Assembly: GCA_024635655.1 (NCBI GenBank)
Contig: JAGXIL010000039.1
Coordinates: forward strand, 1 to 64,000
Source of the DNA: Gillisia sp.
GTDB taxonomy: Bacteria > Bacteroidota > Bacteroidia > Flavobacteriales > Flavobacteriaceae
Length of the DNA stretch: 64,000 bases
Reading direction: 5' to 3'
A program made the position numbers and the translations under genes. Positions 1 through 64,000 of this stretch are shown here, piece by piece. How positions within the stretch are numbered: the stretch's first letter is position 1; the number at the start of each line of letters is the position of its first letter. Below the pieces are notes generated by a model that worked only from the letters and a program-made list of their open reading frames with translations, made no database searches and was not told the DNA's origin.

Positions 1-246
1 AATTTTTCCAAAATGGCTTATGATCTGCCGGACGCTTTGTTGTACCTCTTCCTCTCTGGCCACATCGCAAGGCACTGCCAGGGCCTTCCTGCCCAATTTT
101 TCAATGTCCAGAACCAGTGCATCCAGCCGCTCTTTTCGCCGGGCTGAAACAGCAAGATCTGCCCCCTGCTGAGCAAGCTGTATCGCCATCTCCCTCCCTA
201 TGCCCGAGGAAGCCCCGGTGATCCAAACAATTTTATCTTTAAACAT
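1..246 (-). CDS. SDR-family oxidoreductase (N-terminal part, runs off the window)
   Basis: The 82 visible residues begin at an ATG (246-244) and form the start of a Rossmann fold. The cofactor motif TGASSGIG lies at about residues 10-17, followed by a helix and an Arg-rich turn (SARRKERL) typical of NADP-binding short-chain dehydrogenases. A CDV segment, usual for the adenine-binding strand, comes near the end. The catalytic YxxxK lies outside the window, so the substrate cannot be inferred. The family reduces or oxidises small alcohols and ketones in the cytoplasm. The next gene on this strand ends 263 nt upstream, so this gene probably has its own promoter. Confidence 0.85.
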   Translation of the reverse strand, partial: MFKDKIVWITGASSGIGREMAIQLAQQGADLAVSARRKERLDALVLDIEKLGRKALAVPCDVAREEEVQQSVRQIISHFGKI

Positions 247-509
247 GTCTTAGAAGTGTAAGAAACTTAAATCTATACTATTATTTCCTGCAAAGCAATT
301 TAAGTTTACACAGCAATAAAAAAGCTTCACGTTTGTGAAATACACATTTCTGTTTACTGTTCTCTGTTTATAACGTACGAAAAATAAGAAAGACATTTCC
401 CGCTAGATTTGGAGCCACTTTATACTGCCTTTGCTTAATCCACTTCTTCTGATATTATTTTTTAGTTGAAAACGGACAACCGAGAACAGATAACCAAAAT
501 CCGTCACCT

Positions 510-2567
510 CTACTTTTCTTCACCAACCTCCTCTACTAATGCAACCTCCCGTTGCTTCCAGACCTCAAAAAGAGATTTTATGAAAAATCCGCCTACCACA
601 CTTCTGGCCTGGAAGCCTTCCATATTCGCACGACTGGTGTAATGCCAATCGGTGAGGGGTACACGATCCTCAGATTCAATAGCGAAAAGGTAAACAGGTT
701 CAATGAATTTTTTAAAATCTTCAGGGCTTTCTGTCAGGGTAGCGGTCCAGAGGATCCAGTCGGATTTTGTATAATCTGAACGGCTGTCAAGGGGAAGTCC
801 GTATTTATTGTGTTTGGTTTTGTAGAACGCCATTTCCTTATCATACACCTTCTTAGGAAAAATTTTAAGGTTCAGCAGTTTATCCCACACCAGATTATAT
901 TTCTGGCTCCAGGTATTTTTATCGTTAAAGGTAAGTGCGTAGTGGTCACCACTATTTGCTAGAACCTCCCACATCCCGGCCATAGAACCTGCTATGGAGG
1001 TAAACTCTTCTGCAAGTGCTTTATTGCCAATTTCTCCGGCGAGATATCCATAAGCCCCAAGTCCCACAATGGCTTTTATAGATAAATTGGCATTCCTGGC
1101 TAAATGGCCTGCGAAATCATCGGTACATAATTGCTTTTCCGGATCAAAACCTTCTTCAGTTAAAAATTTAGCCCAGATACTAAGGCTGTCCCAGTGCTTC
1201 AGGGCATAATCTGCCTTTTCTTCCGCCATAACAATAGCAGCAGTCAGGATAAGCATATTCCCTGCTTCTTCTACCGGCATATCTTCATGGTATGTTTGTC
1301 CCGTAGCGATTGGATAGGTTCCAAGATCATGGGCAGGAAAAGGTTTCTTCCATTTGCCGCTTTCGCTATAATAAAAGATCCCGTTCATCATCCCTTTCAA
1401 AAGTTCGGGATTATAAAGCAGGAATAAAGGAGCCGAGGGATAGGTGACATCTACGGTATTTATTGAGCCGTTGCTGAAGTTTTCTTTAGACAAAAAAAGA
1501 ATCTCGCCTTCAGGACTTTCAACCAGTTTATGGGCAGCGATAGATTGCCGGTATCCCAGCTCCAGTAATTTGGCATAAGCCTCTCCCCCATGTTCTCTCC
1601 CCATTTTCTGAAGTTCCAGGTCAAAGGCTGAGCATTTATTTTTGAGCTGTGTGTATTCTACATAAGCTTTATCCAGTTCCTTTTCAATAGAATTATTTCC
1701 GTCGCGGTTCCACCATGGCCGCAGGTGTTCTCCAAAATAATTGATTGCCAGAATATCGTCGTATCCCAATAAAAGGAGATGTTCCTTTTCAGTTGCAATT
1801 GTTTCCTTCGGAAAGATGGTAGTGAGCATTTTGTTTTTCCCCGATTTTAAAGGAGTAGTTGCTGTGGGTGTTTGGGAAATAAATCCGCAGATAGCCTCTG
1901 GAGCAGAAGAACAATTCTGAAGACTACGCGCTTCTATGGAAGCCGCTACATACATATAACCCCAATCTATTCTAAGATCATCCCCTTTCTTTTCCAGTAC
2001 CGGCTGCTCTACAGATCCCGATCTTATATACGACAAGTGGGAAGTAGAAGAAAAGGCTGCGGTCACAGCCTGGGAAGGTTCATCTACTGCAATATTTGTG
2101 GAGGCTCCAAAAAATACCTGTACTTCATGAGCCCGCATATCATTGGGCAGGGTTTTTACAGAGATATAGGAAACCGGCCGTGCCATCACCTCAAGGTCAT
2201 CCATGAGAAGCGGAGATGTAAAGCAGAGTTCTACATCAATCCCGCCACAGGATAAAAGATATGTGGTTTGGGTAGCACTCAACTTTACATCTTTTTGCAA
2301 TGCTAACTCAATTGATGTATCCAGGTACTCCTGAGGAAAAGACCCCAGAAAAAGGTAATCGATCCCATCTACTTTTATCATTCCTAACATTTCATGTTCC
2401 CTACCCGACCAGTGTTTTGTAGGAGATTGGTTTATTTCATCTGTAAAGGACCAAATACTGAAATAAGGATCGTGTGTAATCAGGGGATAGGCAGGTGCGA
2501 GCCGTGGTGACAAGTTTACAGGGCTCGCCGGCCCTAATTCTTTTTGGGGTTTTAATTTGTTGTTCAT
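510..2567 (-). CDS. glutaminase-family (GtaA-like, DUF4965/DUF1793) protein
   Basis: This 685-residue protein has the layout of fungal GtaA-like glutaminase-family proteins, which are common in Bacteroidota: an N-terminal DUF4964/DUF5127 sandwich region (about 25-330) followed by an alpha-helical DUF4965/DUF1793 part (about 330-670). Recognisable family stretches are DVTYPSAPLFLLYNP (about 375-390) and FPAHDLGTYP followed by HEDMPVEEAGNML (about 413-440). Most relatives are secreted, but no hydrophobic signal peptide precedes the conserved start here, so the protein may be cytoplasmic or the start may have been altered. True glutaminase activity is proven for few members. Glycoside-like activity is possible because the helical part resembles (alpha/alpha)6 enzymes. 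It stands alone on the minus strand. Confidence 0.75.
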   Translation of the reverse strand: MNNKLKPQKELGPASPVNLSPRLAPAYPLITHDPYFSIWSFTDEINQSPTKHWSGREHEMLGMIKVDGIDYLFLGSFPQEYLDTSIELALQKDVKLSATQTTYLLSCGGIDVELCFTSPLLMDDLEVMARPVSYISVKTLPNDMRAHEVQVFFGASTNIAVDEPSQAVTAAFSSTSHLSYIRSGSVEQPVLEKKGDDLRIDWGYMYVAASIEARSLQNCSSAPEAICGFISQTPTATTPLKSGKNKMLTTIFPKETIATEKEHLLLLGYDDILAINYFGEHLRPWWNRDGNNSIEKELDKAYVEYTQLKNKCSAFDLELQKMGREHGGEAYAKLLELGYRQSIAAHKLVESPEGEILFLSKENFSNGSINTVDVTYPSAPLFLLYNPELLKGMMNGIFYYSESGKWKKPFPAHDLGTYPIATGQTYHEDMPVEEAGNMLILTAAIVMAEEKADYALKHWDSLSIWAKFLTEEGFDPEKQLCTDDFAGHLARNANLSIKAIVGLGAYGYLAGEIGNKALAEEFTSIAGSMAGMWEVLANSGDHYALTFNDKNTWSQKYNLVWDKLLNLKIFPKKVYDKEMAFYKTKHNKYGLPLDSRSDYTKSDWILWTATLTESPEDFKKFIEPVYLFAIESEDRVPLTDWHYTSRANMEGFQARSVVGGFFIKSLFEVWKQREVALVEEVGEEK

Positions 2568-3489
2568 GGGGTACTTCTTTGGGGAAATTTTTGTTGATTT
2601 TAAATTATATTTAGTTCATCCATGCTTATTATTCAGGTATATCATCCAACTTTTTTGGTTGAGGTATTGTAACAGAAAACAGGAGCATGATTATGTAACA
2701 CAAGATCCTCCCGGGGGGTGGTAAGGATCTACATAGGGCGTCTTTATATTCGCCAATATAAATATTAAAATTAACATATTCTTAACAAAAATAGTATTCT
2801 TTTAATCCAGTAAAATTTTAAGGGCTTTTTAAATGCATATTGAGAAAGATCTAATGCGATCTGGGAATAAAAAGCAGTAGCAGAATAGAAAGCTGTTTTA
2901 CCGGCCTGAATGGTGAAGTACGAAAAACAAAACATCAAAAATAGGGTAGAATCCCTGATGGAATCTGACCGTATAGAGGATCCAGTTAATTTTTTTTTGA
3001 ATTAATAGGAGTTAGATCTCGTGAGGTAGGATATTTTAAATATCATTAAATACAAAGAAAAAAAATAAAACTACCATAACTATGAAGAGAAAAATAGCAA
3101 GGAAGACAATCTGATTAATTTTGAAGCGTTGCATCATAGTGTTATAAAGGATAAAAATAATTCACAACTAGACCGTTTGGTGAACAATTAATATAAATTT
3201 ATATTTATTTTAACTTTATACCATACATATTTTTTAAGATGTTTATCCGCAGTAACTCTTCAATTCCGGGAATTAAAAAATTGATTACAAGCTACCTTAT
3301 CATGTGAAATAGACAATTAATTCTTTTTTTACCTTTTCATACTGATATTTCCTGTAGTTTCACATTTTACCTGCTAAAGATCAATCTTGATATAAAGGCA
3401 TATTTTTGATCCTTGGCCCTTGATCTCCTTTAGTGGTTGTATTTTTATCCCCTGCAATCATTTTGTAAATGAATATTTAAATATTATAT
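2568..3489. other. long AT-rich intergenic region
   Basis: About 920 bases without a conventional gene. It holds one candidate 33-codon membrane microprotein (3036-3137, minus) and a 7-bp inverted repeat AGATCCT/AGGATCT at 2703-2730 around a GC-rich 14-nt loop. That repeat lies upstream of the glutaminase-family gene, in its probable leader or promoter. No tRNA, terminator with a T-run or transposase remnant was seen in the rest. Confidence 0.5.
3036..3137 (-). CDS. candidate 33-residue single-pass membrane microprotein
   Basis: The open frame starts with two successive ATG codons (3137 and 3134) and encodes a short basic/polar head (MMQRFKINQ) followed by an almost uninterrupted hydrophobic stretch of about 20 residues rich in Phe, Val, Ile and Leu. 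It ends NDI-stop. This is the composition of a small inner-membrane protein. No Shine-Dalgarno is seen, which is normal for Bacteroidota. AT-rich DNA can produce such frames by chance, so the call rests on composition alone. Confidence 0.3.
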   Translation of the reverse strand: MMQRFKINQIVFLAIFLFIVMVVLFFFFVFNDI

Positions 3490-3960
3490 ATGGTCTGTTT
3501 GAACCTTAAAAAACTGGAAAGAAAATTAATTAACAACGATTCTCCCCACATATTGGGTTATTGTTATTTTATCTTCTTTCTCACTGCTTTAAGCATCCTC
3601 TATCTTTACCCCAATACATCCCAGGGATCAGAAGAACTTAGAATCCTGGGATTTATAGCCAGTTTACTGATTAGTTTCTGGGGCTTCCGGAAAACACTTA
3701 TCGTGAATCAAACGAGTGGAAATAAAGACTTCTTTAAGAAATTCTTCTCCCTCTCCTTTGTGGCCGGCTTAAGGGTTATGGGAGGTTTAATTGCTTTTGT
3801 ACTTATATTGCGAGGCTCGAAATTATTCCTTCAAAGTTATTTTTCTTTTCCTCAAGGCCCCATGCTTAGTGAAATGTCTAAACTCCTGCTTGCCCCTATT
3901 ATCTTCTACATTTTCTTTATCCTGCTCATCAATGCTTTTAAGCGGGTAAACGGGGATTAA
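3490..3960 (+). CDS. hypothetical four-helix membrane protein
   Basis: I do not recognise this 156-residue protein. Four hydrophobic segments are visible at about residues 22-42, 51-70, 87-108 and 128-150. Basic residues cluster at the N-terminus and in the loop after the second helix (FRKTL), which suggests an integral inner-membrane protein with both ends in the cytoplasm. There are no obvious catalytic or metal-binding residues. Its length and layout recall small DUF-type membrane proteins such as the DUF4282 class, but no motif supports a specific family. It is monocistronic, with more than 500 nt of upstream non-coding DNA. Confidence 0.6.
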   Translation: MVCLNLKKLERKLINNDSPHILGYCYFIFFLTALSILYLYPNTSQGSEELRILGFIASLLISFWGFRKTLIVNQTSGNKDFFKKFFSLSFVAGLRVMGGLIAFVLILRGSKLFLQSYFSFPQGPMLSEMSKLLLAPIIFYIFFILLINAFKRVNGD

Positions 3961-4106
3961 AATATTCCCTGTTAGTCAAACTCGAAAGTGCAAAATGATT
4001 TAAATACTGCCCATTGCGCTATGAAGTAGCGGTGGAAGGTGCGGAGAACTACAATTTATATAGTGCGAGGTAAGAATTAAACTTCAGGCTGTTATCCATC
4101 CCTATG

Positions 4107-4289
4107 CTAATATGTTCTGTCTACAGGTTCCGGAGGAGGCTCTTCCTGCCATTCCGGCTCAGAGCTTTGGCCCAGCAGGTACCAAAGAACCAGAAGGGCA
4201 CCTATTACCACCAACAGCCAGACCCACCAGTTTTTATTTCTCCTGTTGGTCTTATCAGTGCTATCCTGTCTGGCATCCAGGGGGCTCAT
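4107..4289 (-). CDS. small WWxW single-pass membrane protein (paralogue A)
   Basis: This 60-residue protein has a charged head containing NRRNKN, a WWVW motif (about 21-24), one transmembrane helix (about 24-40) and an acidic, Pro-rich tail ending EPPPEPVDRTY. It follows the similar gene at 4307-4555 after 17 nt, so the two are probably cotranscribed. Two further relatives lie in this window at 6378-6584 and 11516-11728. The shared design is Asn/Arg/Lys-rich head, tryptophan cluster at the membrane interface, helix, acidic tail. The function is unknown; proximity to YsnF/PRC-barrel genes suggests an envelope or stress role. Confidence 0.65.
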   Translation of the reverse strand: MSPLDARQDSTDKTNRRNKNWWVWLLVVIGALLVLWYLLGQSSEPEWQEEPPPEPVDRTY

Positions 4290-4306
4290 AATTACTAATT
4301 TAAAAA

Positions 4307-4555
4307 TTATTCCGGATCGTAATCCTGTTCCTCTTTCAGGGTACGGTCGTCATCCGCGTCCTCTCCAACATTATTCATAGGCGCAGGATCCATAGTAGTG
4401 GGCTGATCCCCATCTGTCATTAATATGGACGTCTTTCCGAAGATCATCAGAAGTACAAACAATATTACCACCGCCACAATGGTCCATATCCACCATCTGT
4501 TTCTTACATCCCTGTATGTGTTTTTACCATTTTCCTGCTCAGTTGATTTCGCCAT
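4307..4555 (-). CDS. small WWxW single-pass membrane protein (paralogue B)
   Basis: The 82-residue product starts with a polar head (MAKSTEQENGKNTYRDVRN), continues RWWIW at about residues 20-24, has a helix of about 18 hydrophobic residues, and ends in a long acidic tail (DADDDRTLKEEQDYDPE). The RNRWWIW sequence is nearly identical to that of the paralogue at 6378-6584, while the tails share only their acidity. It is the first gene of a probable two-gene unit with 4107-4289. By the positive-inside rule the head should face the cytoplasm and the acidic tail the periplasm. No function is known to me. Confidence 0.65.
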   Translation of the reverse strand: MAKSTEQENGKNTYRDVRNRWWIWTIVAVVILFVLLMIFGKTSILMTDGDQPTTMDPAPMNNVGEDADDDRTLKEEQDYDPE

Positions 4556-5334
4556 GATATATTTTTTTAATAATGCGTGGGATAAAGTTAAGTGGATACA
4601 AGCGGTTACTAAAAAAATTAACGAGTTTTGCCGAATTTTTAAGAAAATAATATAGGTAGCACTATTTCCGGGCTATTCATAAGAATTTGCCCAATACATT
4701 TAGTACCGTTACAGAAAAAGAGGTTTTTGCCTGTTAAGGAATGCTATAACTTTTTGAAATTAGGAAAATTGTGGGACAATATTAGAATTTATTTTCCGTT
4801 ATACTTACGAAAAAGTATCTCCACCATATCTTATTAGGATTAGAAAAAACCGCTTCCTCTTCCAATCAGCACTATTTAATACCCTACTATTAAAAAGTTT
4901 GATTTTCAGTTGAAGCGGTTAAATTTATATTTCAATCCTAAAATTGAAATTGTTATGTTATTACTCTTTCTTAGTTAGTATCAAAATTTGAGATTTGTTA
5001 CGCTAACTTCAAAAAAAAATCGGCAATAATGTTTTCACCCGGTGAACATTGAAGATATAAGACCTACACTCCAAAAATTTTAAAGATAAAAGATTTCCAC
5101 AGGTATAAATTAATAAACACAGAGATCCGGTTCAACAGCTAAACACCCTTTACCTTCACCCCTACTTGTATTGCCCTTTTCAAAAGAATATTTTAATTGA
5201 TCAGCAATTGAAAGGCATAAATCCAAATTAATGGTTAAAAGAGGATACAATTTTGCCATTGATCATTTGCATAAATAGCAAAGGATGATCGAAAACGATC
5301 ATCCTCTTAATAAAAATTCTTTATGTTCTTCTTA
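4556..5334. other. intergenic region with inverted repeats
   Basis: About 780 bases without a supportable gene. A 9-bp inverted repeat AACCGCTTC (4848-4856) / GAAGCGGTT (4912-4920) encloses 55 nt. A hairpin near the right edge (5282-5305) probably ends the peptidase transcript. No long reading frame with protein-like composition was found on either strand. Confidence 0.4.
5282..5305 (-). terminator. hairpin downstream of the zinc peptidase gene
   Basis: A perfect stem GGATGATCG / CGATCATCC with an AAAA loop (extended by one A-T pair) lies 30 nt beyond the stop codon of the minus-strand peptidase gene. The T-run is weak, so termination efficiency is uncertain. Confidence 0.55.
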
Positions 5335-6183
5335 TTATCTGAATAAAGCTCCAAAAGTATCGCCCTGGCTAAAATCTCCGGATCTGAAGCCTTTTGTAAA
5401 CCACTCCATGCGTTGCTGAGATGTGCCATGGGTAAAGGAATCGGGCACTACCCTTCCGGAAGTACTCTTCTGAATGGCATCATCACCCACTGCACTGGCT
5501 GCACTTAAAGCTTCCTCAATATCTCCTTCTTCTAAATATTTTCGATTATGATGGGCCCAAACCCCGGCGTAATAGTCGGCTTGAAGCTCCATGGCTACCG
5601 ATAATTTATTGGATTGAGCCTGATTTGCCTGCTGCTGCATTTGTCTCACTTCCCCTGCAGTGCCCATTAAATGTTGTATATGATGCCCTACCTCATGGGC
5701 CATCACATAAGCAATGGCAAAGTCGCCACCCTGTGCCCCGAAGCGGGTACGAAGTTGTTCAAAAAAACCCAGGTCCATGTAAATTTTTTCATCGGCTGGG
5801 CAGTAAAAAGGCCCGGATGCTGATGATGCTCCCCCGCAGGCGGTTTGTACTGCATCTGTAAACAACACCATTTCGGGTTCCCTGTAATTGGCACCATTTT
5901 CGGCAAAAATATTATTCCAAACATCTTCAGTGTCGGCAAGAACAGTCTCTGTAAAAGCACCCAGCTCCTTTTCCTCCTCAGTTAATTCCCGCTCTTCTGT
6001 TGATACTCCACCACCTTCCGTCTGAAGCTGATTCAGGATATCACCTACATCCCCTCCAGAGAAAAACTGGATTGCCAGAAAAATGATCCCAATAATACCC
6101 CCGCCGGCTGCGATTTTTCCGCCTGAAGATTTTCCTCTCCGGTCATCAACGTTGGTACTTTTCCTTCTGCCTTTCCATTTCAT
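5335..6183 (-). CDS. neutral zinc metallopeptidase, YpfJ family
   Basis: The 282 residues match the putative neutral zinc metallopeptidase family (PF04228). A basic N-terminal tail is followed by one transmembrane helix (about 24-41), a Gly/Glu-rich linker and a conserved domain from about residue 80 to the end. The zinc site HEVGHHIQ lies at residues 163-170 (His163, Glu164, His167). Typical family stretches are ACGGASSASGPFYCPAD (about 115-131) and a downstream ELQADYYAGVWAH, whose Glu probably completes the zinc site. The length is normal. The domain should face the periplasm, anchored by the N-terminal helix. The physiological substrate is unknown. A hairpin follows the gene and there is no close partner gene. 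Confidence 0.88.
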   Translation of the reverse strand: MKWKGRRKSTNVDDRRGKSSGGKIAAGGGIIGIIFLAIQFFSGGDVGDILNQLQTEGGGVSTEERELTEEEKELGAFTETVLADTEDVWNNIFAENGANYREPEMVLFTDAVQTACGGASSASGPFYCPADEKIYMDLGFFEQLRTRFGAQGGDFAIAYVMAHEVGHHIQHLMGTAGEVRQMQQQANQAQSNKLSVAMELQADYYAGVWAHHNRKYLEEGDIEEALSAASAVGDDAIQKSTSGRVVPDSFTHGTSQQRMEWFTKGFRSGDFSQGDTFGALFR

Positions 6184-6377
6184 AAGTGTTGTATTATAAA
6201 TTTACTGCCAAAATAGAAAATAAAGATGTTTGATGGTGTTCAGGATATCATAAAGTTGCAAAACGTCGGGATGTTCAGGTTTCCGGGCTGATAATTCAAT
6301 ACAATTTATATAACTGCTGGAGATTAGAAGCTTATGTTCATACTTCTGCTTTACAGATCAGGGGAAGAAAAGATTTT

Positions 6378-6584
6378 TTAATTGATTTCGGGCGGGGAAG
6401 TATCTTCCCTAATAAATGTTGAATCCGGGATCCTTTGATCTTCTGTCCTTTGAATGTCAGTACGCGGATCAAAAGCTAGCCATAAAATTATTATAGCTAT
6501 GATCGCTATAATTGCCCAAATCCACCACCTGTTTTTTTCGTTATCGTTATTGCCGCTTTTTCTTTCAACCTCTACTTCTGCCAT
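6378..6584 (-). CDS. small WWxW single-pass membrane protein (paralogue C)
   Basis: This 68-residue protein starts MAEVEVERKSGNND, has the interface motif KNRWWIW at about 17-23, a very Ile/Ala-rich helix, and a polar acidic tail ending in DTSPPEIN. Its head resembles paralogue D at 11516-11728 (MAQIDVEKKNNND) and its WWIW block resembles paralogue B at 4307-4555, so it links the two subgroups. It stands about 190 nt upstream of the peptidase gene on the same strand and may share its transcript. Function unknown. Confidence 0.65.
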   Translation of the reverse strand: MAEVEVERKSGNNDNEKNRWWIWAIIAIIAIIILWLAFDPRTDIQRTEDQRIPDSTFIREDTSPPEIN

Positions 6585-7045
6585 TTTGTTTTTCTTATGG
6601 TTAATTTTCCCAGGGTTATTTAATGTTAAGTTACAGCATTATTTCAAGTTGTTTATCATATAAATGGGTATTGACAATTATTTAGGAAAAAATCGAATGT
6701 CAAAAAGATCCTACGCGGCTAACTGAAAACAAAAATATTAAGGCTTAACAATTCTTAAAAATTTCACAGGAGATTAAGAGGGAATTAGTGTTAATTGTGA
6801 AAGAAGCTTTTCCTTACCTCCCTATCTTTGCCTCAACGATCTCCCCCACACAGCCAGAGTAACTGGTAAAGAGCAAAAAGAATATTTATACAGATAAGTT
6901 TCTGAAAAGATCTTTCCTGCTTTTATTATATTAAACCCAACCTGTTTAAGGTGGTGGTTCATCAAAAAAAATTTTAGGGGTATTAAACCCTTTTATTTGG
7001 CTTTAGTGGTAAAAAAAAGGCTGTGCAATTAGAAAAAAGTACCCC
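6585..7045. other. divergent intergenic region
   Basis: About 460 bases between the divergent small membrane-protein gene and the 94-residue protein. No gene was found. It should hold promoters for both directions, but I cannot point to a clear TAnnTTTG/TTG pair. Confidence 0.35.
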
Positions 7046-7330
7046 ATGAATAAGAAGAACGTTGATGTAGAATGCACTGAAGATGATAGTACAACAAGGC
7101 TTTTAAAGCTTATAGATGAGGGTGATGCCTCTGCAATACTCTCTGAAAAAAATTTTGCAATTAGATTTAACGAACTGGTGAAGTATGAGCTGGTGGCGAT
7201 CAAAAAAGATAAACTAAGTCTTACCGAAAGGGGACGGCATGCACTGCGGGTTGGTGTAAGGTCTGTTATTAATAAAATAAAAAATGAGATTGGATTTTCA
7301 ATGATCCTGAAACAGGGAGCAATGCATTAG
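7046..7330 (+). CDS. small winged-helix-like protein, unknown
   Basis: The 94 residues start with an acidic Asp/Glu-rich head (about 1-20). A compact region follows in which KYELVAIKKDKLSLTERGR (about 47-65) reads like the recognition helix and wing of a winged-helix protein: 'LTxxGR' after a short beta hairpin is common in such domains. The last 25 residues are basic and amphipathic. No ligand or effector domain is visible, and no neighbour explains its role. It could be a small DNA-binding protein or an adaptor; the fold assignment is only a pattern match. Confidence 0.5.
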   Translation: MNKKNVDVECTEDDSTTRLLKLIDEGDASAILSEKNFAIRFNELVKYELVAIKKDKLSLTERGRHALRVGVRSVINKIKNEIGFSMILKQGAMH

Positions 7331-7493
7331 AAATCCACATTCATTAGCACAGATCTAGTTCAATTTGCAATGTTCATTTATGCATAGAGAATTGGATTGC
7401 AGATTTAATTTTGCTGTCTATCCTAGCTTTATCTGTAATTATTCCTCTCTTCCGTCTTCGGAAATACTGCCCGCAACACCCGTGTAAATTTCT

Positions 7494-8636
7494 TCATACG
7501 GCATAATTCAACTTGACCCGTTTTTTCCCGGGGGGATTAGCAAGTTTTCTTAGAAGAACTATGAAAGATGTTTCTTGCTTTTCCTGATCACTCTTCAACT
7601 CTACATGGCCTCCATGGGCTTCCGCTGCCATTTTCACAAAGGTGAGCCCAATACCCCAGCTTTTAAGGCCTTCTTCAGTATTTTTATGTGACCGATTCAG
7701 GAATTGGAAAATTTTGTCCTTTTGTTCATGGCTAATATAACTACCTTGATTGTGAACGCTTAAAAACACTTCTTCCCCTTCCTCTTTAATTTTTACTGTG
7801 ATAGGAGAATCCTTAGAGCCGTATTTTACGGCATTGGTCATTAAATTCTCAAGAAGCCTCCTTATAGCTGTGGCGTCAAAAATTCCTATTATTTTTTCAC
7901 CCCCGCTTTCCAGATTAATTGGATTTGGGTATGTTTCAGAAGCTTCCCAACATACCAGTTCGATATCTTCCACAATGTTACTTTCAGCAAAAGTCAAACT
8001 TATACCTTCCCCTGAGTTTACGGTTATGGCATCCATAAATCCTTCCAGAAGGTCCAGGGATCTGCGAAGGTTTTTCTTCACCATATCCTTTACTTTATAA
8101 AACCTTTCCTCTCCATCTTTATAGTTGAGGACATCTATTCCCAAATAGGCAGCAGAAAGAGGATTTCTAATATCGTGGGCCAGCGTGCCGGTAAGTTTCA
8201 TGCGCATATCCTCTAAAGAATGGGTAAAGGAATCAATTGAATAGGCCAAAGAAGTCTCCATAGTAAAAGAGACCACCACGCCCACATCTGCATTATATGT
8301 CTTTTTCTCCTGGAGAAGGTAGATCAATACCCGGTGTAAGACAATATATTCATTTATTATCCTTTTGGATGTATAATGTTCTGATGTTGCCCTATGCCTC
8401 CCGTGGCCGATACTCTCATTAATCACTTCTTCGTAATTTTTACGGGCTGTGAGATCCTCTTTCCCTTCATGCAGCTCAAGAATATCTGCCAAAGAGTCAA
8501 GAATACGGGGTAATATATTTCTCAGAACCAGAGTTGTAGTGGCCCTTGAAGCGTGAATTTCTCTATTAACTGCTTGCTCCCATTGATCAAGTATATTTGC
8601 TTTATGCTCCCTTATAACTCCTGCTGCTTTCCTCAT
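7494..8636 (-). CDS. soluble sensor histidine kinase with RsbR-like N-terminal region
   Basis: The 380-residue protein has no transmembrane helix. Residues 1-140 are all-helical and start with a 'hxxxIxxxWexxv' pattern (IREHKANILDQWEQAV) as in RsbR-type or kinase N-terminal sensing bundles. The H-box LAHDIRNPL contains the phospho-acceptor His154, followed by a dimerisation helix. The ATPase domain shows the N-box LLENLMTNAVKYG and the G2-type motif WGIGLTFVKMAAEAHGGH. All catalytic blocks look intact, so it should phosphorylate a response regulator. No regulator gene adjoins it; the only one in the window (34819) lacks the usual Asp. The signal is unknown and probably cytoplasmic. Confidence 0.85.
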   Translation of the reverse strand: MRKAAGVIREHKANILDQWEQAVNREIHASRATTTLVLRNILPRILDSLADILELHEGKEDLTARKNYEEVINESIGHGRHRATSEHYTSKRIINEYIVLHRVLIYLLQEKKTYNADVGVVVSFTMETSLAYSIDSFTHSLEDMRMKLTGTLAHDIRNPLSAAYLGIDVLNYKDGEERFYKVKDMVKKNLRRSLDLLEGFMDAITVNSGEGISLTFAESNIVEDIELVCWEASETYPNPINLESGGEKIIGIFDATAIRRLLENLMTNAVKYGSKDSPITVKIKEEGEEVFLSVHNQGSYISHEQKDKIFQFLNRSHKNTEEGLKSWGIGLTFVKMAAEAHGGHVELKSDQEKQETSFIVLLRKLANPPGKKRVKLNYAV

Positions 8637-8919
8637 ATATTATTATCCTATAGTATTAAATATAAGGCTAATGCAAAAATAGTGAGCTATAGTTTCAAAT
8701 ATATATTTTTAAGGAATGCAGACGGGGTACCTAAGGGAGAGACAATTAAAATTTTTTGGATGTCCTTTTTCTCTCTCCCAAAACGCTGAATTTTATCCTT
8801 TACATTCTTTACTCACTTTTCATTAACTAATTCACAACATACTATTAACGAATACTTAAGCATTGCGCTACCATTACATTTAAAGTTTCATGTTATTTTT
8901 ATATTCTTATTTTTTTTAA

Positions 8920-9222
8920 ATGATAAACTTAATTTTTATTACACTTGCATTTTTAGGATTGGTATTTCTTTTCTTACAACATAAACTGAATAACCAACAG
9001 GAAGATCTAATCAAAAGCGAAACTAAAGCCTTAAAGCAGCTGAAGAAATTTAATAAATCCCGATTTGTGAACAGGCAGGTTTTACAAATGGAAAAAAGGA
9101 GTTCTCCATCTAACATTTTTAAGCCATTAGCCTTACATACTGCACAAATCCCGGAAGGAAGGAGTTTTGAATTTCCCCGATCCATTAAAAGAAGGTCAAA
9201 TTCTTCAGTGATTAGCAATTAA
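8920..9222 (+). CDS. small N-terminally anchored basic protein, unknown
   Basis: The 100-residue frame begins with a hydrophobic helix (INLIFITLAFLGLVFLFL, about 2-19) followed by a polar, strongly basic region (KALKQLKKFNKSRF and later PRSIKRRSN). This is the pattern of a small protein anchored in the inner membrane with a cytoplasmic basic tail. Its 3' end overlaps the end of the convergent patatin gene by 18 nt. An opposite-strand frame of the same length exists, but its Cys-rich, scattered-hydrophobic composition looks non-coding. No family recognised. Confidence 0.45.
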   Translation: MINLIFITLAFLGLVFLFLQHKLNNQQEDLIKSETKALKQLKKFNKSRFVNRQVLQMEKRSSPSNIFKPLALHTAQIPEGRSFEFPRSIKRRSNSSVISN

Positions 9223-10254
9223 TTTTACAACAATTTCATCAAGCTGATCCCTAAAGTGCTGAACCGCATCTACACCATCCAAATACAGATCTCTCAAATT
9301 GGAAGTTTTGGCATCATCAATAGCACTGTTTGCCCTAATTAGTTGCGGTTGTAACCGGTAATAATTTTTTTGATCTTCTGCTGAAAGGGTCTTGTATATC
9401 TGTTTTAACTGATAATCTACCGTTTCTGAATTCCCACTCATCATTATGTCAATCAATGGTTTTATCCACTTCAATACCCCTGCATTTTTAAAGTCCTGGT
9501 AAGGATATGGTTTTTTTACTTCTCCTGTACCTATGGACACCAGCAACATATCTTTCGCTGTGGGGAAATCTGGCTTTTCGATATCTTTTATAGTTTTTGA
9601 AAAAGCAATGTTTCGTGCCTCTGCATAGGCACACATAGCAGGATTATTTGCAAAGACCCCCCCATCAATAAATGCTTTCGGATTTCCGTTCATAGGTTTT
9701 ACCGAAACGGGTTCAAAGTAAGTAGGAGCCGAAGAAGTTGCCCTACCTACATCTCTAAGAAAGTAATCATTATCTCTACTCGTTCCTGCATCTACACTGG
9801 TAAAGAAATGTGCCCTGCGATTACCTATATCGTAAGCGGTTATTAAACAGGGTTTGAGTAGATCACTTAACTGCTTCTCACCAAAATAGTTTAGCAGAGC
9901 CAGTTCCAGCTCCTTCGCCCGGTATTTTTCATCAAGTACTCCTCCCAGACTTTCGATCTTTTTTGAAAGTGAAGCACTAAAGATCTCCCCACCCCGGTCA
10001 AGATATACATTTAGGGCTTTTCTTGCGCTGAACATATAACTACCCTTTCCATCGGGGAAACCATAAGCCAGACATAGAATTCCGCCGGTACTTGTTCCTG
10101 CCAGGAAATCAAAATACTCACCTATAAAAGCCTTATCATTTCCGGTCTTCTTCCTAATCTGTTCCTCCAGGTAAGTGAGGATAGTTCCGGGAAGTATTCC
10201 GCGAATTCCCCCGCCATCAAGGGAAAGAATGCGAATTTTTTTCATAACTAACAT
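9205..10254 (-). CDS. patatin-like phospholipase
   Basis: This 349-residue protein is a patatin-fold lipid hydrolase. The oxyanion-hole motif DGGGIRG is at about residues 13-19, the nucleophile elbow GTSTG at 53-57 (Ser55), and the catalytic Asp in DGGVFANNP (Asp197), so the Ser-Asp dyad is complete. The annotated ATG gives MLVMKKIRIL; Met4 is an equally likely start. No signal peptide is seen, so it should act in the cytoplasm or on the inner leaflet. CapV effectors of CBASS defence share this fold, but no nucleotidyltransferase or other defence gene is adjacent, so a housekeeping or stress-related phospholipase or acyl hydrolase is more likely. Confidence 0.88.
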   Translation of the reverse strand: MLVMKKIRILSLDGGGIRGILPGTILTYLEEQIRKKTGNDKAFIGEYFDFLAGTSTGGILCLAYGFPDGKGSYMFSARKALNVYLDRGGEIFSASLSKKIESLGGVLDEKYRAKELELALLNYFGEKQLSDLLKPCLITAYDIGNRRAHFFTSVDAGTSRDNDYFLRDVGRATSSAPTYFEPVSVKPMNGNPKAFIDGGVFANNPAMCAYAEARNIAFSKTIKDIEKPDFPTAKDMLLVSIGTGEVKKPYPYQDFKNAGVLKWIKPLIDIMMSGNSETVDYQLKQIYKTLSAEDQKNYYRLQPQLIRANSAIDDAKTSNLRDLYLDGVDAVQHFRDQLDEIVVKLIANH

Positions 10255-10421
10255 TTTAAAATAAAAAGGATCCGTTTTCCCCTGCTCAAAAGAAAATAGA
10301 TCCTAATTTACAAAATATTAATTGCTGCTCCTCAACTGTATGTTATGGAGAATAATTTTGACTTGAGAACAGAAACCTAGTGCCGGAGAGAATAACGAGG
10401 TGCTAAGATTTTATATATACA

Positions 10422-10456
10422 AAAAAGCCGGTCAGTTTGAAACTGTCCGGCTTTTT
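10422..10456. terminator. bidirectional-type terminator
   Basis: Stem AAAAAGCCGG / CCGGCTTTTT, one T-T mismatch, then an inner CAGTT/AACTG stem. A- and T-runs flank both sides. It lies 18 nt past the stop codon of the minus-strand PRC/DUF2382 gene and in front of the patatin gene, so it should end the stress-protein transcript. Confidence 0.85.
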
Positions 10457-10473
10457 CTCCTTCATAGTAAGGC

Positions 10474-11463
10474 TTAAATCTTTCTGTCTGTATTGCGATC
10501 CCTTCTATCAGAATCTCTCAGATCATCGGTTCCTCTATTTCTGGTGTCCAGGTTATCCCTGTTCCCCTTGTTGTCTATATTACCTGTAGTACCTCTGGTG
10601 TGCTTGCGATCTGCATCGGTTTTATCTACATCAACTTCGGTCTTACGAACATTATCTTTAATCACCTCTTCCCTGTTCTCAACTTCCTTTTCAAGGGAGA
10701 TTTCTTCTATAACACGGGCTTCTTTGTTTACTACCGGAACTTCTGACTTTTCTTTCATTTCTACAGTTCCTTCTTCAAAATTATCAAGATCAGCGCTGCT
10801 CGCGGGACGATCAACAGGGTTGCGGTTCACTTTTACATGCTCTTCACGCAAGTTGACTCTTTCTTCAACCGGGCGTTCTACGATACGAGAGGTAACTCTT
10901 GCTCCACCGGTTTCAACTTCTCTTTTCCCTACTTCAACATCTTCTTCTATAACATCAATCTTGTTTTTGTTTCCAGTAGTTCTTCCGGATTCAAAATTTT
11001 CATTATAAAACCTGTCTTCATCGAAATCTTCGTGCTCATAAAAAGTTTCACGATTATATGCTCCTGTACCGGCCGCTGTTGCTCCTGCACCCGAAATGGA
11101 ATTTCTAATTGCATATTCATCTTCCTGAGTAAGGCTGTCAACATCTTTATAGGGAGGCATAGCAGTAATATGCTCCCGCGTAATTGAAGCCACAACCACT
11201 CTTTCATTTTCTCTATTAAGCCTTGCCTGGCCTATTGGGATCAATACCCGTCGATCTTCTTTTAATAATTCCCCATCTTTTAGATCTGTTATTATGTAAC
11301 GCACTCTTTTTGCTGGTTCATCAAAGAGAAGGTCTTTTACTTTTCCAACTCTTTTTCCGGTACCGTCTACTATTTTCCAGTTATTGATATCGGGTTGATC
11401 CTCGGCGATCTTATAATCGCTGTTACTTAATTCCTTTAAATGATTTATTCTTGTATTTGCCAT
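10474..11463 (-). CDS. PRC-barrel and YsnF/AvaK (DUF2382) domain protein
   Basis: The 329-residue protein starts with a PRC-barrel (about residues 25-105, with KRVGKVKDLLFDEPAKRVRY and IITDLKDG). An acidic linker follows, then a YsnF/AvaK-type DUF2382 domain (about 170-270) with the family's charged pattern EEDVEVGKREVETGGARV and RPVEERVNLREEHVKV. The last 60 residues are a low-complexity tail of Asp, Arg, Asn, Lys and Thr. Members of this family are induced by desiccation or general stress in several bacteria; their biochemical function is not settled. It is the last gene of a probable three-gene unit with 11516-11728 and 11791-12213 and is followed by a strong terminator. Confidence 0.85.
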   Translation of the reverse strand: MANTRINHLKELSNSDYKIAEDQPDINNWKIVDGTGKRVGKVKDLLFDEPAKRVRYIITDLKDGELLKEDRRVLIPIGQARLNRENERVVVASITREHITAMPPYKDVDSLTQEDEYAIRNSISGAGATAAGTGAYNRETFYEHEDFDEDRFYNENFESGRTTGNKNKIDVIEEDVEVGKREVETGGARVTSRIVERPVEERVNLREEHVKVNRNPVDRPASSADLDNFEEGTVEMKEKSEVPVVNKEARVIEEISLEKEVENREEVIKDNVRKTEVDVDKTDADRKHTRGTTGNIDNKGNRDNLDTRNRGTDDLRDSDRRDRNTDRKI

Positions 11464-11515
11464 AATTTAAAAATTTAATGTTATTCTTAATTATTATTAA
11501 TTTATTGAATTGACC

Positions 11516-11728
11516 CTAACCCTTATATGGTGAAAAAGCAGAATTTGAATCGGTATCTATATGCTGTATATAAGCGGTAGTGTCCGGTGTCATTTGCTGA
11601 TCATCATAATCATCATCATCTCCGGTAAGTTCAACGATTAACCAGATAATGACAATTGCAGCTAATATCCCTACTACCCATTTCCACCAGTCATTGTTAT
11701 TCTTCTTCTCTACATCAATTTGTGCCAT
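11516..11728 (-). CDS. small WWxW single-pass membrane protein (paralogue D)
   Basis: This 70-residue protein starts MAQIDVEKKNNND, has WWKW at about 14-17, a helix rich in Ile, Val, Ala and Leu to about residue 37, then an acidic run (GDDDDYDD) and a polar tail. Head and motif match paralogue C. It sits between two YsnF/DUF2382 genes with gaps of 52 and 62 nt on the same strand, so it is probably cotranscribed with them. That placement is the best clue to the role of the whole small-protein family: envelope or general stress. Function not established. Confidence 0.68.
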   Translation of the reverse strand: MAQIDVEKKNNNDWWKWVVGILAAIVIIWLIVELTGDDDDYDDQQMTPDTTAYIQHIDTDSNSAFSPYKG

Positions 11729-11790
11729 AATTTTAATTTTAGTTATTGATTAGTCTTTATTTAAATTATTCACTTGAAATTTTAAAGTTT

Positions 11791-12213
11791 CTATTCCTCT
11801 TTCCGAGGAGGGTATTTACTTACCCGGCCAATAGAAATTTCCTCCCGCTTCAATTTCTCCAGGTCTTCAAAAGAACGTTGATTTACCTTTTTAGTAACCC
11901 AAATTTCCTCTTCCAGGATAACTTTCTTTATATAAACTTCTTTGTAAACAGAATATATGGTAGAATCTCCCTCGGTTCTGGTTGCCGGTCCCGGCTCGTC
12001 CATAAGTTGCCCGATCTTTTTTACATTGACCTCAAGTTCCTCTTCAAATCCCGATAATTCTATCGGTACCTCTTCTTCCAGAACCCTTTTAGTTAGCACT
12101 ATTTTTCCGGTTTCTATTTCCTTTTTCCCAACTACCAGATCTTCCTGTAAAACTTCAACTTTTTTTGTTTTCTGATCCTCGGCAGGGGTAGGTTGGTCTT
12201 TCTTTTTTTTCAT
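11791..12213 (-). CDS. YsnF/AvaK (DUF2382) domain protein
   Basis: The 140-residue protein consists almost entirely of one DUF2382 domain. After a Lys-rich start come the two typical charged beta-strand blocks: EDLVVGKKEIETGKIVLTK (about 25-43) and, after a linker, YKEVYIKKVILEEEIWVTKK (about 90-109). The PRC-barrel found in the larger relative at 10474-11463 is missing. It is the first gene of the probable stress unit. Family members are soluble, highly charged and linked with stress responses, but no catalytic activity is known. Confidence 0.8.
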   Translation of the reverse strand: MKKKKDQPTPAEDQKTKKVEVLQEDLVVGKKEIETGKIVLTKRVLEEEVPIELSGFEEELEVNVKKIGQLMDEPGPATRTEGDSTIYSVYKEVYIKKVILEEEIWVTKKVNQRSFEDLEKLKREEISIGRVSKYPPRKEE

Positions 12214-12946
12214 TTTTACTTTTTATAATAAAAAATTGAATCTCACGTAACGGAACAAAAACTTTAAAAATATGATTAGTTTTTTCCCGCTCTCCATTCA
12301 AGATACCTATTAACCGACTTCCCACAAATGGTGTTAACCATCTTTTTACAATACTTTGTGAAATAGGGTTAAACACGTAGAAACCAATATTTAACCTCCG
12401 GGAAGACTCTGGCATATTCGTTTATATACCCGCTATTACTATTTAAATAGGAGTTATGATTGTAGATATTCAACTGCCATAATACCTCTGCTAAGAGATA
12501 GCAGCAGCATGGTTTTAAAACAAGATTAACAGGCTAAAAATTCACTCTTTTGGAAAAAAGAACAAAAAAAATTGTTAAAATCTGCAGCAATAAATCAGGT
12601 TAATTTTGAATTCCGAGAAGTAAATAAATCGAGTAGATATTTTTTAAGCCTATATCTCTAATTTATAAGAAACGGTATCCAGAAATAGTTTTTCGGTATG
12701 CACATAAAATGACTTAAAGTAAAAGGAGGGCTTAATTTTTCTACCTCCTTCCTCAAAAGATTTCCTTCAGCTGCTTCTTCTGTTTTTTTATTAAGAGCTT
12801 AAATAAAATTGATGCCAGTGAGGGTATTAATTCTTTACTGAAAATGTAAACTAGTATCATAGCTGCAGGTTATTTATAGTGAAATCCTTCAGCTGCTTTA
12901 GCAATAAGTATGTATTATCTTTATTTTTGAAAGGATTTAAGCTTTA
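12214..12946. other. intergenic region upstream of the DUF2382 unit
   Basis: About 730 AT-rich bases. A 7-bp inverted repeat AAGGAGG (12723-12729) / CCTCCTT (12744-12750) and a 14-bp direct repeat of TCCTTCAGCTGCTT (near 12762 and 12884) are visible. An 86-codon frame overlapping the start of the DUF2382 gene looks like a chance frame. No other gene was found. Confidence 0.4.
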
Positions 12947-13444
12947 TTATTTTCTATCAAGTAGCTTAAAAAAAGAAGCAACTGCATCTTCAAAAGCATC
13001 AAGAGGGATATTATGGGTCAGCTCAGGCCTGATGTGGATATGATAATCTGTAAATTCATTTAAAGCTAATGATAGAAAACCAAGGGTATGTGCCGGATCT
13101 ACAACCTCATCCTGTGCGCCTAAAATAAATAATTTTAGATCAACAGATCTCCTGTAAAAAGTGGGAACCTCCTGTGCTACCGATCTTTCCTTTAAAGCGG
13201 GGTTAAACAATAAAGCGGGTTTTTCAATTGCAAGAGATACGTAATAGGCTGCAAAGCCTCCTATACTGCTTCCAATAACCACATCTATATTTCCGCCTTT
13301 GATTTCCTGAAGTATAGAATCAATAGCAGAGGGATTAGTATAGTAATCAATATCAGGGGAGCTTACGTGTCCAAATTGAGAAAGAATGGCTTTTTTTTCA
13401 GGACTTAATTTGCTGTCAAGCCCATGGATGTATAGGATATTCAT
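12947..13444 (-). CDS. YqiA/YcfP-like alpha/beta-hydrolase (esterase)
   Basis: The 165-residue protein is a minimal alpha/beta-hydrolase of the UPF0227/YqiA type. It starts directly with the first strand and an oxyanion-loop motif (NILYIHGLDS). The nucleophile elbow GSSIGG is at about residues 58-63, an Asp-containing GAQDEVVDP loop at about 109-117, and the final His in LTHNIP (about 143). The set Ser-Asp-His looks complete. E. coli YqiA has esterase activity toward acyl-CoA-like and small ester substrates; the natural substrate here is unknown. The length is slightly below that of the E. coli protein. Monocistronic. Confidence 0.8.
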   Translation of the reverse strand: MNILYIHGLDSKLSPEKKAILSQFGHVSSPDIDYYTNPSAIDSILQEIKGGNIDVVIGSSIGGFAAYYVSLAIEKPALLFNPALKERSVAQEVPTFYRRSVDLKLFILGAQDEVVDPAHTLGFLSLALNEFTDYHIHIRPELTHNIPLDAFEDAVASFFKLLDRK

Positions 13445-13530
13445 ACTTTAAAATTTTAAGTTTAATAATATACCTGTTTTAGGGCAAAGAAAGGACAGGC
13501 AGGCGATAAAAGATGTCGCTGCCGAAAATA

Positions 13531-13556
13531 ATAAAAGCCCTGGTTCGGGCTTTTAT
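13531..13556. terminator. terminator downstream of the porin remnant
   Basis: A perfect 10-bp stem ATAAAAGCCC / GGGCTTTTAT around the six-base loop TGGTTC, with A and T tracts on both sides. It lies 23 nt beyond the stop codon of the minus-strand porin remnant. Confidence 0.8.
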
Positions 13557-13578
13557 TTAATTTGATTTACCTGGAAAG

Positions 13579-13944
13579 TTAAAAATGGAATTCTATCTGG
13601 AACCGGTATAAGAGGTGGTTGTCATTATCATCCTGGTATTCATTAAAGCTTAGAGCTGTCTGAACCTTTAATTTATGCCCCACAATATATTTAGACATTG
13701 TCAATGTATATTGCTCTTCAATACCCAATCCGCTAATTTCAGGATCAATGGAAATATCGGTATACCGGCCAAGGATCTGAAAATGGTTTTTAAAGGTATA
13801 TCCTGTCTGAAGGTTTAAACCCTCACCCACATTTACCAAATCCCCGGTTGGTGTCCCATCTGAATTTCTGGCTATAGGATCATCAGATCCACGATTGGCA
13901 TATTCTCCCATAAAAGACCAGCCTCTTTTTAAGCCCTTAAAAGA
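13579..13944 (-). pseudogene. 3' remnant of an OprO/OprP-type porin, frameshifted
   Basis: The open part encodes the last ~110-120 residues of a phosphate-selective-type porin: beta-strand repeats such as GLNLQTGYTFKNHFQILGRY and a C-terminal FQIEFHF that fits an outer-membrane beta-barrel end. The ATG at 13911 is internal, since coding similarity continues upstream (GLKRGWSF) to a TAG at 13947-13945. The sequence just before it reads on sensibly (VTDQVNSFDHVFS) in a neighbouring frame. Restoring one T in the run at about 13938-13941 joins both parts. Upstream of that the frame is also broken, and no signal peptide exists. It differs from the intact porin next door, so it is not a simple recent tandem copy. 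Confidence 0.7.
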
Positions 13945-14184
13945 CTAAAAACATGATCAAAACTATTTACCTGGTCAGTAACCGATCTATTTATTCTTTC
14001 ACAAAACACAACAGGTTAGTAATTGAAAACTGAAAAACCGCAAATTTTGGCCAATATGTTCAATTTATATCAAAATGTAAAAAACGGGTGTACTCTCGGG
14101 TGTACCCATGCACAAAATAGGAGGCTACTGTTTCTAAAAGCTGTTTTTCAGAAAAATCATTATTTTCTTCCTGGCGACATTTGT

Positions 14185-15390
14185 TTAAAAATTCACCTGG
14201 GCCTGTATTCTCAATAAACTTCCTTCCTGAAGGTTTATCGGGTTTTGAAAATCTTCAAATCTTCTGGACGAGAAAGTGTAATTTGCAACCAATTCAAAAG
14301 CCTTTACCGGCCTCCATTCAACACCAATTTCCAGTTCACTTACATTATAACTTCTGGCATCTCTTTCAAATTTTTTACCCCCGTCATAGTAATGGTATCT
14401 TGTAAATGGGTAAAATACTTGGTTCTTAATTGTAGTTTTATAAGTTAAGGTAGCATAGCCACCGTGCAAAGGGGTTACTTCAATAGCACCGGTTTCAGTA
14501 TTAAACTCAGGACCCCGTCCAAAATTATATTCAGCCTGTATACCAAAAGGTTGTGGATAAAGAACAAAAGTACCTGCAATACGCTGGTCAATGTAATTAA
14601 GATCCTCTCTTACAATAGTGCCGGGGCTTATATTTCCCAATGGCATTTGGTATTTCCCTGTATAACCCTGGATTCCCGGTTCAATTATTTGCCTGCCTAT
14701 TTTGAATGGATAAGATACCCTGGCAACCACGTGAAGGTCATTATTAAGCTCTGGTGCATTTCCCGTTTGACCATTAAAGGCGCCAAAGCCAAAAATTCCA
14801 TAATCACCAGAACCTTTCAGGCCTTCCCTTACAAGAACAGAATATCTCTTTCTTATATGTTCAGGAGTGTAGTAAAAAAACACTCCCACTTCACGTTCAT
14901 TTCTTATAGAACTGTTCAATGCATCATTACGGTCCAAAGGTATCCTGTTTTGGCTGGACTGCATGTTTTCAAAACCAAATGGCACTTTACTTTGACCTAT
15001 TCTAAACCGGTATTGCCTGCTTTTGTCAAGGCTTACCTCAAAATACGCATCTCTTATTTGCCCATAATGAATACCTCCGGCGGCTGAACTGGCAAAATCT
15101 GGTTGTATATAGAAATACACATAATCTCCCAGATTTCCCGAAAATTTTAAACGAACCCGTCTTAACGAGAAGCCGTTTCCTTCTCCCCAGCTGCCATCAC
15201 ATTGCTCGCATTCCAATTGGGGATTGGTTTCAAATAACCGATTATAGCGGGCCTGGACATAACCACCTAAACTAATTGTCTCAAACCATTTTGGGCCATT
15301 TTTAGGATACGGTAAAGTGTCCGTTTGTGCTACAACTGAATTGGAAAAAATAAAAATTGAAAGTAGTAGAATTAACCTGTTGAAATTCAT
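14185..15390 (-). CDS. porin, OprO/OprP-like outer-membrane channel
   Basis: This 401-residue protein has a signal peptide (hydrophobic residues 6-18, cleavage probably after VVAQ, about residue 22). Alternating amphipathic strands then run to the end, closing with RIQAQVNF, whose terminal Phe is the usual barrel-insertion signal. The stretches GYVQARYNRLFETNPQ, SLRRVRLKFSGNLGDYVYFYIQPDF and YEVSLDKS-like segments are typical of the phosphate-selective porin O/P family. A CEQCDG pair of cysteines (about 61-64) could form an external disulfide. The solute is not known for most Bacteroidota members. A palindrome at 15461-15474 lies in its promoter region, and a broken relative follows it. Confidence 0.85.
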   Translation of the reverse strand: MNFNRLILLLSIFIFSNSVVAQTDTLPYPKNGPKWFETISLGGYVQARYNRLFETNPQLECEQCDGSWGEGNGFSLRRVRLKFSGNLGDYVYFYIQPDFASSAAGGIHYGQIRDAYFEVSLDKSRQYRFRIGQSKVPFGFENMQSSQNRIPLDRNDALNSSIRNEREVGVFFYYTPEHIRKRYSVLVREGLKGSGDYGIFGFGAFNGQTGNAPELNNDLHVVARVSYPFKIGRQIIEPGIQGYTGKYQMPLGNISPGTIVREDLNYIDQRIAGTFVLYPQPFGIQAEYNFGRGPEFNTETGAIEVTPLHGGYATLTYKTTIKNQVFYPFTRYHYYDGGKKFERDARSYNVSELEIGVEWRPVKAFELVANYTFSSRRFEDFQNPINLQEGSLLRIQAQVNF

Positions 15391-15460
15391 TTTTTAATAT
15401 TTGGTGGAAATTAATTCCTGAAATCGGGCGCAAATTAAAAGAAATTTAAACTGCAAAACA

Positions 15461-15474
15461 TTAGATTAATCTAA
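15461..15474. promoter_or_regulatory. perfect 14-bp palindrome upstream of the porin gene
   Basis: TTAGATTAATCTAA is self-complementary and lies about 70 nt upstream of the porin start. Just downstream of it toward the gene are TTTTGC and TAATTTG, which resemble a weak TTG/TAnnTTTG promoter. The position suits an operator, but no regulator is known. Confidence 0.35.
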
Positions 15475-15670
15475 GGTTGTCTTTTTCTTAACTATTTAGA
15501 AACATCAAAATTCAACATCTACCGGATAAGTCATTAATTATCAATGTTTTTGATAGTTTAAAGAATATATTCCTGTTACTCCTTCCTTTATTTCAGCTTT
15601 TATAAAAGCCTTGGAGAATAGACAAATCCAAAGAATTAAAGCAAAAATTATTCTCTGCCCAAAGCCTCAT

Positions 15671-17257
15671 TTAAACCCTTTTGCGGAACAGTGCCAGATG
15701 CTGAACCAGGGTACGACTTTCCAACCCCCCTGCAAGTGCTCCGGTAGTAACTCCAATTGTGCTTATAAAAACGGCGATCCTGATGCGGTCTTGAAGCAAA
15801 ATTTCAGGTTGGCTTAGGGTGGGCCAGGTTTTCATAAGATCTTCAGGAAAAACATAGATCTCAATGATCATCATTAACACTCCAACTATAAAAAAAAGCC
15901 CTATACAAGCAAAAAAAATACTGAAATAAATTACACTGTTAGTTACTGCAAGATGCTCTGTCAAAATTCTTTTTTCCTTTCTGGGCAGGAATAAAGACTG
16001 TACCCTCACCAGGTAAAAACTCGCCAGCATAATACTTATTACAGCAAAAAATGCTGCTGTAGCATTGGTCATTCCCAAACCTACATCCCAAATCTCGGCA
16101 CTAAATATTAAAATAATAGCCGGTGCTACAGCTGCAGTAGCAAGCCTGGGTAATGACAGGGGAAGAAAAACGGCGCCATTTCTTAGAAGGGGAATGAAAA
16201 ATTCCCGGGGGTGCCTAAATGTCATCAGGATGTGAAAAATAAAAGTTTCCAGTTGGTTCCCGTTCCTCAGTTCCCGGTCTGGTGCTTTTTTGCTCCTGGA
16301 TCTTAATTTCTTTTGTTCTTTCTCGCTAAAAGATGGCACAGCAGAGCGTTCACTAATAAATGAATCTATTCCCATTATTTTACTTGCAGCGAGCGAAGCA
16401 TGTTTTAAACCCAAAATATGGCCAACCTGGTGCAGGAATAAGGCAGCACCGTTAAAACGCACCCCGGGATCATCAAGGGGAAGATTATCTTTATTTCTGC
16501 CGGTGACGGTCAGGGAACGGGTAGAAATAACAATAGTTCGGGTCACCGATGAACTAAGGCCGGCTTCCAGGTTGTTCTTTCTGGACATTAATCCCACATC
16601 AGTTATGACCAACATAAGGTCGTAAGGACCTTCAGCCATAATTAAACTGGCTCTATCCAGGTATTCTGACGGGGTTCTGGAACGATCGGTTTCCATCGGA
16701 GTAGTATCTGTGATATCAAAATGCCACGGAATTCCAGAACTCTCGTCCAGCTGCGGCTTTACATCCTTGATAAGCTGTTCCGCATAAAGACGTAAAGCTT
16801 TGTCATTTCCCTCCTTATTAAAAGAGATCAGGATCCCAACCTCCATTTGAGGATTGGGTTGTGGACCCTGTGCTTCCTGAAGCGCTCCAAAAAATCTTTT
16901 TCCTGAAGTAATGGCCCGAATGATGGTGGTAGAATTAATTACACGTACAGACCTTAATATTCTTAATGCATTAAAAATCCTGAAAACCCTTAGCGCCGGA
17001 ATAATTAAAGCAATGATCGTGATCCAACTATTCTTAAGATACTGAAGCTTACGCGGAGCTACTACAAGCTTAATTATAAACTCAGCAATAAACAGGATCC
17101 AAATAACAAAGATCAATGTTTCCTGAATATCAGATAACCCACGAAATATTTCTAAAAGAAATAAATACAGCCAGGTAATTGCCAGCAGGAACATTGGGAT
17201 CTCTAAATTCTCTTCCAGTGTATAGAATATCCGGTAACGCTTTCGGTTCTCTTTCAA
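15671..17257 (-). CDS. voltage-sensor-like membrane protein with a metzincin-like domain (Glu to Gln)
   Basis: The 528-residue protein combines three parts. Residues 15-110 look like a voltage-sensor domain: S2 has F56-x-x-E59-x-x-x-K63, and an S4-like helix has Arg at 90, 93, 99, 102 and 105 (Asn at 96). No pore helices follow. Residues 135-330 form a soluble domain with HQVGHILGLKH at 276-286, the metzincin zinc pattern HExxHxxGxxH with Gln277 in place of the catalytic Glu. The C-terminal third has about four hydrophobic helices (about 375-525). Zinc binding is plausible; normal proteolysis is doubtful. I know no named family with this arrangement. It is divergent from the EEP hydrolase at 17427. 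Confidence 0.7.
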   Translation of the reverse strand: MKENRKRYRIFYTLEENLEIPMFLLAITWLYLFLLEIFRGLSDIQETLIFVIWILFIAEFIIKLVVAPRKLQYLKNSWITIIALIIPALRVFRIFNALRILRSVRVINSTTIIRAITSGKRFFGALQEAQGPQPNPQMEVGILISFNKEGNDKALRLYAEQLIKDVKPQLDESSGIPWHFDITDTTPMETDRSRTPSEYLDRASLIMAEGPYDLMLVITDVGLMSRKNNLEAGLSSSVTRTIVISTRSLTVTGRNKDNLPLDDPGVRFNGAALFLHQVGHILGLKHASLAASKIMGIDSFISERSAVPSFSEKEQKKLRSRSKKAPDRELRNGNQLETFIFHILMTFRHPREFFIPLLRNGAVFLPLSLPRLATAAVAPAIILIFSAEIWDVGLGMTNATAAFFAVISIMLASFYLVRVQSLFLPRKEKRILTEHLAVTNSVIYFSIFFACIGLFFIVGVLMMIIEIYVFPEDLMKTWPTLSQPEILLQDRIRIAVFISTIGVTTGALAGGLESRTLVQHLALFRKRV

Positions 17258-17426
17258 ATCTTAATAATGGTTGTTGGATAATTAATGGCGAAAATAATGG
17301 TAATGGCCCTAATTTAGGAAATAATATCTGATTAGGAAATTGCTATAATGTAAATAATGGCTGTTGAATGGATTGTAAAAACATGGGTATCTCCTTGATA
17401 TAAAAGATATTTCGTTTATATATATT

Positions 17427-18458
17427 GTGAATCAATTACCTCCAAATTATAAACTTATGAAAACCGGAAGGCATATACTTCTTTATGTATTAATTATATT
17501 AAGTACTGTTCTGGCATTGATAAGTTCACTTTCCTTAATTTATGACCTCCCTTTCTGGTATTCCAAAATAATGGATTTTCCCCGGCTGCAGTATCTGGTG
17601 CTGGGAATTGTCTTTTTAATATTATTTATCCTGGTGAACAGAAAGTGGAATTTCCCATCGGTACTTCTCCTTCTGGGTCTGCTTTCTGTAATTCTTATCC
17701 AGGGAAGCCTTATTTATCCCTATCTATTAGGTGAAAGATCAGTTCCGGATCACCAGGAAGAATTGACGGAAAAAGAAAATATCTTTGACGTCTTGATCGC
17801 AAACGTCCTTATCACCAACCGGGAATCTGAAGCTTTTCTGAAAATTGTAGAACAACGGGATCCTGACATTCTCTTGGCAATGGAAGTTAATGACTGGTGG
17901 ACCAAAGAACTTGAGGTTTTAAAGGTCCGGTATCCTTATTCCCTGGAGTATCCACTGGACAATGCCTACGGGATAGCCTTATATTCAAAATTACCTTTGA
18001 AAAATGAGCAATTTAAATTCCTAAAACATGAAGATGTGCCGTCAATACACGCAGAAGTACAATTGCTTTCAGGAGACCATTTTACTTTTTATGGTGTTCA
18101 TCCCGTTGCCCCTGTTCCAAGCAGCAAATATCCAGACAATGTAGGTGAGGAAGAAATTGCATTGTTGAAAATAGGAGAATTAGTAGCCGAAAATCCGTTA
18201 CCAGCCATTGTGGCAGGAGATTTCAACGATGTTTCCTGGTCGAATACCTCCAGGATGTTTGGAAAGAGCGGAAATCTTAAAAATGTAAGGATTGGCCGGG
18301 GTTTGTACAATTCGTATGATGCCAACTCCCTTATTATGCGTTGGCCATTGGACCATTTTTTTGTTAGCCGGGAATTTGCTCTTGTGGAACTGGAGCGCCT
18401 TCCAAAATTTGGGTCAGATCACTTTCCCATGTATGCACGATTTGCTCTACGACCTTGA
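17427..18458 (+). CDS. membrane-anchored endonuclease/exonuclease/phosphatase-family protein
   Basis: The 343-residue product has three N-terminal hydrophobic helices (about 15-38, 52-70 and 75-95) and then an EEP-fold hydrolase domain. Recognisable active-site blocks are a Glu in LLAMEVND, a His in YGVHPVAP, VAGDFNDVSW, LDHFF and the terminal GSDHFP. This set of Glu, Asp, Asn and His residues is that of metal-dependent phosphodiesterases. The substrate could be nucleic acid, a phosphoinositide-like lipid or another phosphodiester. The domain is likely periplasmic. The start at 17427 is GTG; an ATG at 17457 (MKTGRHILLY) is a strong alternative, giving 333 residues. Confidence 0.82.
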   Translation: MNQLPPNYKLMKTGRHILLYVLIILSTVLALISSLSLIYDLPFWYSKIMDFPRLQYLVLGIVFLILFILVNRKWNFPSVLLLLGLLSVILIQGSLIYPYLLGERSVPDHQEELTEKENIFDVLIANVLITNRESEAFLKIVEQRDPDILLAMEVNDWWTKELEVLKVRYPYSLEYPLDNAYGIALYSKLPLKNEQFKFLKHEDVPSIHAEVQLLSGDHFTFYGVHPVAPVPSSKYPDNVGEEEIALLKIGELVAENPLPAIVAGDFNDVSWSNTSRMFGKSGNLKNVRIGRGLYNSYDANSLIMRWPLDHFFVSREFALVELERLPKFGSDHFPMYARFALRP

Positions 18459-18536
18459 TATGTTATTACTTAATTATTTTGCTAATGCTCTTCACGGAAA
18501 ACATCGTTTTCGGGGTAATCCAGTTAAAAATTAAAA

Positions 18537-18565
18537 ACCACGCTAATCTACAGATTTGCGTGGTT
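18537..18565. terminator. terminator between the EEP hydrolase and tRNA-Arg genes
   Basis: Stem AACCACGC / GCGTGGTT, one T-T mismatch, inner stem AATCT/AGATT with a 2-nt loop. On the minus strand it is followed by two T-runs, so it should end the tRNA transcript; it may serve the plus-strand gene too. Confidence 0.75.
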
Positions 18566-18588
18566 CTAATAATAATAAAAAATTTTCG

Positions 18589-18662
18589 TGACCTCGCCAG
18601 GATTCAAACCTGGAACCTCTTGAGCCGTAATCAAGTGCGCTATTCAGTTGCGCCACGAGGCC
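18589..18662 (-). tRNA. tRNA-Arg (anticodon ACG)
   Basis: The minus strand folds into a full cloverleaf. The acceptor stem GGCCTCG pairs with CGAGGTC (one G-T pair), followed by discriminator A. The anticodon stem CTTGA/TCAAG carries the loop TTACGGC, so the anticodon is ACG, read as ICG after deamination. The T arm contains GGTTTGAATCC. CCA is not encoded. It decodes CGN arginine codons (CGU/CGC/CGA). Confidence 0.93.
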
Positions 18663-18767
18663 TTTTTGCGGGTGCAAATATAAGTTTATTTTTTAAAAAC
18701 ACCGAAGTATCTTTTTAAAAAATTTTCCTGATTTACCCTATTTTTATTTTTATGACTTCATATTAAT

Positions 18768-18797
18768 AAAAAAAGGGCGGTTGCCCGCCCATTTTTT
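18768..18797. terminator. terminator after the M57-like protease gene
   Basis: GGGCGG / CCGCCC around the loop TTGC, flanked by an A-tract and a T-tract. It lies about 20 nt past the stop codon of the minus-strand protease gene. Confidence 0.85.
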
Positions 18798-18816
18798 ATT
18801 AAGACACTGCTTTGTT

Positions 18817-19656
18817 TTAATAAAGGTAGTTAAGGGCTACGCGGTCATAATATCCAAATTCCCCATCTTCTGAAGATCCAAAACAGGCAAGCATAATGGA
18901 ATTGGAATCATAACCTGTAGGTGTTCCCGGGATATGCACTGCACCATCTGATCCTGCAGATTCGCCGCTCTGCCCACAGCTTTGGCGACTGAACCAGTCG
19001 GTATGGCGCAAGCCAACGGAATGCCCAATTTCATGGGTTAGTACGTGTTCATTAGTATTATTGTCATATTTTTCCATGCCAGAGTAGATCTGTACATATT
19101 TGTAGGGATTTCCACCACTTGGGAAACCTGCCACTCCACCAACCTGTCCATTGGGATTTTGATAAACCACAATATCATAGGGGTCATAATTGGTTCCGAA
19201 AGTAAGCGTGAACCTAAGCCCAATATTAAGGGCGTTGTAGTTATCAATGGTCCATTGAAGTGCAGTGCGTTGCTTCGTGGTCAAGCCCTGGCCTCCCCCA
19301 CCGGTAAATCCAATTACATTAATAGTTCTTGGAGAATACACCAGGTTGTAGGTCCTGTATTGCTTACTCTGAACATTTTCCGGACTCATTTCGTTCATTT
19401 GTTCAGCTGTCATGGCAATATCCCCTTCAATGAAGTATGATTTTTCAAAGGTGCCATCAGGCATTAGAAGTTTTTCCATTTTAGCGCCTTCAGGATTAAA
19501 ATGAAGAGAAGCAATTTTCTCTAAAACATCCTGAGACACCTCATCATGAGTTATCACAGCAGATTCTTCTATTGATTGATCCAGTTCATCCTTTTCGCAG
19601 GAGACAAAAAAAATCCCTGCACAGGCAAGGATCATTGGTAATTTTTTAAATTTCAT
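18817..19656 (-). CDS. M57-like (HEIGH) metalloprotease lipoprotein
   Basis: The 279-residue protein has a lipoprotein signal peptide: a hydrophobic stretch to FFVSC, with Cys20 followed by acidic residues, so it is probably exported and lipid-anchored. After a propeptide-like region of about 95 residues comes a metzincin-type catalytic domain with HEIGHSVGLRH at 208-218 (His208, Glu209, His212, His218). The family name 'dual-action HEIGH' comes from this motif. The later SNSIMLACF holds the Met-turn. All catalytic residues are present. The substrate is unknown; nutritional or surface proteolysis is plausible. Monocistronic and terminator-flanked. Confidence 0.87.
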   Translation of the reverse strand: MKFKKLPMILACAGIFFVSCEKDELDQSIEESAVITHDEVSQDVLEKIASLHFNPEGAKMEKLLMPDGTFEKSYFIEGDIAMTAEQMNEMSPENVQSKQYRTYNLVYSPRTINVIGFTGGGGQGLTTKQRTALQWTIDNYNALNIGLRFTLTFGTNYDPYDIVVYQNPNGQVGGVAGFPSGGNPYKYVQIYSGMEKYDNNTNEHVLTHEIGHSVGLRHTDWFSRQSCGQSGESAGSDGAVHIPGTPTGYDSNSIMLACFGSSEDGEFGYYDRVALNYLY

Positions 19657-19797
19657 AAAATTTAGTTTTAAAGGTGATTGGTTAATCTTGAGCAGTGTCT
19701 CAATTTGGCAATTAACTACCTTTAAAACTACAACAATATTATCTTTTTGTAGGAAAAACTTTAATTATATGTAAGAAAATAACAATTGTTTAGTCTT

Positions 19798-20076
19798 TTA
19801 TCCGATTATCTCTGCACTTAATCCCGCATCGAGTAATTTACTACATCGCGGCTTAAGATCGGGATATGCTCCTGTTTTAACGGTGCATTTTCCTTTGTAA
19901 TGCACCAAAAGGGAACATTGCTCGGCCTGCTCTGCGGTATGATCACAGGCATAAATAAGGGTTTCTATAACGTGATCAAATGTATTTACATCATCGTTGA
20001 ATAAAACTATTTCATAGTTCTTCTGCTTTTTCGTTTGGGTTTTCACCTCTTCCAATACTTCTTCCTTCGTGCTCAT
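19798..20076 (-). CDS. clpS: ClpS, Clp protease adaptor
   Basis: ClpS binds N-degron substrates and delivers them to ClpAP or ClpCP in the cytoplasm. The core is plain: YEIVLFNDDVNTFDHVIETL, with the Asn-Asp-Asp segment that recognises the N-terminal residue, then a His-containing helix and the Gly-Lys-rich CTVKTG strand. I chose the ATG at 20076 (MSTKEEVLEE, 92 residues), which fits the usual length. An in-frame ATG at 20112 would add 12 residues not usual for the family. It follows prmA on the same strand. Confidence 0.9.
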   Translation of the reverse strand: MSTKEEVLEEVKTQTKKQKNYEIVLFNDDVNTFDHVIETLIYACDHTAEQAEQCSLLVHYKGKCTVKTGAYPDLKPRCSKLLDAGLSAEIIG

Positions 20077-20134
20077 CTTCCTGATTTTTATCTGTTCGAA
20101 AATCAATATCAAAGATACAAATTATACTATAAGG

Positions 20135-20971
20135 CTATTCTTTAAAAAAACTTAAAGCTGCCCAATTTTCACGTTCCAGTTTATCATCAAAACGTATTCC
20201 GTACTTCTCACATTCGGCTTCTATCGCCGGAATATCTTCAGTATAGAACCCACTTAGGAAAATCTGTCCTCCGGGATTGAGACTTTCAGCATAAAATTGC
20301 ATATCCTCCAGCAGAATATTCCTGTTGATATTGGCAATGATGCTGTCATACTTTCTTCCCTGCAAAAGTTCTGCGCCACCTTCAAAAACCCGGACCACCT
20401 TGCGTTCATTGCGTTCAACATTCTCCAGTGTATTTAAATAACACCAATTGTCAATATCTATTGCATCAACTTTTGCAGCTCCCTTCATTTCAGCCAGAAT
20501 TGCTAAAACTCCGGTGCCGCAGCCTATATCCAGCACAAATTTTCCCTCCCAGTTATTCTTGAGAATAAACTGCAGCATCATATGTGTTGTCGCATGATGC
20601 CCGGTCCCAAAAGACATTTTTGGTTCAATAATAATATCATATTCTGTATCCGGCTTTTCATGAAACGGAGCCCGCACAGAACATTTATCATCCACCACTA
20701 TGGGATTAAAATTTTTCTCCCACTCAATATTCCAGTTTACCTGATCAATTTCAGCAGAGGTATAGGTGATCATAAATTCGTCTGAATGAAGAATATGGAT
20801 CCCTGCAAGAACTTCTTCATCCAGTTCTTCAGTAAGAATATATGCTGTTAAGCCATCTTCATTTTCCACAAAACTTTCAAAACCAATTTCCCCCAGTTCT
20901 GCTATGAGTATTTCTGACGCAGGTTGAAGAGGTTCTAATTTAAATTTGAACTCTGTATAGTTTCTTGGCAT
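20135..20971 (-). CDS. prmA: ribosomal protein L11 methyltransferase
   Basis: PrmA trimethylates ribosomal protein L11 with S-adenosylmethionine. The 278 residues contain an N-terminal substrate-recognition domain (about 1-95) and a Rossmann methyltransferase with motif I DIGCGTGVLAI (about 144-154), an acidic strand end VDAIDID, and IIANINRNILLEDM, which corresponds to the conserved N(I/L)xxxxL motif IV. PKMSFGTGHHATT is a family signature. The start codon overlaps the last base of tpiA, so the two genes are translationally coupled in a tpiA-prmA(-clpS) unit. Confidence 0.93.
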   Translation of the reverse strand: MPRNYTEFKFKLEPLQPASEILIAELGEIGFESFVENEDGLTAYILTEELDEEVLAGIHILHSDEFMITYTSAEIDQVNWNIEWEKNFNPIVVDDKCSVRAPFHEKPDTEYDIIIEPKMSFGTGHHATTHMMLQFILKNNWEGKFVLDIGCGTGVLAILAEMKGAAKVDAIDIDNWCYLNTLENVERNERKVVRVFEGGAELLQGRKYDSIIANINRNILLEDMQFYAESLNPGGQIFLSGFYTEDIPAIEAECEKYGIRFDDKLERENWAALSFFKE

Positions 20972-21726
20972 TATTCAAAAGCATTTACTATTGCCAGAAA
21001 ATCAATGGCATTTAAACTTGCACCTCCAATAAGGCCTCCGTCTACATCCTCCTGCCCAAAGATCTCTTTGGCATTATTTGGTTTTACACTACCGCCGTAA
21101 AGTATAGAAACTTCATCGGCTGTTTCCCGGTCATATTTATCTGCAATACTCTTTCTTACAAAAGCATGAACTTCCTGTGCCTGTTCAGGGGAAGCAGTTT
21201 CTCCCGTACCAATCGCCCAAACCGGCTCATAAGCCAATATTACATTTTTCCAGTCTTCTTTTTTAAGATGAAAAATTCCTTCTTGCAGCTGGATTTTCAC
21301 TACATCAAAATGTTCCTCAGCTTTACGCTCCTTCAGCTCCTCTCCAAAACAAAAGATCACTGTCATATCTGCCTCCATCGCTGCGGAAACCTTTTGTGCC
21401 AGGAGCTCATTAGTTTCTTGAAAATGGGCTCTTCTTTCACTATGGCCTAATATAACTGTGGTCACTCCAACACTCTGTAGCATTTGCGCTGAGACTTCTC
21501 CTGTAAAGGCTCCTTTTTTCTCATGGTGCATATTTTGTGCAGCCACTTTTATGGGAGTGTCTTTTACTGTTTGAAAAGCGTGATATAAACTGGTATAGGC
21601 AGGAGCTATATAAACTTCAGCCTCCGGCTCTTTAACCAATTGCATCTTCAGGTGGGTTAAAAATTCAGAAGTCTCAGCAAGATCATTATTCATTTTCCAG
21701 TTCCCTGCAACTATATTTTTTCTCAT
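20971..21726 (-). CDS. tpiA: triosephosphate isomerase
   Basis: TpiA interconverts dihydroxyacetone phosphate and glyceraldehyde 3-phosphate in glycolysis. The 251-residue (beta/alpha)8 protein has all active-site landmarks: AGNWKMN with the catalytic Lys near residue 11, GHSERR with the electrophilic His, AYEPVWAIGTG with the catalytic Glu, and the phosphate-binding LYGGSVKPNN. Normal length and an obvious start (MRKNIVAGNWK). Its stop overlaps the start of prmA by one base. Confidence 0.96.
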   Translation of the reverse strand: MRKNIVAGNWKMNNDLAETSEFLTHLKMQLVKEPEAEVYIAPAYTSLYHAFQTVKDTPIKVAAQNMHHEKKGAFTGEVSAQMLQSVGVTTVILGHSERRAHFQETNELLAQKVSAAMEADMTVIFCFGEELKERKAEEHFDVVKIQLQEGIFHLKKEDWKNVILAYEPVWAIGTGETASPEQAQEVHAFVRKSIADKYDRETADEVSILYGGSVKPNNAKEIFGQEDVDGGLIGGASLNAIDFLAIVNAFE

Positions 21727-21892
21727 AACTTATTATTTTCCTTGTTTAACGAAACCTCTGCTGTGGGTTTCCTGAATATTTCATCCCGGTAAATCTTATT
21801 TCAGGATGATGTCTTCCATTAATCTATACTTTAACAAAAGCAAAATTAAACCTCTCGCTTTACTCCCAGTCAATATTAACAAAAAAATGATC

Positions 21893-22987
21893 TTACAGTT
21901 TAATATTTTCCGCATCAAACCAATGCACTTTCTGAGTAATGGTGCCATTGCGCAAGGTAAGAATACCCGGATTGGCACGGACAATAGTTTTTAATAAGGT
22001 TTCATCTGCCCTGTAAAAATCAAAATCAAGATTAAATTTGACTTTTAAACGCTGAGTTGCTTCTTCTCCTGAAGCCGTTAGTCCCACAACATCATATCCC
22101 TTCCTTTTGGCTTCCTCACTAAGACTTTGAATGGTCTCATATCCCTCTCTTTCCGTATTTCTCAGGTTATAAGCTACGATCATTAGCAACTTTTCTCTAT
22201 TGAGAATATCCATGGTAACGTTTTCGCCGTCTTTTTCTATTAAAAAATCTGTAATTGCAGGTTTGTCTCCTTCTCGTATCAGCCTCGTTTCAACACCTAC
22301 ATATTCTCCCTCTATCTGAGGAAATTCTCCTTTATTGGTGATTACTACCTCTTCCCCGTCCTGGATAAACTTCCACTTATACTCATATTCTGCTTTTCTG
22401 GCATTCTCCGGAAGTTGCATTTTTTCAGGAATATTATTTCCTATTTTATAGGCCCTGAAGTCAATAAGCGGCAAATGCATAAGCACATAATATGCAAAGG
22501 TAAAACACAACATGAAGGATAAAAATATGATCCAGCGGTGAGAAGCCTTTGCCAAAATAGGATGAATTAATTTCCTGTTGATAAAGAGGAACAGGATCAA
22601 AATGAGCAACACAATATCTTTGTAAAATGACTGCCAGGGTGTTAAGGGAAGTGCATCTCCAAAACATCCGCAATCTTTCACTTTATCGAAATAAGCAGAG
22701 TAGAAGGTGAGAAAGGTAAAAAACAGGATCATGATCAAAAGGCTCCACATGGTAAAAGTGGGCAAATAACCAATGATGAGCATAATCCCCAGCACCAGCT
22801 CAAAGATCACCAGGATAATGGCCAGCACCAGCGCAAAAGGAATCAGGAATTCCAGGTTTAAAACCTGCGCACTAAAATATTCCTGCAGCTTGTAAGAAAA
22901 ACCAAGCGGATCATTTAATTTAACAAATCCCGAAATAATAAATAATACTCCTACGAATATCCTGGTGATCCCTACAGCTGCTTTCAT
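21893..22987 (-). CDS. BT_3928-type membrane protein (DoxX-like plus thioredoxin-like region)
   Basis: This 364-residue protein is of a kind found throughout Bacteroidota. The N-terminal half has four or five hydrophobic helices (about 5-25, 45-75, 80-97, 115-135 and 152-172) resembling the DoxX/MauE family, including a CGCFGD pair of cysteines (about residues 106-111). The C-terminal half is soluble with a thioredoxin-like pattern, but no CxxC, ending in a segment about a target (PGILTLRNGTITQKVHW). A redox or envelope-assembly role is inferred only from MauE/DoxX relatives. It lies 14 nt after the DUF1599 gene on the same strand, so they are likely cotranscribed. Confidence 0.75.
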   Translation of the reverse strand: MKAAVGITRIFVGVLFIISGFVKLNDPLGFSYKLQEYFSAQVLNLEFLIPFALVLAIILVIFELVLGIMLIIGYLPTFTMWSLLIMILFFTFLTFYSAYFDKVKDCGCFGDALPLTPWQSFYKDIVLLILILFLFINRKLIHPILAKASHRWIIFLSFMLCFTFAYYVLMHLPLIDFRAYKIGNNIPEKMQLPENARKAEYEYKWKFIQDGEEVVITNKGEFPQIEGEYVGVETRLIREGDKPAITDFLIEKDGENVTMDILNREKLLMIVAYNLRNTEREGYETIQSLSEEAKRKGYDVVGLTASGEEATQRLKVKFNLDFDFYRADETLLKTIVRANPGILTLRNGTITQKVHWFDAENIKL

Positions 22988-23001
22988 TTAATTCCTTGCA
23001 T

Positions 23002-23610
23002 TTATACTGCAGCTTCTTCCATGAGAACCATGGCGAATACCGCGTAATTGATCATATCCTGGTAGTTGGCGTCTATACCTTCACTCACCAGGGTCTTACC
23101 TTTGTTATCTTCAATTTGTTTGACCCGTAATAATTTTTGAATAATAAGATCTGTAAGGGAACTCACCCTCATATCTCTCCAGGCCTCTCCATAATCATGA
23201 TTTTTGTTTTCCATCAATTCGCGGGATTCAGCTATTTTTTGGTCATACAATTCCAGGGCCCGGTCTGCTGTGAGATCCGGCTGAGTGGCTATACCCAGTT
23301 CCAGTTGGATCAATGCCATTACCGAATAATTCACGATTCCTATAAACTCCGGCTTTTCATCTTCTGCTACCTTTCTTACTTCCTTTTCCTGAAGACTTCT
23401 TATGCGTTGGGCTTTAATATATATTTGGTCGGTTAAGGATGGCAGCCTCAAAATTCTCCAGGCACTCCCGTAATCGGCCATTTTATTTACAAATAACTCG
23501 CGGCAAATCGTAATTACCGCGTCATATTGTTTTGAAGTATCCTTCATAGAAATCATTGAATTTGCGTAAATTTCGTGGAAATTATTTAGATAGTCAAAGT
23601 TTATTTTCAC
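23002..23610 (-). CDS. DUF1599 (nucleotide modification-associated domain 1) protein, tandem repeat
   Basis: The 202 residues hold two copies of the same domain of about 90 residues. Compare DYGSAWRILRLPSLTDQI (about 50-67) with DYGEAWRDMRVSSLTDLI (about 145-162), and NYSVMALIQLE with NYAVFAMVLME. The domain name comes from a predicted link to nucleotide modification systems, but in Bacteroidota this protein is a conserved single gene of unknown function. It is divergent from folP, with only 33 nt between the start codons, and lies just before the BT_3928-type gene. Confidence 0.85.
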   Translation of the reverse strand: MKINFDYLNNFHEIYANSMISMKDTSKQYDAVITICRELFVNKMADYGSAWRILRLPSLTDQIYIKAQRIRSLQEKEVRKVAEDEKPEFIGIVNYSVMALIQLELGIATQPDLTADRALELYDQKIAESRELMENKNHDYGEAWRDMRVSSLTDLIIQKLLRVKQIEDNKGKTLVSEGIDANYQDMINYAVFAMVLMEEAAV

Positions 23611-23643
23611 AGGACTTTAACTCATTTGAACTTAATCCAACCC

Positions 23644-24468
23644 ATGACAATAAATTGCAGGGGGAATCTCATAGATCTTACCACACCAAAGGTGATGGGA
23701 ATCCTGAACCTCACCCCCGATTCTTTTTACTCCGAAAGCCGAAATAAACCCGACGGGGATTTTCTGAAAAATGCTGAAACTATGCTGCAGGAAGGTGCTT
23801 TCTTCCTTGATATTGGTGGCTACAGTACCCGCCCGGGAGCATTGGAAGTAACTCCCGATGATGAATTAAAACGAGTAATTCCTGCCGTAGAACTTCTGCT
23901 GAAGGAGTTTCCTGATGCCCTTATCTCTATTGACACCTTTCGTAGTAAAATTGCAGATGACTGTTTAAAAGCAGGAGCAGCTTTGATCAATGATATTTCT
24001 GCCGGGAATCTGGATGAAGATATGATGAAAGTAGTTGCAAAACATCAAGTGCCGTACATTATGATGCATATGCGCGGAACGCCTCAAACCATGAAAGATC
24101 TAAACCATTACGAGGACATGCTAAGGGAGATCCTTTTATTTTTTTCTCAGAAAATAAAATCTGCACATCGCCATGGAATTGCCGATGTTATTATTGATCC
24201 CGGATTTGGATTTTCAAAAAATATTGCTCAAAATTTTGAACTTTTAAACAAAATGGGACTTTTAAAGATTCTGGAATTACCCCTGTTAGCAGGTCTTTCC
24301 AGAAAATCGACAATTTATAAAACTTTGGGCTGTGAACCTGCAGAAGCTCTTAATGGCACCTCGATCTTAAATACCGTGGCGCTTTTAAACGGAGCAAATA
24401 TTTTACGTGTTCATGACGTTAAGGAAGCCGTAGAGGCAGTCAAATTAACCGGCTGCCTCAAAAACTAA
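23644..24468 (+). CDS. folP: dihydropteroate synthase
   Basis: FolP condenses 4-aminobenzoate with hydroxymethyl-dihydropterin diphosphate in folate synthesis; it is the sulfonamide target. I chose the ATG at 23644 (MTINCRGNLIDL, 274 residues); a TTG 18 nt upstream is possible. Motifs are MGILNLTPDSFY (diphosphate-binding loop), GGYSTRPGA, DTFRSKIADD, NDISAG, MHMRGTPQTM and the final LRVHDV. All are in the usual order of the TIM barrel. cdaA follows after 33 nt on the same strand, so both are probably cotranscribed. Confidence 0.95.
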   Translation: MTINCRGNLIDLTTPKVMGILNLTPDSFYSESRNKPDGDFLKNAETMLQEGAFFLDIGGYSTRPGALEVTPDDELKRVIPAVELLLKEFPDALISIDTFRSKIADDCLKAGAALINDISAGNLDEDMMKVVAKHQVPYIMMHMRGTPQTMKDLNHYEDMLREILLFFSQKIKSAHRHGIADVIIDPGFGFSKNIAQNFELLNKMGLLKILELPLLAGLSRKSTIYKTLGCEPAEALNGTSILNTVALLNGANILRVHDVKEAVEAVKLTGCLKN

Positions 24469-24501
24469 ACATTTTATTTACATTTACACAAAGTAAAAAA
24501 T

Positions 24502-25275
24502 TTGGATTTTCTAAACCTCCGCATACTTGATATTGTTGACATCGTTTTTGTAGCAATCCTTCTATTCTACCTGTACAAACTGGTGAAAGGCACAGTTGCC
24601 GTCAATATTTTTGTTGGGATCGTGATCGTTTACCTCATTGGAAAACTTACGCAACTTCTGCAAATGGAGCTGCTTAGCAGTGTATTGGGAGAATTTATTG
24701 GAGTGGGAATGTTTGCACTTATTGTGGTTTTTCAGCAGGAAATCAGGAAATTTCTTTTAATGATTGGATCTACCAATTTTACCCAGCGCCGCAAATTCCT
24801 GAGGCAATTGCGCTTTGTAAAAGATGACACGCAAATAAGTACCAATCTTTCGGCTATTGTAAAAGCCTGTGAAGCTATGGGAAGAACTTTTACCGGGGCT
24901 CTTATAATTATTCAGAAAAGCACAAACCTGGATTTCGTGAAAAATTCCGGGGATACCATGAATATTGAGATCAATCAGCCTATCATAGAATCCATTTTTC
25001 ATAAAAGCGGACCATTGCACGACGGGGCAATGGTGGTTGAAGATAATAAGATCACCGCAACCCGGGTGATCCTGCCGGTATCTAATGACCGCACAATTCC
25101 GCTTCGGTTTGGTTTACGGCACAGAGCTGCAGTGGGAATTACTGAAAAAACTGATGCCCTGGCCCTGGTGGTGAGTGAAGAGACGGGACAGATTTCTTAT
25201 TTAAAAGATGGGGAGTTTATTATTTTTGAAAACACAGAAGAATTAATTTTAAAATTGAAGGACGATCTTACCTAA
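24502..25275 (+). CDS. cdaA: diadenylate cyclase CdaA (c-di-AMP synthase)
   Basis: CdaA joins two ATP molecules into the second messenger c-di-AMP at the inner membrane. The 257-residue protein has three N-terminal transmembrane helices (about 13-75), then the DisA_N/DAC domain. The metal and nucleotide motifs DGAMVV (about 174-179) and RHRAAVG (about 211-217) are intact. The start is TTG at 24502: the resulting MDFLNLRILDI fits the family's N-terminus, and no in-frame ATG precedes the helices. It follows folP closely. No CdaR-type regulator adjoins it. Confidence 0.92.
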   Translation: MDFLNLRILDIVDIVFVAILLFYLYKLVKGTVAVNIFVGIVIVYLIGKLTQLLQMELLSSVLGEFIGVGMFALIVVFQQEIRKFLLMIGSTNFTQRRKFLRQLRFVKDDTQISTNLSAIVKACEAMGRTFTGALIIIQKSTNLDFVKNSGDTMNIEINQPIIESIFHKSGPLHDGAMVVEDNKITATRVILPVSNDRTIPLRFGLRHRAAVGITEKTDALALVVSEETGQISYLKDGEFIIFENTEELILKLKDDLT

Positions 25276-25299
25276 AAGGCCCACCCCACCCTGCGGGCA

Positions 25300-25315
25300 C
25301 CCCTCCCGGGAGGGG
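25300..25315. repeat. GC-rich palindrome after cdaA
   Basis: CCCCTCCCGGGAGGGG is a perfect 16-bp palindrome lying between convergent cdaA and the ABC transporter gene, with GGCCCACCCCACCC just before it. It is the kind of C/G-run palindrome also found at both ends of the insertion in metH (62173 and 62571). It could act as a terminator-like structure, but no T-run follows. Confidence 0.55.
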
Positions 25316-25378
25316 ATGGTATTAAACCACTAAGGGGTAAGTTTAAAATTTTCCTATAAAAGATGTAGGTAGTTTGTG

Positions 25379-27145
25379 CTACAAAGATTCTTCAGCCATG
25401 AACTGCACTTCATAAAGATTTCGGTAGTATCCATTCTCTACTTTCAGCAATTCGTAGTGGGTTCCTGTTTCCACAATTTCTCCGGCATCCATCACCAGGA
25501 TCTTATCGGCTTTTTTAATTGTGGCTAGCCTGTGAGCAATGACTATGGAGGTTCTGCCTTTGGTGATCTTATCTGTAGCGTCTTGAATGAGCTGCTCGCT
25601 GTAAGAATCTATGGAGGAGGTTGCCTCGTCCAGAACCAATATGCTCGGGTCACTTACGTAGGCCCTTAAGAATGAGATTAATTGCCGCTGCCCGGAAGAA
25701 AGCATCACCCCGCGCTCCTTTACATTGTAGTGATAGCCGTTTGGCAATGAGGCAATGAATTCATGCACTCCAATCTCTTTAGCAGCACGAATCACATCCT
25801 CTTCAGATACTTTTGGGTTGTAAAGGGTAATATTGTTCAGGATGGTATCTGCAAACAGGAACACATTCTGAAGCACCACGGCTATTTCTGCACGTAATGT
25901 TTTTAAGGTGATCTCATCAATAGAAATTCCGTCTACCAGGATCTTTCCGCTATTGATTTCGTAAAACCTGTTTAGTAAATTAATAACGGTAGTTTTTCCT
26001 GCCCCTGTTGATCCAACTATGGCAATGGTTTCTCCCTCCTGTGCCTTAAAGGAAACTCCTTTCAGCACCTGTTCGGTTTCATCGTAGCCAAACCGAACGT
26101 CCCGGAATTCAATCTCTCCTTTAAGATGATCAATTTCAATTGTACCGGTGTCTTTAATAGATGCTTCAGTATCCAGAATTCCGAAAACCCTGTTGGCGGC
26201 AACCATTCCCATTTGAAGAGTATTAAATTTATCGGCAATCTGGCGAAGCGGGCGAAACAGCATTTGTGCCAGTTCAATGAACATAATTATAATACCCAAA
26301 CTCAGGGCATCACTTTCTACCACCCGCAAACCTCCATACCACACTATTAATCCTATGGTAATGGAAGTAGACATTTCAGCAATGGGAAAGAAAATTGAAT
26401 TATACCAAACGGTCTTGATCCATGCTTTTTTATGTTTGTGGTTTATATCTTTAAAATTCTGGTATTCCACATCCTCCCTGGTGAAAAGCTGCACGATCTT
26501 CATTCCCGTAATTCGTTCCTGTACAAAGGTGTTCAAATTTGCCACCTGGTTTCGCACGTCTTCAAAGGCGATCTTCATTTTTTTCTGAAACACCCGCGTC
26601 GCATATAAAATAAAAGGCAACACGGTAAGCACCAGTAAGGTGAGCTGCCAGCTGTTGTAGAACATGAATCCCAGGATCACTAGCATCTTGAGCAGGTCAC
26701 TGGCTATGACAAACAACCCTTCACTAAAAATACTTGCTATGGTCTCGATATCACTTACCGCCCGGGTGACCAGTCGTCCTACCGCCGATTTGTCAAAATA
26801 CTTCATTTTAAACTGAAGCATATGCTCAAATAAATTTACCCTGAGATCCCTGATCACTTCCTGCCCTAACCAGTTGGCAAAATAAATAAAGAGGAACTGA
26901 AAGATTACCTCCAGCATAAGAGCCCCTAGCATCAGGGTGATATAATACACCAGGTTTTCCCCATCCTGCGGAAGGATGGAATTATCTATGGTAAGCTGAA
27001 GTAAATAAGGCCTTAGAACAGCAAAAACAGATAATAAAATAGCTGCCAGGGCCACAAAATAGAAAGTCCATTTATATGGGTTGGTGTATTTTATTAATCT
27101 TCTGAATAGATTAAAATCAAATGCATTTCCTGTTCCTGCTGCCAT
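25379..27145 (-). CDS. ABC exporter with fused permease and ATPase (MsbA/MDR-like)
   Basis: The 588-residue half-transporter has six transmembrane helices in residues 20-320 and a nucleotide-binding domain from about 345. Walker A is GSTGAGKT, the signature is LSSGQRQL (a variant of LSGGQ), and Walker B is SILVLDEATSS, followed by the switch His in IVIAHRLATI. It should work as a homodimer or a heterodimer and export a lipid or hydrophobic compound. The substrate cannot be read from the sequence. It lies directly downstream of truA, with no gap between the truA stop and this start, an arrangement that suggests cotranscription. Confidence 0.92.
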   Translation of the reverse strand: MAAGTGNAFDFNLFRRLIKYTNPYKWTFYFVALAAILLSVFAVLRPYLLQLTIDNSILPQDGENLVYYITLMLGALMLEVIFQFLFIYFANWLGQEVIRDLRVNLFEHMLQFKMKYFDKSAVGRLVTRAVSDIETIASIFSEGLFVIASDLLKMLVILGFMFYNSWQLTLLVLTVLPFILYATRVFQKKMKIAFEDVRNQVANLNTFVQERITGMKIVQLFTREDVEYQNFKDINHKHKKAWIKTVWYNSIFFPIAEMSTSITIGLIVWYGGLRVVESDALSLGIIIMFIELAQMLFRPLRQIADKFNTLQMGMVAANRVFGILDTEASIKDTGTIEIDHLKGEIEFRDVRFGYDETEQVLKGVSFKAQEGETIAIVGSTGAGKTTVINLLNRFYEINSGKILVDGISIDEITLKTLRAEIAVVLQNVFLFADTILNNITLYNPKVSEEDVIRAAKEIGVHEFIASLPNGYHYNVKERGVMLSSGQRQLISFLRAYVSDPSILVLDEATSSIDSYSEQLIQDATDKITKGRTSIVIAHRLATIKKADKILVMDAGEIVETGTHYELLKVENGYYRNLYEVQFMAEESL

Positions 27146-27892
27146 CTACTTTTTAAAAATTGTTTTTGGATATTCGATCCCGGTTAAAAATAACGCTTTT
27201 GCCGGTACTGATGTTCCTGCTTTTTGCCTGTCCCTGCTCTCCAGGACCCCGTGCAGATCTTGCACCTGCATCTTTCCCAATCCTATTTCCAGTAAGGTAC
27301 CTACAATGGCCCTCACCATATTCCTCAAAAACCTGTCGGCAGTGATATGGAAGATCAACAGCTTTTCCTGTTCCTCCCATACCGCCCGGGTAATTTTACA
27401 ATTATAGGTCATTACATCAGTTCTGGATTTTGAAAAACACTTAAAATCTGTATAATTTTTCAAAGTTCCCGCTGCAAGGTTCATCTTTTCCACATCCAGT
27501 TCATTCTTCACATAATGCGCCCGTTCATATAAGAACGGATCCTTTTCCTTTACAATATAATAATTATAACTTCTGCTTACTGCATCAAATCTTGCATGAG
27601 ATTCAGCCGGAACTATAAAGATATTTGAAATTGAAATATCATCAGGTAAAAACGCATTCAGCTTAAAGATCAAAGTTTTAATATCCTCTATTTCTTCAGC
27701 ATCAAAATGGGCGAAATATTGGGAAGCATGTACTCCGGCATCAGTCCTTCCCGCACCCACCACAGGGGTTTTTTCCTGCAGCAGGGTAAACAAGGCAAAT
27801 TCCAGTGTTTCCTGAACGGTAGCTGCTGCGGGCTGACTTTGCCAGCCGTGGTATGCCTTTCCGTTATAAGCCAGTTCTATAAAATATCTCAA
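27146..27892 (-). CDS. truA: tRNA pseudouridine synthase A
   Basis: TruA makes pseudouridine at positions 38-40 of tRNA anticodon arms. The catalytic Asp is in GRTDAGVHA, and other family blocks are RYFIELAYNGKAYHGWQ at the start, HARFDAVSRSYNYYI, and FLRNMVRAIVGTLLEIG near the end. I place the start at the TTG (27892) that yields (M)RYFIELAYNG, the usual N-terminus, giving 248 residues. An ATG at 27982 would add 30 residues that do not resemble the family. Confidence 0.92.
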   Translation of the reverse strand: MRYFIELAYNGKAYHGWQSQPAAATVQETLEFALFTLLQEKTPVVGAGRTDAGVHASQYFAHFDAEEIEDIKTLIFKLNAFLPDDISISNIFIVPAESHARFDAVSRSYNYYIVKEKDPFLYERAHYVKNELDVEKMNLAAGTLKNYTDFKCFSKSRTDVMTYNCKITRAVWEEQEKLLIFHITADRFLRNMVRAIVGTLLEIGLGKMQVQDLHGVLESRDRQKAGTSVPAKALFLTGIEYPKTIFKK

Positions 27893-28101
27893 TGTAAATT
27901 GATACTTTTGCGTAATTACAAGATTGCCTGCAAAGATACGGCAAACATCATAACCCAAAAGGAATAAACGGGCCGGGATCAAAATGATCTTATAAATTTA
28001 ATTGATGTTTTCTGCGGAAGGTCCTGTAAGGCAAATCCCTGAAAAAAATCATTTACCCAACTTCAGAAGTATTTATAGCAGCCCGGAAAAATACTGTATT
28101 G

Positions 28102-28599
28102 ATGAAAAACATATTATTATTAAGTGATACCCACAGCCATATCGATGACCGCATCCTGCATTACGTCTCTGAAGCCGATGAAATTTGGCATGCGGGGGAT
28201 GTTGGCCACACCTCGGTAACCGATAAGATCAAAGCCCTCAAACCCCTGATAGCTGTATATGGCAATATCGACGATCACGAGATACGAAAAGAGTTTCCGC
28301 TCAATCAAAGATTTTTGTGTGAAGAGGTTGATGTATGGATCACCCACATTGGAGGTTACCCCGGGAAATATTCTCCGGCAATACGGGAGGAGATCAAAAA
28401 GAATCCGCCAAAACTATTCATCTGCGGGCATTCGCATATTTTAAAGGTAATGAACGATAAGAACCTGCAGTTACTGCATATGAATCCTGGTGCCGCAGGA
28501 AGATCTGGTTTTCACAAACAGCGCACTATGTTGAGGTTTAAAATTGACGGAAAAAATATAACCGATCTGGAAGTGATCGAACTTAAGACTGCAAAGTAG
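28102..28599 (+). CDS. YfcE/MJ0936-type metallophosphoesterase
   Basis: This 165-residue calcineurin-like phosphodiesterase carries the full metal-binding series: SDTHSH, AGDVG, YGNIDDHE (in place of the more usual GNxDx), THIGG and CGHSH. YfcE-type proteins hydrolyse phosphodiester bonds in vitro with manganese; the natural substrate is uncertain. The start is the ATG at 28102, with an in-frame TTG immediately before it. It is transcribed alone and ends at the terminator at 28652. Confidence 0.9.
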   Translation: MKNILLLSDTHSHIDDRILHYVSEADEIWHAGDVGHTSVTDKIKALKPLIAVYGNIDDHEIRKEFPLNQRFLCEEVDVWITHIGGYPGKYSPAIREEIKKNPPKLFICGHSHILKVMNDKNLQLLHMNPGAAGRSGFHKQRTMLRFKIDGKNITDLEVIELKTAK

Positions 28600-28651
28600 C
28601 AACAGCCAGTTGAGAAGCTTCCACTGTCTAACTACAGCATTGAAAGTAATA

Positions 28652-28681
28652 AAAAACCCGAAGTTTTCACTTCGGGTTTTT
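28652..28681. terminator. bidirectional terminator
   Basis: A perfect 12-bp stem AAAAACCCGAAG / CTTCGGGTTTTT with the loop TTTTCA. It serves the convergent phosphoesterase gene (plus) and DUF4293 gene (minus). Confidence 0.9.
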
Positions 28682-28714
28682 CTTCGCACTAATAACACTA
28701 AGAATAATTGGGTT

Positions 28715-29125
28715 TTATCGCAATCGGTCAACAGATTTTACGAGATCTTCATCCTTTTTGATGGCTTTATTGGCCAACACTAAAAAAACGATAGAAAGAA
28801 CAGGAATGAACATCCCAATACCCTTCTCAGAGATTTCCATCTCTCCAGGTACCATTAGTGACCAATACACAAAAACTCCCAGCAATAAAAAGTTTAATAT
28901 GATATTGACGCGCCCCAGCACAAACTGAAGCTTACGGTTATTATATAAAAAAATGGATGCCAAAGAGATCACAGCCGAAATTAAAAACAAAGCCAGCGCC
29001 AGGATCACATCTTCTACGTAAACAGATTCTCCTGCTTCATTGTCCCACAAAGGAACAAAGAAAATTAAAACCCCACTCAATAAAAAAGCAATAAATAAGT
29101 AAATTGTCTGGATACGTTGTATCAT
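28715..29125 (-). CDS. DUF4293 membrane protein
   Basis: The 136-residue protein starts with MIQRIQTIYLFIAFLLSG, the highly conserved N-terminus of DUF4293 proteins of Bacteroidota. Four transmembrane helices are visible at about 8-26, 42-62, 70-90 and 98-118, and a Lys/Asp-rich tail follows. The function is unknown. Its place next to rho, divergently transcribed, is common in the phylum as far as I know. Confidence 0.85.
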   Translation of the reverse strand: MIQRIQTIYLFIAFLLSGVLIFFVPLWDNEAGESVYVEDVILALALFLISAVISLASIFLYNNRKLQFVLGRVNIILNFLLLGVFVYWSLMVPGEMEISEKGIGMFIPVLSIVFLVLANKAIKKDEDLVKSVDRLR

Positions 29126-29321
29126 CTCTTACAGCAAATTTGGCAACAAAAATAAGTGTTTCTTTTTAAATGGCGTATCCTACAATTTAAAATAAAGTTG
29201 TATTATTGCAGTAAGAATCTGTAACCAATTCAAAATTAGGTTACTTTGTACTCCAATTTTTTCGATTCTTCCTCGAGAAGTATACAACAAACAATCAACA
29301 AATTTATTCTTAATACTATTC

Positions 29322-31220
29322 ATGTTTGAAATTTCAGAATTAAAAGCTAAGAAGCTGCCTGAGCTTCAAGACATTGCTAAAACATTAAATGTTCCTAAGT
29401 TCCGCACACAAAAAAAACTGGATCTGGTCTATCAGATCTTAGATTATCAGGCAGCCAACCCTTCTAAAGTAAAAGAGGTTTTACAAGAGGATACCCCGGC
29501 ACCTGTTTCCAGTGAAACTTCGGAAAATACCGCAGCGCCAACTACAGGAGACGACAAAAACAGCGGCAGCAATACACGTCCGCGGCAGCCTAAGAGAGAC
29601 AATAAAAGAGCTCCCGATGCCGCTACAGAAACAAAAAATAATCCCCAGGCAAAAAATTCTGAGAAAAGAACTGATGATAAAGCTGCCGACCGTCAAAACC
29701 GTCCGCAGACAAAGAATCAGCCTTCCCGAAAAGAAGACAGCACTACAGGAAGTTCTGCCAAGAGAGATGATAAAAGGGACGACAGCAGAAACAAATCCTC
29801 ACGAGACAACAGAGATAGCGGAAATACTTCCAAAGACTCCGGAAATTCATCACGAGATTCTGAAAGTTCCGGCAGAGATAGCGGAAACTCCTCAAGAGAC
29901 AACGGAAACTCCTCAAGAGACAGCGGAAATACTTCAAGGGATAGTGGAAATTCCAAAGATTCAGGAAATTCTTCCAGGGACAGCAGAGGTTCCCGCGATA
30001 CCCGAAAGGAACCCCGCAGCAGTAAACAATCTGATTCCGGAAGCACAAGCAAAAACAACGGAAACCGCGATAACCGTAACCGTTACCGCGAACCCGATTA
30101 CGAATTTGACGCGATCATAGAAAGTGAAGGAGTTCTGGATATTATGCAGGACAACTACGGATTCTTAAGATCTTCAGATTACAACTACCTTTCCTCACCG
30201 GATGATATTTATGTTTCCCAGTCGCAGATCCGTTTGTTCGGATTAAAGACCGGAGATACTGTATTGGGACAAATTCGTCCGCCAAAAGAAGGAGAGAAAT
30301 ATTTTCCTTTGATAAAGGTGATCAAGATCAACGGACTTGATCCGCAAGTGGTAAGAGACAGGATATCCTTCGAACATTTAACTCCGCTTTTCCCGAAAGA
30401 GAAATTTAATATTGCCGAAAGACAAAGCACCATTTCGACCAGGGTAATGGATTTGTTTTCTCCAATTGGAAAAGGACAAAGAGGAATGATCGTTTCCCAG
30501 CCAAAAACAGGGAAAACAATGTTGCTTAAGGATATCGCAAATGCAATAGCTGCCAATCACCCTGAAGTTTACCAGATCATACTTTTAATTGACGAACGTC
30601 CTGAAGAAGTAACAGATATGCAGCGTAACGTGAAAGGAGAAGTTGTAGCTTCTACTTTTGACCGCGAAGCACACGAACACGTGAAAGTTGCCAACATTGT
30701 ATTAGAGAAAGCCAAAAGAATGGTAGAATGTGGTCACGATGTGGTGATCCTTCTGGATTCTATTACACGACTTGCCAGGGCTTATAACACAGTACAACCT
30801 GCCAGCGGAAAAGTATTGAGTGGGGGTGTTGATGCCAACGCGCTTCACAAACCAAAACGTTTCTTTGGAGCCGCCAGAAATATTGAAAACGGAGGATCTC
30901 TTTCTATTATAGCAACCGCTCTTACCGATACCGGTTCTAAAATGGATGAAGTGATCTTCGAAGAATTTAAAGGTACCGGTAACATGGAACTTCAACTGGA
31001 CAGAAAGATCGCCAACCGAAGAATATTCCCTGCTATTGACCTTACCTCTTCCAGCACACGTCGTGATGACTTATTACTTGATGAAACTACATTACAGAGA
31101 ATGTGGGTAATGCGAAAATATCTTGCAGATATGAATCCTGTGGAAGCTATGGAATTTATTAACGAGCGTTTCAAGCAAACCAAGAATAATGAAGAGTTTT
31201 TGATCTCGATGAACGGGTAA
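29322..31220 (+). CDS. rho: transcription termination factor Rho with a disordered insert
   Basis: Rho is the hexameric RNA helicase that ends transcripts. The 632 residues are about 200 more than E. coli Rho. After the N-terminal helix bundle (1-55) comes a low-complexity region (about 60-255), with a Ser/Asn/Arg/Asp repeat such as [17 protein letters not shown] at about 165-225. The RNA-binding cold-shock-like domain follows ([19 protein letters not shown]), then the RecA motor with Walker A SQPKTGKT, Walker [17 protein letters not shown] and the R-loop [11 protein letters not shown]. Such inserts are common in Bacteroidota, and in Bacteroides thetaiotaomicron a disordered region of Rho is reported to drive phase separation. 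The motor looks fully functional. Confidence 0.96.
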
Positions 31221-31241
31221 TCTCTTCTTGAATAATTAACA

Positions 31242-31271
31242 AAATCCGGTTATCGAAAGATAGCCGGATTT
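31242..31271 (+). terminator. rho terminator
   Basis: Stem AAATCCGG / CCGGATTT with an inner TATC/GATA stem and a GAAA tetraloop, followed by a run of T residues. It lies 21 nt past the rho stop codon. Confidence 0.9.
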
Positions 31272-31314
31272 TTTTTTGTGGTAGACCTGACAGGTTTCCT
31301 TATATCTTCAAGTC

Positions 31315-31407
31315 AGACCTCACAGGTTTCTCTTGAATGACAATTAAAGTTATTAAAACATGCCCCGTTTTTGAATTAACTGATAGACTAAAAAACCTGT
31401 GAGGTCT
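31315..31407. repeat. 93-bp inverted-repeat-bounded element, copy 1
   Basis: The element is bounded by a 15-bp terminal inverted repeat: AGACCTCACAGGTTT at the left and its complement AAACCTGTGAGGTCT at the right. The interior has no reading frame of note. Copy 2 (31458-31550) differs at only three positions, and the 9 bases before the left end (CTTCAAGTC) are also shared. The size, inverted ends and absence of a gene are those of a MITE or a structured intergenic repeat. Confidence 0.75.
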
Positions 31408-31457
31408 CCACGCGAAAAGACTTATGAGGTCGATGAGAAAAAGGTGCTCTTCAAGTC

Positions 31458-31550
31458 AGACCTCACAGGATTCTCTTGAATGACAATTGAAGTTATTAAA
31501 ACATGCCCCGTTTTTGAATTAACTGATAGGCTAAAAAACCTGTGAGGTCT
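31458..31550. repeat. 93-bp inverted-repeat-bounded element, copy 2
   Basis: A direct repeat of the element at 31315-31407 with three substitutions, one of which weakens the left inverted repeat (AGGATT instead of AGGTTT). The two copies start 143 bp apart. The high identity of non-coding DNA suggests a recent duplication or gene conversion. Confidence 0.75.
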
Positions 31551-31597
31551 CTCCCATTAGATAATTTAGTCTATGAGATAAAGAAGTGTTTCAAATT

Positions 31598-31688
31598 AGA
31601 CTAGTAAGGTTTCTCCTGAAACGATTGAAGTGATGAGAAAAATTCCTGTTCTTAATTACCCTCACAGGATTTAAAATCTGTGAGGTCT
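31598..31688. repeat. degenerate third copy of the 93-bp element
   Basis: Starts AGACTAGTAAGGTTTCTCCTGAA and keeps scattered matches to copies 1 and 2. It ends in an intact palindromic core (CCTCACAGGATTT / AAATCTGTGAGG, 31660-31685) and GAGGTCT. It is clearly older than the other copies. A partial end (AGACCTGACAGGTTT) also occurs at 31283-31297, so the 400 nt after rho are made of such repeats. Confidence 0.55.
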
Positions 31689-31741
31689 AAATAAATAAAT
31701 TCTATATTGCATTTCCTTTACTTACAAAAATAATTTTTTAA

Positions 31742-32437
31742 ATGAAACTGATCTTCATTTTAATATCCTTTTTTTCCTTTAATATTTTATCATCACAACC
31801 ATCTTCACCTATACAAAACATTAAATATTCTTATGTTAATGAAGCAGGGGAAAATATTGAAAAAGGTGAATTTTTAGCTATAAAAAGAAGTAAAGATTAT
31901 AACTACCTTTCCTGGTCCTTTTTTGCACAAGATACAAGTATTGTACAAAAACTCGTAAATCTTGGTGACAACAGGAAGCAGGTATCTTACCCGGCATTTG
32001 TAAAGAAACTGGAAGCAATAACCGGAAGAAAGTTTCCTGAAAATCCGATCATATTACTCAATTACAGATATTTAAATGATATCTGTACCCATAAAATCAA
32101 CGTGAATAACTGGGACCGGTTTAGAATACGAAATGACAAAAGGTATTCTAACCAACTTGTAAAAACTGCGGAAGAATATTATGAGAACGTCATAGTTCTC
32201 CATTTTTATGAAGAAGGTATTAGAATCAAACCCTCAAATATATTGAAGAAATACTTTCATATTGATAAAGACAACTTCTTGAAAATTAATTTATTTAACA
32301 AGCCTGTCACCTGTGGGTCCTCTGCAGCTATAATGCCCGGTGGCAGAACGCTACTTGTGCACTCAGAAGGATCTCCTTTCAGACTCGCAGAAGCAATAGT
32401 CCCTGAAAATTGGAAGGAGATCTTTGAAGCAGAATAG
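31742..32437 (+). CDS. hypothetical secreted protein
   Basis: I do not recognise this 231-residue protein. A signal peptide is visible (MKLIFILISFFSFNILSSQ, cleavage probably after SSQ or SQP). The mature part is mixed alpha/beta with many Tyr, Asn and Lys residues. It contains only two or three Cys (DICTHK near 117 and VTCGSS near 198), which might pair in the periplasm, and no known catalytic motif. The gene is AT-rich and stands alone between a block of inverted repeats (31.3-31.7 kb) and a perfect palindrome (32445), which suggests it arrived separately from its conserved neighbours rho and gldC. Confidence 0.6.
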   Translation: MKLIFILISFFSFNILSSQPSSPIQNIKYSYVNEAGENIEKGEFLAIKRSKDYNYLSWSFFAQDTSIVQKLVNLGDNRKQVSYPAFVKKLEAITGRKFPENPIILLNYRYLNDICTHKINVNNWDRFRIRNDKRYSNQLVKTAEEYYENVIVLHFYEEGIRIKPSNILKKYFHIDKDNFLKINLFNKPVTCGSSAAIMPGGRTLLVHSEGSPFRLAEAIVPENWKEIFEAE

Positions 32438-32444
32438 AGAATAC

Positions 32445-32477
32445 AGACCTCACAGGTTTTGAAAACCTGTGAGGTCT
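32445..32477. repeat. 33-nt perfect palindrome (AGACCTCACAGG family)
   Basis: Sixteen bases AGACCTCACAGGTTTT, one G, then the exact complement AAAACCTGTGAGGTCT. It is the same inverted-repeat sequence as the ends of the 93-bp elements at 31.3-31.6 kb and recurs at 60658-60690. Here it lies 8 nt after a stop codon between convergent genes, where it can also act as a terminator. Confidence 0.85.
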
Positions 32478-32497
32478 CTTGCTGGGATGAAGCAATT

Positions 32498-32836
32498 TTA
32501 CTCTTTTTTCAATTCCATTTTTTCTGCAAAGTAGTCACAGAAATCCTTCATAGTTGCTGTCATCTTCTCGTCCTGGGTGGCACGGTGAAAGGTATCACTC
32601 ATGGCCACCAGGGTTTGGTGAAAGAACTTCTTCATTTCGTCTACCGGCATGTCCTTTGTCCAAAGGTCTATGCGCAGGGTTTCACTGGCATTACTGTCCC
32701 ACATTGACAGCAACATGGCCTTAGCCTCTTCCTTATATACCTCTCCATCTTCCGCACTCCAGAAAAGGGCTTCCGGCACGCGGTTCTCGTCAAGTAAAAC
32801 TTCTATTTTTATTTCAGATTTTTTTAATTCTGCCAT
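32498..32836 (-). CDS. gldC: gliding motility protein GldC
   Basis: The 112-residue protein matches GldC of gliding Bacteroidota: EIKIEVLLDENRVPEALFWSA at the start, SNASETLRIDLWTKDMPVDEM in the middle and MKDFCDYFAEKMELKKE at the end. GldC is a small cytoplasmic protein needed, with GldB, for gliding in Flavobacterium johnsoniae; its biochemical role is unknown. Its start overlaps the gldB stop (TAATG), which shows translational coupling. Confidence 0.93.
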   Translation of the reverse strand: MAELKKSEIKIEVLLDENRVPEALFWSAEDGEVYKEEAKAMLLSMWDSNASETLRIDLWTKDMPVDEMKKFFHQTLVAMSDTFHRATQDEKMTATMKDFCDYFAEKMELKKE

Positions 32837-33792
32837 TATTTCCGTGGTTTATATTTTGCCTTATTAAAAATTGTTTCTGCATCAGTTTCCAGCATTTCCC
32901 GTACGCTTGCATCATTCCGGTCCATATACTGCCTTACCATCTGCCATCCTATATACTGTCCCAGTAAAGCCGGGGCTTCATTATCCAGCTCAAGATAAAA
33001 TTTAGAAAAAGGAGCAGGATAAAGGAAACGGGAGTACAATTGTGTATCAGAATCAAATAACATCTCCCGTTCCACAAAATACTTCCATATATACTCTTCA
33101 TTTTCCCCGGCCCATCCATATTCCTCTGAAGTGTATCCTATTTTTGCAGGATCAGAAACTTCTGGAAGCCAAAGGTCTTTCAAGTAAAGGATCTTTCCGT
33201 AATACAGCATATGGGCTAAAAATGTTTTTGAGTCCGGTTGCGGAACATACCTTTCAGCTACTTTTGCTGCCACATCGGGAAGGATCTGGTTTCTTTCAAA
33301 ATTCTTTTTCAGGAATTCCTGGATCCCGGAATAAAATTCATGATCGCTTCCCAAATAGGTATCTAAAGCTATAAAAAGGTATTTAGGCGTGAGAAGTACT
33401 TTGTTTTGATAATCAACTTCAGATGTAATAGTAATAACGGTAGGTGCTTCAAAAGACGGAAAGTAGTATTTGATATGCTGAAACAAACTGTGCAGTTCAT
33501 CCTCTTCAGCAAAATCGCGGAAGGTAGTTATCACTTCCTCGTTTATTTCGTGCTGGATGGTATCATTGATCTGTGCGATCCAGATACTATCGTGAAACCT
33601 TTCGGGAAAAAGGAAAGGATATTCGGCCTTTAAAGCAGGAAGACCTTCTTCAGTAACCTCAGCAAATTCCCGGTCAAATCGAAGCACTTCAAAATCTACC
33701 TCGACCTGCTCAATTTCCTTTTCTACCTTGGATCTATTCTCGCAGGAGATAGCAATTATTACCAGGAATATGAAAGTAACTTTTTTAATCAT
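32836..33792 (-). CDS. gldB: gliding motility lipoprotein GldB
   Basis: GldB is an essential gliding-motility lipoprotein. The 318 residues begin with a lipoprotein signal (FLVIIAISC, Cys17, then acidic and basic residues). The conserved body includes FDREFAEVTEEGLPALKAEYPFLFPERFHDSIW, the GSDHEFY segment and WQMVRQYMDRND near the end. The normal partner gldC follows with a one-base overlap. The gene is divergent from nadE, with about 105 nt between starts. Confidence 0.93.
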   Translation of the reverse strand: MIKKVTFIFLVIIAISCENRSKVEKEIEQVEVDFEVLRFDREFAEVTEEGLPALKAEYPFLFPERFHDSIWIAQINDTIQHEINEEVITTFRDFAEEDELHSLFQHIKYYFPSFEAPTVITITSEVDYQNKVLLTPKYLFIALDTYLGSDHEFYSGIQEFLKKNFERNQILPDVAAKVAERYVPQPDSKTFLAHMLYYGKILYLKDLWLPEVSDPAKIGYTSEEYGWAGENEEYIWKYFVEREMLFDSDTQLYSRFLYPAPFSKFYLELDNEAPALLGQYIGWQMVRQYMDRNDASVREMLETDAETIFNKAKYKPRK

Positions 33793-33849
33793 TATATTTA
33801 AGCCTATACCTTTTAACGCCCGTGGTTTTTATAAAGTGTAAAAACCCAT

Positions 33850-33857
33850 TAAATTTG
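33850..33857 (+). promoter_or_regulatory. probable -7 box of the nadE promoter
   Basis: TAAATTTG matches the Bacteroidota -7 consensus TAnnTTTG exactly and lies 41 nt before the nadE start codon. The -33 TTG is not clear. Confidence 0.45.
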
Positions 33858-33897
33858 TAGGCAAAGGTATTACTTCCAAACTAAAACACCCAAAATT

Positions 33898-34689
33898 ATG
33901 CAAACGGAAAAAGTAGTAGATCATATTGTAAACTGGTTAAAAGATTATGCAACATCAGCAAACGTAAATGGCTTTGTACTTGGTATTAGCGGAGGCATAG
34001 ATTCTGCCGTTGTATCTGCGCTTTGTGCCAAAACAGGGCTTAGGACCTTATGTGTTGAGATGCCTATTCACCAGCCACTAAACCAGGTGACCCGGGCGCA
34101 GAATCATATCCAGTATTTAAAAAAGCATTTTGCGAATGTTACTGATCTTACCGTTGACCTCACCCCGGTCTTTGAACAATTTAAAGGGGTTTTGCCGGAT
34201 CTGGAGGAAAGCGAATTTTCAGATCTTTCTCTGGCCAACACACGTGCCCGTTTGCGAATGACAACTCTATACTATTTTGCCGGAATTCACGGTTACCTGG
34301 TAGCCGGAACAGGCAATAAAGTCGAAGATTTTGGTGTAGGATTTTTCACGAAATACGGGGACGGGGGGGTTGACCTTAGCCCAATAGCCGATCTTATGAA
34401 AAGTGAAGTATACGAGGTGGCAAAATTTCTGAAATTAAATCCTGAATTGATAGAAGCTGAACCTACAGATGGTCTTTTTGACGACAGCCCCAGTGATGAG
34501 GAGCAAATAGGCGCCAGTTACGACGAATTGGAATGGGCTATGCACATGAAAGAAAAGGGTGCAAAAACTTCAGATTTTTCAGGAAGGGAGATGGAGGTAT
34601 TCACGATTTTTTCAGCAAAAAATGCTGCAAATCAACATAAGATCGTTCCCATTCCGGTTTGCGAGATACCCGTTAATCTTAAAAACTAA
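33898..34689 (+). CDS. nadE: NAD+ synthase
   Basis: NadE amidates deamido-NAD to NAD in the final step of NAD synthesis. The 263-residue ammonia-type enzyme lacks a glutaminase domain. The ATP-pyrophosphatase P-loop is LGISGGIDSAVVSALCA (about 28-44). Other landmarks are TRARLRMTTLYYFA, VAGTGNKVEDFGVGFFTKYGDGG with the conserved Lys and Asp residues, and EPTDGLFDD. Normal length, start well supported. It is the divergent neighbour of gldB. Confidence 0.95.
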   Translation: MQTEKVVDHIVNWLKDYATSANVNGFVLGISGGIDSAVVSALCAKTGLRTLCVEMPIHQPLNQVTRAQNHIQYLKKHFANVTDLTVDLTPVFEQFKGVLPDLEESEFSDLSLANTRARLRMTTLYYFAGIHGYLVAGTGNKVEDFGVGFFTKYGDGGVDLSPIADLMKSEVYEVAKFLKLNPELIEAEPTDGLFDDSPSDEEQIGASYDELEWAMHMKEKGAKTSDFSGREMEVFTIFSAKNAANQHKIVPIPVCEIPVNLKN

Positions 34690-34818
34690 GCCTTTAATCG
34701 AATAATTCCTGTAGGAAGACTAATTGATATTTTTAACTGCTAAATTTAATTTATCAATTTTTCTTAACCAACTAAATTCTTACCCTACTATACCCCTATT
34801 TAGTACTAATAAGGCTTT

Positions 34819-35457
34819 ATGAGTACCATTTTAATAGCAGACCATCACCCTATCACAAGGGAAGGTATTACTTCATTACTTAGTAAAAATGAGGATCTTC
34901 AGATCATTGGAACAGTTTCCACAGGAAATGAATTGTTCAAGTTCTTGAAAAACAAAATTCCAGATGTCCTGATCATGGAGATCGATCTGCCTGAGATCAA
35001 CGGAATTACCGCTCTAAGAACCATAAAATCACAGTTTACCGGAACAAAAATGCTGGTGTTCACCTGTCATCCCGAAGAAATGTATGCCCTTAGCGCAATA
35101 AAAGCAGGGGCCTCCGGGTATTTATCCAAAACAGTTTCCACAGAAAATCTTTTACAGGCCATACAGCAGGTAGCCCGCGGTGGGATATATTTGAACAAAA
35201 ATATAACGGAAAAGATCAATTCCGGATTTCCGCAAAGCAACGGACTAATTTCCAAGTTTAAAAAACTTTCTACCAGGGAGGCAGAAGTACTAAATATGCT
35301 GGCTTCAGGAAAGCGCAACAAAGATATTGCCGATGCGCTTAGTATTAATGAGAAGACGGTAAGTACATACAAGACCCGGTTGCTGCAAAAACTTAAGGTT
35401 GATAATCTTGCCGATCTTATTCATCAAACCAGGCTCCTGCAAATCAAACCTACATAA
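34819..35457 (+). CDS. NarL/LuxR-type response regulator with altered phospho-site
   Basis: The 212-residue protein has a receiver domain (1-120) and a LuxR/NarL helix-turn-helix (about 148-205: LSTREAEVLNMLASGKRNKDIADALSINEKTV). The phospho-acceptor position carries Glu54 (IMEIDLP) instead of Asp, and the acidic pair is reduced to Asp8-His9 (ADHHP). The conserved Lys104 (GYLSK) is kept. Glu at this place often mimics the phosphorylated form, so the protein may be active without a kinase, or be controlled by another ligand. There is no adjacent kinase. Its 3' end overlaps that of convergent dnaG by 8 nt. Confidence 0.85.
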   Translation: MSTILIADHHPITREGITSLLSKNEDLQIIGTVSTGNELFKFLKNKIPDVLIMEIDLPEINGITALRTIKSQFTGTKMLVFTCHPEEMYALSAIKAGASGYLSKTVSTENLLQAIQQVARGGIYLNKNITEKINSGFPQSNGLISKFKKLSTREAEVLNMLASGKRNKDIADALSINEKTVSTYKTRLLQKLKVDNLADLIHQTRLLQIKPT

Positions 35458-37411
35458 CCCGATTCAATTTATTGGAAAGCAATTTTTTAAGGGATAAATA
35501 ATCCATAATATCCTGCATGCTCTCTTTGGAATCCTCTTCTGCCGTAGCGTCTTTTATTTTCCTGGAGAGTTCATCGATCTTTTGGCTTATTAAAAAACGT
35601 CGTAACGCCAGAATAGTCTCATTCACCAACCTTGCAATAGTGGTATTCTTGTTTTTTACCATGATATTATTCCGTTCCCAATCATGCAGGCTGTACTGTT
35701 CTTCCTCCATTAACAGGGTAGTCACTTCTGAAGATAACTCCGGGTTCAGGTTATTAACAAATTTTTCAAAATCCACTTCCCCTCCTTCATTGAGCATTGC
35801 AATGATCTTCACGTACAATTCCCTGAATTTTTCATTGGTAAAAGCCACCTCATCTTCCTGAAGATCCAGAAAGATCTTTTCAAATACTTTAGCTTTTTGA
35901 ACCTCCTGTTCCATCACCAGTTCTCCCTTATCGTTTTCCTTGAGCACCATATCTTCAAACTCCTCTTCCACGGTACCGTAAAGCATCAACAGACTAATGA
36001 TCTTTCGCTCGAGCTCAAACAGCTCATCTACCTTGAATTTTTCGGCCTGTGGTTCCCTAATAACTTCAAGTGGTTTTGACTTCTTCGGGGATATTCCTGA
36101 TGCTTTCCCTTCCTTAGCAAGGATCTGAGAAAGGGTATTGAACAAAACACTTTCAGAAATGTCCATGATCCTGGAACACTCCTGTATATAAACTTCCTGC
36201 TGAATTTGATTGGGGATCTTGGATATACTGGATACCATATCCTGAATTAAACTGGCTCGTTTTACCGGGTCATTCTTTGCATCTTCATAAAGTAATGACG
36301 CCTTGAACTCAATAAAATCCTTTGCGTTTTCTTCCAGGTACTCCTTCAGCTCAGCCTCAGAATTTTTCCTGGCAAAACTATCAGGATCCTCCCCGTCCGG
36401 GAAGACACAAACTTTCACGTTCATTCCCTGCTCCAGGATAAGATCAATTCCTCTTATGGAAGCCCTCATTCCCGCAGCATCCCCGTCAAAAAGCACGGTG
36501 ATATTTTTGGTGAGCCTGTTGATTAGCCTTATTTGCTCAGAGGTAAGGGAAGTTCCTGAAGAGGATACCACGTTTTCAATTCCGCTCTGGTGAAGCTGTA
36601 TAACATCGGTATATCCCTCAACCATATAACAGTTATCCTCTTTGGCAATTGCCTGTTTGGCGTAATAGATCCCGTAAAGGACCTTACTTTTATGGTAGAT
36701 CTCACTTTCAGGCGAATTGAGGTACTTTGCCGCTTTTTTATCGTTGGTAAGGATCCTTCCTCCAAAACCCAAAACCCTGCCGGACATGGAATGTATAGGA
36801 AACATTACCCTGCCTTTGAACCTGTCAAATTGCTTTTCTCCTTTAACTATAGTTAGGCCTGTTTTTTCAAGGAATTCCAGTTTATAACCTTTCCTTATAG
36901 CTTCAGATGTAAAAGCGTCCCATTCGTCAAGACAATAGCCCAACTGAAATTTATTAATGGTTTCTTCAGTAAACCCCCTTTCCTTAAAATAGCTTAGACC
37001 AATGGCTTTTCCCTGATCTGTCCTGAGCATGGTATTTTGAAAATATTTACTTGCAAATTCCGAAACCAGGTACATACTTTCCCGCTCATCTTCCTGCTGT
37101 TTCTGCTCTGTAGACTGCTCTGTTTCTTCTATTTCAATATTATACTTTTTGGCAAGATATTTTATGGCTTCCGGATAAGTGAAATGCTCGTGCTCCATGA
37201 GAAAGGCCACCACGTTCCCTCCTTTTCCGCTGGAGAAATCCTTCCATATTTGTTTCACCGGAGATACCATAAAACTGGGAGTGCGTTCTTCAGAAAAAGG
37301 ACTAAGGCCTTTATAGTTTGTACCCGACTTTTTAAGGTTCACAAAATCCCCCAGCACCTCTTCAACGCGCGCGGTTTCAAATACCTGATCAATTGTGTTT
37401 TTAGAAATCAA
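35450..37411 (-). CDS. dnaG: DNA primase without zinc ligands
   Basis: DnaG makes RNA primers for replication. The N-terminal region keeps the shape of the zinc-ribbon domain (YKGLSPFSEERTPSF, VSPVKQIWKDFSSGKGGN), but the four zinc ligands Cys, His, Cys, Cys are replaced by Ser, Ser, Asp and Ser. The RNA polymerase core (about 115-320) contains FGGRI, VEGYTDVIQLHQSGIENVVSSSG and the metal-binding DGDAAGMRA. I place the start at TTG 37411, giving (M)ISKNTIDQVFETARVEE and 653 residues; an ATG 60 nt upstream adds a hydrophobic extension foreign to the family. The C-terminal part, which binds the helicase, is diverged. Confidence 0.93.
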   Translation of the reverse strand: MISKNTIDQVFETARVEEVLGDFVNLKKSGTNYKGLSPFSEERTPSFMVSPVKQIWKDFSSGKGGNVVAFLMEHEHFTYPEAIKYLAKKYNIEIEETEQSTEQKQQEDERESMYLVSEFASKYFQNTMLRTDQGKAIGLSYFKERGFTEETINKFQLGYCLDEWDAFTSEAIRKGYKLEFLEKTGLTIVKGEKQFDRFKGRVMFPIHSMSGRVLGFGGRILTNDKKAAKYLNSPESEIYHKSKVLYGIYYAKQAIAKEDNCYMVEGYTDVIQLHQSGIENVVSSSGTSLTSEQIRLINRLTKNITVLFDGDAAGMRASIRGIDLILEQGMNVKVCVFPDGEDPDSFARKNSEAELKEYLEENAKDFIEFKASLLYEDAKNDPVKRASLIQDMVSSISKIPNQIQQEVYIQECSRIMDISESVLFNTLSQILAKEGKASGISPKKSKPLEVIREPQAEKFKVDELFELERKIISLLMLYGTVEEEFEDMVLKENDKGELVMEQEVQKAKVFEKIFLDLQEDEVAFTNEKFRELYVKIIAMLNEGGEVDFEKFVNNLNPELSSEVTTLLMEEEQYSLHDWERNNIMVKNKNTTIARLVNETILALRRFLISQKIDELSRKIKDATAEEDSKESMQDIMDYLSLKKLLSNKLNRVM

Positions 37412-37602
37412 ATCTTTAGGAAATATAGGAGTAAAGAATACTTCAAATGTAAGAATAAAAAAAGAGAACAATTTTCATTTTCCATGAAAACCATTCTCTT
37501 AACAACTTAGCAGATTGTCTGACTATAAAGTATCAAAAGGCACGCCAATCTGAATTTTCTAATGATCTAAGCTGTTGAAGCTTAAAAGTTTAACAATTTA
37601 TT

Positions 37603-38628
37603 TTAATTAAGATCATATCTTAATCCTGCAGAAATATTGTATAATTCTGCATTAGGATCTGTAAAGATGGGATTAAGATCATATTTCACATATAAACTAG
37701 TATCTCCCCATCCCATATAGGCACTTAGACCGTAAACAAAATCATTGGTATTAAAATCCCCTTTATTTTTGATTTTCACATTATCCCCATTTTCCTCATA
37801 CTTCAGCTTCTGTCTATCTCCAATATTAAATCCGGCAAACCCTCCCACTCCCAACTTGAATTTATTTGCTGTAGAGAACCAGGTCTGGGAATCAGTGTCA
37901 ACCCGTTTGGATGGGCCAAATTCAAAATGTACCGGAAATACAAGGTTATCCATTCTAAATTTTGATTTTTTGAGATCAATAGGATATTCCACAAGATTTG
38001 TAAGATCTCCATCTTCTACAAATATGCGATTGTCTGTGGGTTTTAATCCGTTGAACTGGAAGGAAAAACCATAGCGAAATCTCATCCAGTTTGAATTTTC
38101 AAAAACCCTGGTGCGCCAGGCGACCCCTATCTCAAAGAACCTGCTTCCGGCCAGTTTGAAATCTGAATTATTGAAATCAAAATCTTCCCCACCCTCAATG
38201 GCATTGTTAAATCCTGCAGCCATTACCAGATGCGTGGAAGTCCGGCTGTAAATTTTGCGTTTTTTATAATCCTCATCTTCCCAATCTTTATCAGTAGACT
38301 TTTCTTTTTCTCCACGGTTTGTATTCCTGGTTTCCCAGGCCATTTCATTCTCCAGGATCGCAATGCGGTTTTCAATATTAAGGGCGTGTTTTTTTGCGGC
38401 TTCTTCCTTAAGAACCTCGGCCTCCTCTTTAGTTAACTCATTTTTTTCAAGCCTAAGATTAATATTTTCAACTGTTTTCTTTAAATCCGCTTTTTCCTCA
38501 GCTACTATCTTTTCCTTTTCTTTAATTATACGTTCTGTTCTTTCCGTTTTGCTTTCTTCCTGGGCTTGTAGGTTTGGCAATGCAAAAGTGAATAATAGCA
38601 GGCTTAAAATAATGGTAATTGTTTTCAT
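37603..38628 (-). CDS. outer-membrane beta-barrel protein with N-terminal coiled coil
   Basis: The 341-residue protein has a signal peptide (cleavage after LQAQ, about residue 22) and then a strongly charged coiled coil of Glu/Lys heptads (about 25-115). From about residue 130 alternating beta-strands follow (RFRYGFSFQFNGL, KLGVGGFAGFNIG, FVYGLSAYMGWG) and a final ISAGLRYDLN. It should form a small barrel in the outer membrane with a periplasmic helical part. It lies downstream of the sigma-factor gene and the membrane protein at 38723, a trio that suggests a common envelope-related regulon. No specific family was recognised. Confidence 0.7.
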   Translation of the reverse strand: MKTITIILSLLLFTFALPNLQAQEESKTERTERIIKEKEKIVAEEKADLKKTVENINLRLEKNELTKEEAEVLKEEAAKKHALNIENRIAILENEMAWETRNTNRGEKEKSTDKDWEDEDYKKRKIYSRTSTHLVMAAGFNNAIEGGEDFDFNNSDFKLAGSRFFEIGVAWRTRVFENSNWMRFRYGFSFQFNGLKPTDNRIFVEDGDLTNLVEYPIDLKKSKFRMDNLVFPVHFEFGPSKRVDTDSQTWFSTANKFKLGVGGFAGFNIGDRQKLKYEENGDNVKIKNKGDFNTNDFVYGLSAYMGWGDTSLYVKYDLNPIFTDPNAELYNISAGLRYDLN

Positions 38629-38722
38629 GATCTTTTTGTTTTAGTGTTCGTTTCCCGCCTCCGGTTAAGAAGGCGGATCACGAAGCTGGTTGATGATTAA
38701 TTAATGATTGATGAATTTATTT

Positions 38723-39499
38723 TTAAGTGCGATTTGCTACCGCTGTTTTGGCTTTGGTATACCCCTCCTTCAACAGGTCAAAAACCTTGTCTCTAAAAGA
38801 TTGTTCCAGCTCCATTTCCACGTCAAATAACAGGTCTCCTGAATCTATGGTCCCGGAAAGTGATTCCCGGTTCTGTTCCAGGCTTATCTCCCCTGCAGCT
38901 TTATAGAGAAGGGCATCAATTTCTGCATCGGTTGCATCTCCCTTTTCATTTGTAGAAATGCCTGCGATAAGTTCCTCCAGTTTTGGATTAATTAAAGCTT
39001 CTTCAGCGGTCCCGGGAGATGAAGGAATTTCAGCATTATCCTCGGGTACATCTATTATTTGAGCCGATGCCATTTGAGCTTCAGATTTCTCCTGTAGAAC
39101 AGGCTTTAAAATTTCCGCCGGTTTGTTGTTTTCTACGGAAAATGTCGTTTCTTTTTCTGAAATTTTCTCTTTTTCAGAATTCTCATCTTGTTTATCTTCT
39201 TCTATAGCTACGAGTGTATTTTCTTGTGCCGGATCAGCCTTTTCCTGAAACACTTTTTCTGAAGGACCATCTACAATTCCCGGAGATTCCACACCTGGAT
39301 CAAAATTAAATGCCAGGCTGTAAATAAGCACTCCTCCAACTATAGTCGCTGCAATTCCAATCCACCAGAAAATTGGACTGGCTTTCTTATCAGAAGAATC
39401 TAACCTTTTGGAAAGTTGGTCCCAACTTCCTGCTGAAGGTTTTATCTCCCTATGCTCTAATTTATTTTTGAACTGATCTTCAAACTGTTGTCGTCCCAT
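38723..39499 (-). CDS. single-pass membrane protein, possible anti-sigma factor
   Basis: The 258-residue protein starts with a soluble N-terminal region (about 1-40; FEDQFKNKLEHREIKPSAGSWDQL), has one transmembrane helix (FWWIGIAATIVGGVLIYSLAF, about 44-64) and then a long acidic, Glu/Pro/Ala-rich periplasmic tail. Its start overlaps the end of the ECF sigma-factor gene by 20 nt. The position and topology are those of an anti-sigma factor, and the 'PSAGSWDQL' type of N-terminus occurs in such Bacteroidota proteins. No classical ZAS zinc motif is present, so the role is inferred from context. Confidence 0.6.
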   Translation of the reverse strand: MGRQQFEDQFKNKLEHREIKPSAGSWDQLSKRLDSSDKKASPIFWWIGIAATIVGGVLIYSLAFNFDPGVESPGIVDGPSEKVFQEKADPAQENTLVAIEEDKQDENSEKEKISEKETTFSVENNKPAEILKPVLQEKSEAQMASAQIIDVPEDNAEIPSSPGTAEEALINPKLEELIAGISTNEKGDATDAEIDALLYKAAGEISLEQNRESLSGTIDSGDLLFDVEMELEQSFRDKVFDLLKEGYTKAKTAVANRT

Positions 39500-40049
39500 A
39501 ACCTGCTGGTTTTTGTGTTCCTAATTTTTCCTGTAACATCTTGCGCGCTTTGAATAGCTGAGATTTTGATGTTCCGGAAGAGATCTTGAGTATTTCAGCA
39601 ATTTCGTGATGCTTATATCCTTCAATAGCGTACATCACAAATACTACCTTGTAACCTTCGGGTAAACCATCTATTAGCTGCTGAATATGATCTGCATCAA
39701 TATCGGCCTGTATGGGATCAAAACTTTCGCTATGGTTTTCCATGGCTTCTTCCGAAAATTCGAGATCTTTCTTTCCCCTTAAAAAGCTAATTGATTCCCT
39801 CACCATGATCTTTCTTATCCAGCCTTCAAAGCTGCCGGCATTCTTAAAATCCTTCAAATGCGTAAAAACCTTAAAAAATCCATTGAGCATCACCTCTTCC
39901 GCATGTTGCAGATCTTTGATATACATTCTGCACACACTCAACATTTTTCCCGAAAACCGCTCATACAATAGATGTTGCGCCTCCCGGTTTCCGCCTGTCG
40001 CTTTCGCGATAAGCTGAGATTCATTTTTATAAAGCGGAATTACTTTCAC
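39480..40049 (-). CDS. ECF-type RNA polymerase sigma factor
   Basis: The 189-residue protein has sigma region 2 (about 20-90: LLYERFSGKMLSVCRMYIKDLQHAEEVMLNGFFKVF) and region 4 (about 125-175: IDGLPEGYKVVFVMYAIEGYKHHEIAEILKISSGTSKSQLFKARKML), without region 3. It should direct RNA polymerase to a small regulon. The region between is acidic and long (about 95-122). It is followed by an overlapping membrane-protein gene that may be its anti-sigma factor and by an outer-membrane protein gene that may be a target. Confidence 0.9.
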   Translation of the reverse strand: MKVIPLYKNESQLIAKATGGNREAQHLLYERFSGKMLSVCRMYIKDLQHAEEVMLNGFFKVFTHLKDFKNAGSFEGWIRKIMVRESISFLRGKKDLEFSEEAMENHSESFDPIQADIDADHIQQLIDGLPEGYKVVFVMYAIEGYKHHEIAEILKISSGTSKSQLFKARKMLQEKLGTQKPAGYGTTTV

Positions 40050-40278
40050 GAGCTTTGATTTAGCCTTCTATTTATATAGACGCTTGAAATTTACAAAAGG
40101 TTGCCTGAGGGGGTGATTTTTTTTAAATTTTTTTTAGAAAAGGTTTTTTTTAAAGAAGGTATCATCAGATCAAACTTTTTAAAGAAAAAGTCTCGGCAAT
40201 GCTGTTGCACAATAAATGATAGATTGCTGAACCTTTTAAATGAACAGGGAATATTATTAAAACATCTCGAGATGCTTA

Positions 40279-41256
40279 TTATTTCTTTCGCTCTATTACG
40301 TAGTTTACCATAAGCTCAAGTGAATCTTTATAAGGGGAATCGGGAAAATCTTGTAACAGCTCAAGGGCCTCTTTTTGAAACTCCAGCATTTTGGCAATGG
40401 CATAATCAAGACCCCCCTGGGTTTTCACAAAAGTGATTACCTCCTTTACCCTTTTTCGGTCCTTATTGTGATTTTTTACCGAATTAATGATCCACTTCTT
40501 TTCTTTAGGAGAAGAATTATTTAAAGTATAAATAAGGGGAAGGGTCATCTTCTGTTCTTTAATATCGATACCGGTAGGTTTTCCTATCTGCTCATCGCCG
40601 TAATCAAAAAGATCATCTTTAATCTGAAAGGCCATTCCTATAAGCTCTCCGAATTTGCGCATTTTTTCTATCTCTTCCGATTCAGGTTTTACAGATGCTG
40701 CTCCAAGGCTGCAACAAGCAGCAATAAGGGTGGCTGTTTTTTGACGGATGATGTCGTAGTAAACCTCTTCAGTAATATCAAGTTTGCGGGCTTTTTCAAT
40801 CTGCAGCAATTCCCCCTCGCTCATTTCGCGAACGGCAACAGAAATGATCTTGAGCAGATCAAAGTCATTATTATCTATGGAAAGCAATAAACCTTTGGAA
40901 AGTAGATAATCTCCAACAAGTACTGCAATCTTATTTTTCCAGAGCGCATTGATGCTGAAGAAACCGCGGCGGCGATTTGAATCATCTACCACATCATCAT
41001 GTACAAGGGTCGCGGTATGTATTAATTCAATAACCGCTGCGCCCCGATACGTGCGTTCATTAACATTCCCGCCTGAAACCATTTTGGCTACCAGGAGCAC
41101 GAACATTGGCCGCATTTGCTTGCCTTTTCGATTTACGATATAGTGGGTGATCCGGTTTAATAAGGCCACTTTGGAAGACATGGATTCGAAGAACTTTTTT
41201 TCAAAAAGCTCCATCTCTTTTTCTACCGGTAATTTTATTTGAGAGATGACCTTCAT
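40279..41256 (-). CDS. long-chain polyprenyl diphosphate synthase
   Basis: This 325-residue trans-prenyltransferase elongates allylic diphosphates with isopentenyl diphosphate. The first Asp-rich motif is in HDDVVDDSNRRRG (about 90-102) and the second in IKDDLFDYGDEQIGKPTG (about 215-232). The residues before the first motif (AAVIELIHTATLV) are small, as in long-chain enzymes, so it probably makes the side chain of menaquinone. The exact chain length cannot be read. Normal length; separate from neighbours. Confidence 0.9.
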   Translation of the reverse strand: MKVISQIKLPVEKEMELFEKKFFESMSSKVALLNRITHYIVNRKGKQMRPMFVLLVAKMVSGGNVNERTYRGAAVIELIHTATLVHDDVVDDSNRRRGFFSINALWKNKIAVLVGDYLLSKGLLLSIDNNDFDLLKIISVAVREMSEGELLQIEKARKLDITEEVYYDIIRQKTATLIAACCSLGAASVKPESEEIEKMRKFGELIGMAFQIKDDLFDYGDEQIGKPTGIDIKEQKMTLPLIYTLNNSSPKEKKWIINSVKNHNKDRKRVKEVITFVKTQGGLDYAIAKMLEFQKEALELLQDFPDSPYKDSLELMVNYVIERKK

Positions 41257-41310
41257 AAGGATTTCAAAGATAGCTAAACATAATGGTATTTAACTTATAA
41301 TAGCCATTTC

Positions 41311-42354
41311 CTATGAAGATTTGTTTGCAAGCTGCCCGCAGGCAGCATCAATATCCTTACCACGGGATCGGCGAACGGTTACCGTAATTCCATTTTGTTC
41401 CAGCATGGTCTCATACATATGGGTGGCCTGTGAAGTTGCCTGCTGGAAAACGCCGTCGTCTATAGGATTATATTCAATAAGATTGACTTTACACGGAACG
41501 TATTTACAAAACTTCACCAGAGCTTCAGCATCTTTTGGCTGATCGTTAATGCCTTCCCATACAATATATTCGTAGGTGATCCTGCTTTTGGTCTTTGCAT
41601 ACCAGTATTCCAAAGCCTCCCTAAGATCGGCAAGAGGAAATGTTGCATTAAAAGGCATAATGGTGGTTCTCACCTCATCTATGGCCGAATGCAGGGAAAC
41701 GGCTAGTTTTATCTTCGCCTCATCATCTGCTAGCTTTTTGATCATTTTTGGCACCCCTGATGTGGAAATGGTGATTCGTTTTGGGGACATTCCCAACCCA
41801 TCTTTGGAAGTGATCTTATCAACAGCTTTCATTACATTGTTGTAATTCATAAGCGGCTCCCCCATTCCCATAAAAACGATATTAGAAAGCGGTTTATCAA
41901 AATACAACCTGCTCTCATTGTCTATGGCCACCACCTGGTCATAAATCTCATCGGGATTTAGATTCCGCATTCGCTTCAAAGTTGCCGTTGCACAAAACTT
42001 ACAATCTAAACTGCAACCAACCTGCGAGGAAACACAGGCCGTAGTTCTTTTGGGGGTGGGAATAAGGACAGATTCCACCGTAAGATTATCGTGAAGCTTT
42101 ACCGCATTTTTGATAGTTCCATCACTACTGCGCTGCATGAGGTCAACCCTTATATGGTTGATCACGAAATTCTCCTGAAGCATCTCCCGGGTTTGTTTGG
42201 AAATATTGGTCATAGCCTCAAAACTATGTGCACCTTTATTCCACAACCACTCGTAAACCTGCGTTCCCCGGAAAGATTTATCGCCCTGGGCGACAAAAAA
42301 ATCCTGAAGTTGCTGTTTGGTTAACGCCCGTATATCTTTCTTATCATTTTTCAC
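41311..42354 (-). CDS. rlmN: 23S rRNA/tRNA adenine C2-methyltransferase RlmN
   Basis: RlmN is a radical SAM enzyme that methylates A2503 of 23S rRNA and A37 of some tRNAs. The iron-sulfur cluster motif CxxxCxxC is at Cys114, Cys118 and Cys121 (VGCSLDCKFCATATL). Other landmarks are VFMGMGEPLMNYNNV, ITISTSGVPKMI, AVSLHSAIDEVR and the C-terminal catalytic Cys in DIDAACGQLA. The 347 residues are normal. A repeat-rich spacer of about 680 nt lies upstream. Confidence 0.95.
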   Translation of the reverse strand: MKNDKKDIRALTKQQLQDFFVAQGDKSFRGTQVYEWLWNKGAHSFEAMTNISKQTREMLQENFVINHIRVDLMQRSSDGTIKNAVKLHDNLTVESVLIPTPKRTTACVSSQVGCSLDCKFCATATLKRMRNLNPDEIYDQVVAIDNESRLYFDKPLSNIVFMGMGEPLMNYNNVMKAVDKITSKDGLGMSPKRITISTSGVPKMIKKLADDEAKIKLAVSLHSAIDEVRTTIMPFNATFPLADLREALEYWYAKTKSRITYEYIVWEGINDQPKDAEALVKFCKYVPCKVNLIEYNPIDDGVFQQATSQATHMYETMLEQNGITVTVRRSRGKDIDAACGQLANKSS

Positions 42355-43036
42355 GCTGCAAAAGTATGAAGATTTTTAGGATTTATATGCCAGAGCTATG
42401 CCAGCTTTTTGTTTTTCAGGTACATATGTTGAGGGAAAGGAAAAGCCACGAATGCACGAATGTTTTTTGGTAAACATTTGCTCCGGCTTAGGACTATACT
42501 AAATTTTTGTTTTTGGTACTCTTGATTTCGGAGGAAAGCCACGAATGCACGAATATTTTTGGATCACACGTGTGCGGGCTTAAGATTATGTGAAAGATTT
42601 CGTTTTTCTGGTACTCTTTTTTCTCGGGACGAGGAAGCCACGAATGCCTTTTGAATGGAGTTTAGAGCTTGGAATTGGAATTTTTTTCTGTTCTTGGTTT
42701 TCAAGCTGGAGATTGTTGACATTTCCTTCACTTTTCGTTTTGCCTCACATTGAAAAATTTTCCCGCTGATCCCGCGGATATAAAATCGCAGAATCCGCAG
42801 AAGATGCAGGTTGTTCTGTTTTCTGTTTTCTGCTTTCTGTTTGAAAATCTAGGGGTTTCCCTATTAGCTTCTCATCTTTAAAGCTTTTTTTGGAATTTGG
42901 AATTTGGAATTTCTATTTTTTATTTTTTAACATTTACATTCGTGCATTCGTGGCTTCCCATCAGAAGAAAAAAAGCCACGAAACACAATTTTATTCGTGC
43001 ATTCGTGGCTTTAAATTTTAAAGATATTCAGGGAAT
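42355..43036. repeat. degenerate repeat field with AGCCACGAATGCACGAAT motifs
   Basis: The spacer between rlmN and queA contains five or six copies of an 18-bp motif AGCCACGAATGCACGAAT: direct at 42444-42461 and 42537-42554, truncated at 42636-42648, inverted at 42938-42955 and 42993-43010. The direct copies belong to an imperfect 93-99-bp tandem repeat whose spacers also match (GGTACTCTT, CGGCTTAGGA/CGGGCTTAAGA). Three tandem GGAATTT units occur near 42893-42912. The last inverted copy pairs with AAAGCCACGAA at 42972-42982, a likely terminator for queA. No gene is seen. Confidence 0.7.
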
Positions 43037-44086
43037 TTAGATGATCAACATCGCATCTCCGTATGTGTAAAATTTATATTTTTCTTTGATCGCTTCGGCA
43101 TAGGCCTTCTTCATAAAATCATGTCCTGCAAATGCAGAAACCATCATCATCAAAGTAGATTTTGGCGTATGGAAGTTGGTGATCATCGCATTTGCAATGC
43201 TGAAATCGTAAGGAGGAAAAATAAATTTATTTGTCCATCCGCTGAATTCATTTAAGGTATGATTTGAAGAAACCGCACTCTCGAGTACTCTCATGGAAGT
43301 AGTACCTACAGCACAAATTCTTCTGCGTTCCTTTATGGCTTTATTAATGGTAGTTACAGCTCTTTCTTCTATAAAGGCTTCTTCACTATCCATTTTATGC
43401 TTGGAAAGATCTTCTACCTCCACAGGGTTAAATGTTCCCAAACCAACATGTAGGGTAACTTCTGCAAAATCAACTCCTTTAATTTCAAGGCGTTTCAGCA
43501 AATGTTTTGAAAAATGCAATCCTGCGGTTGGAGCCGCTACTGCACCTTCACGCTTGGCGTAAATGGTTTGGTATCTTTCGGCATCCTCCGGGGTAACATC
43601 TCTTTTGATGTATTTAGGAAGCGGAGTTTCGCCCAGTTCTTCAAGTTTTTTTCTGAATTCAGGATAGGATCCGTCGTAAAGAAATCTCAAAGTCCTTCCT
43701 CGGGAAGTAGTATTATCAATAACTTCAGCTACAAGGCTTTCATCATCACCAAAATATAATTTGTTACCTATTCTTATTTTTCTGGCAGGATCTACAAGTA
43801 CATCCCATAATTTAGTTTCAGCATTTAACTCCCTTAATAAGAACACTTCTATCCTGGCGCCTGTCTTTTCCTTGTTCCCATACAAACGGGCAGGAAATAC
43901 TTTTGTATTATTCAAAACCATCACATCCTGTGGTTCAAAATAATCTAGTACGTCTTTAAATAGTTTGTGTTCGATTGTTTGTTCTTTTCTATTAAGAACC
44001 ATCAGTCTTGCCTCATCCCGGTTTTCAGACGGATATTCCGCCAGAAGCTCTTCCGGAAGTTCAAAACCGAATTGTGAAAGTTTCAT
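43037..44086 (-). CDS. queA: S-adenosylmethionine:tRNA ribosyltransferase-isomerase
   Basis: QueA transfers and isomerises the ribosyl part of S-adenosylmethionine onto preQ1 in tRNA, making epoxyqueuosine. I chose the ATG at 44086 ([19 protein letters not shown], 349 residues), the usual N-terminus. An ATG 33 nt upstream adds residues foreign to the family. Landmarks are [67 protein letters not shown] and [12 protein letters not shown]. No preQ1 riboswitch was seen upstream. Confidence 0.95.
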
Positions 44087-44177
44087 TCCCATAAATATAA
44101 GTGTTTTTTGAGGCTGCAAATATACAACCTCGCGATAGGCGTTGTCAAGGAAAAGGGTGTTTATTTATAGAAATTCC

Positions 44178-45407
44178 CTATTGAGAGGACCTTAGGGCAC
44201 TAAAACCCAGCTTTTCCAGATCTTCCCAAAATTCGGGATAAGACTTGGAAACCACTCCTGCATCCTCTATCTGCAACGGAACTTTGAGCGCAAGTGGCGC
44301 AAAAGCCATAGCCATTCGATGATCGTTATAGGTGGCAACCGAAATATCTTTTGCCAGAGTACTGCCAGGATAAAGCTTGAGGCTATCTCCTGTAATTTTC
44401 ACCCTTGCACCAAATTTTTCCATTTCTGTCTGTAAGGCTAACAGCCGGTCTGTTTCTTTGATCTTTAAAGTGTGCAGGCCGGTTAATTCACATTCCACAC
44501 CCAAAGCCAGACAGGTGACGGCAATTGTTTGTGCAATATCGGGGGCATTTTGAAGATTCTCTACAATACGTTTTGGTTTGGTACCCGATTCTTTTACAAG
44601 CGTAATGGTATTTCCATCAAATATAGTAGTCACCCCAAATTTCTTATAGATCTCTTTAAGGCAGCAATCTCCCTGAAGACTGGATTCCCTGTAATTTGAT
44701 AACGTTATGTTAGCGTTGTCGCTAATGCCTGCCAGACTGTAAAAGTAAGAAGCAGAGCTCCAGTCTGATTCTATTTTTATAGTTTTTGAATTCACCCGCT
44801 CTGCAGGTTCGATCTGTATCCTGTTGCTTTTAAAGTTCCCGTTAATTCCCAGAGATTTAAGGAGCTCCAGGGTCATTAAAATATAAGGAGTTGAAGTTAC
44901 TATGCCCTTGAGATCAATTTCCAAACCATCAGGTAATGACGGCGCTATAAGCATTAAGGCAGAAATATACTGGCTGCTGATATTAGCTTCAACACCTACG
45001 TTACTTCTTTGAAGTTTTTTTCCCCGGATCTCCAGGGGAGGAAATCCAGGATTTTCTACATATGTTATTTCTGCACCTAAATTCCGCAGGGCTTCCACCA
45101 GTAGTTTCACCGGCCGCTCTTTCATTCGTGTACTTCCGGTAAGAATAACATCGGTTCCTTCTCTTGAGGCGAAATATGCGGTAAGAAAACGCATGGCCGT
45201 ACCGGCATGGTGAATATCCACAATCCCGGTAGTTGTTTTCAATGCCTGTTGCAGCAACCTGGTATCATCACTGTTGGATAAATTCTCCAGTTCAATATTT
45301 GGGTAAAGCGCTTTAAGGATCAACATCCTGTTGGATTCACTTTTAGATCCCGTGATCTTCAGTTCTCCTTTTAATGGTTTTCCGGAATGTGATATTTCAA
45401 TCTTCAT
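44178..45407 (-). CDS. aroA: 3-phosphoshikimate 1-carboxyvinyltransferase (EPSP synthase)
   Basis: AroA adds enolpyruvate from PEP to shikimate 3-phosphate in the chorismate pathway. The 409 residues form two inside-out alpha/beta domains. Recognisable parts are ITGSKSESNRMLIL (Lys and Ser binding substrate), HAGTAMRFLTAYF, GSTRMKERP, SSQYISALMLIAP, the SDWSSASYF motif, LKIKETDRL and NDHRMAMAFA. It lacks the LPGSKS start typical of enterobacteria, but the key Lys is present. It is separate from the aromatic operon at 52-56 kb. Confidence 0.93.
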   Translation of the reverse strand: MKIEISHSGKPLKGELKITGSKSESNRMLILKALYPNIELENLSNSDDTRLLQQALKTTTGIVDIHHAGTAMRFLTAYFASREGTDVILTGSTRMKERPVKLLVEALRNLGAEITYVENPGFPPLEIRGKKLQRSNVGVEANISSQYISALMLIAPSLPDGLEIDLKGIVTSTPYILMTLELLKSLGINGNFKSNRIQIEPAERVNSKTIKIESDWSSASYFYSLAGISDNANITLSNYRESSLQGDCCLKEIYKKFGVTTIFDGNTITLVKESGTKPKRIVENLQNAPDIAQTIAVTCLALGVECELTGLHTLKIKETDRLLALQTEMEKFGARVKITGDSLKLYPGSTLAKDISVATYNDHRMAMAFAPLALKVPLQIEDAGVVSKSYPEFWEDLEKLGFSALRSSQ

Positions 45408-45440
45408 TATAAATCTTTCGTTTCTAACTTTAATAAGCTT

Positions 45441-45704
45441 TTATTCCCGTTCCTGCTTTTTTATCTTTGACCTGAACTGTCCGTAGGAAATTATAAACCC
45501 GTACAAAAATGCGGCTAGTAGAGTTCCTATAACAAACCTTATCCATCTTGTTCCTGCGATTTTATCCTCATAAAAAGCTGAGAAATCAAGGCCTCCATAG
45601 TCAAACAACATAGAAATGAACTGGTAGATCAAAGCAAATGCGAGCCCTAAGACTACAACCGATTTCCAGAATGCCTTATCTCTTACAATTTTTTTAAATG
45701 CCAT
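45441..45704 (-). CDS. small two-helix membrane protein, unknown
   Basis: The 87-residue protein has a basic N-terminus (MAFKKIVRDKAFWKS), hydrophobic helices at about 14-31 and 54-73, and a charged C-terminal tail (RSKIKKQERE). Small proteins of this kind sit next to MazG-like and aroA genes in related Flavobacteriaceae as far as I recall. No function known. Its start overlaps the stop of the pyrophosphohydrolase gene by one base, so the two are coupled. Confidence 0.65.
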   Translation of the reverse strand: MAFKKIVRDKAFWKSVVVLGLAFALIYQFISMLFDYGGLDFSAFYEDKIAGTRWIRFVIGTLLAAFLYGFIISYGQFRSKIKKQERE

Positions 45705-46030
45705 TATTTCAACTTTTGGTTGTTTTGGTGCCGGTCGTGGTCTCTTTTTGATTTCAAATCCAGTTTTTTATCGAAAGATTTTTGCAGATCTATCCCGGTT
45801 TGATTTGCCAGGCAAAGAACTACAAATAATACGTCTGCAAGCTCCTCTCCCAGATCTTTATTCTTATCACTTTCTTTTTCGCTTTGCTCTCCATATCTCC
45901 TGGCGATGATCCTTGCCACTTCCCCTACCTCTTCAGTAAGCTGTGCCATATTGGTAAGTTCATTGAAATACCTTACTCCGTGAGCCTTTATCCATTCATC
46001 AACGGCTGCCTGTGCATTTTGTATATCCAT
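45704..46030 (-). CDS. MazG-like nucleotide pyrophosphohydrolase
   Basis: This 108-residue all-alpha NTP pyrophosphatase has the metal-binding set TEEVGEVAR (ExxE type, about 31-39) and LGEELADVLFVVLCLAN (ExxD type, about 61-77). It probably removes aberrant dNTPs or NTPs. The tail is Lys/Asp-rich with histidines (KSKRDHDRHQNNQKLK). It is followed by the coupled small membrane protein and preceded closely by the first DUF3857 gene (3 nt gap), so a transcript of several genes is likely. Confidence 0.85.
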   Translation of the reverse strand: MDIQNAQAAVDEWIKAHGVRYFNELTNMAQLTEEVGEVARIIARRYGEQSEKESDKNKDLGEELADVLFVVLCLANQTGIDLQKSFDKKLDLKSKRDHDRHQNNQKLK

Positions 46031-46033
46031 ATT

Positions 46034-48046
46034 CTAAGATTTTGTGAGCACAATAGCTTCAGCATGCTTCTCCACTACCTGTGCGTAAAACTTTTTTAAT
46101 GACTCATAATCCTGGGGAGTATACACAATATTCTTAAGATCCATATTAGACACCACTCTTAAAAAGTTTCCGTTTTGAGCAATGATGAATTTAAATGTAC
46201 CGGCACCGTTATTCAGTTGAACAATTGTGCTCTCGGGTAAAGACTCTACTTCATATCCCGGTGGAATTAAGATATTTACAATCCTGTCCTCTACAGAGGG
46301 AAAATCAAAAATGATAGGATAAAAGCGCTCATCTGCTTTAAAAGGGTTTTCACTCTCGGCCATGAAAAGTAATGGTTTTAAATACAATTTACCATTGATG
46401 TTTTCTATACCTTCCGGCAACTCAAAAGAGAAAGATTCTCTAATCTCAGAACCAAATTTTTGGCCTTCTGTCTCCAGTTCTGAAATTTGGATATTTCCCC
46501 TATCTTTTTCAAGGATCTGAATGTAATTATCTAAATCTATATTTTTGTATTTGTCCCTGTAGGTTTTAGCATATAATCCTGAAAATACGTTAAATGATTT
46601 TCCTTTCAGGTTTTGTCCTTCCTCAATTTGCAAATTTAGGGTAAAGGAATTGGTAGATGGTAATTTTGGCATTAAATCTATCCAATCTGATCTTTCCCGA
46701 TCCATTACAATTCTTCCGTTCCAGTTCCTGGCTCGGCTTGGAAGTTCTCCAAATGATGAATTTTCTTCTGTTGCATCCAATAAAATTACCTGCCCTTGCA
46801 ACTCCACACTGGAGATAACATAATTAAATCCCTTAAGTGTTGGAAAAAGGGGAATCCCATTATTTTTGGTGCTTAGTAGTACCGGATTTGCTTCTAAACC
46901 GGCATAGCGCAGCATAGCGGTAAGCATCAAATTTATATCCCCTACATTGCCTTCGCCGTCTTTATAAACTTTATTCCCCCCGGCTTCTGCCCTGTATCCT
47001 AAGTAACTATTCCATTTAACTTTTGATTTTGCAAAGCTGTAAATTTTCTCAGCTTTTGCCAATGGATCTGTTTCCCCGGCTAAATGTTTATCAAGATCCT
47101 TTGCAAAATATCTTGTGCGGCTTAACTCCTTATCGTAACCTCCATCTGTAAATATGGTTTTTGTTACTCCCTCCCAGGTATTGGTTAGATTTTCGATGGG
47201 TGAATTGGGGAATTTGGTATACTGCAATTCCCATTTGAGAAAAGCGGCATAATTGGAAAGGTAATCCACGTGGGGTTCAATTTTAAGTGGCGGTATATCA
47301 TCCTTACTGGTGGTATAACTAATTTCGGCATAATTAATTCTGGAGCTTTGCGTATGGGTTGCACCCATAGTATATCCTTCGGGCCTGGTGCTGGAGGTAC
47401 TATTATAGGTTTTATTCCCTGTACCCTCGTCTATCTTGAAAAACAGGGGAGACCGCGGATTTGTATGTTTGACAAAACCAAAAAATTCAGGGATCTTTAC
47501 ACTGGCTTCCAATCTATTAATTGGAATAGTATACTGCAGAAGGATATCATCAATTGAAGTTACAAAAGGTGATCTAAGTGAATATTGGTATTCTATAACA
47601 CTACCTTCTGTTACAGCAGGCATCGTGAATTTGGTGCTAAGCTGATACTTGGTGGTTTCTTCCTTAAAAATTCCGTTCTTATTAAGTTTTTCCTCTACCA
47701 GTTTGTCTCCAACCATATGAAATGTGCTGGCTTTTATTCCTGTAACATTCTCCTTACTACTTCCATTTTTATAATGGAACACCTCTTTGGTAGCCCATTC
47801 AAACCCATCTTTATTATAAATTTTGATCCTTTCATGAACATTTGTTACCAGTATAAATCCTGAAGAATCATTGAACTCATAGTAGGTTCTTACGCTTCTA
47901 TATAATACGGCGGCATTGACATCTTTTTCCAAAGGATGGTTTTTTTCCATAACTTCTTCTCTGGAAACCTTTCCATATTTAAAATCCTGGGCATTTGCCG
48001 TAGAAATTAAAAATAGCAACATTAAAATCGGGGAGATCTTTTGCAT
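46034..48046 (-). CDS. DUF3857 protein with degenerate transglutaminase domain
   Basis: The 670-residue protein has a signal peptide (MQKISPILMLLFLISTANAQ), an N-terminal DUF3857 beta domain (about 40-230) and a transglutaminase-like domain (about 290-410), then a C-terminal beta region. Where the paralogue at 48058 has GYGDCKAL, this protein has GNVGDINLML, so the catalytic Cys is missing; the His position is NYVI instead of NHVI. It should therefore not be a working transglutaminase. This inactive subtype is common in Bacteroidota. The two genes are 11 nt apart and probably act together in the periplasm. Confidence 0.85.
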   Translation of the reverse strand: MQKISPILMLLFLISTANAQDFKYGKVSREEVMEKNHPLEKDVNAAVLYRSVRTYYEFNDSSGFILVTNVHERIKIYNKDGFEWATKEVFHYKNGSSKENVTGIKASTFHMVGDKLVEEKLNKNGIFKEETTKYQLSTKFTMPAVTEGSVIEYQYSLRSPFVTSIDDILLQYTIPINRLEASVKIPEFFGFVKHTNPRSPLFFKIDEGTGNKTYNSTSSTRPEGYTMGATHTQSSRINYAEISYTTSKDDIPPLKIEPHVDYLSNYAAFLKWELQYTKFPNSPIENLTNTWEGVTKTIFTDGGYDKELSRTRYFAKDLDKHLAGETDPLAKAEKIYSFAKSKVKWNSYLGYRAEAGGNKVYKDGEGNVGDINLMLTAMLRYAGLEANPVLLSTKNNGIPLFPTLKGFNYVISSVELQGQVILLDATEENSSFGELPSRARNWNGRIVMDRERSDWIDLMPKLPSTNSFTLNLQIEEGQNLKGKSFNVFSGLYAKTYRDKYKNIDLDNYIQILEKDRGNIQISELETEGQKFGSEIRESFSFELPEGIENINGKLYLKPLLFMAESENPFKADERFYPIIFDFPSVEDRIVNILIPPGYEVESLPESTIVQLNNGAGTFKFIIAQNGNFLRVVSNMDLKNIVYTPQDYESLKKFYAQVVEKHAEAIVLTKS

Positions 48047-48057
48047 GATTTGTAAGT

Positions 48058-49974
48058 TTAAGTACCAGCTATAATAACTGCTTTCTGGTTATTTAAAGAA
48101 TTGATCTTATTCATAAATGCATAAAATTCTGAATATAATTCGGCAGGCCATATCCCATCATAAAGTATATACTCCCTTACCATTGTAATTGTGTTTTTTC
48201 CCTCTTTTTCCCCGGCCTCCAACTTTACCTTATAAGTTCCGAATTGTGTTTGGATCATTTCCTCCTCAGGGATTGATTCGGTGCTGTAATTTTCAGGTAA
48301 TTGAAATTCAAAAACATCCCTGTATGTATACCCTCTTTCAATTTCAAAGGGCAATTTCCTGTCGGTGCTCCTGTTAAGGTTGTAGGTAGGGGTGGTAAAA
48401 AAATGGGTTGACAACAATAATCGGTTTCCTGCTTTTGACGTCAACTTCTGGCCGCTAAATTTAATTTCCTCTATAAATCTTCGATCATCCCTATTGTTAT
48501 CAAAAAATATTTGCTGAAAATTGATATTCTGAAGGTGTCCCCAGTGATTCTTATAGTATAACACCTGATTCTCTTTACTTTCCCTTATGAGATGATAAAT
48601 ATTACCATAAGGTATACCTTCGCTTTTGCGTTTAACCTCTGCAGTATAGGAGCCGCTATTATCGAGCTTTATTTTGCTGAAGGTTTCTCTGACATTCTCA
48701 GTATATGCGTATGCTTTAGTTTTCACAATTTCTCCTCCTTCCGGCTTTACCAGCAGCACGTTCCTGTTATCAGTAAAATCTCCTAAATAATTGAAGGGCA
48801 TAGTCTGGCTAGTACATTCCAGCCAAACATCTTCCTCTTCCAGGGGAATATTTAAAATAACATGATTGCCTTGCATAGAAGCGAAATCAAGATCCAGGTC
48901 TTTTCTTTCCTCCCCGGCAAAAACAATGGCATAATGAGATAGGATATCCTGGGAATCCAGCAGGGCTTTTGTATAATTGGTAAGGGCTTTACAGTCTCCA
49001 TAACCTAACCGGTCCACATCCTCAGCGAGCATTGGCTCCCAACCTCCTATTCCAAGTTGAACACTTATATACCTGGTGTTATCCTGTACATACTGATATA
49101 TGATCTTTGCTTTTTCTATTTCACTTTCAGCATCTTTAGTAAGTTGGGATATTTTATGAAGTGTAGCAGCAGGAAGTTTATCTTTTCCCATTAATAAGTT
49201 ATCATGCTGCCACTTTCCGAACTCAAGCCAGTTTGATGCCTGGCCTATAACTCCTACCAGGGCAAATTCGTCTAATGCCACCTTAAGCATAGGAACAAAT
49301 TTATCTAATACCGGACTCAAATTTTCCATTTTATAAGCAGGAACTTTCTTTAAATTATATTCCAGTAATGTGGGGGTTATATTTTTGGAGATCTTTTGCT
49401 GTTCAAAATTTAATTCTTCCTTCCTTAAAGCGATCTGCCCGGGGTTTAGAAGAGAATAAGAAGAGTTCTCAACACTTAAATAATATCCTGAAACAGGCTG
49501 CCAGGGATCTATGAAAACAGTGGTTCCCGTCTTTGTCTCGCTCTCGAATACTACAGTGTAAGGATAACTTTGTGCAGTATGATCCAAATACTGCACCCGA
49601 TTATCTGTATACAGATCTCCTGATCCAACTGCGCTTCTGTCTTTGAAATCTTTCTGTTTATACTTTTTAATTTCCTTTCCTGCAGCATTATATATGGTTG
49701 CCTTTAATTTTTTAATCTTCCTTTCGGAATCATAATATTGATATGCCTGTACATGTCTTTGACCATATTCATTCATGACAGTAACGCTCCTTATTTTATA
49801 AATGGTCATTTTATTACTTGCATCAACCTCTATTGTGGTTTGATCATCCCTTAGGACAGCGTTCGCATTCAAAATAAGTTCAGGTGAAATTTGGCTTACC
49901 GAAAGATCCTTTATCTGGGCTTGCAATTCTCCCAGGCACAGCAAAAAGGTAATAGTAAATAGTTTTAGACTCAT
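48058..49974 (-). CDS. DUF3857 protein with transglutaminase domain
   Basis: The 638-residue secreted protein (signal MSLKLFTITFLLCLGELQAQ) has an N-terminal DUF3857 region and a transglutaminase-like domain at about 280-400. The Cys is in GYGDCKALTNYTKALL (about 328), the His in NHVILNIP and the acidic residue in VWLECTSQ. The Cys-His-Asp/Glu set seems usable, so it may cleave or cross-link peptide bonds in the periplasm or on the surface. It is the first gene of a pair with the inactive paralogue at 46034. Substrate unknown. Confidence 0.85.
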   Translation of the reverse strand: MSLKLFTITFLLCLGELQAQIKDLSVSQISPELILNANAVLRDDQTTIEVDASNKMTIYKIRSVTVMNEYGQRHVQAYQYYDSERKIKKLKATIYNAAGKEIKKYKQKDFKDRSAVGSGDLYTDNRVQYLDHTAQSYPYTVVFESETKTGTTVFIDPWQPVSGYYLSVENSSYSLLNPGQIALRKEELNFEQQKISKNITPTLLEYNLKKVPAYKMENLSPVLDKFVPMLKVALDEFALVGVIGQASNWLEFGKWQHDNLLMGKDKLPAATLHKISQLTKDAESEIEKAKIIYQYVQDNTRYISVQLGIGGWEPMLAEDVDRLGYGDCKALTNYTKALLDSQDILSHYAIVFAGEERKDLDLDFASMQGNHVILNIPLEEEDVWLECTSQTMPFNYLGDFTDNRNVLLVKPEGGEIVKTKAYAYTENVRETFSKIKLDNSGSYTAEVKRKSEGIPYGNIYHLIRESKENQVLYYKNHWGHLQNINFQQIFFDNNRDDRRFIEEIKFSGQKLTSKAGNRLLLSTHFFTTPTYNLNRSTDRKLPFEIERGYTYRDVFEFQLPENYSTESIPEEEMIQTQFGTYKVKLEAGEKEGKNTITMVREYILYDGIWPAELYSEFYAFMNKINSLNNQKAVIIAGT

Positions 49975-50266
49975 GTGTCAAAAGGTGGTTAGTTCATAGA
50001 ATTTTACTCCTCCCATACTTAAAAAATTTAAATAATAAAGACCTACTGCCAATAGTACCTGAATTATTAACAGAAAAAAAACAGCTTATAAATATAAAAG
50101 TGAATTTGTGACTATTTTTTAAAGGTCATTTTAAAATATGTGGTTTAATACAGTAGGGAATGTAATATTCTAATCTTGAGTATTATTTCCGTAAATCTCA
50201 AATAAGGGGTTCAAATTATAATCAGAAAATTTTGTTAAAAATATAATTAATATTCAAAAAACCAAA

Positions 50267-50719
50267 TTATTCCTTATTTTTTGAATCTATAATTATGGAG
50301 ACGGGCCCGTCATTTGTAAGAGAGACTTTCATATCGGCTCCAAAGATACCTGTCTCAACAGGTTTTCCCAGAGATTGACTCAGGGTGTGTAGAAAATTAT
50401 CATATAAAGGTATAGCCACTTCAGGGCGGGCTGCTTGAATGTAACTTGGCCTGTTCCCCTTCTTAGTGCTCGCATGAAGAGTAAACTGACTTATAACTAA
50501 AATCTCCCCGCTTATTTCCTGAACGGAAAGATTCATTACTCCGGCTTCATCATTGAAAATGCGAAGTTTTGTGATCTTGTTGCAAAGCCATTCTATATCT
50601 TCAAAAGTATCGGCACTTTCAATACCCAGCAGCACCAGTAAGCCAACTCCTATTTGTCCATTGATCCTGCCATCTATTTTGACGGAAGCCTCTGTAACCC
50701 TTTGCAGTACTATTCTCAT
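50267..50719 (-). CDS. dtd: D-aminoacyl-tRNA deacylase
   Basis: Dtd removes D-amino acids from mischarged tRNA. The 150 residues contain MRIVLQRVTEASVKIDG at the start, the active-site SQFTLHASTKKGNRPSY (about 76-92), and the cross-subunit NDGPVSIIID near the end (the usual GPV/F-T motif). Normal length. It overlaps the end of rsgA by 4 nt and is translated with it. Confidence 0.95.
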   Translation of the reverse strand: MRIVLQRVTEASVKIDGRINGQIGVGLLVLLGIESADTFEDIEWLCNKITKLRIFNDEAGVMNLSVQEISGEILVISQFTLHASTKKGNRPSYIQAARPEVAIPLYDNFLHTLSQSLGKPVETGIFGADMKVSLTNDGPVSIIIDSKNKE

Positions 50720-51669
50720 TGCTCCTCATAATTATCTATCCTGTACTGCTGCTCGTCTTCTCCTTCAATGATCTGCAGATAGCTTTTATATCTGGACCAG
50801 GCTACGCCACCATCTTCCAAAGCTTCCTTTACAGCACATTTGGGTTCTTCCAGGTGCAAACAGTTGTAAAATTTACAATCCTGTCTAAGGGCAAAAAATT
50901 CAGGAAAGTAATTTCCGAGTTCCTCTTTTTCCATTTCCACAACTCCGAAGCCTTTAATCCCCGGGGTATCAATAATACGGGCATCAAAACTCAGGTCATA
51001 CATTTCAGCAAAAGTGGTGGTATGTTGGCCCTGTTTTGACTGCTCACTTATTTTGGTGGTCTTTAAATCAAGACTGGGTTCAATGGCATTGATCAGGGTC
51101 GATTTTCCCGTTCCGCTATGTCCGGAGATCATGGACGTTTTTCCGGTCATTTTTTCCTTTACCTGGTCTACATTTTTTCCTGTTTTGGCTGAAATTCCTA
51201 TGCACTCATACCCAATTTCCCTGTACAGGGCTGCCAGGTATTTTACCTCTCCAAGCTCCTCCTCGTTATAGCTGTCGATTTTATTAAAGAGAATGATTGT
51301 TTTGATATGGTAGGCTTCTGCAGTGACAAGAAATCGATCAATAAAAGTGGTAAATGTAGGTGGATTGTTAAGGGTAACGAGCAGAAAAGCCTGATCTATA
51401 TTGGCTGCGATGATGTGGGTTTGTTTTGAAAGATTGACAGATTTTCGGATAATATAGTTGTCCCTGTCTCCAATTTCCTTGATCACCCCGGTTACTTCTT
51501 CACTGGCTTCATCAAGGTCAATTTTCACCTTATCTCCCACAGCCACAGGGTTCGTGCTTTTTATTCCTTTGATTCGGAACTTCCCTTTGATACGGCATTT
51601 ATAAAAATTTCCGTCCTCTGCTTTAACAAGATACCAGCTCCCTGTTGATTTGTAAACTGTTCCCTTCAT
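50716..51669 (-). CDS. rsgA: ribosome small-subunit GTPase RsgA
   Basis: RsgA is the circularly permuted GTPase that checks maturation of the 30S subunit. The 317 residues have an OB-fold (about 1-70), then G4 LFNKID before G1 SGHSGTGKSTLIN and G3 DTPGIKGFG, the order that defines the family. The zinc finger at about 250-280 uses DCKFYNCLHLEEPKCAV (Cys, Cys, His, Cys). Function in the cytoplasm on the ribosome. It precedes dtd with a 4-nt overlap. Confidence 0.95.
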   Translation of the reverse strand: MKGTVYKSTGSWYLVKAEDGNFYKCRIKGKFRIKGIKSTNPVAVGDKVKIDLDEASEEVTGVIKEIGDRDNYIIRKSVNLSKQTHIIAANIDQAFLLVTLNNPPTFTTFIDRFLVTAEAYHIKTIILFNKIDSYNEEELGEVKYLAALYREIGYECIGISAKTGKNVDQVKEKMTGKTSMISGHSGTGKSTLINAIEPSLDLKTTKISEQSKQGQHTTTFAEMYDLSFDARIIDTPGIKGFGVVEMEKEELGNYFPEFFALRQDCKFYNCLHLEEPKCAVKEALEDGGVAWSRYKSYLQIIEGEDEQQYRIDNYEEQ

Positions 51670-51720
51670 TTATTATTTTAATATTTTAAACTGTCTTTAA
51701 AAAGCAAATAATTTTTGATA

Positions 51721-51728
51721 TATATTTG
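51721..51728 (+). promoter_or_regulatory. probable -7 box upstream of the 51758 gene
   Basis: TATATTTG matches TAnnTTTG exactly, 30 nt before the start codon. No convincing -33 TTG was found. Confidence 0.4.
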
Positions 51729-51757
51729 ATACTTAAAAACTTAACAAGTTAATCAAT

Positions 51758-52405
51758 ATGAACAAAATTACATTTAAATTATTGGTTTTCGCCTGTATTA
51801 TCCTGGGAGGATATTCAGTTAACGCACAAACCAAACTTTTTGAGCATCCAAATTTTGAAACTTTGGCAAAGGATCACAAAACCATTGCTATTATTCCATT
51901 TTCAGCAAAGGTAAGCTTACGTCCCAAACAAATGAAGGAATTCACACAGGAACAGCTTAGGGAGATGGAAATTGGAGAAGGCCTGGCCATCCAGAATTCC
52001 ATGTACACCTGGTTTTTAAATCGTCAAAAGAGAGGGAAATTGCAAATAGACGTGCAGGACCCAAAAAAGACAAACGCTATCTTGCTTAAAAATGATATTT
52101 TAGATCTCGCCAGGTATACCCCAGAAGAACTTGCAAAAATTCTTGAGGTAGACGCCGTAATCACAGGACATTTTGAAACCGATAAACCTATGTCTGACGG
52201 GGCTTCTATTGCTCTTGGATTAATTGTTGGATTTTGGGGTACCACAAATTCCGCAACCATTAACATGAGCGTTAACAACGGATTAGACGGACAACTTTTG
52301 TGGAACTACAACAAAAGAGTAGCAGGAAGCCTTGGAAGCAGCACAGATATGCTTATCAATACTTTAATGCGTAAAGCTTCAAGAAGGCTGGCATATACAA
52401 GTTAA
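51758..52405 (+). CDS. secreted protein with a lipoprotein GNA1162-like/CsgG-like fold, unknown
   Basis: The 215-residue protein has a signal peptide (FACIILGGYSVNAQ, cleavage near 23). The mature part starts with a helix and the strand TIAIIPFSAKVS, which in periplasmic proteins of the GNA1162/TolB-N/CsgG group begins an alpha/beta fold. DAVITGHFETDKPMSDGASI (about 130-150) and the later LDGQLLWNYNKRVAGSL support such a fold. The function is unknown. It lies between a promoter-like box and a strong terminator, alone. Confidence 0.6.
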   Translation: MNKITFKLLVFACIILGGYSVNAQTKLFEHPNFETLAKDHKTIAIIPFSAKVSLRPKQMKEFTQEQLREMEIGEGLAIQNSMYTWFLNRQKRGKLQIDVQDPKKTNAILLKNDILDLARYTPEELAKILEVDAVITGHFETDKPMSDGASIALGLIVGFWGTTNSATINMSVNNGLDGQLLWNYNKRVAGSLGSSTDMLINTLMRKASRRLAYTS

Positions 52406-52426
52406 CCAGCTCTTTTTCCCAAAGCA

Positions 52427-52460
52427 AAAAACCTCACAGTATTCAGACTGTGAGGTTTTT
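52427..52460. terminator. bidirectional terminator
   Basis: A perfect 14-bp stem AAAAACCTCACAGT / ACTGTGAGGTTTTT with the loop ATTCAG, between the convergent 51758 gene and the aromatic operon. Its core ACCTCACAG resembles the palindrome family at 32445 and 60658. Confidence 0.9.
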
Positions 52461-52478
52461 CATTTTTGTAAAAACCCG

Positions 52479-53561
52479 TTAATCATTAATCACTTTCTTC
52501 TGGTGATTTATCGATTCCTGGTGAATGGCTTTGAACAATTTTAGGATAAATTCTTCACTAAGCCCAACCTCTTCTCCCTGAAGGATCATTTTGCCCAGGA
52601 TCTCATTCCAACGCGGAGTTTGTAAAATAGCAACATTCTGCGCTTTTTTTAGTTTCCCTATCTCATCGGCAATTACCATTCTCTTTGATAAAGTCTCTAG
52701 TAACTGATTATCTGCAATATCAATCTTGGCCCTTAAATTCTTAAGGCTGTTCTTGAATTCTTCACTTTCTGAAACTTCTTTTCTTATTTTCAGATCTTTC
52801 ATATACTGGATTAAAGTAGCGGGAGTTATTTGTTGTGCAGCATCACTCCATGCATTATCAGGATCATGATGTGTTTCTACCATAAGTCCGTCGTAGTTTA
52901 AGTCCAGGGCGGTTTGACAAAGATCAAATAAAATATCCCGTCTACCCGCAATATGCGAAGGATCCAGGATTAACGGAAGATCTGGGAACCGGTTTTGCAG
53001 GTCAATAGGAATTTGCCATTCCGGATTGTTACGGTACTTTGTTTTTTCATAAGATGAAAATCCGCGGTGTATTACTCCCAGATTCTTAATATCTGCAGTG
53101 TAAAGGCGCTCTACCGCTCCCAGCCATAAAGAGAGGTCAGGATTAACCGGATTTTTGACCAGTACCGTTTTATCTGTACCCTTTAGCGCATCGGCAATTT
53201 CCTGGACAATAAACGGTGATACAGTAGTTCGGGCCCCAATCCACAAAATATCTATATCATTTTCAAGAGCTAATTCTACGTGAACAGGGTTTGCAACCTC
53301 TGTAGTGGTTAATAACCCGGTTTCTTCCTTAGCGGTCTTCAACCATTTTAACCCAAGAGCTCCTACACCTTCAAAATTTCCGGGGCGGGTTCTCGGTTTC
53401 CAGATTCCTGCACGCAAAACACTAACATCACTGTCCTTTAATTGTTTTGCGATCTTTACCACCTGCTCTTCCGTCTCAGCACTGCAAGGGCCGGCAATTA
53501 CCAAAGGGTGGTCCAGGTTAAAATTATCTAACCAGGTGCGGAGTTCTTTTTTGTTTTCCAT
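52479..53561 (-). CDS. bifunctional DAHP synthase / chorismate mutase
   Basis: The 360-residue fusion joins the first step of the aromatic pathway with the branch step to prephenate. The DAHP synthase part (about 1-260) is of the KDSA-like type: VIAGPCSAETEEQ, the Lys/Arg-rich GIWKPRTRPGNFEG, KNPVNPD and DPSHIAGRRD. The chorismate mutase (type II helical, AroQ-like) covers about 270-350 with RAKIDIADNQLLETLSKRM and VAILQTPRWNEIL. It is the last gene of the pheA operon; the stop is followed by the terminator at 52427. Confidence 0.93.
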   Translation of the reverse strand: MENKKELRTWLDNFNLDHPLVIAGPCSAETEEQVVKIAKQLKDSDVSVLRAGIWKPRTRPGNFEGVGALGLKWLKTAKEETGLLTTTEVANPVHVELALENDIDILWIGARTTVSPFIVQEIADALKGTDKTVLVKNPVNPDLSLWLGAVERLYTADIKNLGVIHRGFSSYEKTKYRNNPEWQIPIDLQNRFPDLPLILDPSHIAGRRDILFDLCQTALDLNYDGLMVETHHDPDNAWSDAAQQITPATLIQYMKDLKIRKEVSESEEFKNSLKNLRAKIDIADNQLLETLSKRMVIADEIGKLKKAQNVAILQTPRWNEILGKMILQGEEVGLSEEFILKLFKAIHQESINHQKKVIND

Positions 53562-53577
53562 AATCTATTTTTAATCT

Positions 53578-54426
53578 TTAATGTATTCCGTTGAGTATTG
53601 TTTTTATATAATTCGTGCGTTCCATTTCGCTGTAAACTTCCCCAAAATCATTTTCCTCCATCAGCTTTTTAAAGTGAGTGAGGTTGTTAATATATTCTGT
53701 CAAAGTTTCAAGCACGTTATCTTTATTTTCCTGAAAAATGGGAGTCCACATGGCGGGGGAACTTTTGGCAAGCCTAACCGTGGAAGCAAATCCACTGCCT
53801 GCCATATCAAAAATATCCTTTTCATTCTTCTCTTTTTCCAACACCGTTTTCCCCAGCATAAATGAACTTATGTGGGATAAGTGGGAAACATAAGCTATGT
53901 GCTTATCGTGAGATTTTGCATCCATATACCTGATGCGCATTCCCAGTTTCTGAAAAATTTCCAGGGCCTTTTCCTGGAGTTTAAATGCCGTTTTTTCCAC
54001 CTCACAAATAATGTTGGTCTTATTGCGGTACAGGTTTTTAACTGCTGCCCCGGGCCCGGAAAATTCTGTTCCGGCAATGGGATGTGCGGCAAGAAAATTC
54101 CTTCGCTTAGGATGATCTTCCAGGGATTTGCAGAGTTTGGATTTTGTAGATCCGGTATCGATCACCAGGCAATGCTCCCCAACCTGATCTAAAACATTTT
54201 TCACCACTGCAATATTCACATCAACCGGAATAGCGACTAGAACAAGATCGGCATCTTCCACATCTTCAGGATTTGCAATATGATCTATGAGACCCAGGGA
54301 TTTTGCTTCTTCCAGATGCTGCTTATTCTGATCTAACCCATAGATCACCGCGTGCTCAAATTCAGCTTTAAGATCCAGGGCAAAAGACCCTCCTATTAAG
54401 CCCACTCCAATGATATATACTTTCAT
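53578..54426 (-). CDS. tyrA: prephenate dehydrogenase
   Basis: TyrA oxidatively decarboxylates prephenate to 4-hydroxyphenylpyruvate for tyrosine. The 282-residue protein has the Rossmann start VYIIGVGLIGGSFALDLK (GxGxxGG), the DTGSTKSKLC segment, the catalytic-His block LAAHPIAGTEFSGPGAA (about 113-129) and the second His in SHLSHISSFML. Normal length without an ACT domain. It overlaps the aminotransferase gene by 4 nt and stands before the DAHP synthase/mutase gene. Confidence 0.93.
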   Translation of the reverse strand: MKVYIIGVGLIGGSFALDLKAEFEHAVIYGLDQNKQHLEEAKSLGLIDHIANPEDVEDADLVLVAIPVDVNIAVVKNVLDQVGEHCLVIDTGSTKSKLCKSLEDHPKRRNFLAAHPIAGTEFSGPGAAVKNLYRNKTNIICEVEKTAFKLQEKALEIFQKLGMRIRYMDAKSHDKHIAYVSHLSHISSFMLGKTVLEKEKNEKDIFDMAGSGFASTVRLAKSSPAMWTPIFQENKDNVLETLTEYINNLTHFKKLMEENDFGEVYSEMERTNYIKTILNGIH

Positions 54427-55571
54427 TTTCTCATTCGTATTATAGCCCTTTCAATATTTTCCCTGGTAGCACACAAAGAGAATCGTACATAACCTTCTCC
54501 CTGGCTTCCGAAAATAAACCCTGGGGCAGTAAAAATACTGTGCTCGTGTAACAGCTCATCTACAAAACTTTCTGAAGTTGTTCCCGGTGGAACCCTGGCC
54601 CACACGAACATTCCCGTTTGTTCTTTTGCAGGTTTGCAGCCTAAAACTTCAGCCAGTTCCAGGATCTTCTCTTTTCTGCTGGTGTATATCGCATTTTGCG
54701 AATTAAACCAACTTACCGGTAACCGAAGGGCTGCTGCTGCCCCTGCCTGTAGCGGATAGAACATGCCGCTGTCCATATTGGTCTTTACTTTCAAAATGGT
54801 GTTCAGGTTCTTTTCATTTCCGCAGATCATTCCTATTCGCCAACCGGCCATATTGAAACTTTTGCTCAGGGAATTCAGCTCCAGCACCACATCCTTTGCC
54901 CCTTCCGCCTTAAGTATACTCTTCGGATTCTCATTCAGAATAAAACTGTACGGATTGTCATTGATAATGAGGATCTTATGCTTCCTGGCAAAAGCGATGA
55001 GATTTTTAAAAATTTCATCATTTGCGGAAGCTCCCGTAGGCATATGCGGATAATTCACCCACATCAACTTTACCTTGCTCAAATCTCGATTGGCAAGTTC
55101 TTCCAGATCGGGGCTCCAGTTCTCCTCTTCAGTTAAACTGTAGTATACAGGAGTGGCTCCCACTAAATTGGTTACCGAAGTATAGGTTGGATAGCCGGGG
55201 TTTGGAATAAGTACCTCATCCCCTTCATTCAAAAAAGCCATGGAAATATGGGTAATCCCCTCTTTACTGCCCATAAGGGGCAGGATCTCTTTCTCGGCAT
55301 CCAGTTCCACCTGATAGTGGATGGCATAAAATTCCTTTATGGAATTCCTGAAATCGGCAGTTCCTTTATAAGGCTGATATTGATGCGCTACCGGGTTGGT
55401 TAGCGCCAGGTTCAATTCTGTGATTACCTCGGGCGGGGGAGGCAGATCCGGGCTTCCAATTCCCAAATTAATAATATCCCTGCCACTTGCTGCAAGGGCA
55501 CGAACTTCCTGCAGTTTGGTGGAAAAATAGTATTCCTGTACGTGATTTAATCTGTTGGCCTGCGCTATCAT
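54423..55571 (-). CDS. PLP-dependent aminotransferase (aromatic operon)
   Basis: The 382-residue class I/II aminotransferase has the Schiff-base Lys in SLSKSFNMAGWRIG (about 232-245) and other typical blocks: NLGIGSPDLPPPPEV, LMGSKEGITH, NPGYPTYTSV, NYPHMPTGA, NDNPYSFI and the final Arg in GYVRFSLCATREN. Its place between pheA and tyrA indicates that it converts phenylpyruvate and hydroxyphenylpyruvate to Phe and Tyr, though many paralogues share the fold. It overlaps pheA and tyrA by 4 nt each. Confidence 0.88.
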   Translation of the reverse strand: MIAQANRLNHVQEYYFSTKLQEVRALAASGRDIINLGIGSPDLPPPPEVITELNLALTNPVAHQYQPYKGTADFRNSIKEFYAIHYQVELDAEKEILPLMGSKEGITHISMAFLNEGDEVLIPNPGYPTYTSVTNLVGATPVYYSLTEEENWSPDLEELANRDLSKVKLMWVNYPHMPTGASANDEIFKNLIAFARKHKILIINDNPYSFILNENPKSILKAEGAKDVVLELNSLSKSFNMAGWRIGMICGNEKNLNTILKVKTNMDSGMFYPLQAGAAAALRLPVSWFNSQNAIYTSRKEKILELAEVLGCKPAKEQTGMFVWARVPPGTTSESFVDELLHEHSIFTAPGFIFGSQGEGYVRFSLCATRENIERAIIRMRK

Positions 55572-56392
55572 AAACTATTTTTATAAGTTCCCAGTATGTG
55601 TAAATGTTCTGTCATTACTTTTAAAATTTCTATGGCCTTTTTAAATTCAGAATAATTCTCAAAGGTCACATCGATAAAAAATGAATATTTCCATGGAGCT
55701 TCAATGATGGGCATGCTCTGGATCTTTGTCATATCCATATCAAAATCCCTGATAATATTTAAAACAGAAACCAAACTTCCGCGTTTGCTTTCCAGCTCAA
55801 ATTTCAAAGAAGCCTTATCTATTTTATCCCCGTTAGGTTCTTTCATTTTTGTGCTCAGGATCAAAAATCTTGTAGCATTGCTCTTTTTGGTATGAATACT
55901 TTCGGCAAGGATCTCCAGTCCAAAAATATTTGCTGCAGCTTTACTTGCAAGAGCGGCTACATGTTTTGAACCTTTTAAAGAAATTCTTTTGGCAACCTCT
56001 GCGGTATCGGTATCCTCAATCAATTTTATTTGGGGATATTTTTTAAAAAACTCCTTGCATTGCAACAAGGCCATGGGATGGGAATACACCTTTTTTATAG
56101 CACCTATATCCTGTCCCGGAAGCGCCATTAAGTTCATATCTATAGGAATGTAATGTTCCCCCACGATCTTGAGATCGTTCTCATCGATCAAAGCATAATT
56201 TGGCAAAATGGTACCTGCAATGGAATTTTCTATGGCCATGACAGCTTCAAAAGATTCCCCGTCTATTAAGCTCTTTACCAGTTCCTGAAAAGACATGAAT
56301 TCATTAACCTCCACCTGCTCCCCGTAAAACTCCCGGGCCACAAGATGATGAAATGAACCTTGTCCTCCCTGGATTGCAATTTTGTTTTCCAT
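55568..56392 (-). CDS. pheA: prephenate dehydratase
   Basis: PheA converts prephenate to phenylpyruvate. The 274-residue monofunctional enzyme has AIQGGQGSFHHLVAREFYG, the catalytic ENSIAGT (about 55-61), DTDTAEVAKRIS and the TRF motif in NATRFLILS (about 170-178). A C-terminal ACT domain (about 190-270, with ESKRGSLVSVLNII) should bind Phe for feedback inhibition. It is the first structural gene of the operon, 4-nt overlap with the aminotransferase, and the attenuator ends only 11 nt before its ATG. Confidence 0.94.
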   Translation of the reverse strand: MENKIAIQGGQGSFHHLVAREFYGEQVEVNEFMSFQELVKSLIDGESFEAVMAIENSIAGTILPNYALIDENDLKIVGEHYIPIDMNLMALPGQDIGAIKKVYSHPMALLQCKEFFKKYPQIKLIEDTDTAEVAKRISLKGSKHVAALASKAAANIFGLEILAESIHTKKSNATRFLILSTKMKEPNGDKIDKASLKFELESKRGSLVSVLNIIRDFDMDMTKIQSMPIIEAPWKYSFFIDVTFENYSEFKKAIEILKVMTEHLHILGTYKNSL

Positions 56393-56403
56393 TAAAAATT
56401 GAT

Positions 56404-56435
56404 AAAAAAAAATCCCGATGTTGCCATCGGGATTT
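56404..56435 (-). terminator. attenuator terminator of the pheA operon
   Basis: On the minus strand an 11-bp perfect stem AAATCCCGATG / CATCGGGATTT with a GCAA (GNRA) tetraloop is followed by six more T residues, nine T in all. It ends 11 nt before the pheA ATG, so it cannot serve an upstream gene and must work on the pheA transcript itself. Its first arm can pair instead with the segment at 56468-56474. Confidence 0.88.
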
Positions 56436-56456
56436 GATATATAATTATGATTCTAA

Positions 56457-56534
56457 TTACATGGCGCTCCCGATCCTATCTCTGTAATAGAAATAAAAAT
56501 AGTTGAAAGCGTTCCAGGTAATCAAATTTTTCAT
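56457..56534 (-). CDS. Phe/Tyr-rich leader peptide of the pheA operon
   Basis: A 25-codon open frame starts at ATG 56534 and ends at TAA 56457. It reads MKNLITWNAF, then NYFYFYY, then RDRIGSAM. Eight of 25 residues are aromatic (Trp7, Phe10, Tyr12, Phe13, Tyr14, Phe15, Tyr16, Tyr17). A slow ribosome at these codons when charged Phe- or Tyr-tRNA is scarce would leave codons 21-23 free, which hold the antiterminator segment. Reaching the stop codon covers them. The peptide itself needs no other function. Confidence 0.87.
   Translation of the reverse strand: MKNLITWNAFNYFYFYYRDRIGSAM
56468..56474 (-). promoter_or_regulatory. antiterminator segment in the pheA leader
   Basis: ATCGGGA (minus strand, codons 21-23 of the leader peptide) is identical to part of the 3' arm of the terminator and complementary to TCCCGAT in its 5' arm (56432-56426). 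Pairing with it would break the terminator. The stem is flanked by one or two further possible pairs. Confidence 0.75.
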
Positions 56535-56552
56535 TCGTCGTTTTGTATTTCG

Positions 56553-56581
56553 CTAAATTAGAATATAATTTGAATTGACAA
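56553..56581 (-). promoter_or_regulatory. probable promoter of the pheA leader
   Basis: On the minus strand TTG (56581-56579), an 18-nt spacer and TAATTTAG (56560-56553) approximate the Bacteroidota TTTG/TAnnTTTG promoter with one mismatch in the -7 box. The transcript would start a few bases later, about 12-15 nt before the leader ATG. Confidence 0.5.
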
Positions 56582-56699
56582 TACATAAAGTACCTTTTTT
56601 CTGCTACAACGTTTTCGCGCAATCCCCTCAGATATTTATTTAAAATGAAAATAAGAATACAGAATATTTATAATCCTTACTTTTGAAAAAAGCTTTGCT

Positions 56700-57596
56700 A
56701 TGTCGATTTTAGTGCAGGATATTTCTAAATTTTACGGGGATCAAAAGGCCCTGGACAAGGTTTCTTTTGCTATTGAAAAAGGGGAGATTGTTGGTTTCTT
56801 AGGACCCAATGGCGCAGGAAAATCAACGCTTATGAAGATCCTTACCGGATACATCTCTCCTTCTGAAGGCCTTGCCAGTGTAAATAGTTATCTGCTTCCT
56901 GATGAATTAAATAAAGTACAGAAAAGCATTGGATACCTCCCGGAGCACAATCCCCTGTATACAGATATGTACGTGCGGGAGTACCTGGATTTTAATGCTT
57001 CTGTTTTTAAAACCGATAAAAACCGGATCGAGGAGGTAATTCAGCAAACGGGACTTACTCCTGAAGCCAATAAAAAGATCTCCCAGTTATCTAAAGGATA
57101 CCGTCAAAGAGTTGGACTGGCAGCGGCATTATTGCATGACCCTGATGTTCTTATACTTGACGAACCCACTACCGGGCTTGACCCCAATCAACTTACCGAG
57201 ATAAGAAACCTTATCCTTTCTTTGGCCAGAAGAAAAACGATCTTCCTTTCCACCCACATCATGCAGGAGGTGGAAGCTATTTGTGACAGGGTGATCATCA
57301 TCAACAACGGCAAAATTGTGGCAGATAAGAAGATGAAGGAACTACGGGATGAAAAGGAACAGGTGATCCACGTGGAATTTGATTACCGAATTGAGGAAGT
57401 AGCACTTAAGAAAATACCTCATCTTACTGCCGTAAAAAATATTGGCGGATTCCATTATCAGCTGCATTTTGCAACTACAAAAGATATGAGGCCCGCTGTT
57501 TTTGATTTCGCACATGACAACGGACTCAAAACCCTTCAGCTAAACCGAAAAACAAAAAATCTGGAGACCCTTTTCGCTGAACTTACAGCCTCCTAA
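56700..57596 (+). CDS. gldA: gliding-motility ABC transporter ATPase GldA
   Basis: GldA is the ATPase of the GldA-GldF-GldG transporter, which is needed for gliding in Flavobacterium johnsoniae. The 298 residues show Walker A GPNGAGKST (about 36-44), the signature LSKGYRQRVGLA (about 130-141), Walker B VLILDEPTTGLDPNQ and the switch His in FLSTHIMQE. The N-terminus (MSILVQDISKFYGDQKALDKVSF) and the C-terminal extension fit GldA. gldF and gldG are not adjacent here, which is usual. A general DrrA-like ABC ATPase is the alternative. Confidence 0.85.
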   Translation: MSILVQDISKFYGDQKALDKVSFAIEKGEIVGFLGPNGAGKSTLMKILTGYISPSEGLASVNSYLLPDELNKVQKSIGYLPEHNPLYTDMYVREYLDFNASVFKTDKNRIEEVIQQTGLTPEANKKISQLSKGYRQRVGLAAALLHDPDVLILDEPTTGLDPNQLTEIRNLILSLARRKTIFLSTHIMQEVEAICDRVIIINNGKIVADKKMKELRDEKEQVIHVEFDYRIEEVALKKIPHLTAVKNIGGFHYQLHFATTKDMRPAVFDFAHDNGLKTLQLNRKTKNLETLFAELTAS

Positions 57597-57718
57597 CTTA
57601 CAAAAGGGGGAATTTACAAGCCGAATAATTTTTCGCATTTAAAGGAAGTTTTTAGCAAAAGAATTTGATGCTACTAAATCCCGGAGATAAACTATTCTAT
57701 TGGGGCCTGGTGCTAAGG

Positions 57719-58471
57719 CTATTCAAATATTAATCTTCCCCTGTAGTGTTCGGTAACATCCACAACCGGAGGCCTGTTTTTGGCGATGATATCTCCGTGG
57801 CTGTAAATATTTCCCCGCAAGGAGTTTCGCGGATTAATGATCAGCTTATTTGTTCCGCGGTGAAAAATATTATAATTCTGAACCACTAAATTTGCTGCCT
57901 CCAGCCTGCCGTCACCGGCGGCGAAAAATGCATTGAAGTTCAATACTTTTCCGGAAAGAAAATAATTGGAATAGTTATCATTGGTGATCCTTAAATTTTC
58001 GACCTCAAGGTCCAGTTTAAAATCGCCATCTGTATGAATGCTAAGGTCCCTGGCCTGGTTTTCAGAACGCAGCCATAAACTGTCTGCTTTTATGGTGCCA
58101 ATACTCTCCAAAGTACTTCCGCTGCTGTTTTGAAGCCAGGAAAGATGGGGTGTAGTGACAAATACTTTGGTGATCTCATAATCCCTTACCAGGTTGCAGG
58201 AGTTGCCATTTCTGATGCTTAGTCGGTTATTTTCTACGTTTACGCTAACTTCCGGAAGAAGATTCTCTCCTGTTTCCACAACCACTTTATGCACATCTCC
58301 CTGCTGAATAAACAATTTCACCCTTTCGTATACGATCACCTCTTCAAAGGATGACACAGGAAGTTCTTTGGTAATTATCTTTCCGGCGGTTTGGATGCAG
58401 TCAGGAGCATCTTCCGCATCACATCCGGAGATGACCAGGCTTATAAAAAATAAGATAATTAGTTTTTTCAT
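57719..58471 (-). CDS. GIN-domain (DUF2807) lipoprotein
   Basis: The 250-residue protein has a lipoprotein signal (LFFISLVISGC, Cys17) and a head GIN domain, a beta-helix-like fold with short repeated strands (VVETGENLLPEVSVNVENNRLSI, LRITNDNYSNYFLSGKVL). DUF2807 proteins are exported and often lipid-anchored; their role is unknown, perhaps surface binding. It lies 15 nt after the PagL-like gene on the same strand, so the two probably share a transcript. Confidence 0.83.
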   Translation of the reverse strand: MKKLIILFFISLVISGCDAEDAPDCIQTAGKIITKELPVSSFEEVIVYERVKLFIQQGDVHKVVVETGENLLPEVSVNVENNRLSIRNGNSCNLVRDYEITKVFVTTPHLSWLQNSSGSTLESIGTIKADSLWLRSENQARDLSIHTDGDFKLDLEVENLRITNDNYSNYFLSGKVLNFNAFFAAGDGRLEAANLVVQNYNIFHRGTNKLIINPRNSLRGNIYSHGDIIAKNRPPVVDVTEHYRGRLIFE

Positions 58472-58486
58472 AATCTTAAACCTTAA

Positions 58487-59590
58487 TTACAACCTGTACC
58501 CCAGTGAGAATTCCACCATTTCAGCATTTGCACCATGGGAACGCACAGTAGCAGAAGCCCACCAGTGGTCTGTAATTTTTCTTTGCAGGCCAACCCTGTT
58601 ATATATCTGGTCTACGTAATCATCATAAGGATAATAAACGTACATCCCGGCCTGGGTGATAAGCGACAACTTATTAAAAGTTAACTGATGCCCTATAAAA
58701 ACCCCCACCCGTTTAGAATCTTCCTCCCCGGTGGTATTGCCATTTGGAAAAGCGACAGACCGGTAATAAATATACTCTTCCATTGCCTTAGAAAATATTA
58801 CATCAACACCGGCCTGGAGGGTGCTTTTTCTATTGACAACCTTATCTGCAAAAGAACTTAAAATAAGAAAGGGATATTGCTCAGACCCAATTATTCCCGT
58901 AGTATTCACTCCGCTTCGTAAGACAAGGTTCAAATGCACAGGTTCTGTGTACTTAATGTCAGAGCGTTCTTTGGGAATATATTCGGGATGATTTTCGTGA
59001 TCCAGCAGGTAATTAAGGCCTACATTGAATGTAAAGGTATTGGTGCTGTTATTGGGAGATTTGTAGTCGGCATTGGAATAATGAATTAGGGAAATCCCTG
59101 CCTGTACCCCAAATCCCTTATATATGTTTTGCCTGTGGTAATTCCCCATAACATAGGTGGAACTCAATAATCTTGAGCCATAGGCATTGTTGATATAGTT
59201 ATTATCGCGATGGTAAGGATTTGAAGTATATGCCAATCCCTGGCCCACCCTGAACATCAGGTTCCGGTTTAAAAAATAGAAATTGAAATGCCCGTACAAT
59301 CCAAAATTTTGGCCTAAATACTCATTCTGCATATCCTGATAAGTAAATGAATATCCAAAATCGGGATAATTGTATCTCCTTTCCCAGCTTTCAAGTCCGT
59401 AGGTTTTTCTTTGAAAACTTAAAATAGCCCCGGTTGGGTGTCCTGTAATAAGATGGGCAATGTGCGGATTGTGTTCTATGATGGTTCCGTAGAAATAATT
59501 GGCATCAACGGCGTAGTACTTTTTGATCTCATTCTGGGCAGAACAAAAAGTTAGGCTGAAAAAGAAAACAAAAAGGGCACCAAATTTCAT
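58487..59590 (-). CDS. PagL-like acyloxyacyl hydrolase / lipid A deacylase
   Basis: The 367-residue outer-membrane protein has a signal peptide (FFSLTFCSAQ, about 19) and beta-strands over its whole length, ending in VEFSLGYRL. The motif HYSNADYKSPNNSTNTF (about 187-203) contains the His and Ser of the PagL active site (the family pattern is HxSNA with a following PNxG). PagL removes an acyl chain from lipid A, so this protein probably edits the outer-membrane lipid. The N-terminal half is longer than in PagL. It precedes the GIN-domain lipoprotein gene. Confidence 0.8.
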   Translation of the reverse strand: MKFGALFVFFFSLTFCSAQNEIKKYYAVDANYFYGTIIEHNPHIAHLITGHPTGAILSFQRKTYGLESWERRYNYPDFGYSFTYQDMQNEYLGQNFGLYGHFNFYFLNRNLMFRVGQGLAYTSNPYHRDNNYINNAYGSRLLSSTYVMGNYHRQNIYKGFGVQAGISLIHYSNADYKSPNNSTNTFTFNVGLNYLLDHENHPEYIPKERSDIKYTEPVHLNLVLRSGVNTTGIIGSEQYPFLILSSFADKVVNRKSTLQAGVDVIFSKAMEEYIYYRSVAFPNGNTTGEEDSKRVGVFIGHQLTFNKLSLITQAGMYVYYPYDDYVDQIYNRVGLQRKITDHWWASATVRSHGANAEMVEFSLGYRL

Positions 59591-59656
59591 AGGGCAGCAA
59601 ATCTAATCTATTTACGAGAAATAAATTACCCGGAATGAACAGATTAACGCCAAAAA

Positions 59657-60613
59657 TCAAAAAATTGCTGATGCAATTTTTTTAATATTGGTACTTTTTC
59701 CCATAGAATAATAGTGCAGTACAGGAACCCCTGCTTCTACAAGTTCCTTACTTTGAGAAATACACCATTCAATCCCTACTTCCCGCACTTCATTATTATC
59801 CCTGCACCGGGCCACTTCAGTGATTAGTTCCTCGGGCAGATCTACGTGAAATCTGTGCGGAATTAAACTTAATTGTTTTTTAGTTGCAATAGGCTTCAAC
59901 CCCGGAATTATAGGAACCGTGATCCCGTTTTCCCTGCACTTTTCTTCAAACTGAAAAAATTTCTTATTGTCAAAAAACATTTGGGTTACCACGTATTCTG
60001 CTCCAGCTGCAACTTTTTCCTTTAATCTTTTAATATCCTGCTCCAGGCTTGGAGCTTCCATATGTTTCTCAGGATAACCGGCCACTCCTACACAAAAATC
60101 GGTATGATGGGAGTTGTCCAGGATCTCTTCCTGAAAATCCCCCTTATTCATTCCCGAAATTTGTTTAACGAGGTCATTGGCAAAGAAATTTCCGTTTGGC
60201 TCCGGCTTAAAATAAGTCTCACTTTTCACTGCATCCCCACGAAGGGCCATTACATTTTTTATCCCGAGGAAATCCAGATCGATCAAAAAATTCTCGGTGT
60301 CCTCTTTACTAAACCCGCCACATAAAATATGGGGTACCGCATCAACTTTGTATTTACTTTGAATAGCCGCACAAATCCCTACTGTACCGGGGCGTTTTCT
60401 TACTATTCGCTTTTCCAGCAGGCCGTTTTCCTGCTCGATATATACATATTCCTCCCGATGATAGGTAACATCAATAAACGGGGGCTTGAATTCCATTAGC
60501 GGATCTATACCGTCAAATACCGATCTAATATTTTGTCCTTTTAGTGGGGGTAAGATCTCAAAAGAGAACAAGGTTTTCTCCTTTGCTGCTTGTATGTGTT
60601 CTGTAATTTTCAT
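59657..60613 (-). CDS. metF: methylenetetrahydrofolate reductase
   Basis: MetF reduces 5,10-methylene-THF to 5-methyl-THF, the methyl donor for MetH. The 318-residue (beta/alpha)8 flavoprotein has FSFEILPPLKG (about 17-27, with the catalytic Glu), a VTYHREEY segment, LDFLGIKNVMALRGD, CVGVAGYPEKHMEAP, VTQMFFDNKKFFQF and PIIPGLKPIATKKQL. It follows metH on the same strand, with a palindromic repeat cluster (60637-60720) between them. Confidence 0.95.
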   Translation of the reverse strand: MKITEHIQAAKEKTLFSFEILPPLKGQNIRSVFDGIDPLMEFKPPFIDVTYHREEYVYIEQENGLLEKRIVRKRPGTVGICAAIQSKYKVDAVPHILCGGFSKEDTENFLIDLDFLGIKNVMALRGDAVKSETYFKPEPNGNFFANDLVKQISGMNKGDFQEEILDNSHHTDFCVGVAGYPEKHMEAPSLEQDIKRLKEKVAAGAEYVVTQMFFDNKKFFQFEEKCRENGITVPIIPGLKPIATKKQLSLIPHRFHVDLPEELITEVARCRDNNEVREVGIEWCISQSKELVEAGVPVLHYYSMGKSTNIKKIASAIF

Positions 60614-60636
60614 TAATTTTTTTTTCCGTTTTTAGT

Positions 60637-60720
60637 TAGAACTCACAGGTTTTAATTAGACCTCACAGGTTTTGAAAACCTGTTAGGTCTTTATCTTAGG
60701 TTTGAAAACCTGTGAGGTCT
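60637..60720. repeat. cluster of AGACCTCACAGG-type palindromes between metH and metF
   Basis: A nearly perfect 33-nt palindrome (60658-60690: AGACCTCACAGGTTTT, G, AAAACCTGTTAGGTCT) is flanked by a half copy (AACTCACAGGTTTT, 60640-60653) and a partial palindrome (60697-60720: TAGGTTTGAAAACC then TGTGAGGTCT). The sequence is the same as at 32445 and in the 93-bp elements. It could form a strong hairpin in the metH-metF transcript, lowering metF read-through. Confidence 0.8.
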
Positions 60721-60726
60721 TTCGTC

Positions 60727-63700
60727 TCAATCTGCAATATTGGGACTAAGCCATTTTGTTGCGGTTTCCAGCGGAATCTCTTTACGTTCAGCAAAATCCT
60801 TTACCTGGTCTTCAGTGATCTTCCCCACCCCAAAATACCGGGCTTCGGGATTGGCAAAATAATAACCGCTTACACTGGAAGCGGGCCACATGGCAAGGCT
60901 GTCTGTAAGTTTTACGCCAATGGTTTCCTCTACTTTCAGCACTTCCCAGATACTCGGTTTCTCAAGATGATCGGGGCAGGCAGGGTATCCAGGCGCCGGT
61001 CTAATTCCTTTATAGGTTTCTTTGATCAACTCTTCGTTGCTCAGGTTTTCATCGGGGGCATAACCCCATTCATCAATTCTTACCTGCTTGTGAAGGTATT
61101 CTGCAAATGCTTCTGCCAAACGATCAGACAGGGCTTTGACCATAATGGAATTGTAATCGTCCAGGTCTTTTTCAAATTGATCTGCCATTTCCTGGGTTCC
61201 GAATCCTGTGGTCACACAAAAGCATCCTATGTAATCCTGAATACCTGTTTCCTTTGGTGCGATGAAATCGGATAAAGCAAAGTTTGGTTTCCCCTTGTAT
61301 TTTTTGGTTTGTTGACGCAGGGTTCTAAATCTCAGCTTTTTTTCTTCGGAATGATCCTCATACTGAATTTCGATATCATCATCATCCACTGTATTTGCCG
61401 GAAAGATCCCGTACACTGCTTTCGCCGTTAGCAGCTTTTCATCCAGGATCTTCTTTAGCTGAAGCTGTGCGTCTTTAAAAAGAATTGTTGCCTGCTCTCC
61501 CACTACTTCATCGGTAAGGATTGCCGGATATTTTCCGTGCAATTCCCAGCTTCGGAAGAAGGGCGTCCAGTCGATGAACTCCTCTAATTTTCTAATGTCA
61601 AAATCTTCCATGACGTGGATACCGGCTTTGTTGGGTTTAGTAATATTGGTATTTTTCCAGTCAATTTTGAACTTATTTTCCCTGGCATCTTCGATAGATA
61701 AATAATCCTTTACCTTGCCCCGCTTCAGGAAATTTTCCCGAAAGACCTCATATTCCTCCTTCAGGTCATCCATATATTTTCTGCGGGTGTTTTCCTTGAG
61801 CAGGTTTCCTACTACAGTTACTGCGCGGGAAGCATCGTTAACGTGAACTACTGCGCTTTTATATTGGGTATCTATCTTTACTGCGGTATGTGCCTTGGAA
61901 GTGGTCGCACCCCCAATTAATAGCGGAACACTGAAATCCTGCTGCTGCATTTCCTTGGCCAAAAAAACCATCTCGTCAAGCGACGGAGTTATTAATCCGC
62001 TAAGGCCAATAACATCAACATTTTCTTTTTTAGCCGTCTCAATGATCTTCTCCGGTGGCACCATCACACCCAGATCTATAATTTCGTAATTGTTACAAGC
62101 CAATACCACGCTCACGATATTTTTTCCGATGTCGTGTACGTCCCCTTTTACGGTGGCAAGAAGGATTTTTCCAGCCCCCCCCGCCCCCGAAGGGGGAGCT
62201 TTTTGAAGCTCTTGTGCAATCTCTTGTAAAACATTTTCTAAATTTGAAAGTACCTGGTCATTTGTAAAACGCACCACCCGGAAACCATGTTCTTTTAACC
62301 ATTTGGTTCGTTCCTCATCCTTCATTTTATTTTCCGGAAGTTCGTGGACCAACCCGTCAATTTCCACAATTAACCGTTCCTTTAAACAAACAAAATCAGC
62401 AATATATCCTCCAATTATATGTTGTCTCCTAAATTTAAAACCTTCCAGCTGCTTATTAGATAAGCAATTCCATAGAATGGTTTCGGTATGGGTAGGATTA
62501 TTATACCTCAATTTTTTTGCTAAATCTTTCATTAACCCATACAACATAGGATCTGCAGTCTTCCAGTATTGCTCCCCCTTAGGGGGCTGGGGGGCTTTCG
62601 CTTCCTCAATGTATGGCAGGAGATACGCCACCGCCTTTTTCATCACCCGTGCCGACTTTACCACCTGTGGCAGGAACATTTTTCCGCTTCCGAAAAGGTC
62701 ACCTACTACATTCATTCCGGTCATTAAATGTCCTTCAATAACTTCTATGGGCTGAGCTGCTTCCTGTCTGGCGATCTCTATATCTTCAAGGATGTAAGCG
62801 TCTATTCCTTTTACCAAAGCATGGGTGATGCGGTCCTGCAGGGGTTTTTCCCTCCAGGAAAGATCTACTTTATTTTCCCGCTCGGTGCCCACCACGTGTT
62901 CGGCAAAGGTTAATAACCTTTCGGTGGCATCATCGCGACGATCCAGGATCACATCCTCCACGTGATCCAACAGGTCCTTGGGAATATTGTCATATACATC
63001 CAGCAACGCCGGATTCACAATACCTATATTCATTCCCGCTTTTATCGCGTGATACAGAAATACAGAATGCATTGCCTCCCTCACCGGATTATTTCCGCGG
63101 AAAGAAAAAGAAACATTACTTACCCCACCGCTTAAACTGCAATGCGGCAAATTTTCTTTAACCCAGCGCACGGCATCAATAAAATCAATGGAATTGCGGC
63201 GGTGTTCTTCCATTCCTGTTGCTACCGGAAAAATATTTAAATCAAAGATGATATCTTCCGGAGGGAATTTCACCTGTTTGGTAAGGATGTCATAAGACCG
63301 CTGCGCGATCTCGATCCTGCGTTGAAAATTATCGGCTTGCCCAACTTCGTCAAAGGCCATTACGATCACTGCTGCCCCATAACGTTTCACCTTTTTGGCC
63401 TGGGCTATGAATTCTTCTTCTCCTTCTTTTAAACTTATAGAGTTTACCACACATTTCCCCTGCACTACCTGAAGCCCGGCTTCGATGATCTCCCATTTTG
63501 AACTGTCTATCATTATTGGCACCCGTGCAATGTCAGGTTCTGCTACTATAAGGTTCAGGAATTTCACCATGACTTCCTTGCCTTCAATAAGGCCATCATC
63601 CATATTAACATCAATGATCTGCGCCCCGCCATCTACCTGTTCCCGTGCTATGGCCAGGGCTTCTTCAAATTTCCCTTCATTGATAAGCCTCAGGAATTTT

Positions 63701-63858
63701 TTGGAACCCGCAACATTGGTACGTTCACCTACATTGACAAAATTGCTTTCAGGAGTAATTATGAGGGGTTCCAAACCCGAAAGTTTTAAAGGCCGCAGCT
63801 CTTTTTTCTTTCGCTTGTTTTCCAGTGAAGCGTCTTCAGCTATAATTGTCTTTCCCAT
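60727..63858 (-). CDS. metH: cobalamin-dependent methionine synthase (MetH, core part) with an inserted nuclease domain
   Basis: MetH methylates homocysteine using 5-methyl-THF and cobalamin. This 1043-residue protein lacks the homocysteine domain, which is a separate upstream gene (63860). The THF domain is at about 30-290 ([16 protein letters not shown]), the cobalamin cap at about 320-420, the cobalamin domain from 563 (GDVHDIGK, with the cobalt-binding His575), and the reactivation domain at about 720-1043 ([15 protein letters not shown]). Residues 422-561 are foreign: a DUF559 domain flanked by GC-rich repeats (separate entry). Without it the length is about 903, usual for the family. 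Whether the enzyme works with the insertion is unknown; the frame is intact. Confidence 0.92.
62173..62596 (-). mobile_element. DUF559 nuclease element inserted in frame in metH
   Basis: About 424 bp bounded by inverted repeats of 26-27 nt: 62173-62199, AGCCCCCCCCGCCCCC then GAAGGGGGAGC, and 62571-62596, the complement of AGCCCCCCAGCCCCC and TAAGGGGGAGC. Each end is itself a hairpin of C and G runs. The interior codes in the metH frame for a Vsr-like DUF559 domain (metH residues 443 to about 552; own Met443, MKDLAKKLR). Motifs are [30 protein letters not shown] and [11 protein letters not shown]. The fold is of the PD-(D/E)XK class. No intein splice motifs or target-site duplication were seen. 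Confidence 0.75.
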
Positions 63859-63859
63859 C

Positions 63860-64000
63860 TTAGCTTAAAACTTTTTCAGATTCGTTTTTGATCTTTCTGG
63901 GCGGGTAATCTTTGGCCACTTCAGCAATGGCTTTGATGTGTGCGGGCGTTGTTCCACAGCAGCCTCCCAGAATATTTACAAGTCCCTTTTCAAGATATTC
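63860..64000 (-). CDS. homocysteine S-methyltransferase domain protein (C-terminal end)
   Basis: The last 46 codons of a gene that continues beyond the window. [19 protein letters not shown] contains the Cys-Cys zinc ligands (GGCCGT) of the homocysteine-binding barrel. Only one base lies between its stop and the metH start. In many Bacteroidota this domain, fused in E. coli MetH, is a separate gene, so this gene and metH form a split methionine synthase. Confidence 0.9.

Follow-up and report, generated by a model that had tools for sequence, protein, structure and literature searches.

A DUF559 Segment Lies in Frame within metH

The window analyzed in this work, a stretch of 64,000 nucleotides of DNA from Gillisia sp., contains a metH gene whose product carries a DUF559 nuclease domain between two of its own domains, which raises the question of what kind of element this segment is and how it spreads. 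A reading made from the sequence alone had proposed a mobile element that lands in frame in protein linkers and leaves the host protein functional. The features of the locus are as follows.

60727..63858, minus strand: host gene metH, a single open frame encoding 1043 aa with the insert
62173..62596, minus strand: inserted element, AG...CT, 424 nt; borders from the two copies in the MetH of G252 and from empty sites
62571..62596, minus strand: terminal inverted repeat facing the 5' end of metH, AGCCCCCCAGCCCCCTAAGGGGGAGC, translated into 10 residues
62173..62199, minus strand: terminal inverted repeat facing the 3' end of metH, translated into 10 residues
62203..62529, minus strand: DUF559 (PF04480) nuclease domain, aa 444-552; Pfam E 2.2e-36 and whole-genome search
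62344..62397, minus strand: predicted catalytic residues D488, E499, D501 and H505, invariant columns in alignments A1 and A2
62620..62838, minus strand: MetH cap domain (B12-binding_2), host, before the element; Pfam
61891..62172, minus strand: MetH cobalamin domain (B12-binding), host, directly after the element; Pfam

The metH product scored above the cut-off of the NCBIfam family metH (TIGR02082), and Pfam recognized in it Pterin_bind, B12-binding_2 (aa 341-413), DUF559 (aa 444-552), B12-binding (aa 563-656) and Met_synt_B12. The sequence-only reading had taken positions 62173-62596 to be foreign to MetH, to encode a DUF559 nuclease and to occupy the linker between the cap and cobalamin domains, and all of this was borne out by the PF04480 match (E 2.2e-36), the element being located exactly between B12-binding_2 and B12-binding. 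DUF559/MTES_1575 was the only Pfam content of the 424-nt element. The inverted repeats of GC runs said to bound the segment were found as well (24 nt, 92% complementary, with 371 nt between them), and the frame is indeed open through both ends within the 1043-aa metH reading frame, the element being read through as 14 residues, the nuclease and 18 further residues. Removal of the segment had been predicted to restore a MetH of normal length, and the 902 host residues do align with the MetH of genome G001; by eye, the linker around the element is about 7 codons shorter than in relatives with an empty site.

The borders were defined by aligning the two copies of the element present in the MetH of G252, which extend from AGCCCCCC to GGGGGGCT with no likeness beyond. 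The window copy has the same ends, and positions 62173-62596 appear to be correct to the nucleotide. The metH genes of the window genome (G000) and of G001 differ by 0.086 replacement and 0.79 silent changes per site, which indicates purifying selection on the host; the inserts of this pair have reached saturation at silent sites (0.74, host 0.79), which makes these uninformative on transfer.

Intein splice junctions usually consist of Cys, Ser or Thr and of Asn. The residues at the two junctions of the element in the window MetH are K|A and G|K, and no Hint or intein splicing domain was matched in the metH product by Pfam at E 0.001, so an intein was rejected. A group I or group II intron was rejected too, since Rfam gave no match up to E 1 over positions 61900-62900 and the metH frame is open through both ends. 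The earlier statement that the segment is neither an intein nor a group I intron was thereby upheld.

Empty and Filled metH Sites Coexist among Relatives

To look for an empty site, the whole MetH protein was searched against 60 relatives, 51 of which gave matches, and the best 30 loci were examined. The comparison of the site included 33 loci with those of the own genome, 28 of them being loci of other genomes with both flanks; the remaining ones were a partial locus (L009), the own gene (L001 and L004) and other DUF559 genes (L002 and L003). Among these 28 best-matching two-flank loci, the site was empty in 25, with a linker of 33-48 nt, and filled in three (G001, G010 and G030); a further filled metH, that of G042, was matched but lies outside the 33 loci. 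Since 25 of 28 loci were empty, the idea that all relatives carry the segment fails, and an old, fixed MetH domain was discarded.

An in-frame insert is present in G001 and G030. The G010 copy has C and G runs one base shorter at each end, and its host gene is split in three frames while the DUF559 frame is intact; this break may be real or may be a homopolymer error in the assembly. Within the same genus, insert-free metH genes have open frames of 900-917 aa in seven genomes (G002, G006-G009, G013 and G014), the frame of G003 is broken (719 aa), and the metH of G011 lies on two contigs.

Three genomes harbor a MetH with two copies of the element at two sites (G252, L263 and L270). In G252 (L051), the copies occupy the usual linker and a loop of the activation domain, and they are alike up to the repeats with only noise outside. 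In the two Flavobacterium MAGs, the copies agree at 380 of 454 alignment columns in L270, ends included, and at 303 of 465 in L263. At the second site the other MetH proteins displayed have 10-14 residues, except for G213, which has one palindrome in frame, and G030, which has a different repeat.

DUF559 Is Inserted in Many Unrelated Proteins

PF04480 was present in at least 119 of 249 genomes of the family and at least 222 of 395 genomes of the phylum. We then asked which proteins host it by surveying nearly all listed PF04480 matches in frames longer than 300 aa (at least two from the phylum, G505 and G428, were omitted). Hosts were named in part by Pfam and otherwise by motif or by eye, each of the 18 labels having at least one Pfam-scanned member. 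Among the matches listed there were 133 distinct mid-protein insertions, that of the window included and two duplicates removed, in 18 kinds of host: MetH (44), LeuRS (32), RecG (12), IleRS (12), MetRS (6), HsdR (4), type ISP (3), Eco57I-type (3), UvrA (3), UvrD/AddA-like (2), HsdM (2), methylmalonyl-CoA mutase (2) and six further kinds with one each, plus two insertions without a host label; this sample is biased, since the 80 named loci were those scoring best against a profile in which MetH inserts abound. Adenine deaminase is among the hosts. LeuRS, MetRS, IleRS and MetH have at least two insertion sites each. Fusions near protein ends (HemD, HisD, HisF, IspF and others) form a looser set. 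The search for DUF559 within linkers of other proteins, which the sequence-only reading had called for, thus revealed unrelated hosts with the same architecture.

The Inserted Domain Resembles a Homing Endonuclease

The catalytic motif was found in 128 of the 133 insertions. In three of the misses DF is changed to DL with the Asp retained, and the other two are the LeuRS copies L090 and L092, whose catalytic residues are lost although the frame is retained. The conserved D, E, D and H are invariant both in alignment A1 (31 rows) and in the MetH alignment A2 (8 rows); the catalytic role of D488, E499, D501 and H505 is presumed from what is known of the PD-(D/E)XK/Vsr fold. Profile A1 matched 3hrl, an entry named Endonuclease-like protein, at E 1.2e-29, and the Mobile intron protein 3r3p, which we take to be I-Bth0305I, at E 6.9e-8; of the four presumed catalytic residues, only the Glu aligns identically in 3r3p, the others being Asp/Ala, Asp/Asn and His/Trp. 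Judged by these profile matches, the predicted nuclease of the insert is kin to a mobile-intron homing endonuclease.

In the available text of PMC3943268, I-Bth0305I is an example of the EDxHD homing family, whose enzymes have extended DNA-binding regions. That of PMC9403480 files a DUF559 gene under the EDxHD family. DUF559 is present too in VsrA of Caulobacter, a protein tied to DNA damage and proposed to act in mismatch repair. A DUF559/Vsr-like nuclease was also observed in what is probably a true intein, in a 717-aa protein of G162 (L091:3566-5716), its Intein_splicing match being below the cut-off.

The Genealogy of the Element Is Decoupled from That of Its Hosts

A tree of 97 DUF559 domains was built on 111 columns, with many forks open, the bootstrap not settled and some labels assigned by hand. 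The copies within LeuRS, MetH, RecG, IleRS and HisD (46 rows) fell together on one side of a branch with good support (100/93), the other side containing 41 free-standing copies, 8 from HemD and 2 other fusions. A supported group comprised the seven RecG copies, and the HemD fusions were a clade of their own. There is thus a lineage living in proteins, with site fidelity. By AU tests, a single clade was not rejected for the MetH inserts as a whole (p 0.47), for the LeuRS inserts taken together (0.472) or for those of the genus alone (0.116), and the case for separate lineages at one site therefore depends on contrasts in identity and at silent sites.

Such contrasts were observed in LeuRS, whose tree does not include the LeuRS of the own genome (L124) because the motif of the script was not matched; three metH pairs are absent from the silent-site comparison on the same ground. 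The hosts of G007 and G014 are 94.2% identical and their inserts 54.0%, with silent differences of 0.784 in the insert vs 0.456 in the host, and the host of G002 is 91% identical to those of G004, G006 and G014, their inserts being 51-53% identical. The inserts of G014 and G189 are 71.6% identical when the hosts are merely 72.7% identical, and in the G002/G007 pair the silent differences are 0.282 in the insert vs 0.582 in the host. The LeuRS of G015, a fragment 91-92% identical to the cluster of G002, G004, G006, G007 and G014, is empty. In three LeuRS pairs, the insert showed silent differences of 0.28-0.44 and replacement differences of 0.06-0.11, that is, purifying selection. By eye, the leuS insert of G006 (L094) is a mosaic, its left end being like those of G002 and G007 and its nuclease and right end like those of G004 and G014, with the switch near the repeat.

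The distribution in recG was similarly patchy. G021 is filled and its genus mates G286, G277 and G287 are empty, with hosts 92% identical. In genus g146, which was inferred to be Flavobacterium from a duplicate pair on a shared contig (L221/L257), RecG was matched in 147 genomes, at least 9 of which have a filled gene, partial genes being possible among the rest. On a recG host tree of 32 rows (11 filled and 21 of the best-matching others), parsimony required 7 changes between filled and empty, 5 of them forced by supported branches. Three Flavobacterium pairs showed silent differences of 0.022 in the insert vs 0.216, 0.289 and 0.301 in the host, and G753/G765, the latter being partial, 0.151 vs 0.474. 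Over all filled pairs, which are not independent, silent differences were lower in the insert than in the host in 50 of 55, with p <0.001 in 9 of 55, the four pairs just given being among these nine; since the difference runs in this direction in so many pairs, mildly constrained silent sites may contribute to the signal. In G367/G563, the adjoining 40-codon windows of the host were low (0.12 and 0.14), the other windows ranging from 0.04 to 0.66 with a distant one at 0.04, and G367/G723 showed weakly low flanks (0.12 and 0.17) vs 0.216 for the host; the low flanks of G367/G563 would fit co-conversion.

The empty sites, the two copies per gene, the unrelated hosts, the patchiness and the decoupled genealogy agree with the earlier proposal of a mobile element landing in frame in linkers. 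The mode of spread has to be amended: landing in linkers stands, and spread looks mostly site-faithful and homing-like, to the same site in other genomes, with moves to new sites being rarer.

Palindromic Ends, Solo Palindromes and Scars

GC hairpins were found around the domain at both ends in 43 of 72 mid-protein insertions and at one end at least in 65 of 72, vs 0.3% (both ends) and 8.6% (one or both) in random windows of the same loci (n=1215). In 41 of the 72 insertions the likeness between left and right ends exceeded the 95th percentile for random windows; the corresponding percentile for mismatched partners was exceeded in only 20. Of the 249 family genomes, 20 contained a strict palindrome, and none contained the reversed control. 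A strong DUF559 match was present in 17 of these 20 genomes vs 74 of the 229 others (Fisher 5e-6); the strict palindromes of G252 are only the ends of the element itself, and without this genome the co-occurrence is 16 of 19. As single-stranded DNA, the end hairpins were not more stable than shuffles (z -1.18 to 0.20), and for this reason no claim is drawn from folding energy. Host codons at the insertion site are usually replaced, and no target-site duplication was seen by eye at the metH or recG sites.

Solo palindromes and other repeats were also observed. In the own genome, a solo palindrome (APSNSPNGGEKAR) lies in frame in an apparent Eco57I-type restriction gene (L035, G000:C20:7901-7913), at the position where L220, L222 and L242 carry a full DUF559 element, and another one, 3.5 kb outside the window, is close to the stop codon of an open frame of 269 codons (L041, G000:C74:67522-67534). 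Two more free-standing DUF559 genes of this genome (L101 in G000:C42 and L102 in G000:C12) are situated among GC-rich repeats of a different type, e.g. CACCCCTCCTTGAATAAGGAGGGG and CCCCGCCACCCTTTAGGG. G061 is a genome with a multiplied palindrome, 37 strict copies accompanying a single DUF559 match, in leuS. The leuS linker of G020 (L127) and the second metH site of G030 (L006) contain in-frame repeats, of the GTCATTCCGAAC type and one reading SLSTRHAKLDSASQ, which suggests that such linkers gather several kinds of repeat.

Some sites retain only parts of the element. The leuS of the own genome (L124; G000:C55, about 67671-67780) has, by eye, a 141-nt in-frame linker with remnants of both ends and the nuclease gone, and the LeuRS of G042 and G020 have, also by eye, a single palindrome and a different palindrome, respectively. 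The recG of G751 contains a 36-nt in-frame scar made of the outer parts of both ends. With L090 and L092 as decayed copies, the element looks like passing through a cycle of gain, decay and loss.

DISCUSSION

The DUF559 insertion of metH is a discrete, palindrome-bordered, in-frame unit that occupies many linkers, is gained and lost, and has a history independent of that of its host gene. We infer, in addition, that it cuts the empty site, homes and leaves a working host enzyme. The explanation that we consider probable is a homing-like selfish element that does not splice and persists in its host protein as a translated domain. Such an element would consist of a Vsr-like DUF559 endonuclease between stop-free palindromic ends of GC runs, the unit being translated as linker, nuclease and linker. 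It would sit in interdomain loops that tolerate an extra folded domain, so that splicing would not be needed, and it would use the expression of a housekeeping host gene. The nuclease, made within MetH, LeuRS or RecG, would cut the empty allele, and repair would copy the element in, sometimes with some flank. Occasionally the element would reach another linker, a move in which its own palindromic ends or solo palindromes may take part, and the palindromes may assist in opening up such sites or delimit the copied tracts. Loss would take place by in-frame deletions leaving palindrome scars, or by decay of the nuclease with the frame kept.

It could be argued that the palindromes are the mobile part, REP- or MITE-like, and are mobilized in trans by a Y1/RAYT-type transposase or through palindrome recombination, with DUF559 as cargo. 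Palindromes do stand alone, in frame where others carry the full element (LeuRS L119, the second MetH site of L056, and L035) and in intergenic positions too; they outnumber the single DUF559 match in G061, and the own genome has two weak Y1_Tnp matches. Nevertheless, the 3.3 and 2.8 kb examined around the two Y1_Tnp genes contain no C4+/G4+ palindrome, and RAYT-driven spread is not supported by these two weak loci. The co-occurrence of palindrome and DUF559 across genomes (17/20 vs 74/229) and the retention of the catalytic motif in nearly all insertions speak against a cargo role, and we consider this explanation unlikely. A nested gene appears quite improbable: the nuclease would be made from an internal start, or the protein would be cut, read-through in the host frame being merely tolerated. 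A precedent exists in the ShiLan insertion, according to the accessible part of PMC11855218. In 22 of 31 rows, though not in the window copy, a Met closely precedes the conserved core (A1 column 24), and the split metH of G010, with its DUF559 frame intact, and the split leuS of G149 also favor such a gene. However, the nuclease lies in the host frame across many hosts, these two being the broken cases met, with the reservation that the count of insertions took open frames only and its 133 of 133 in frame is so by construction. Window residues Met438 (A1 column 12) and Met443 (column 17) are Met in only 4 and 3 of the 31 rows, respectively, so the start at Met443 that had been suggested for the window copy is unsupported.

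That the domain is a useful host accessory (e.g. for DNA or RNA contact or regulation), old and often lost, seems highly improbable. The purifying selection on the insert in three LeuRS pairs, the many nucleic-acid enzymes among the hosts and the persistence in frame of the degenerate LeuRS copies L090 and L092 would suit an accessory role, but the hosts also include such unrelated enzymes as MetH, adenine deaminase and methylmalonyl-CoA mutase, and the patchiness of the insert within a genus, its decoupled genealogy and the presence of two copies in one protein argue against it.

The homing-like, non-splicing element favored here has features of several known systems. With inteins that contain a homing endonuclease it has in common that it is in frame, patchy, site-faithful and co-expressed with its host; it differs in having neither a splicing domain nor the usual junction residues. 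Rickettsia palindromic elements (RPEs) are likewise palindromic mobile DNA that occupies unrelated protein genes in frame and is translated; the review description available in part (PMC10969869) gives them about 150 bp and a conserved peptide and names no enzyme, whereas the element described here carries a nuclease domain, appears to spread site-faithfully and belongs to another phylum. The insertion in the DNA methylase of phage ShiLan, as far as the accessible part of PMC11855218 describes it, is also non-splicing, leaves the host frame open, spreads like an intein and encodes a homing-type nuclease; there, however, the nuclease is of the HNH type and out of frame in a phage methylase, whereas here a DUF559 domain in the host frame, with palindromic ends, is found in many bacterial housekeeping proteins. 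With EDxHD/Vsr-like enzymes, as far as their partial description goes, the element shares the 3r3p profile match and lacks the extra DNA-binding region, the intron and the intein; the pattern of that family, i.e. empty and filled alleles and a genealogy decoupled from the host, is present, the AU tests being non-significant. As in transposons, terminal inverted repeats form the borders, but Pfam revealed no transposase domain in the element. In the literature searched, mostly at listing level and with subscription journals and preprints largely uncovered, no description of DUF559 as such an element was recognized.

Homing endonucleases inside coding genes are usually thought to require an intron or an intein. 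The present findings suggest another route, in which a homing endonuclease persists as a translated linker domain. In-frame palindromes (RPEs) and non-splicing homing (ShiLan) are both known. We hold it possible, at slightly less than even likelihood, that it represents a separate class of mobile element, i.e. autonomous, non-splicing "linker elements" distributed across the phylum, whose whole body, palindromes included, would be built for translation and whose endonuclease would be permanently a domain of many essential enzymes and home from there, the solo palindromes being the minimal non-autonomous form. The in-frame palindromic repeats known from Rickettsia would thereby gain a candidate enzyme. 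Selfish passengers may account for the "extra domains" in Bacteroidota LeuRS, MetRS, IleRS, MetH, RecG and UvrA, and the insertions provide a natural catalogue of loops that accept about 140 residues.
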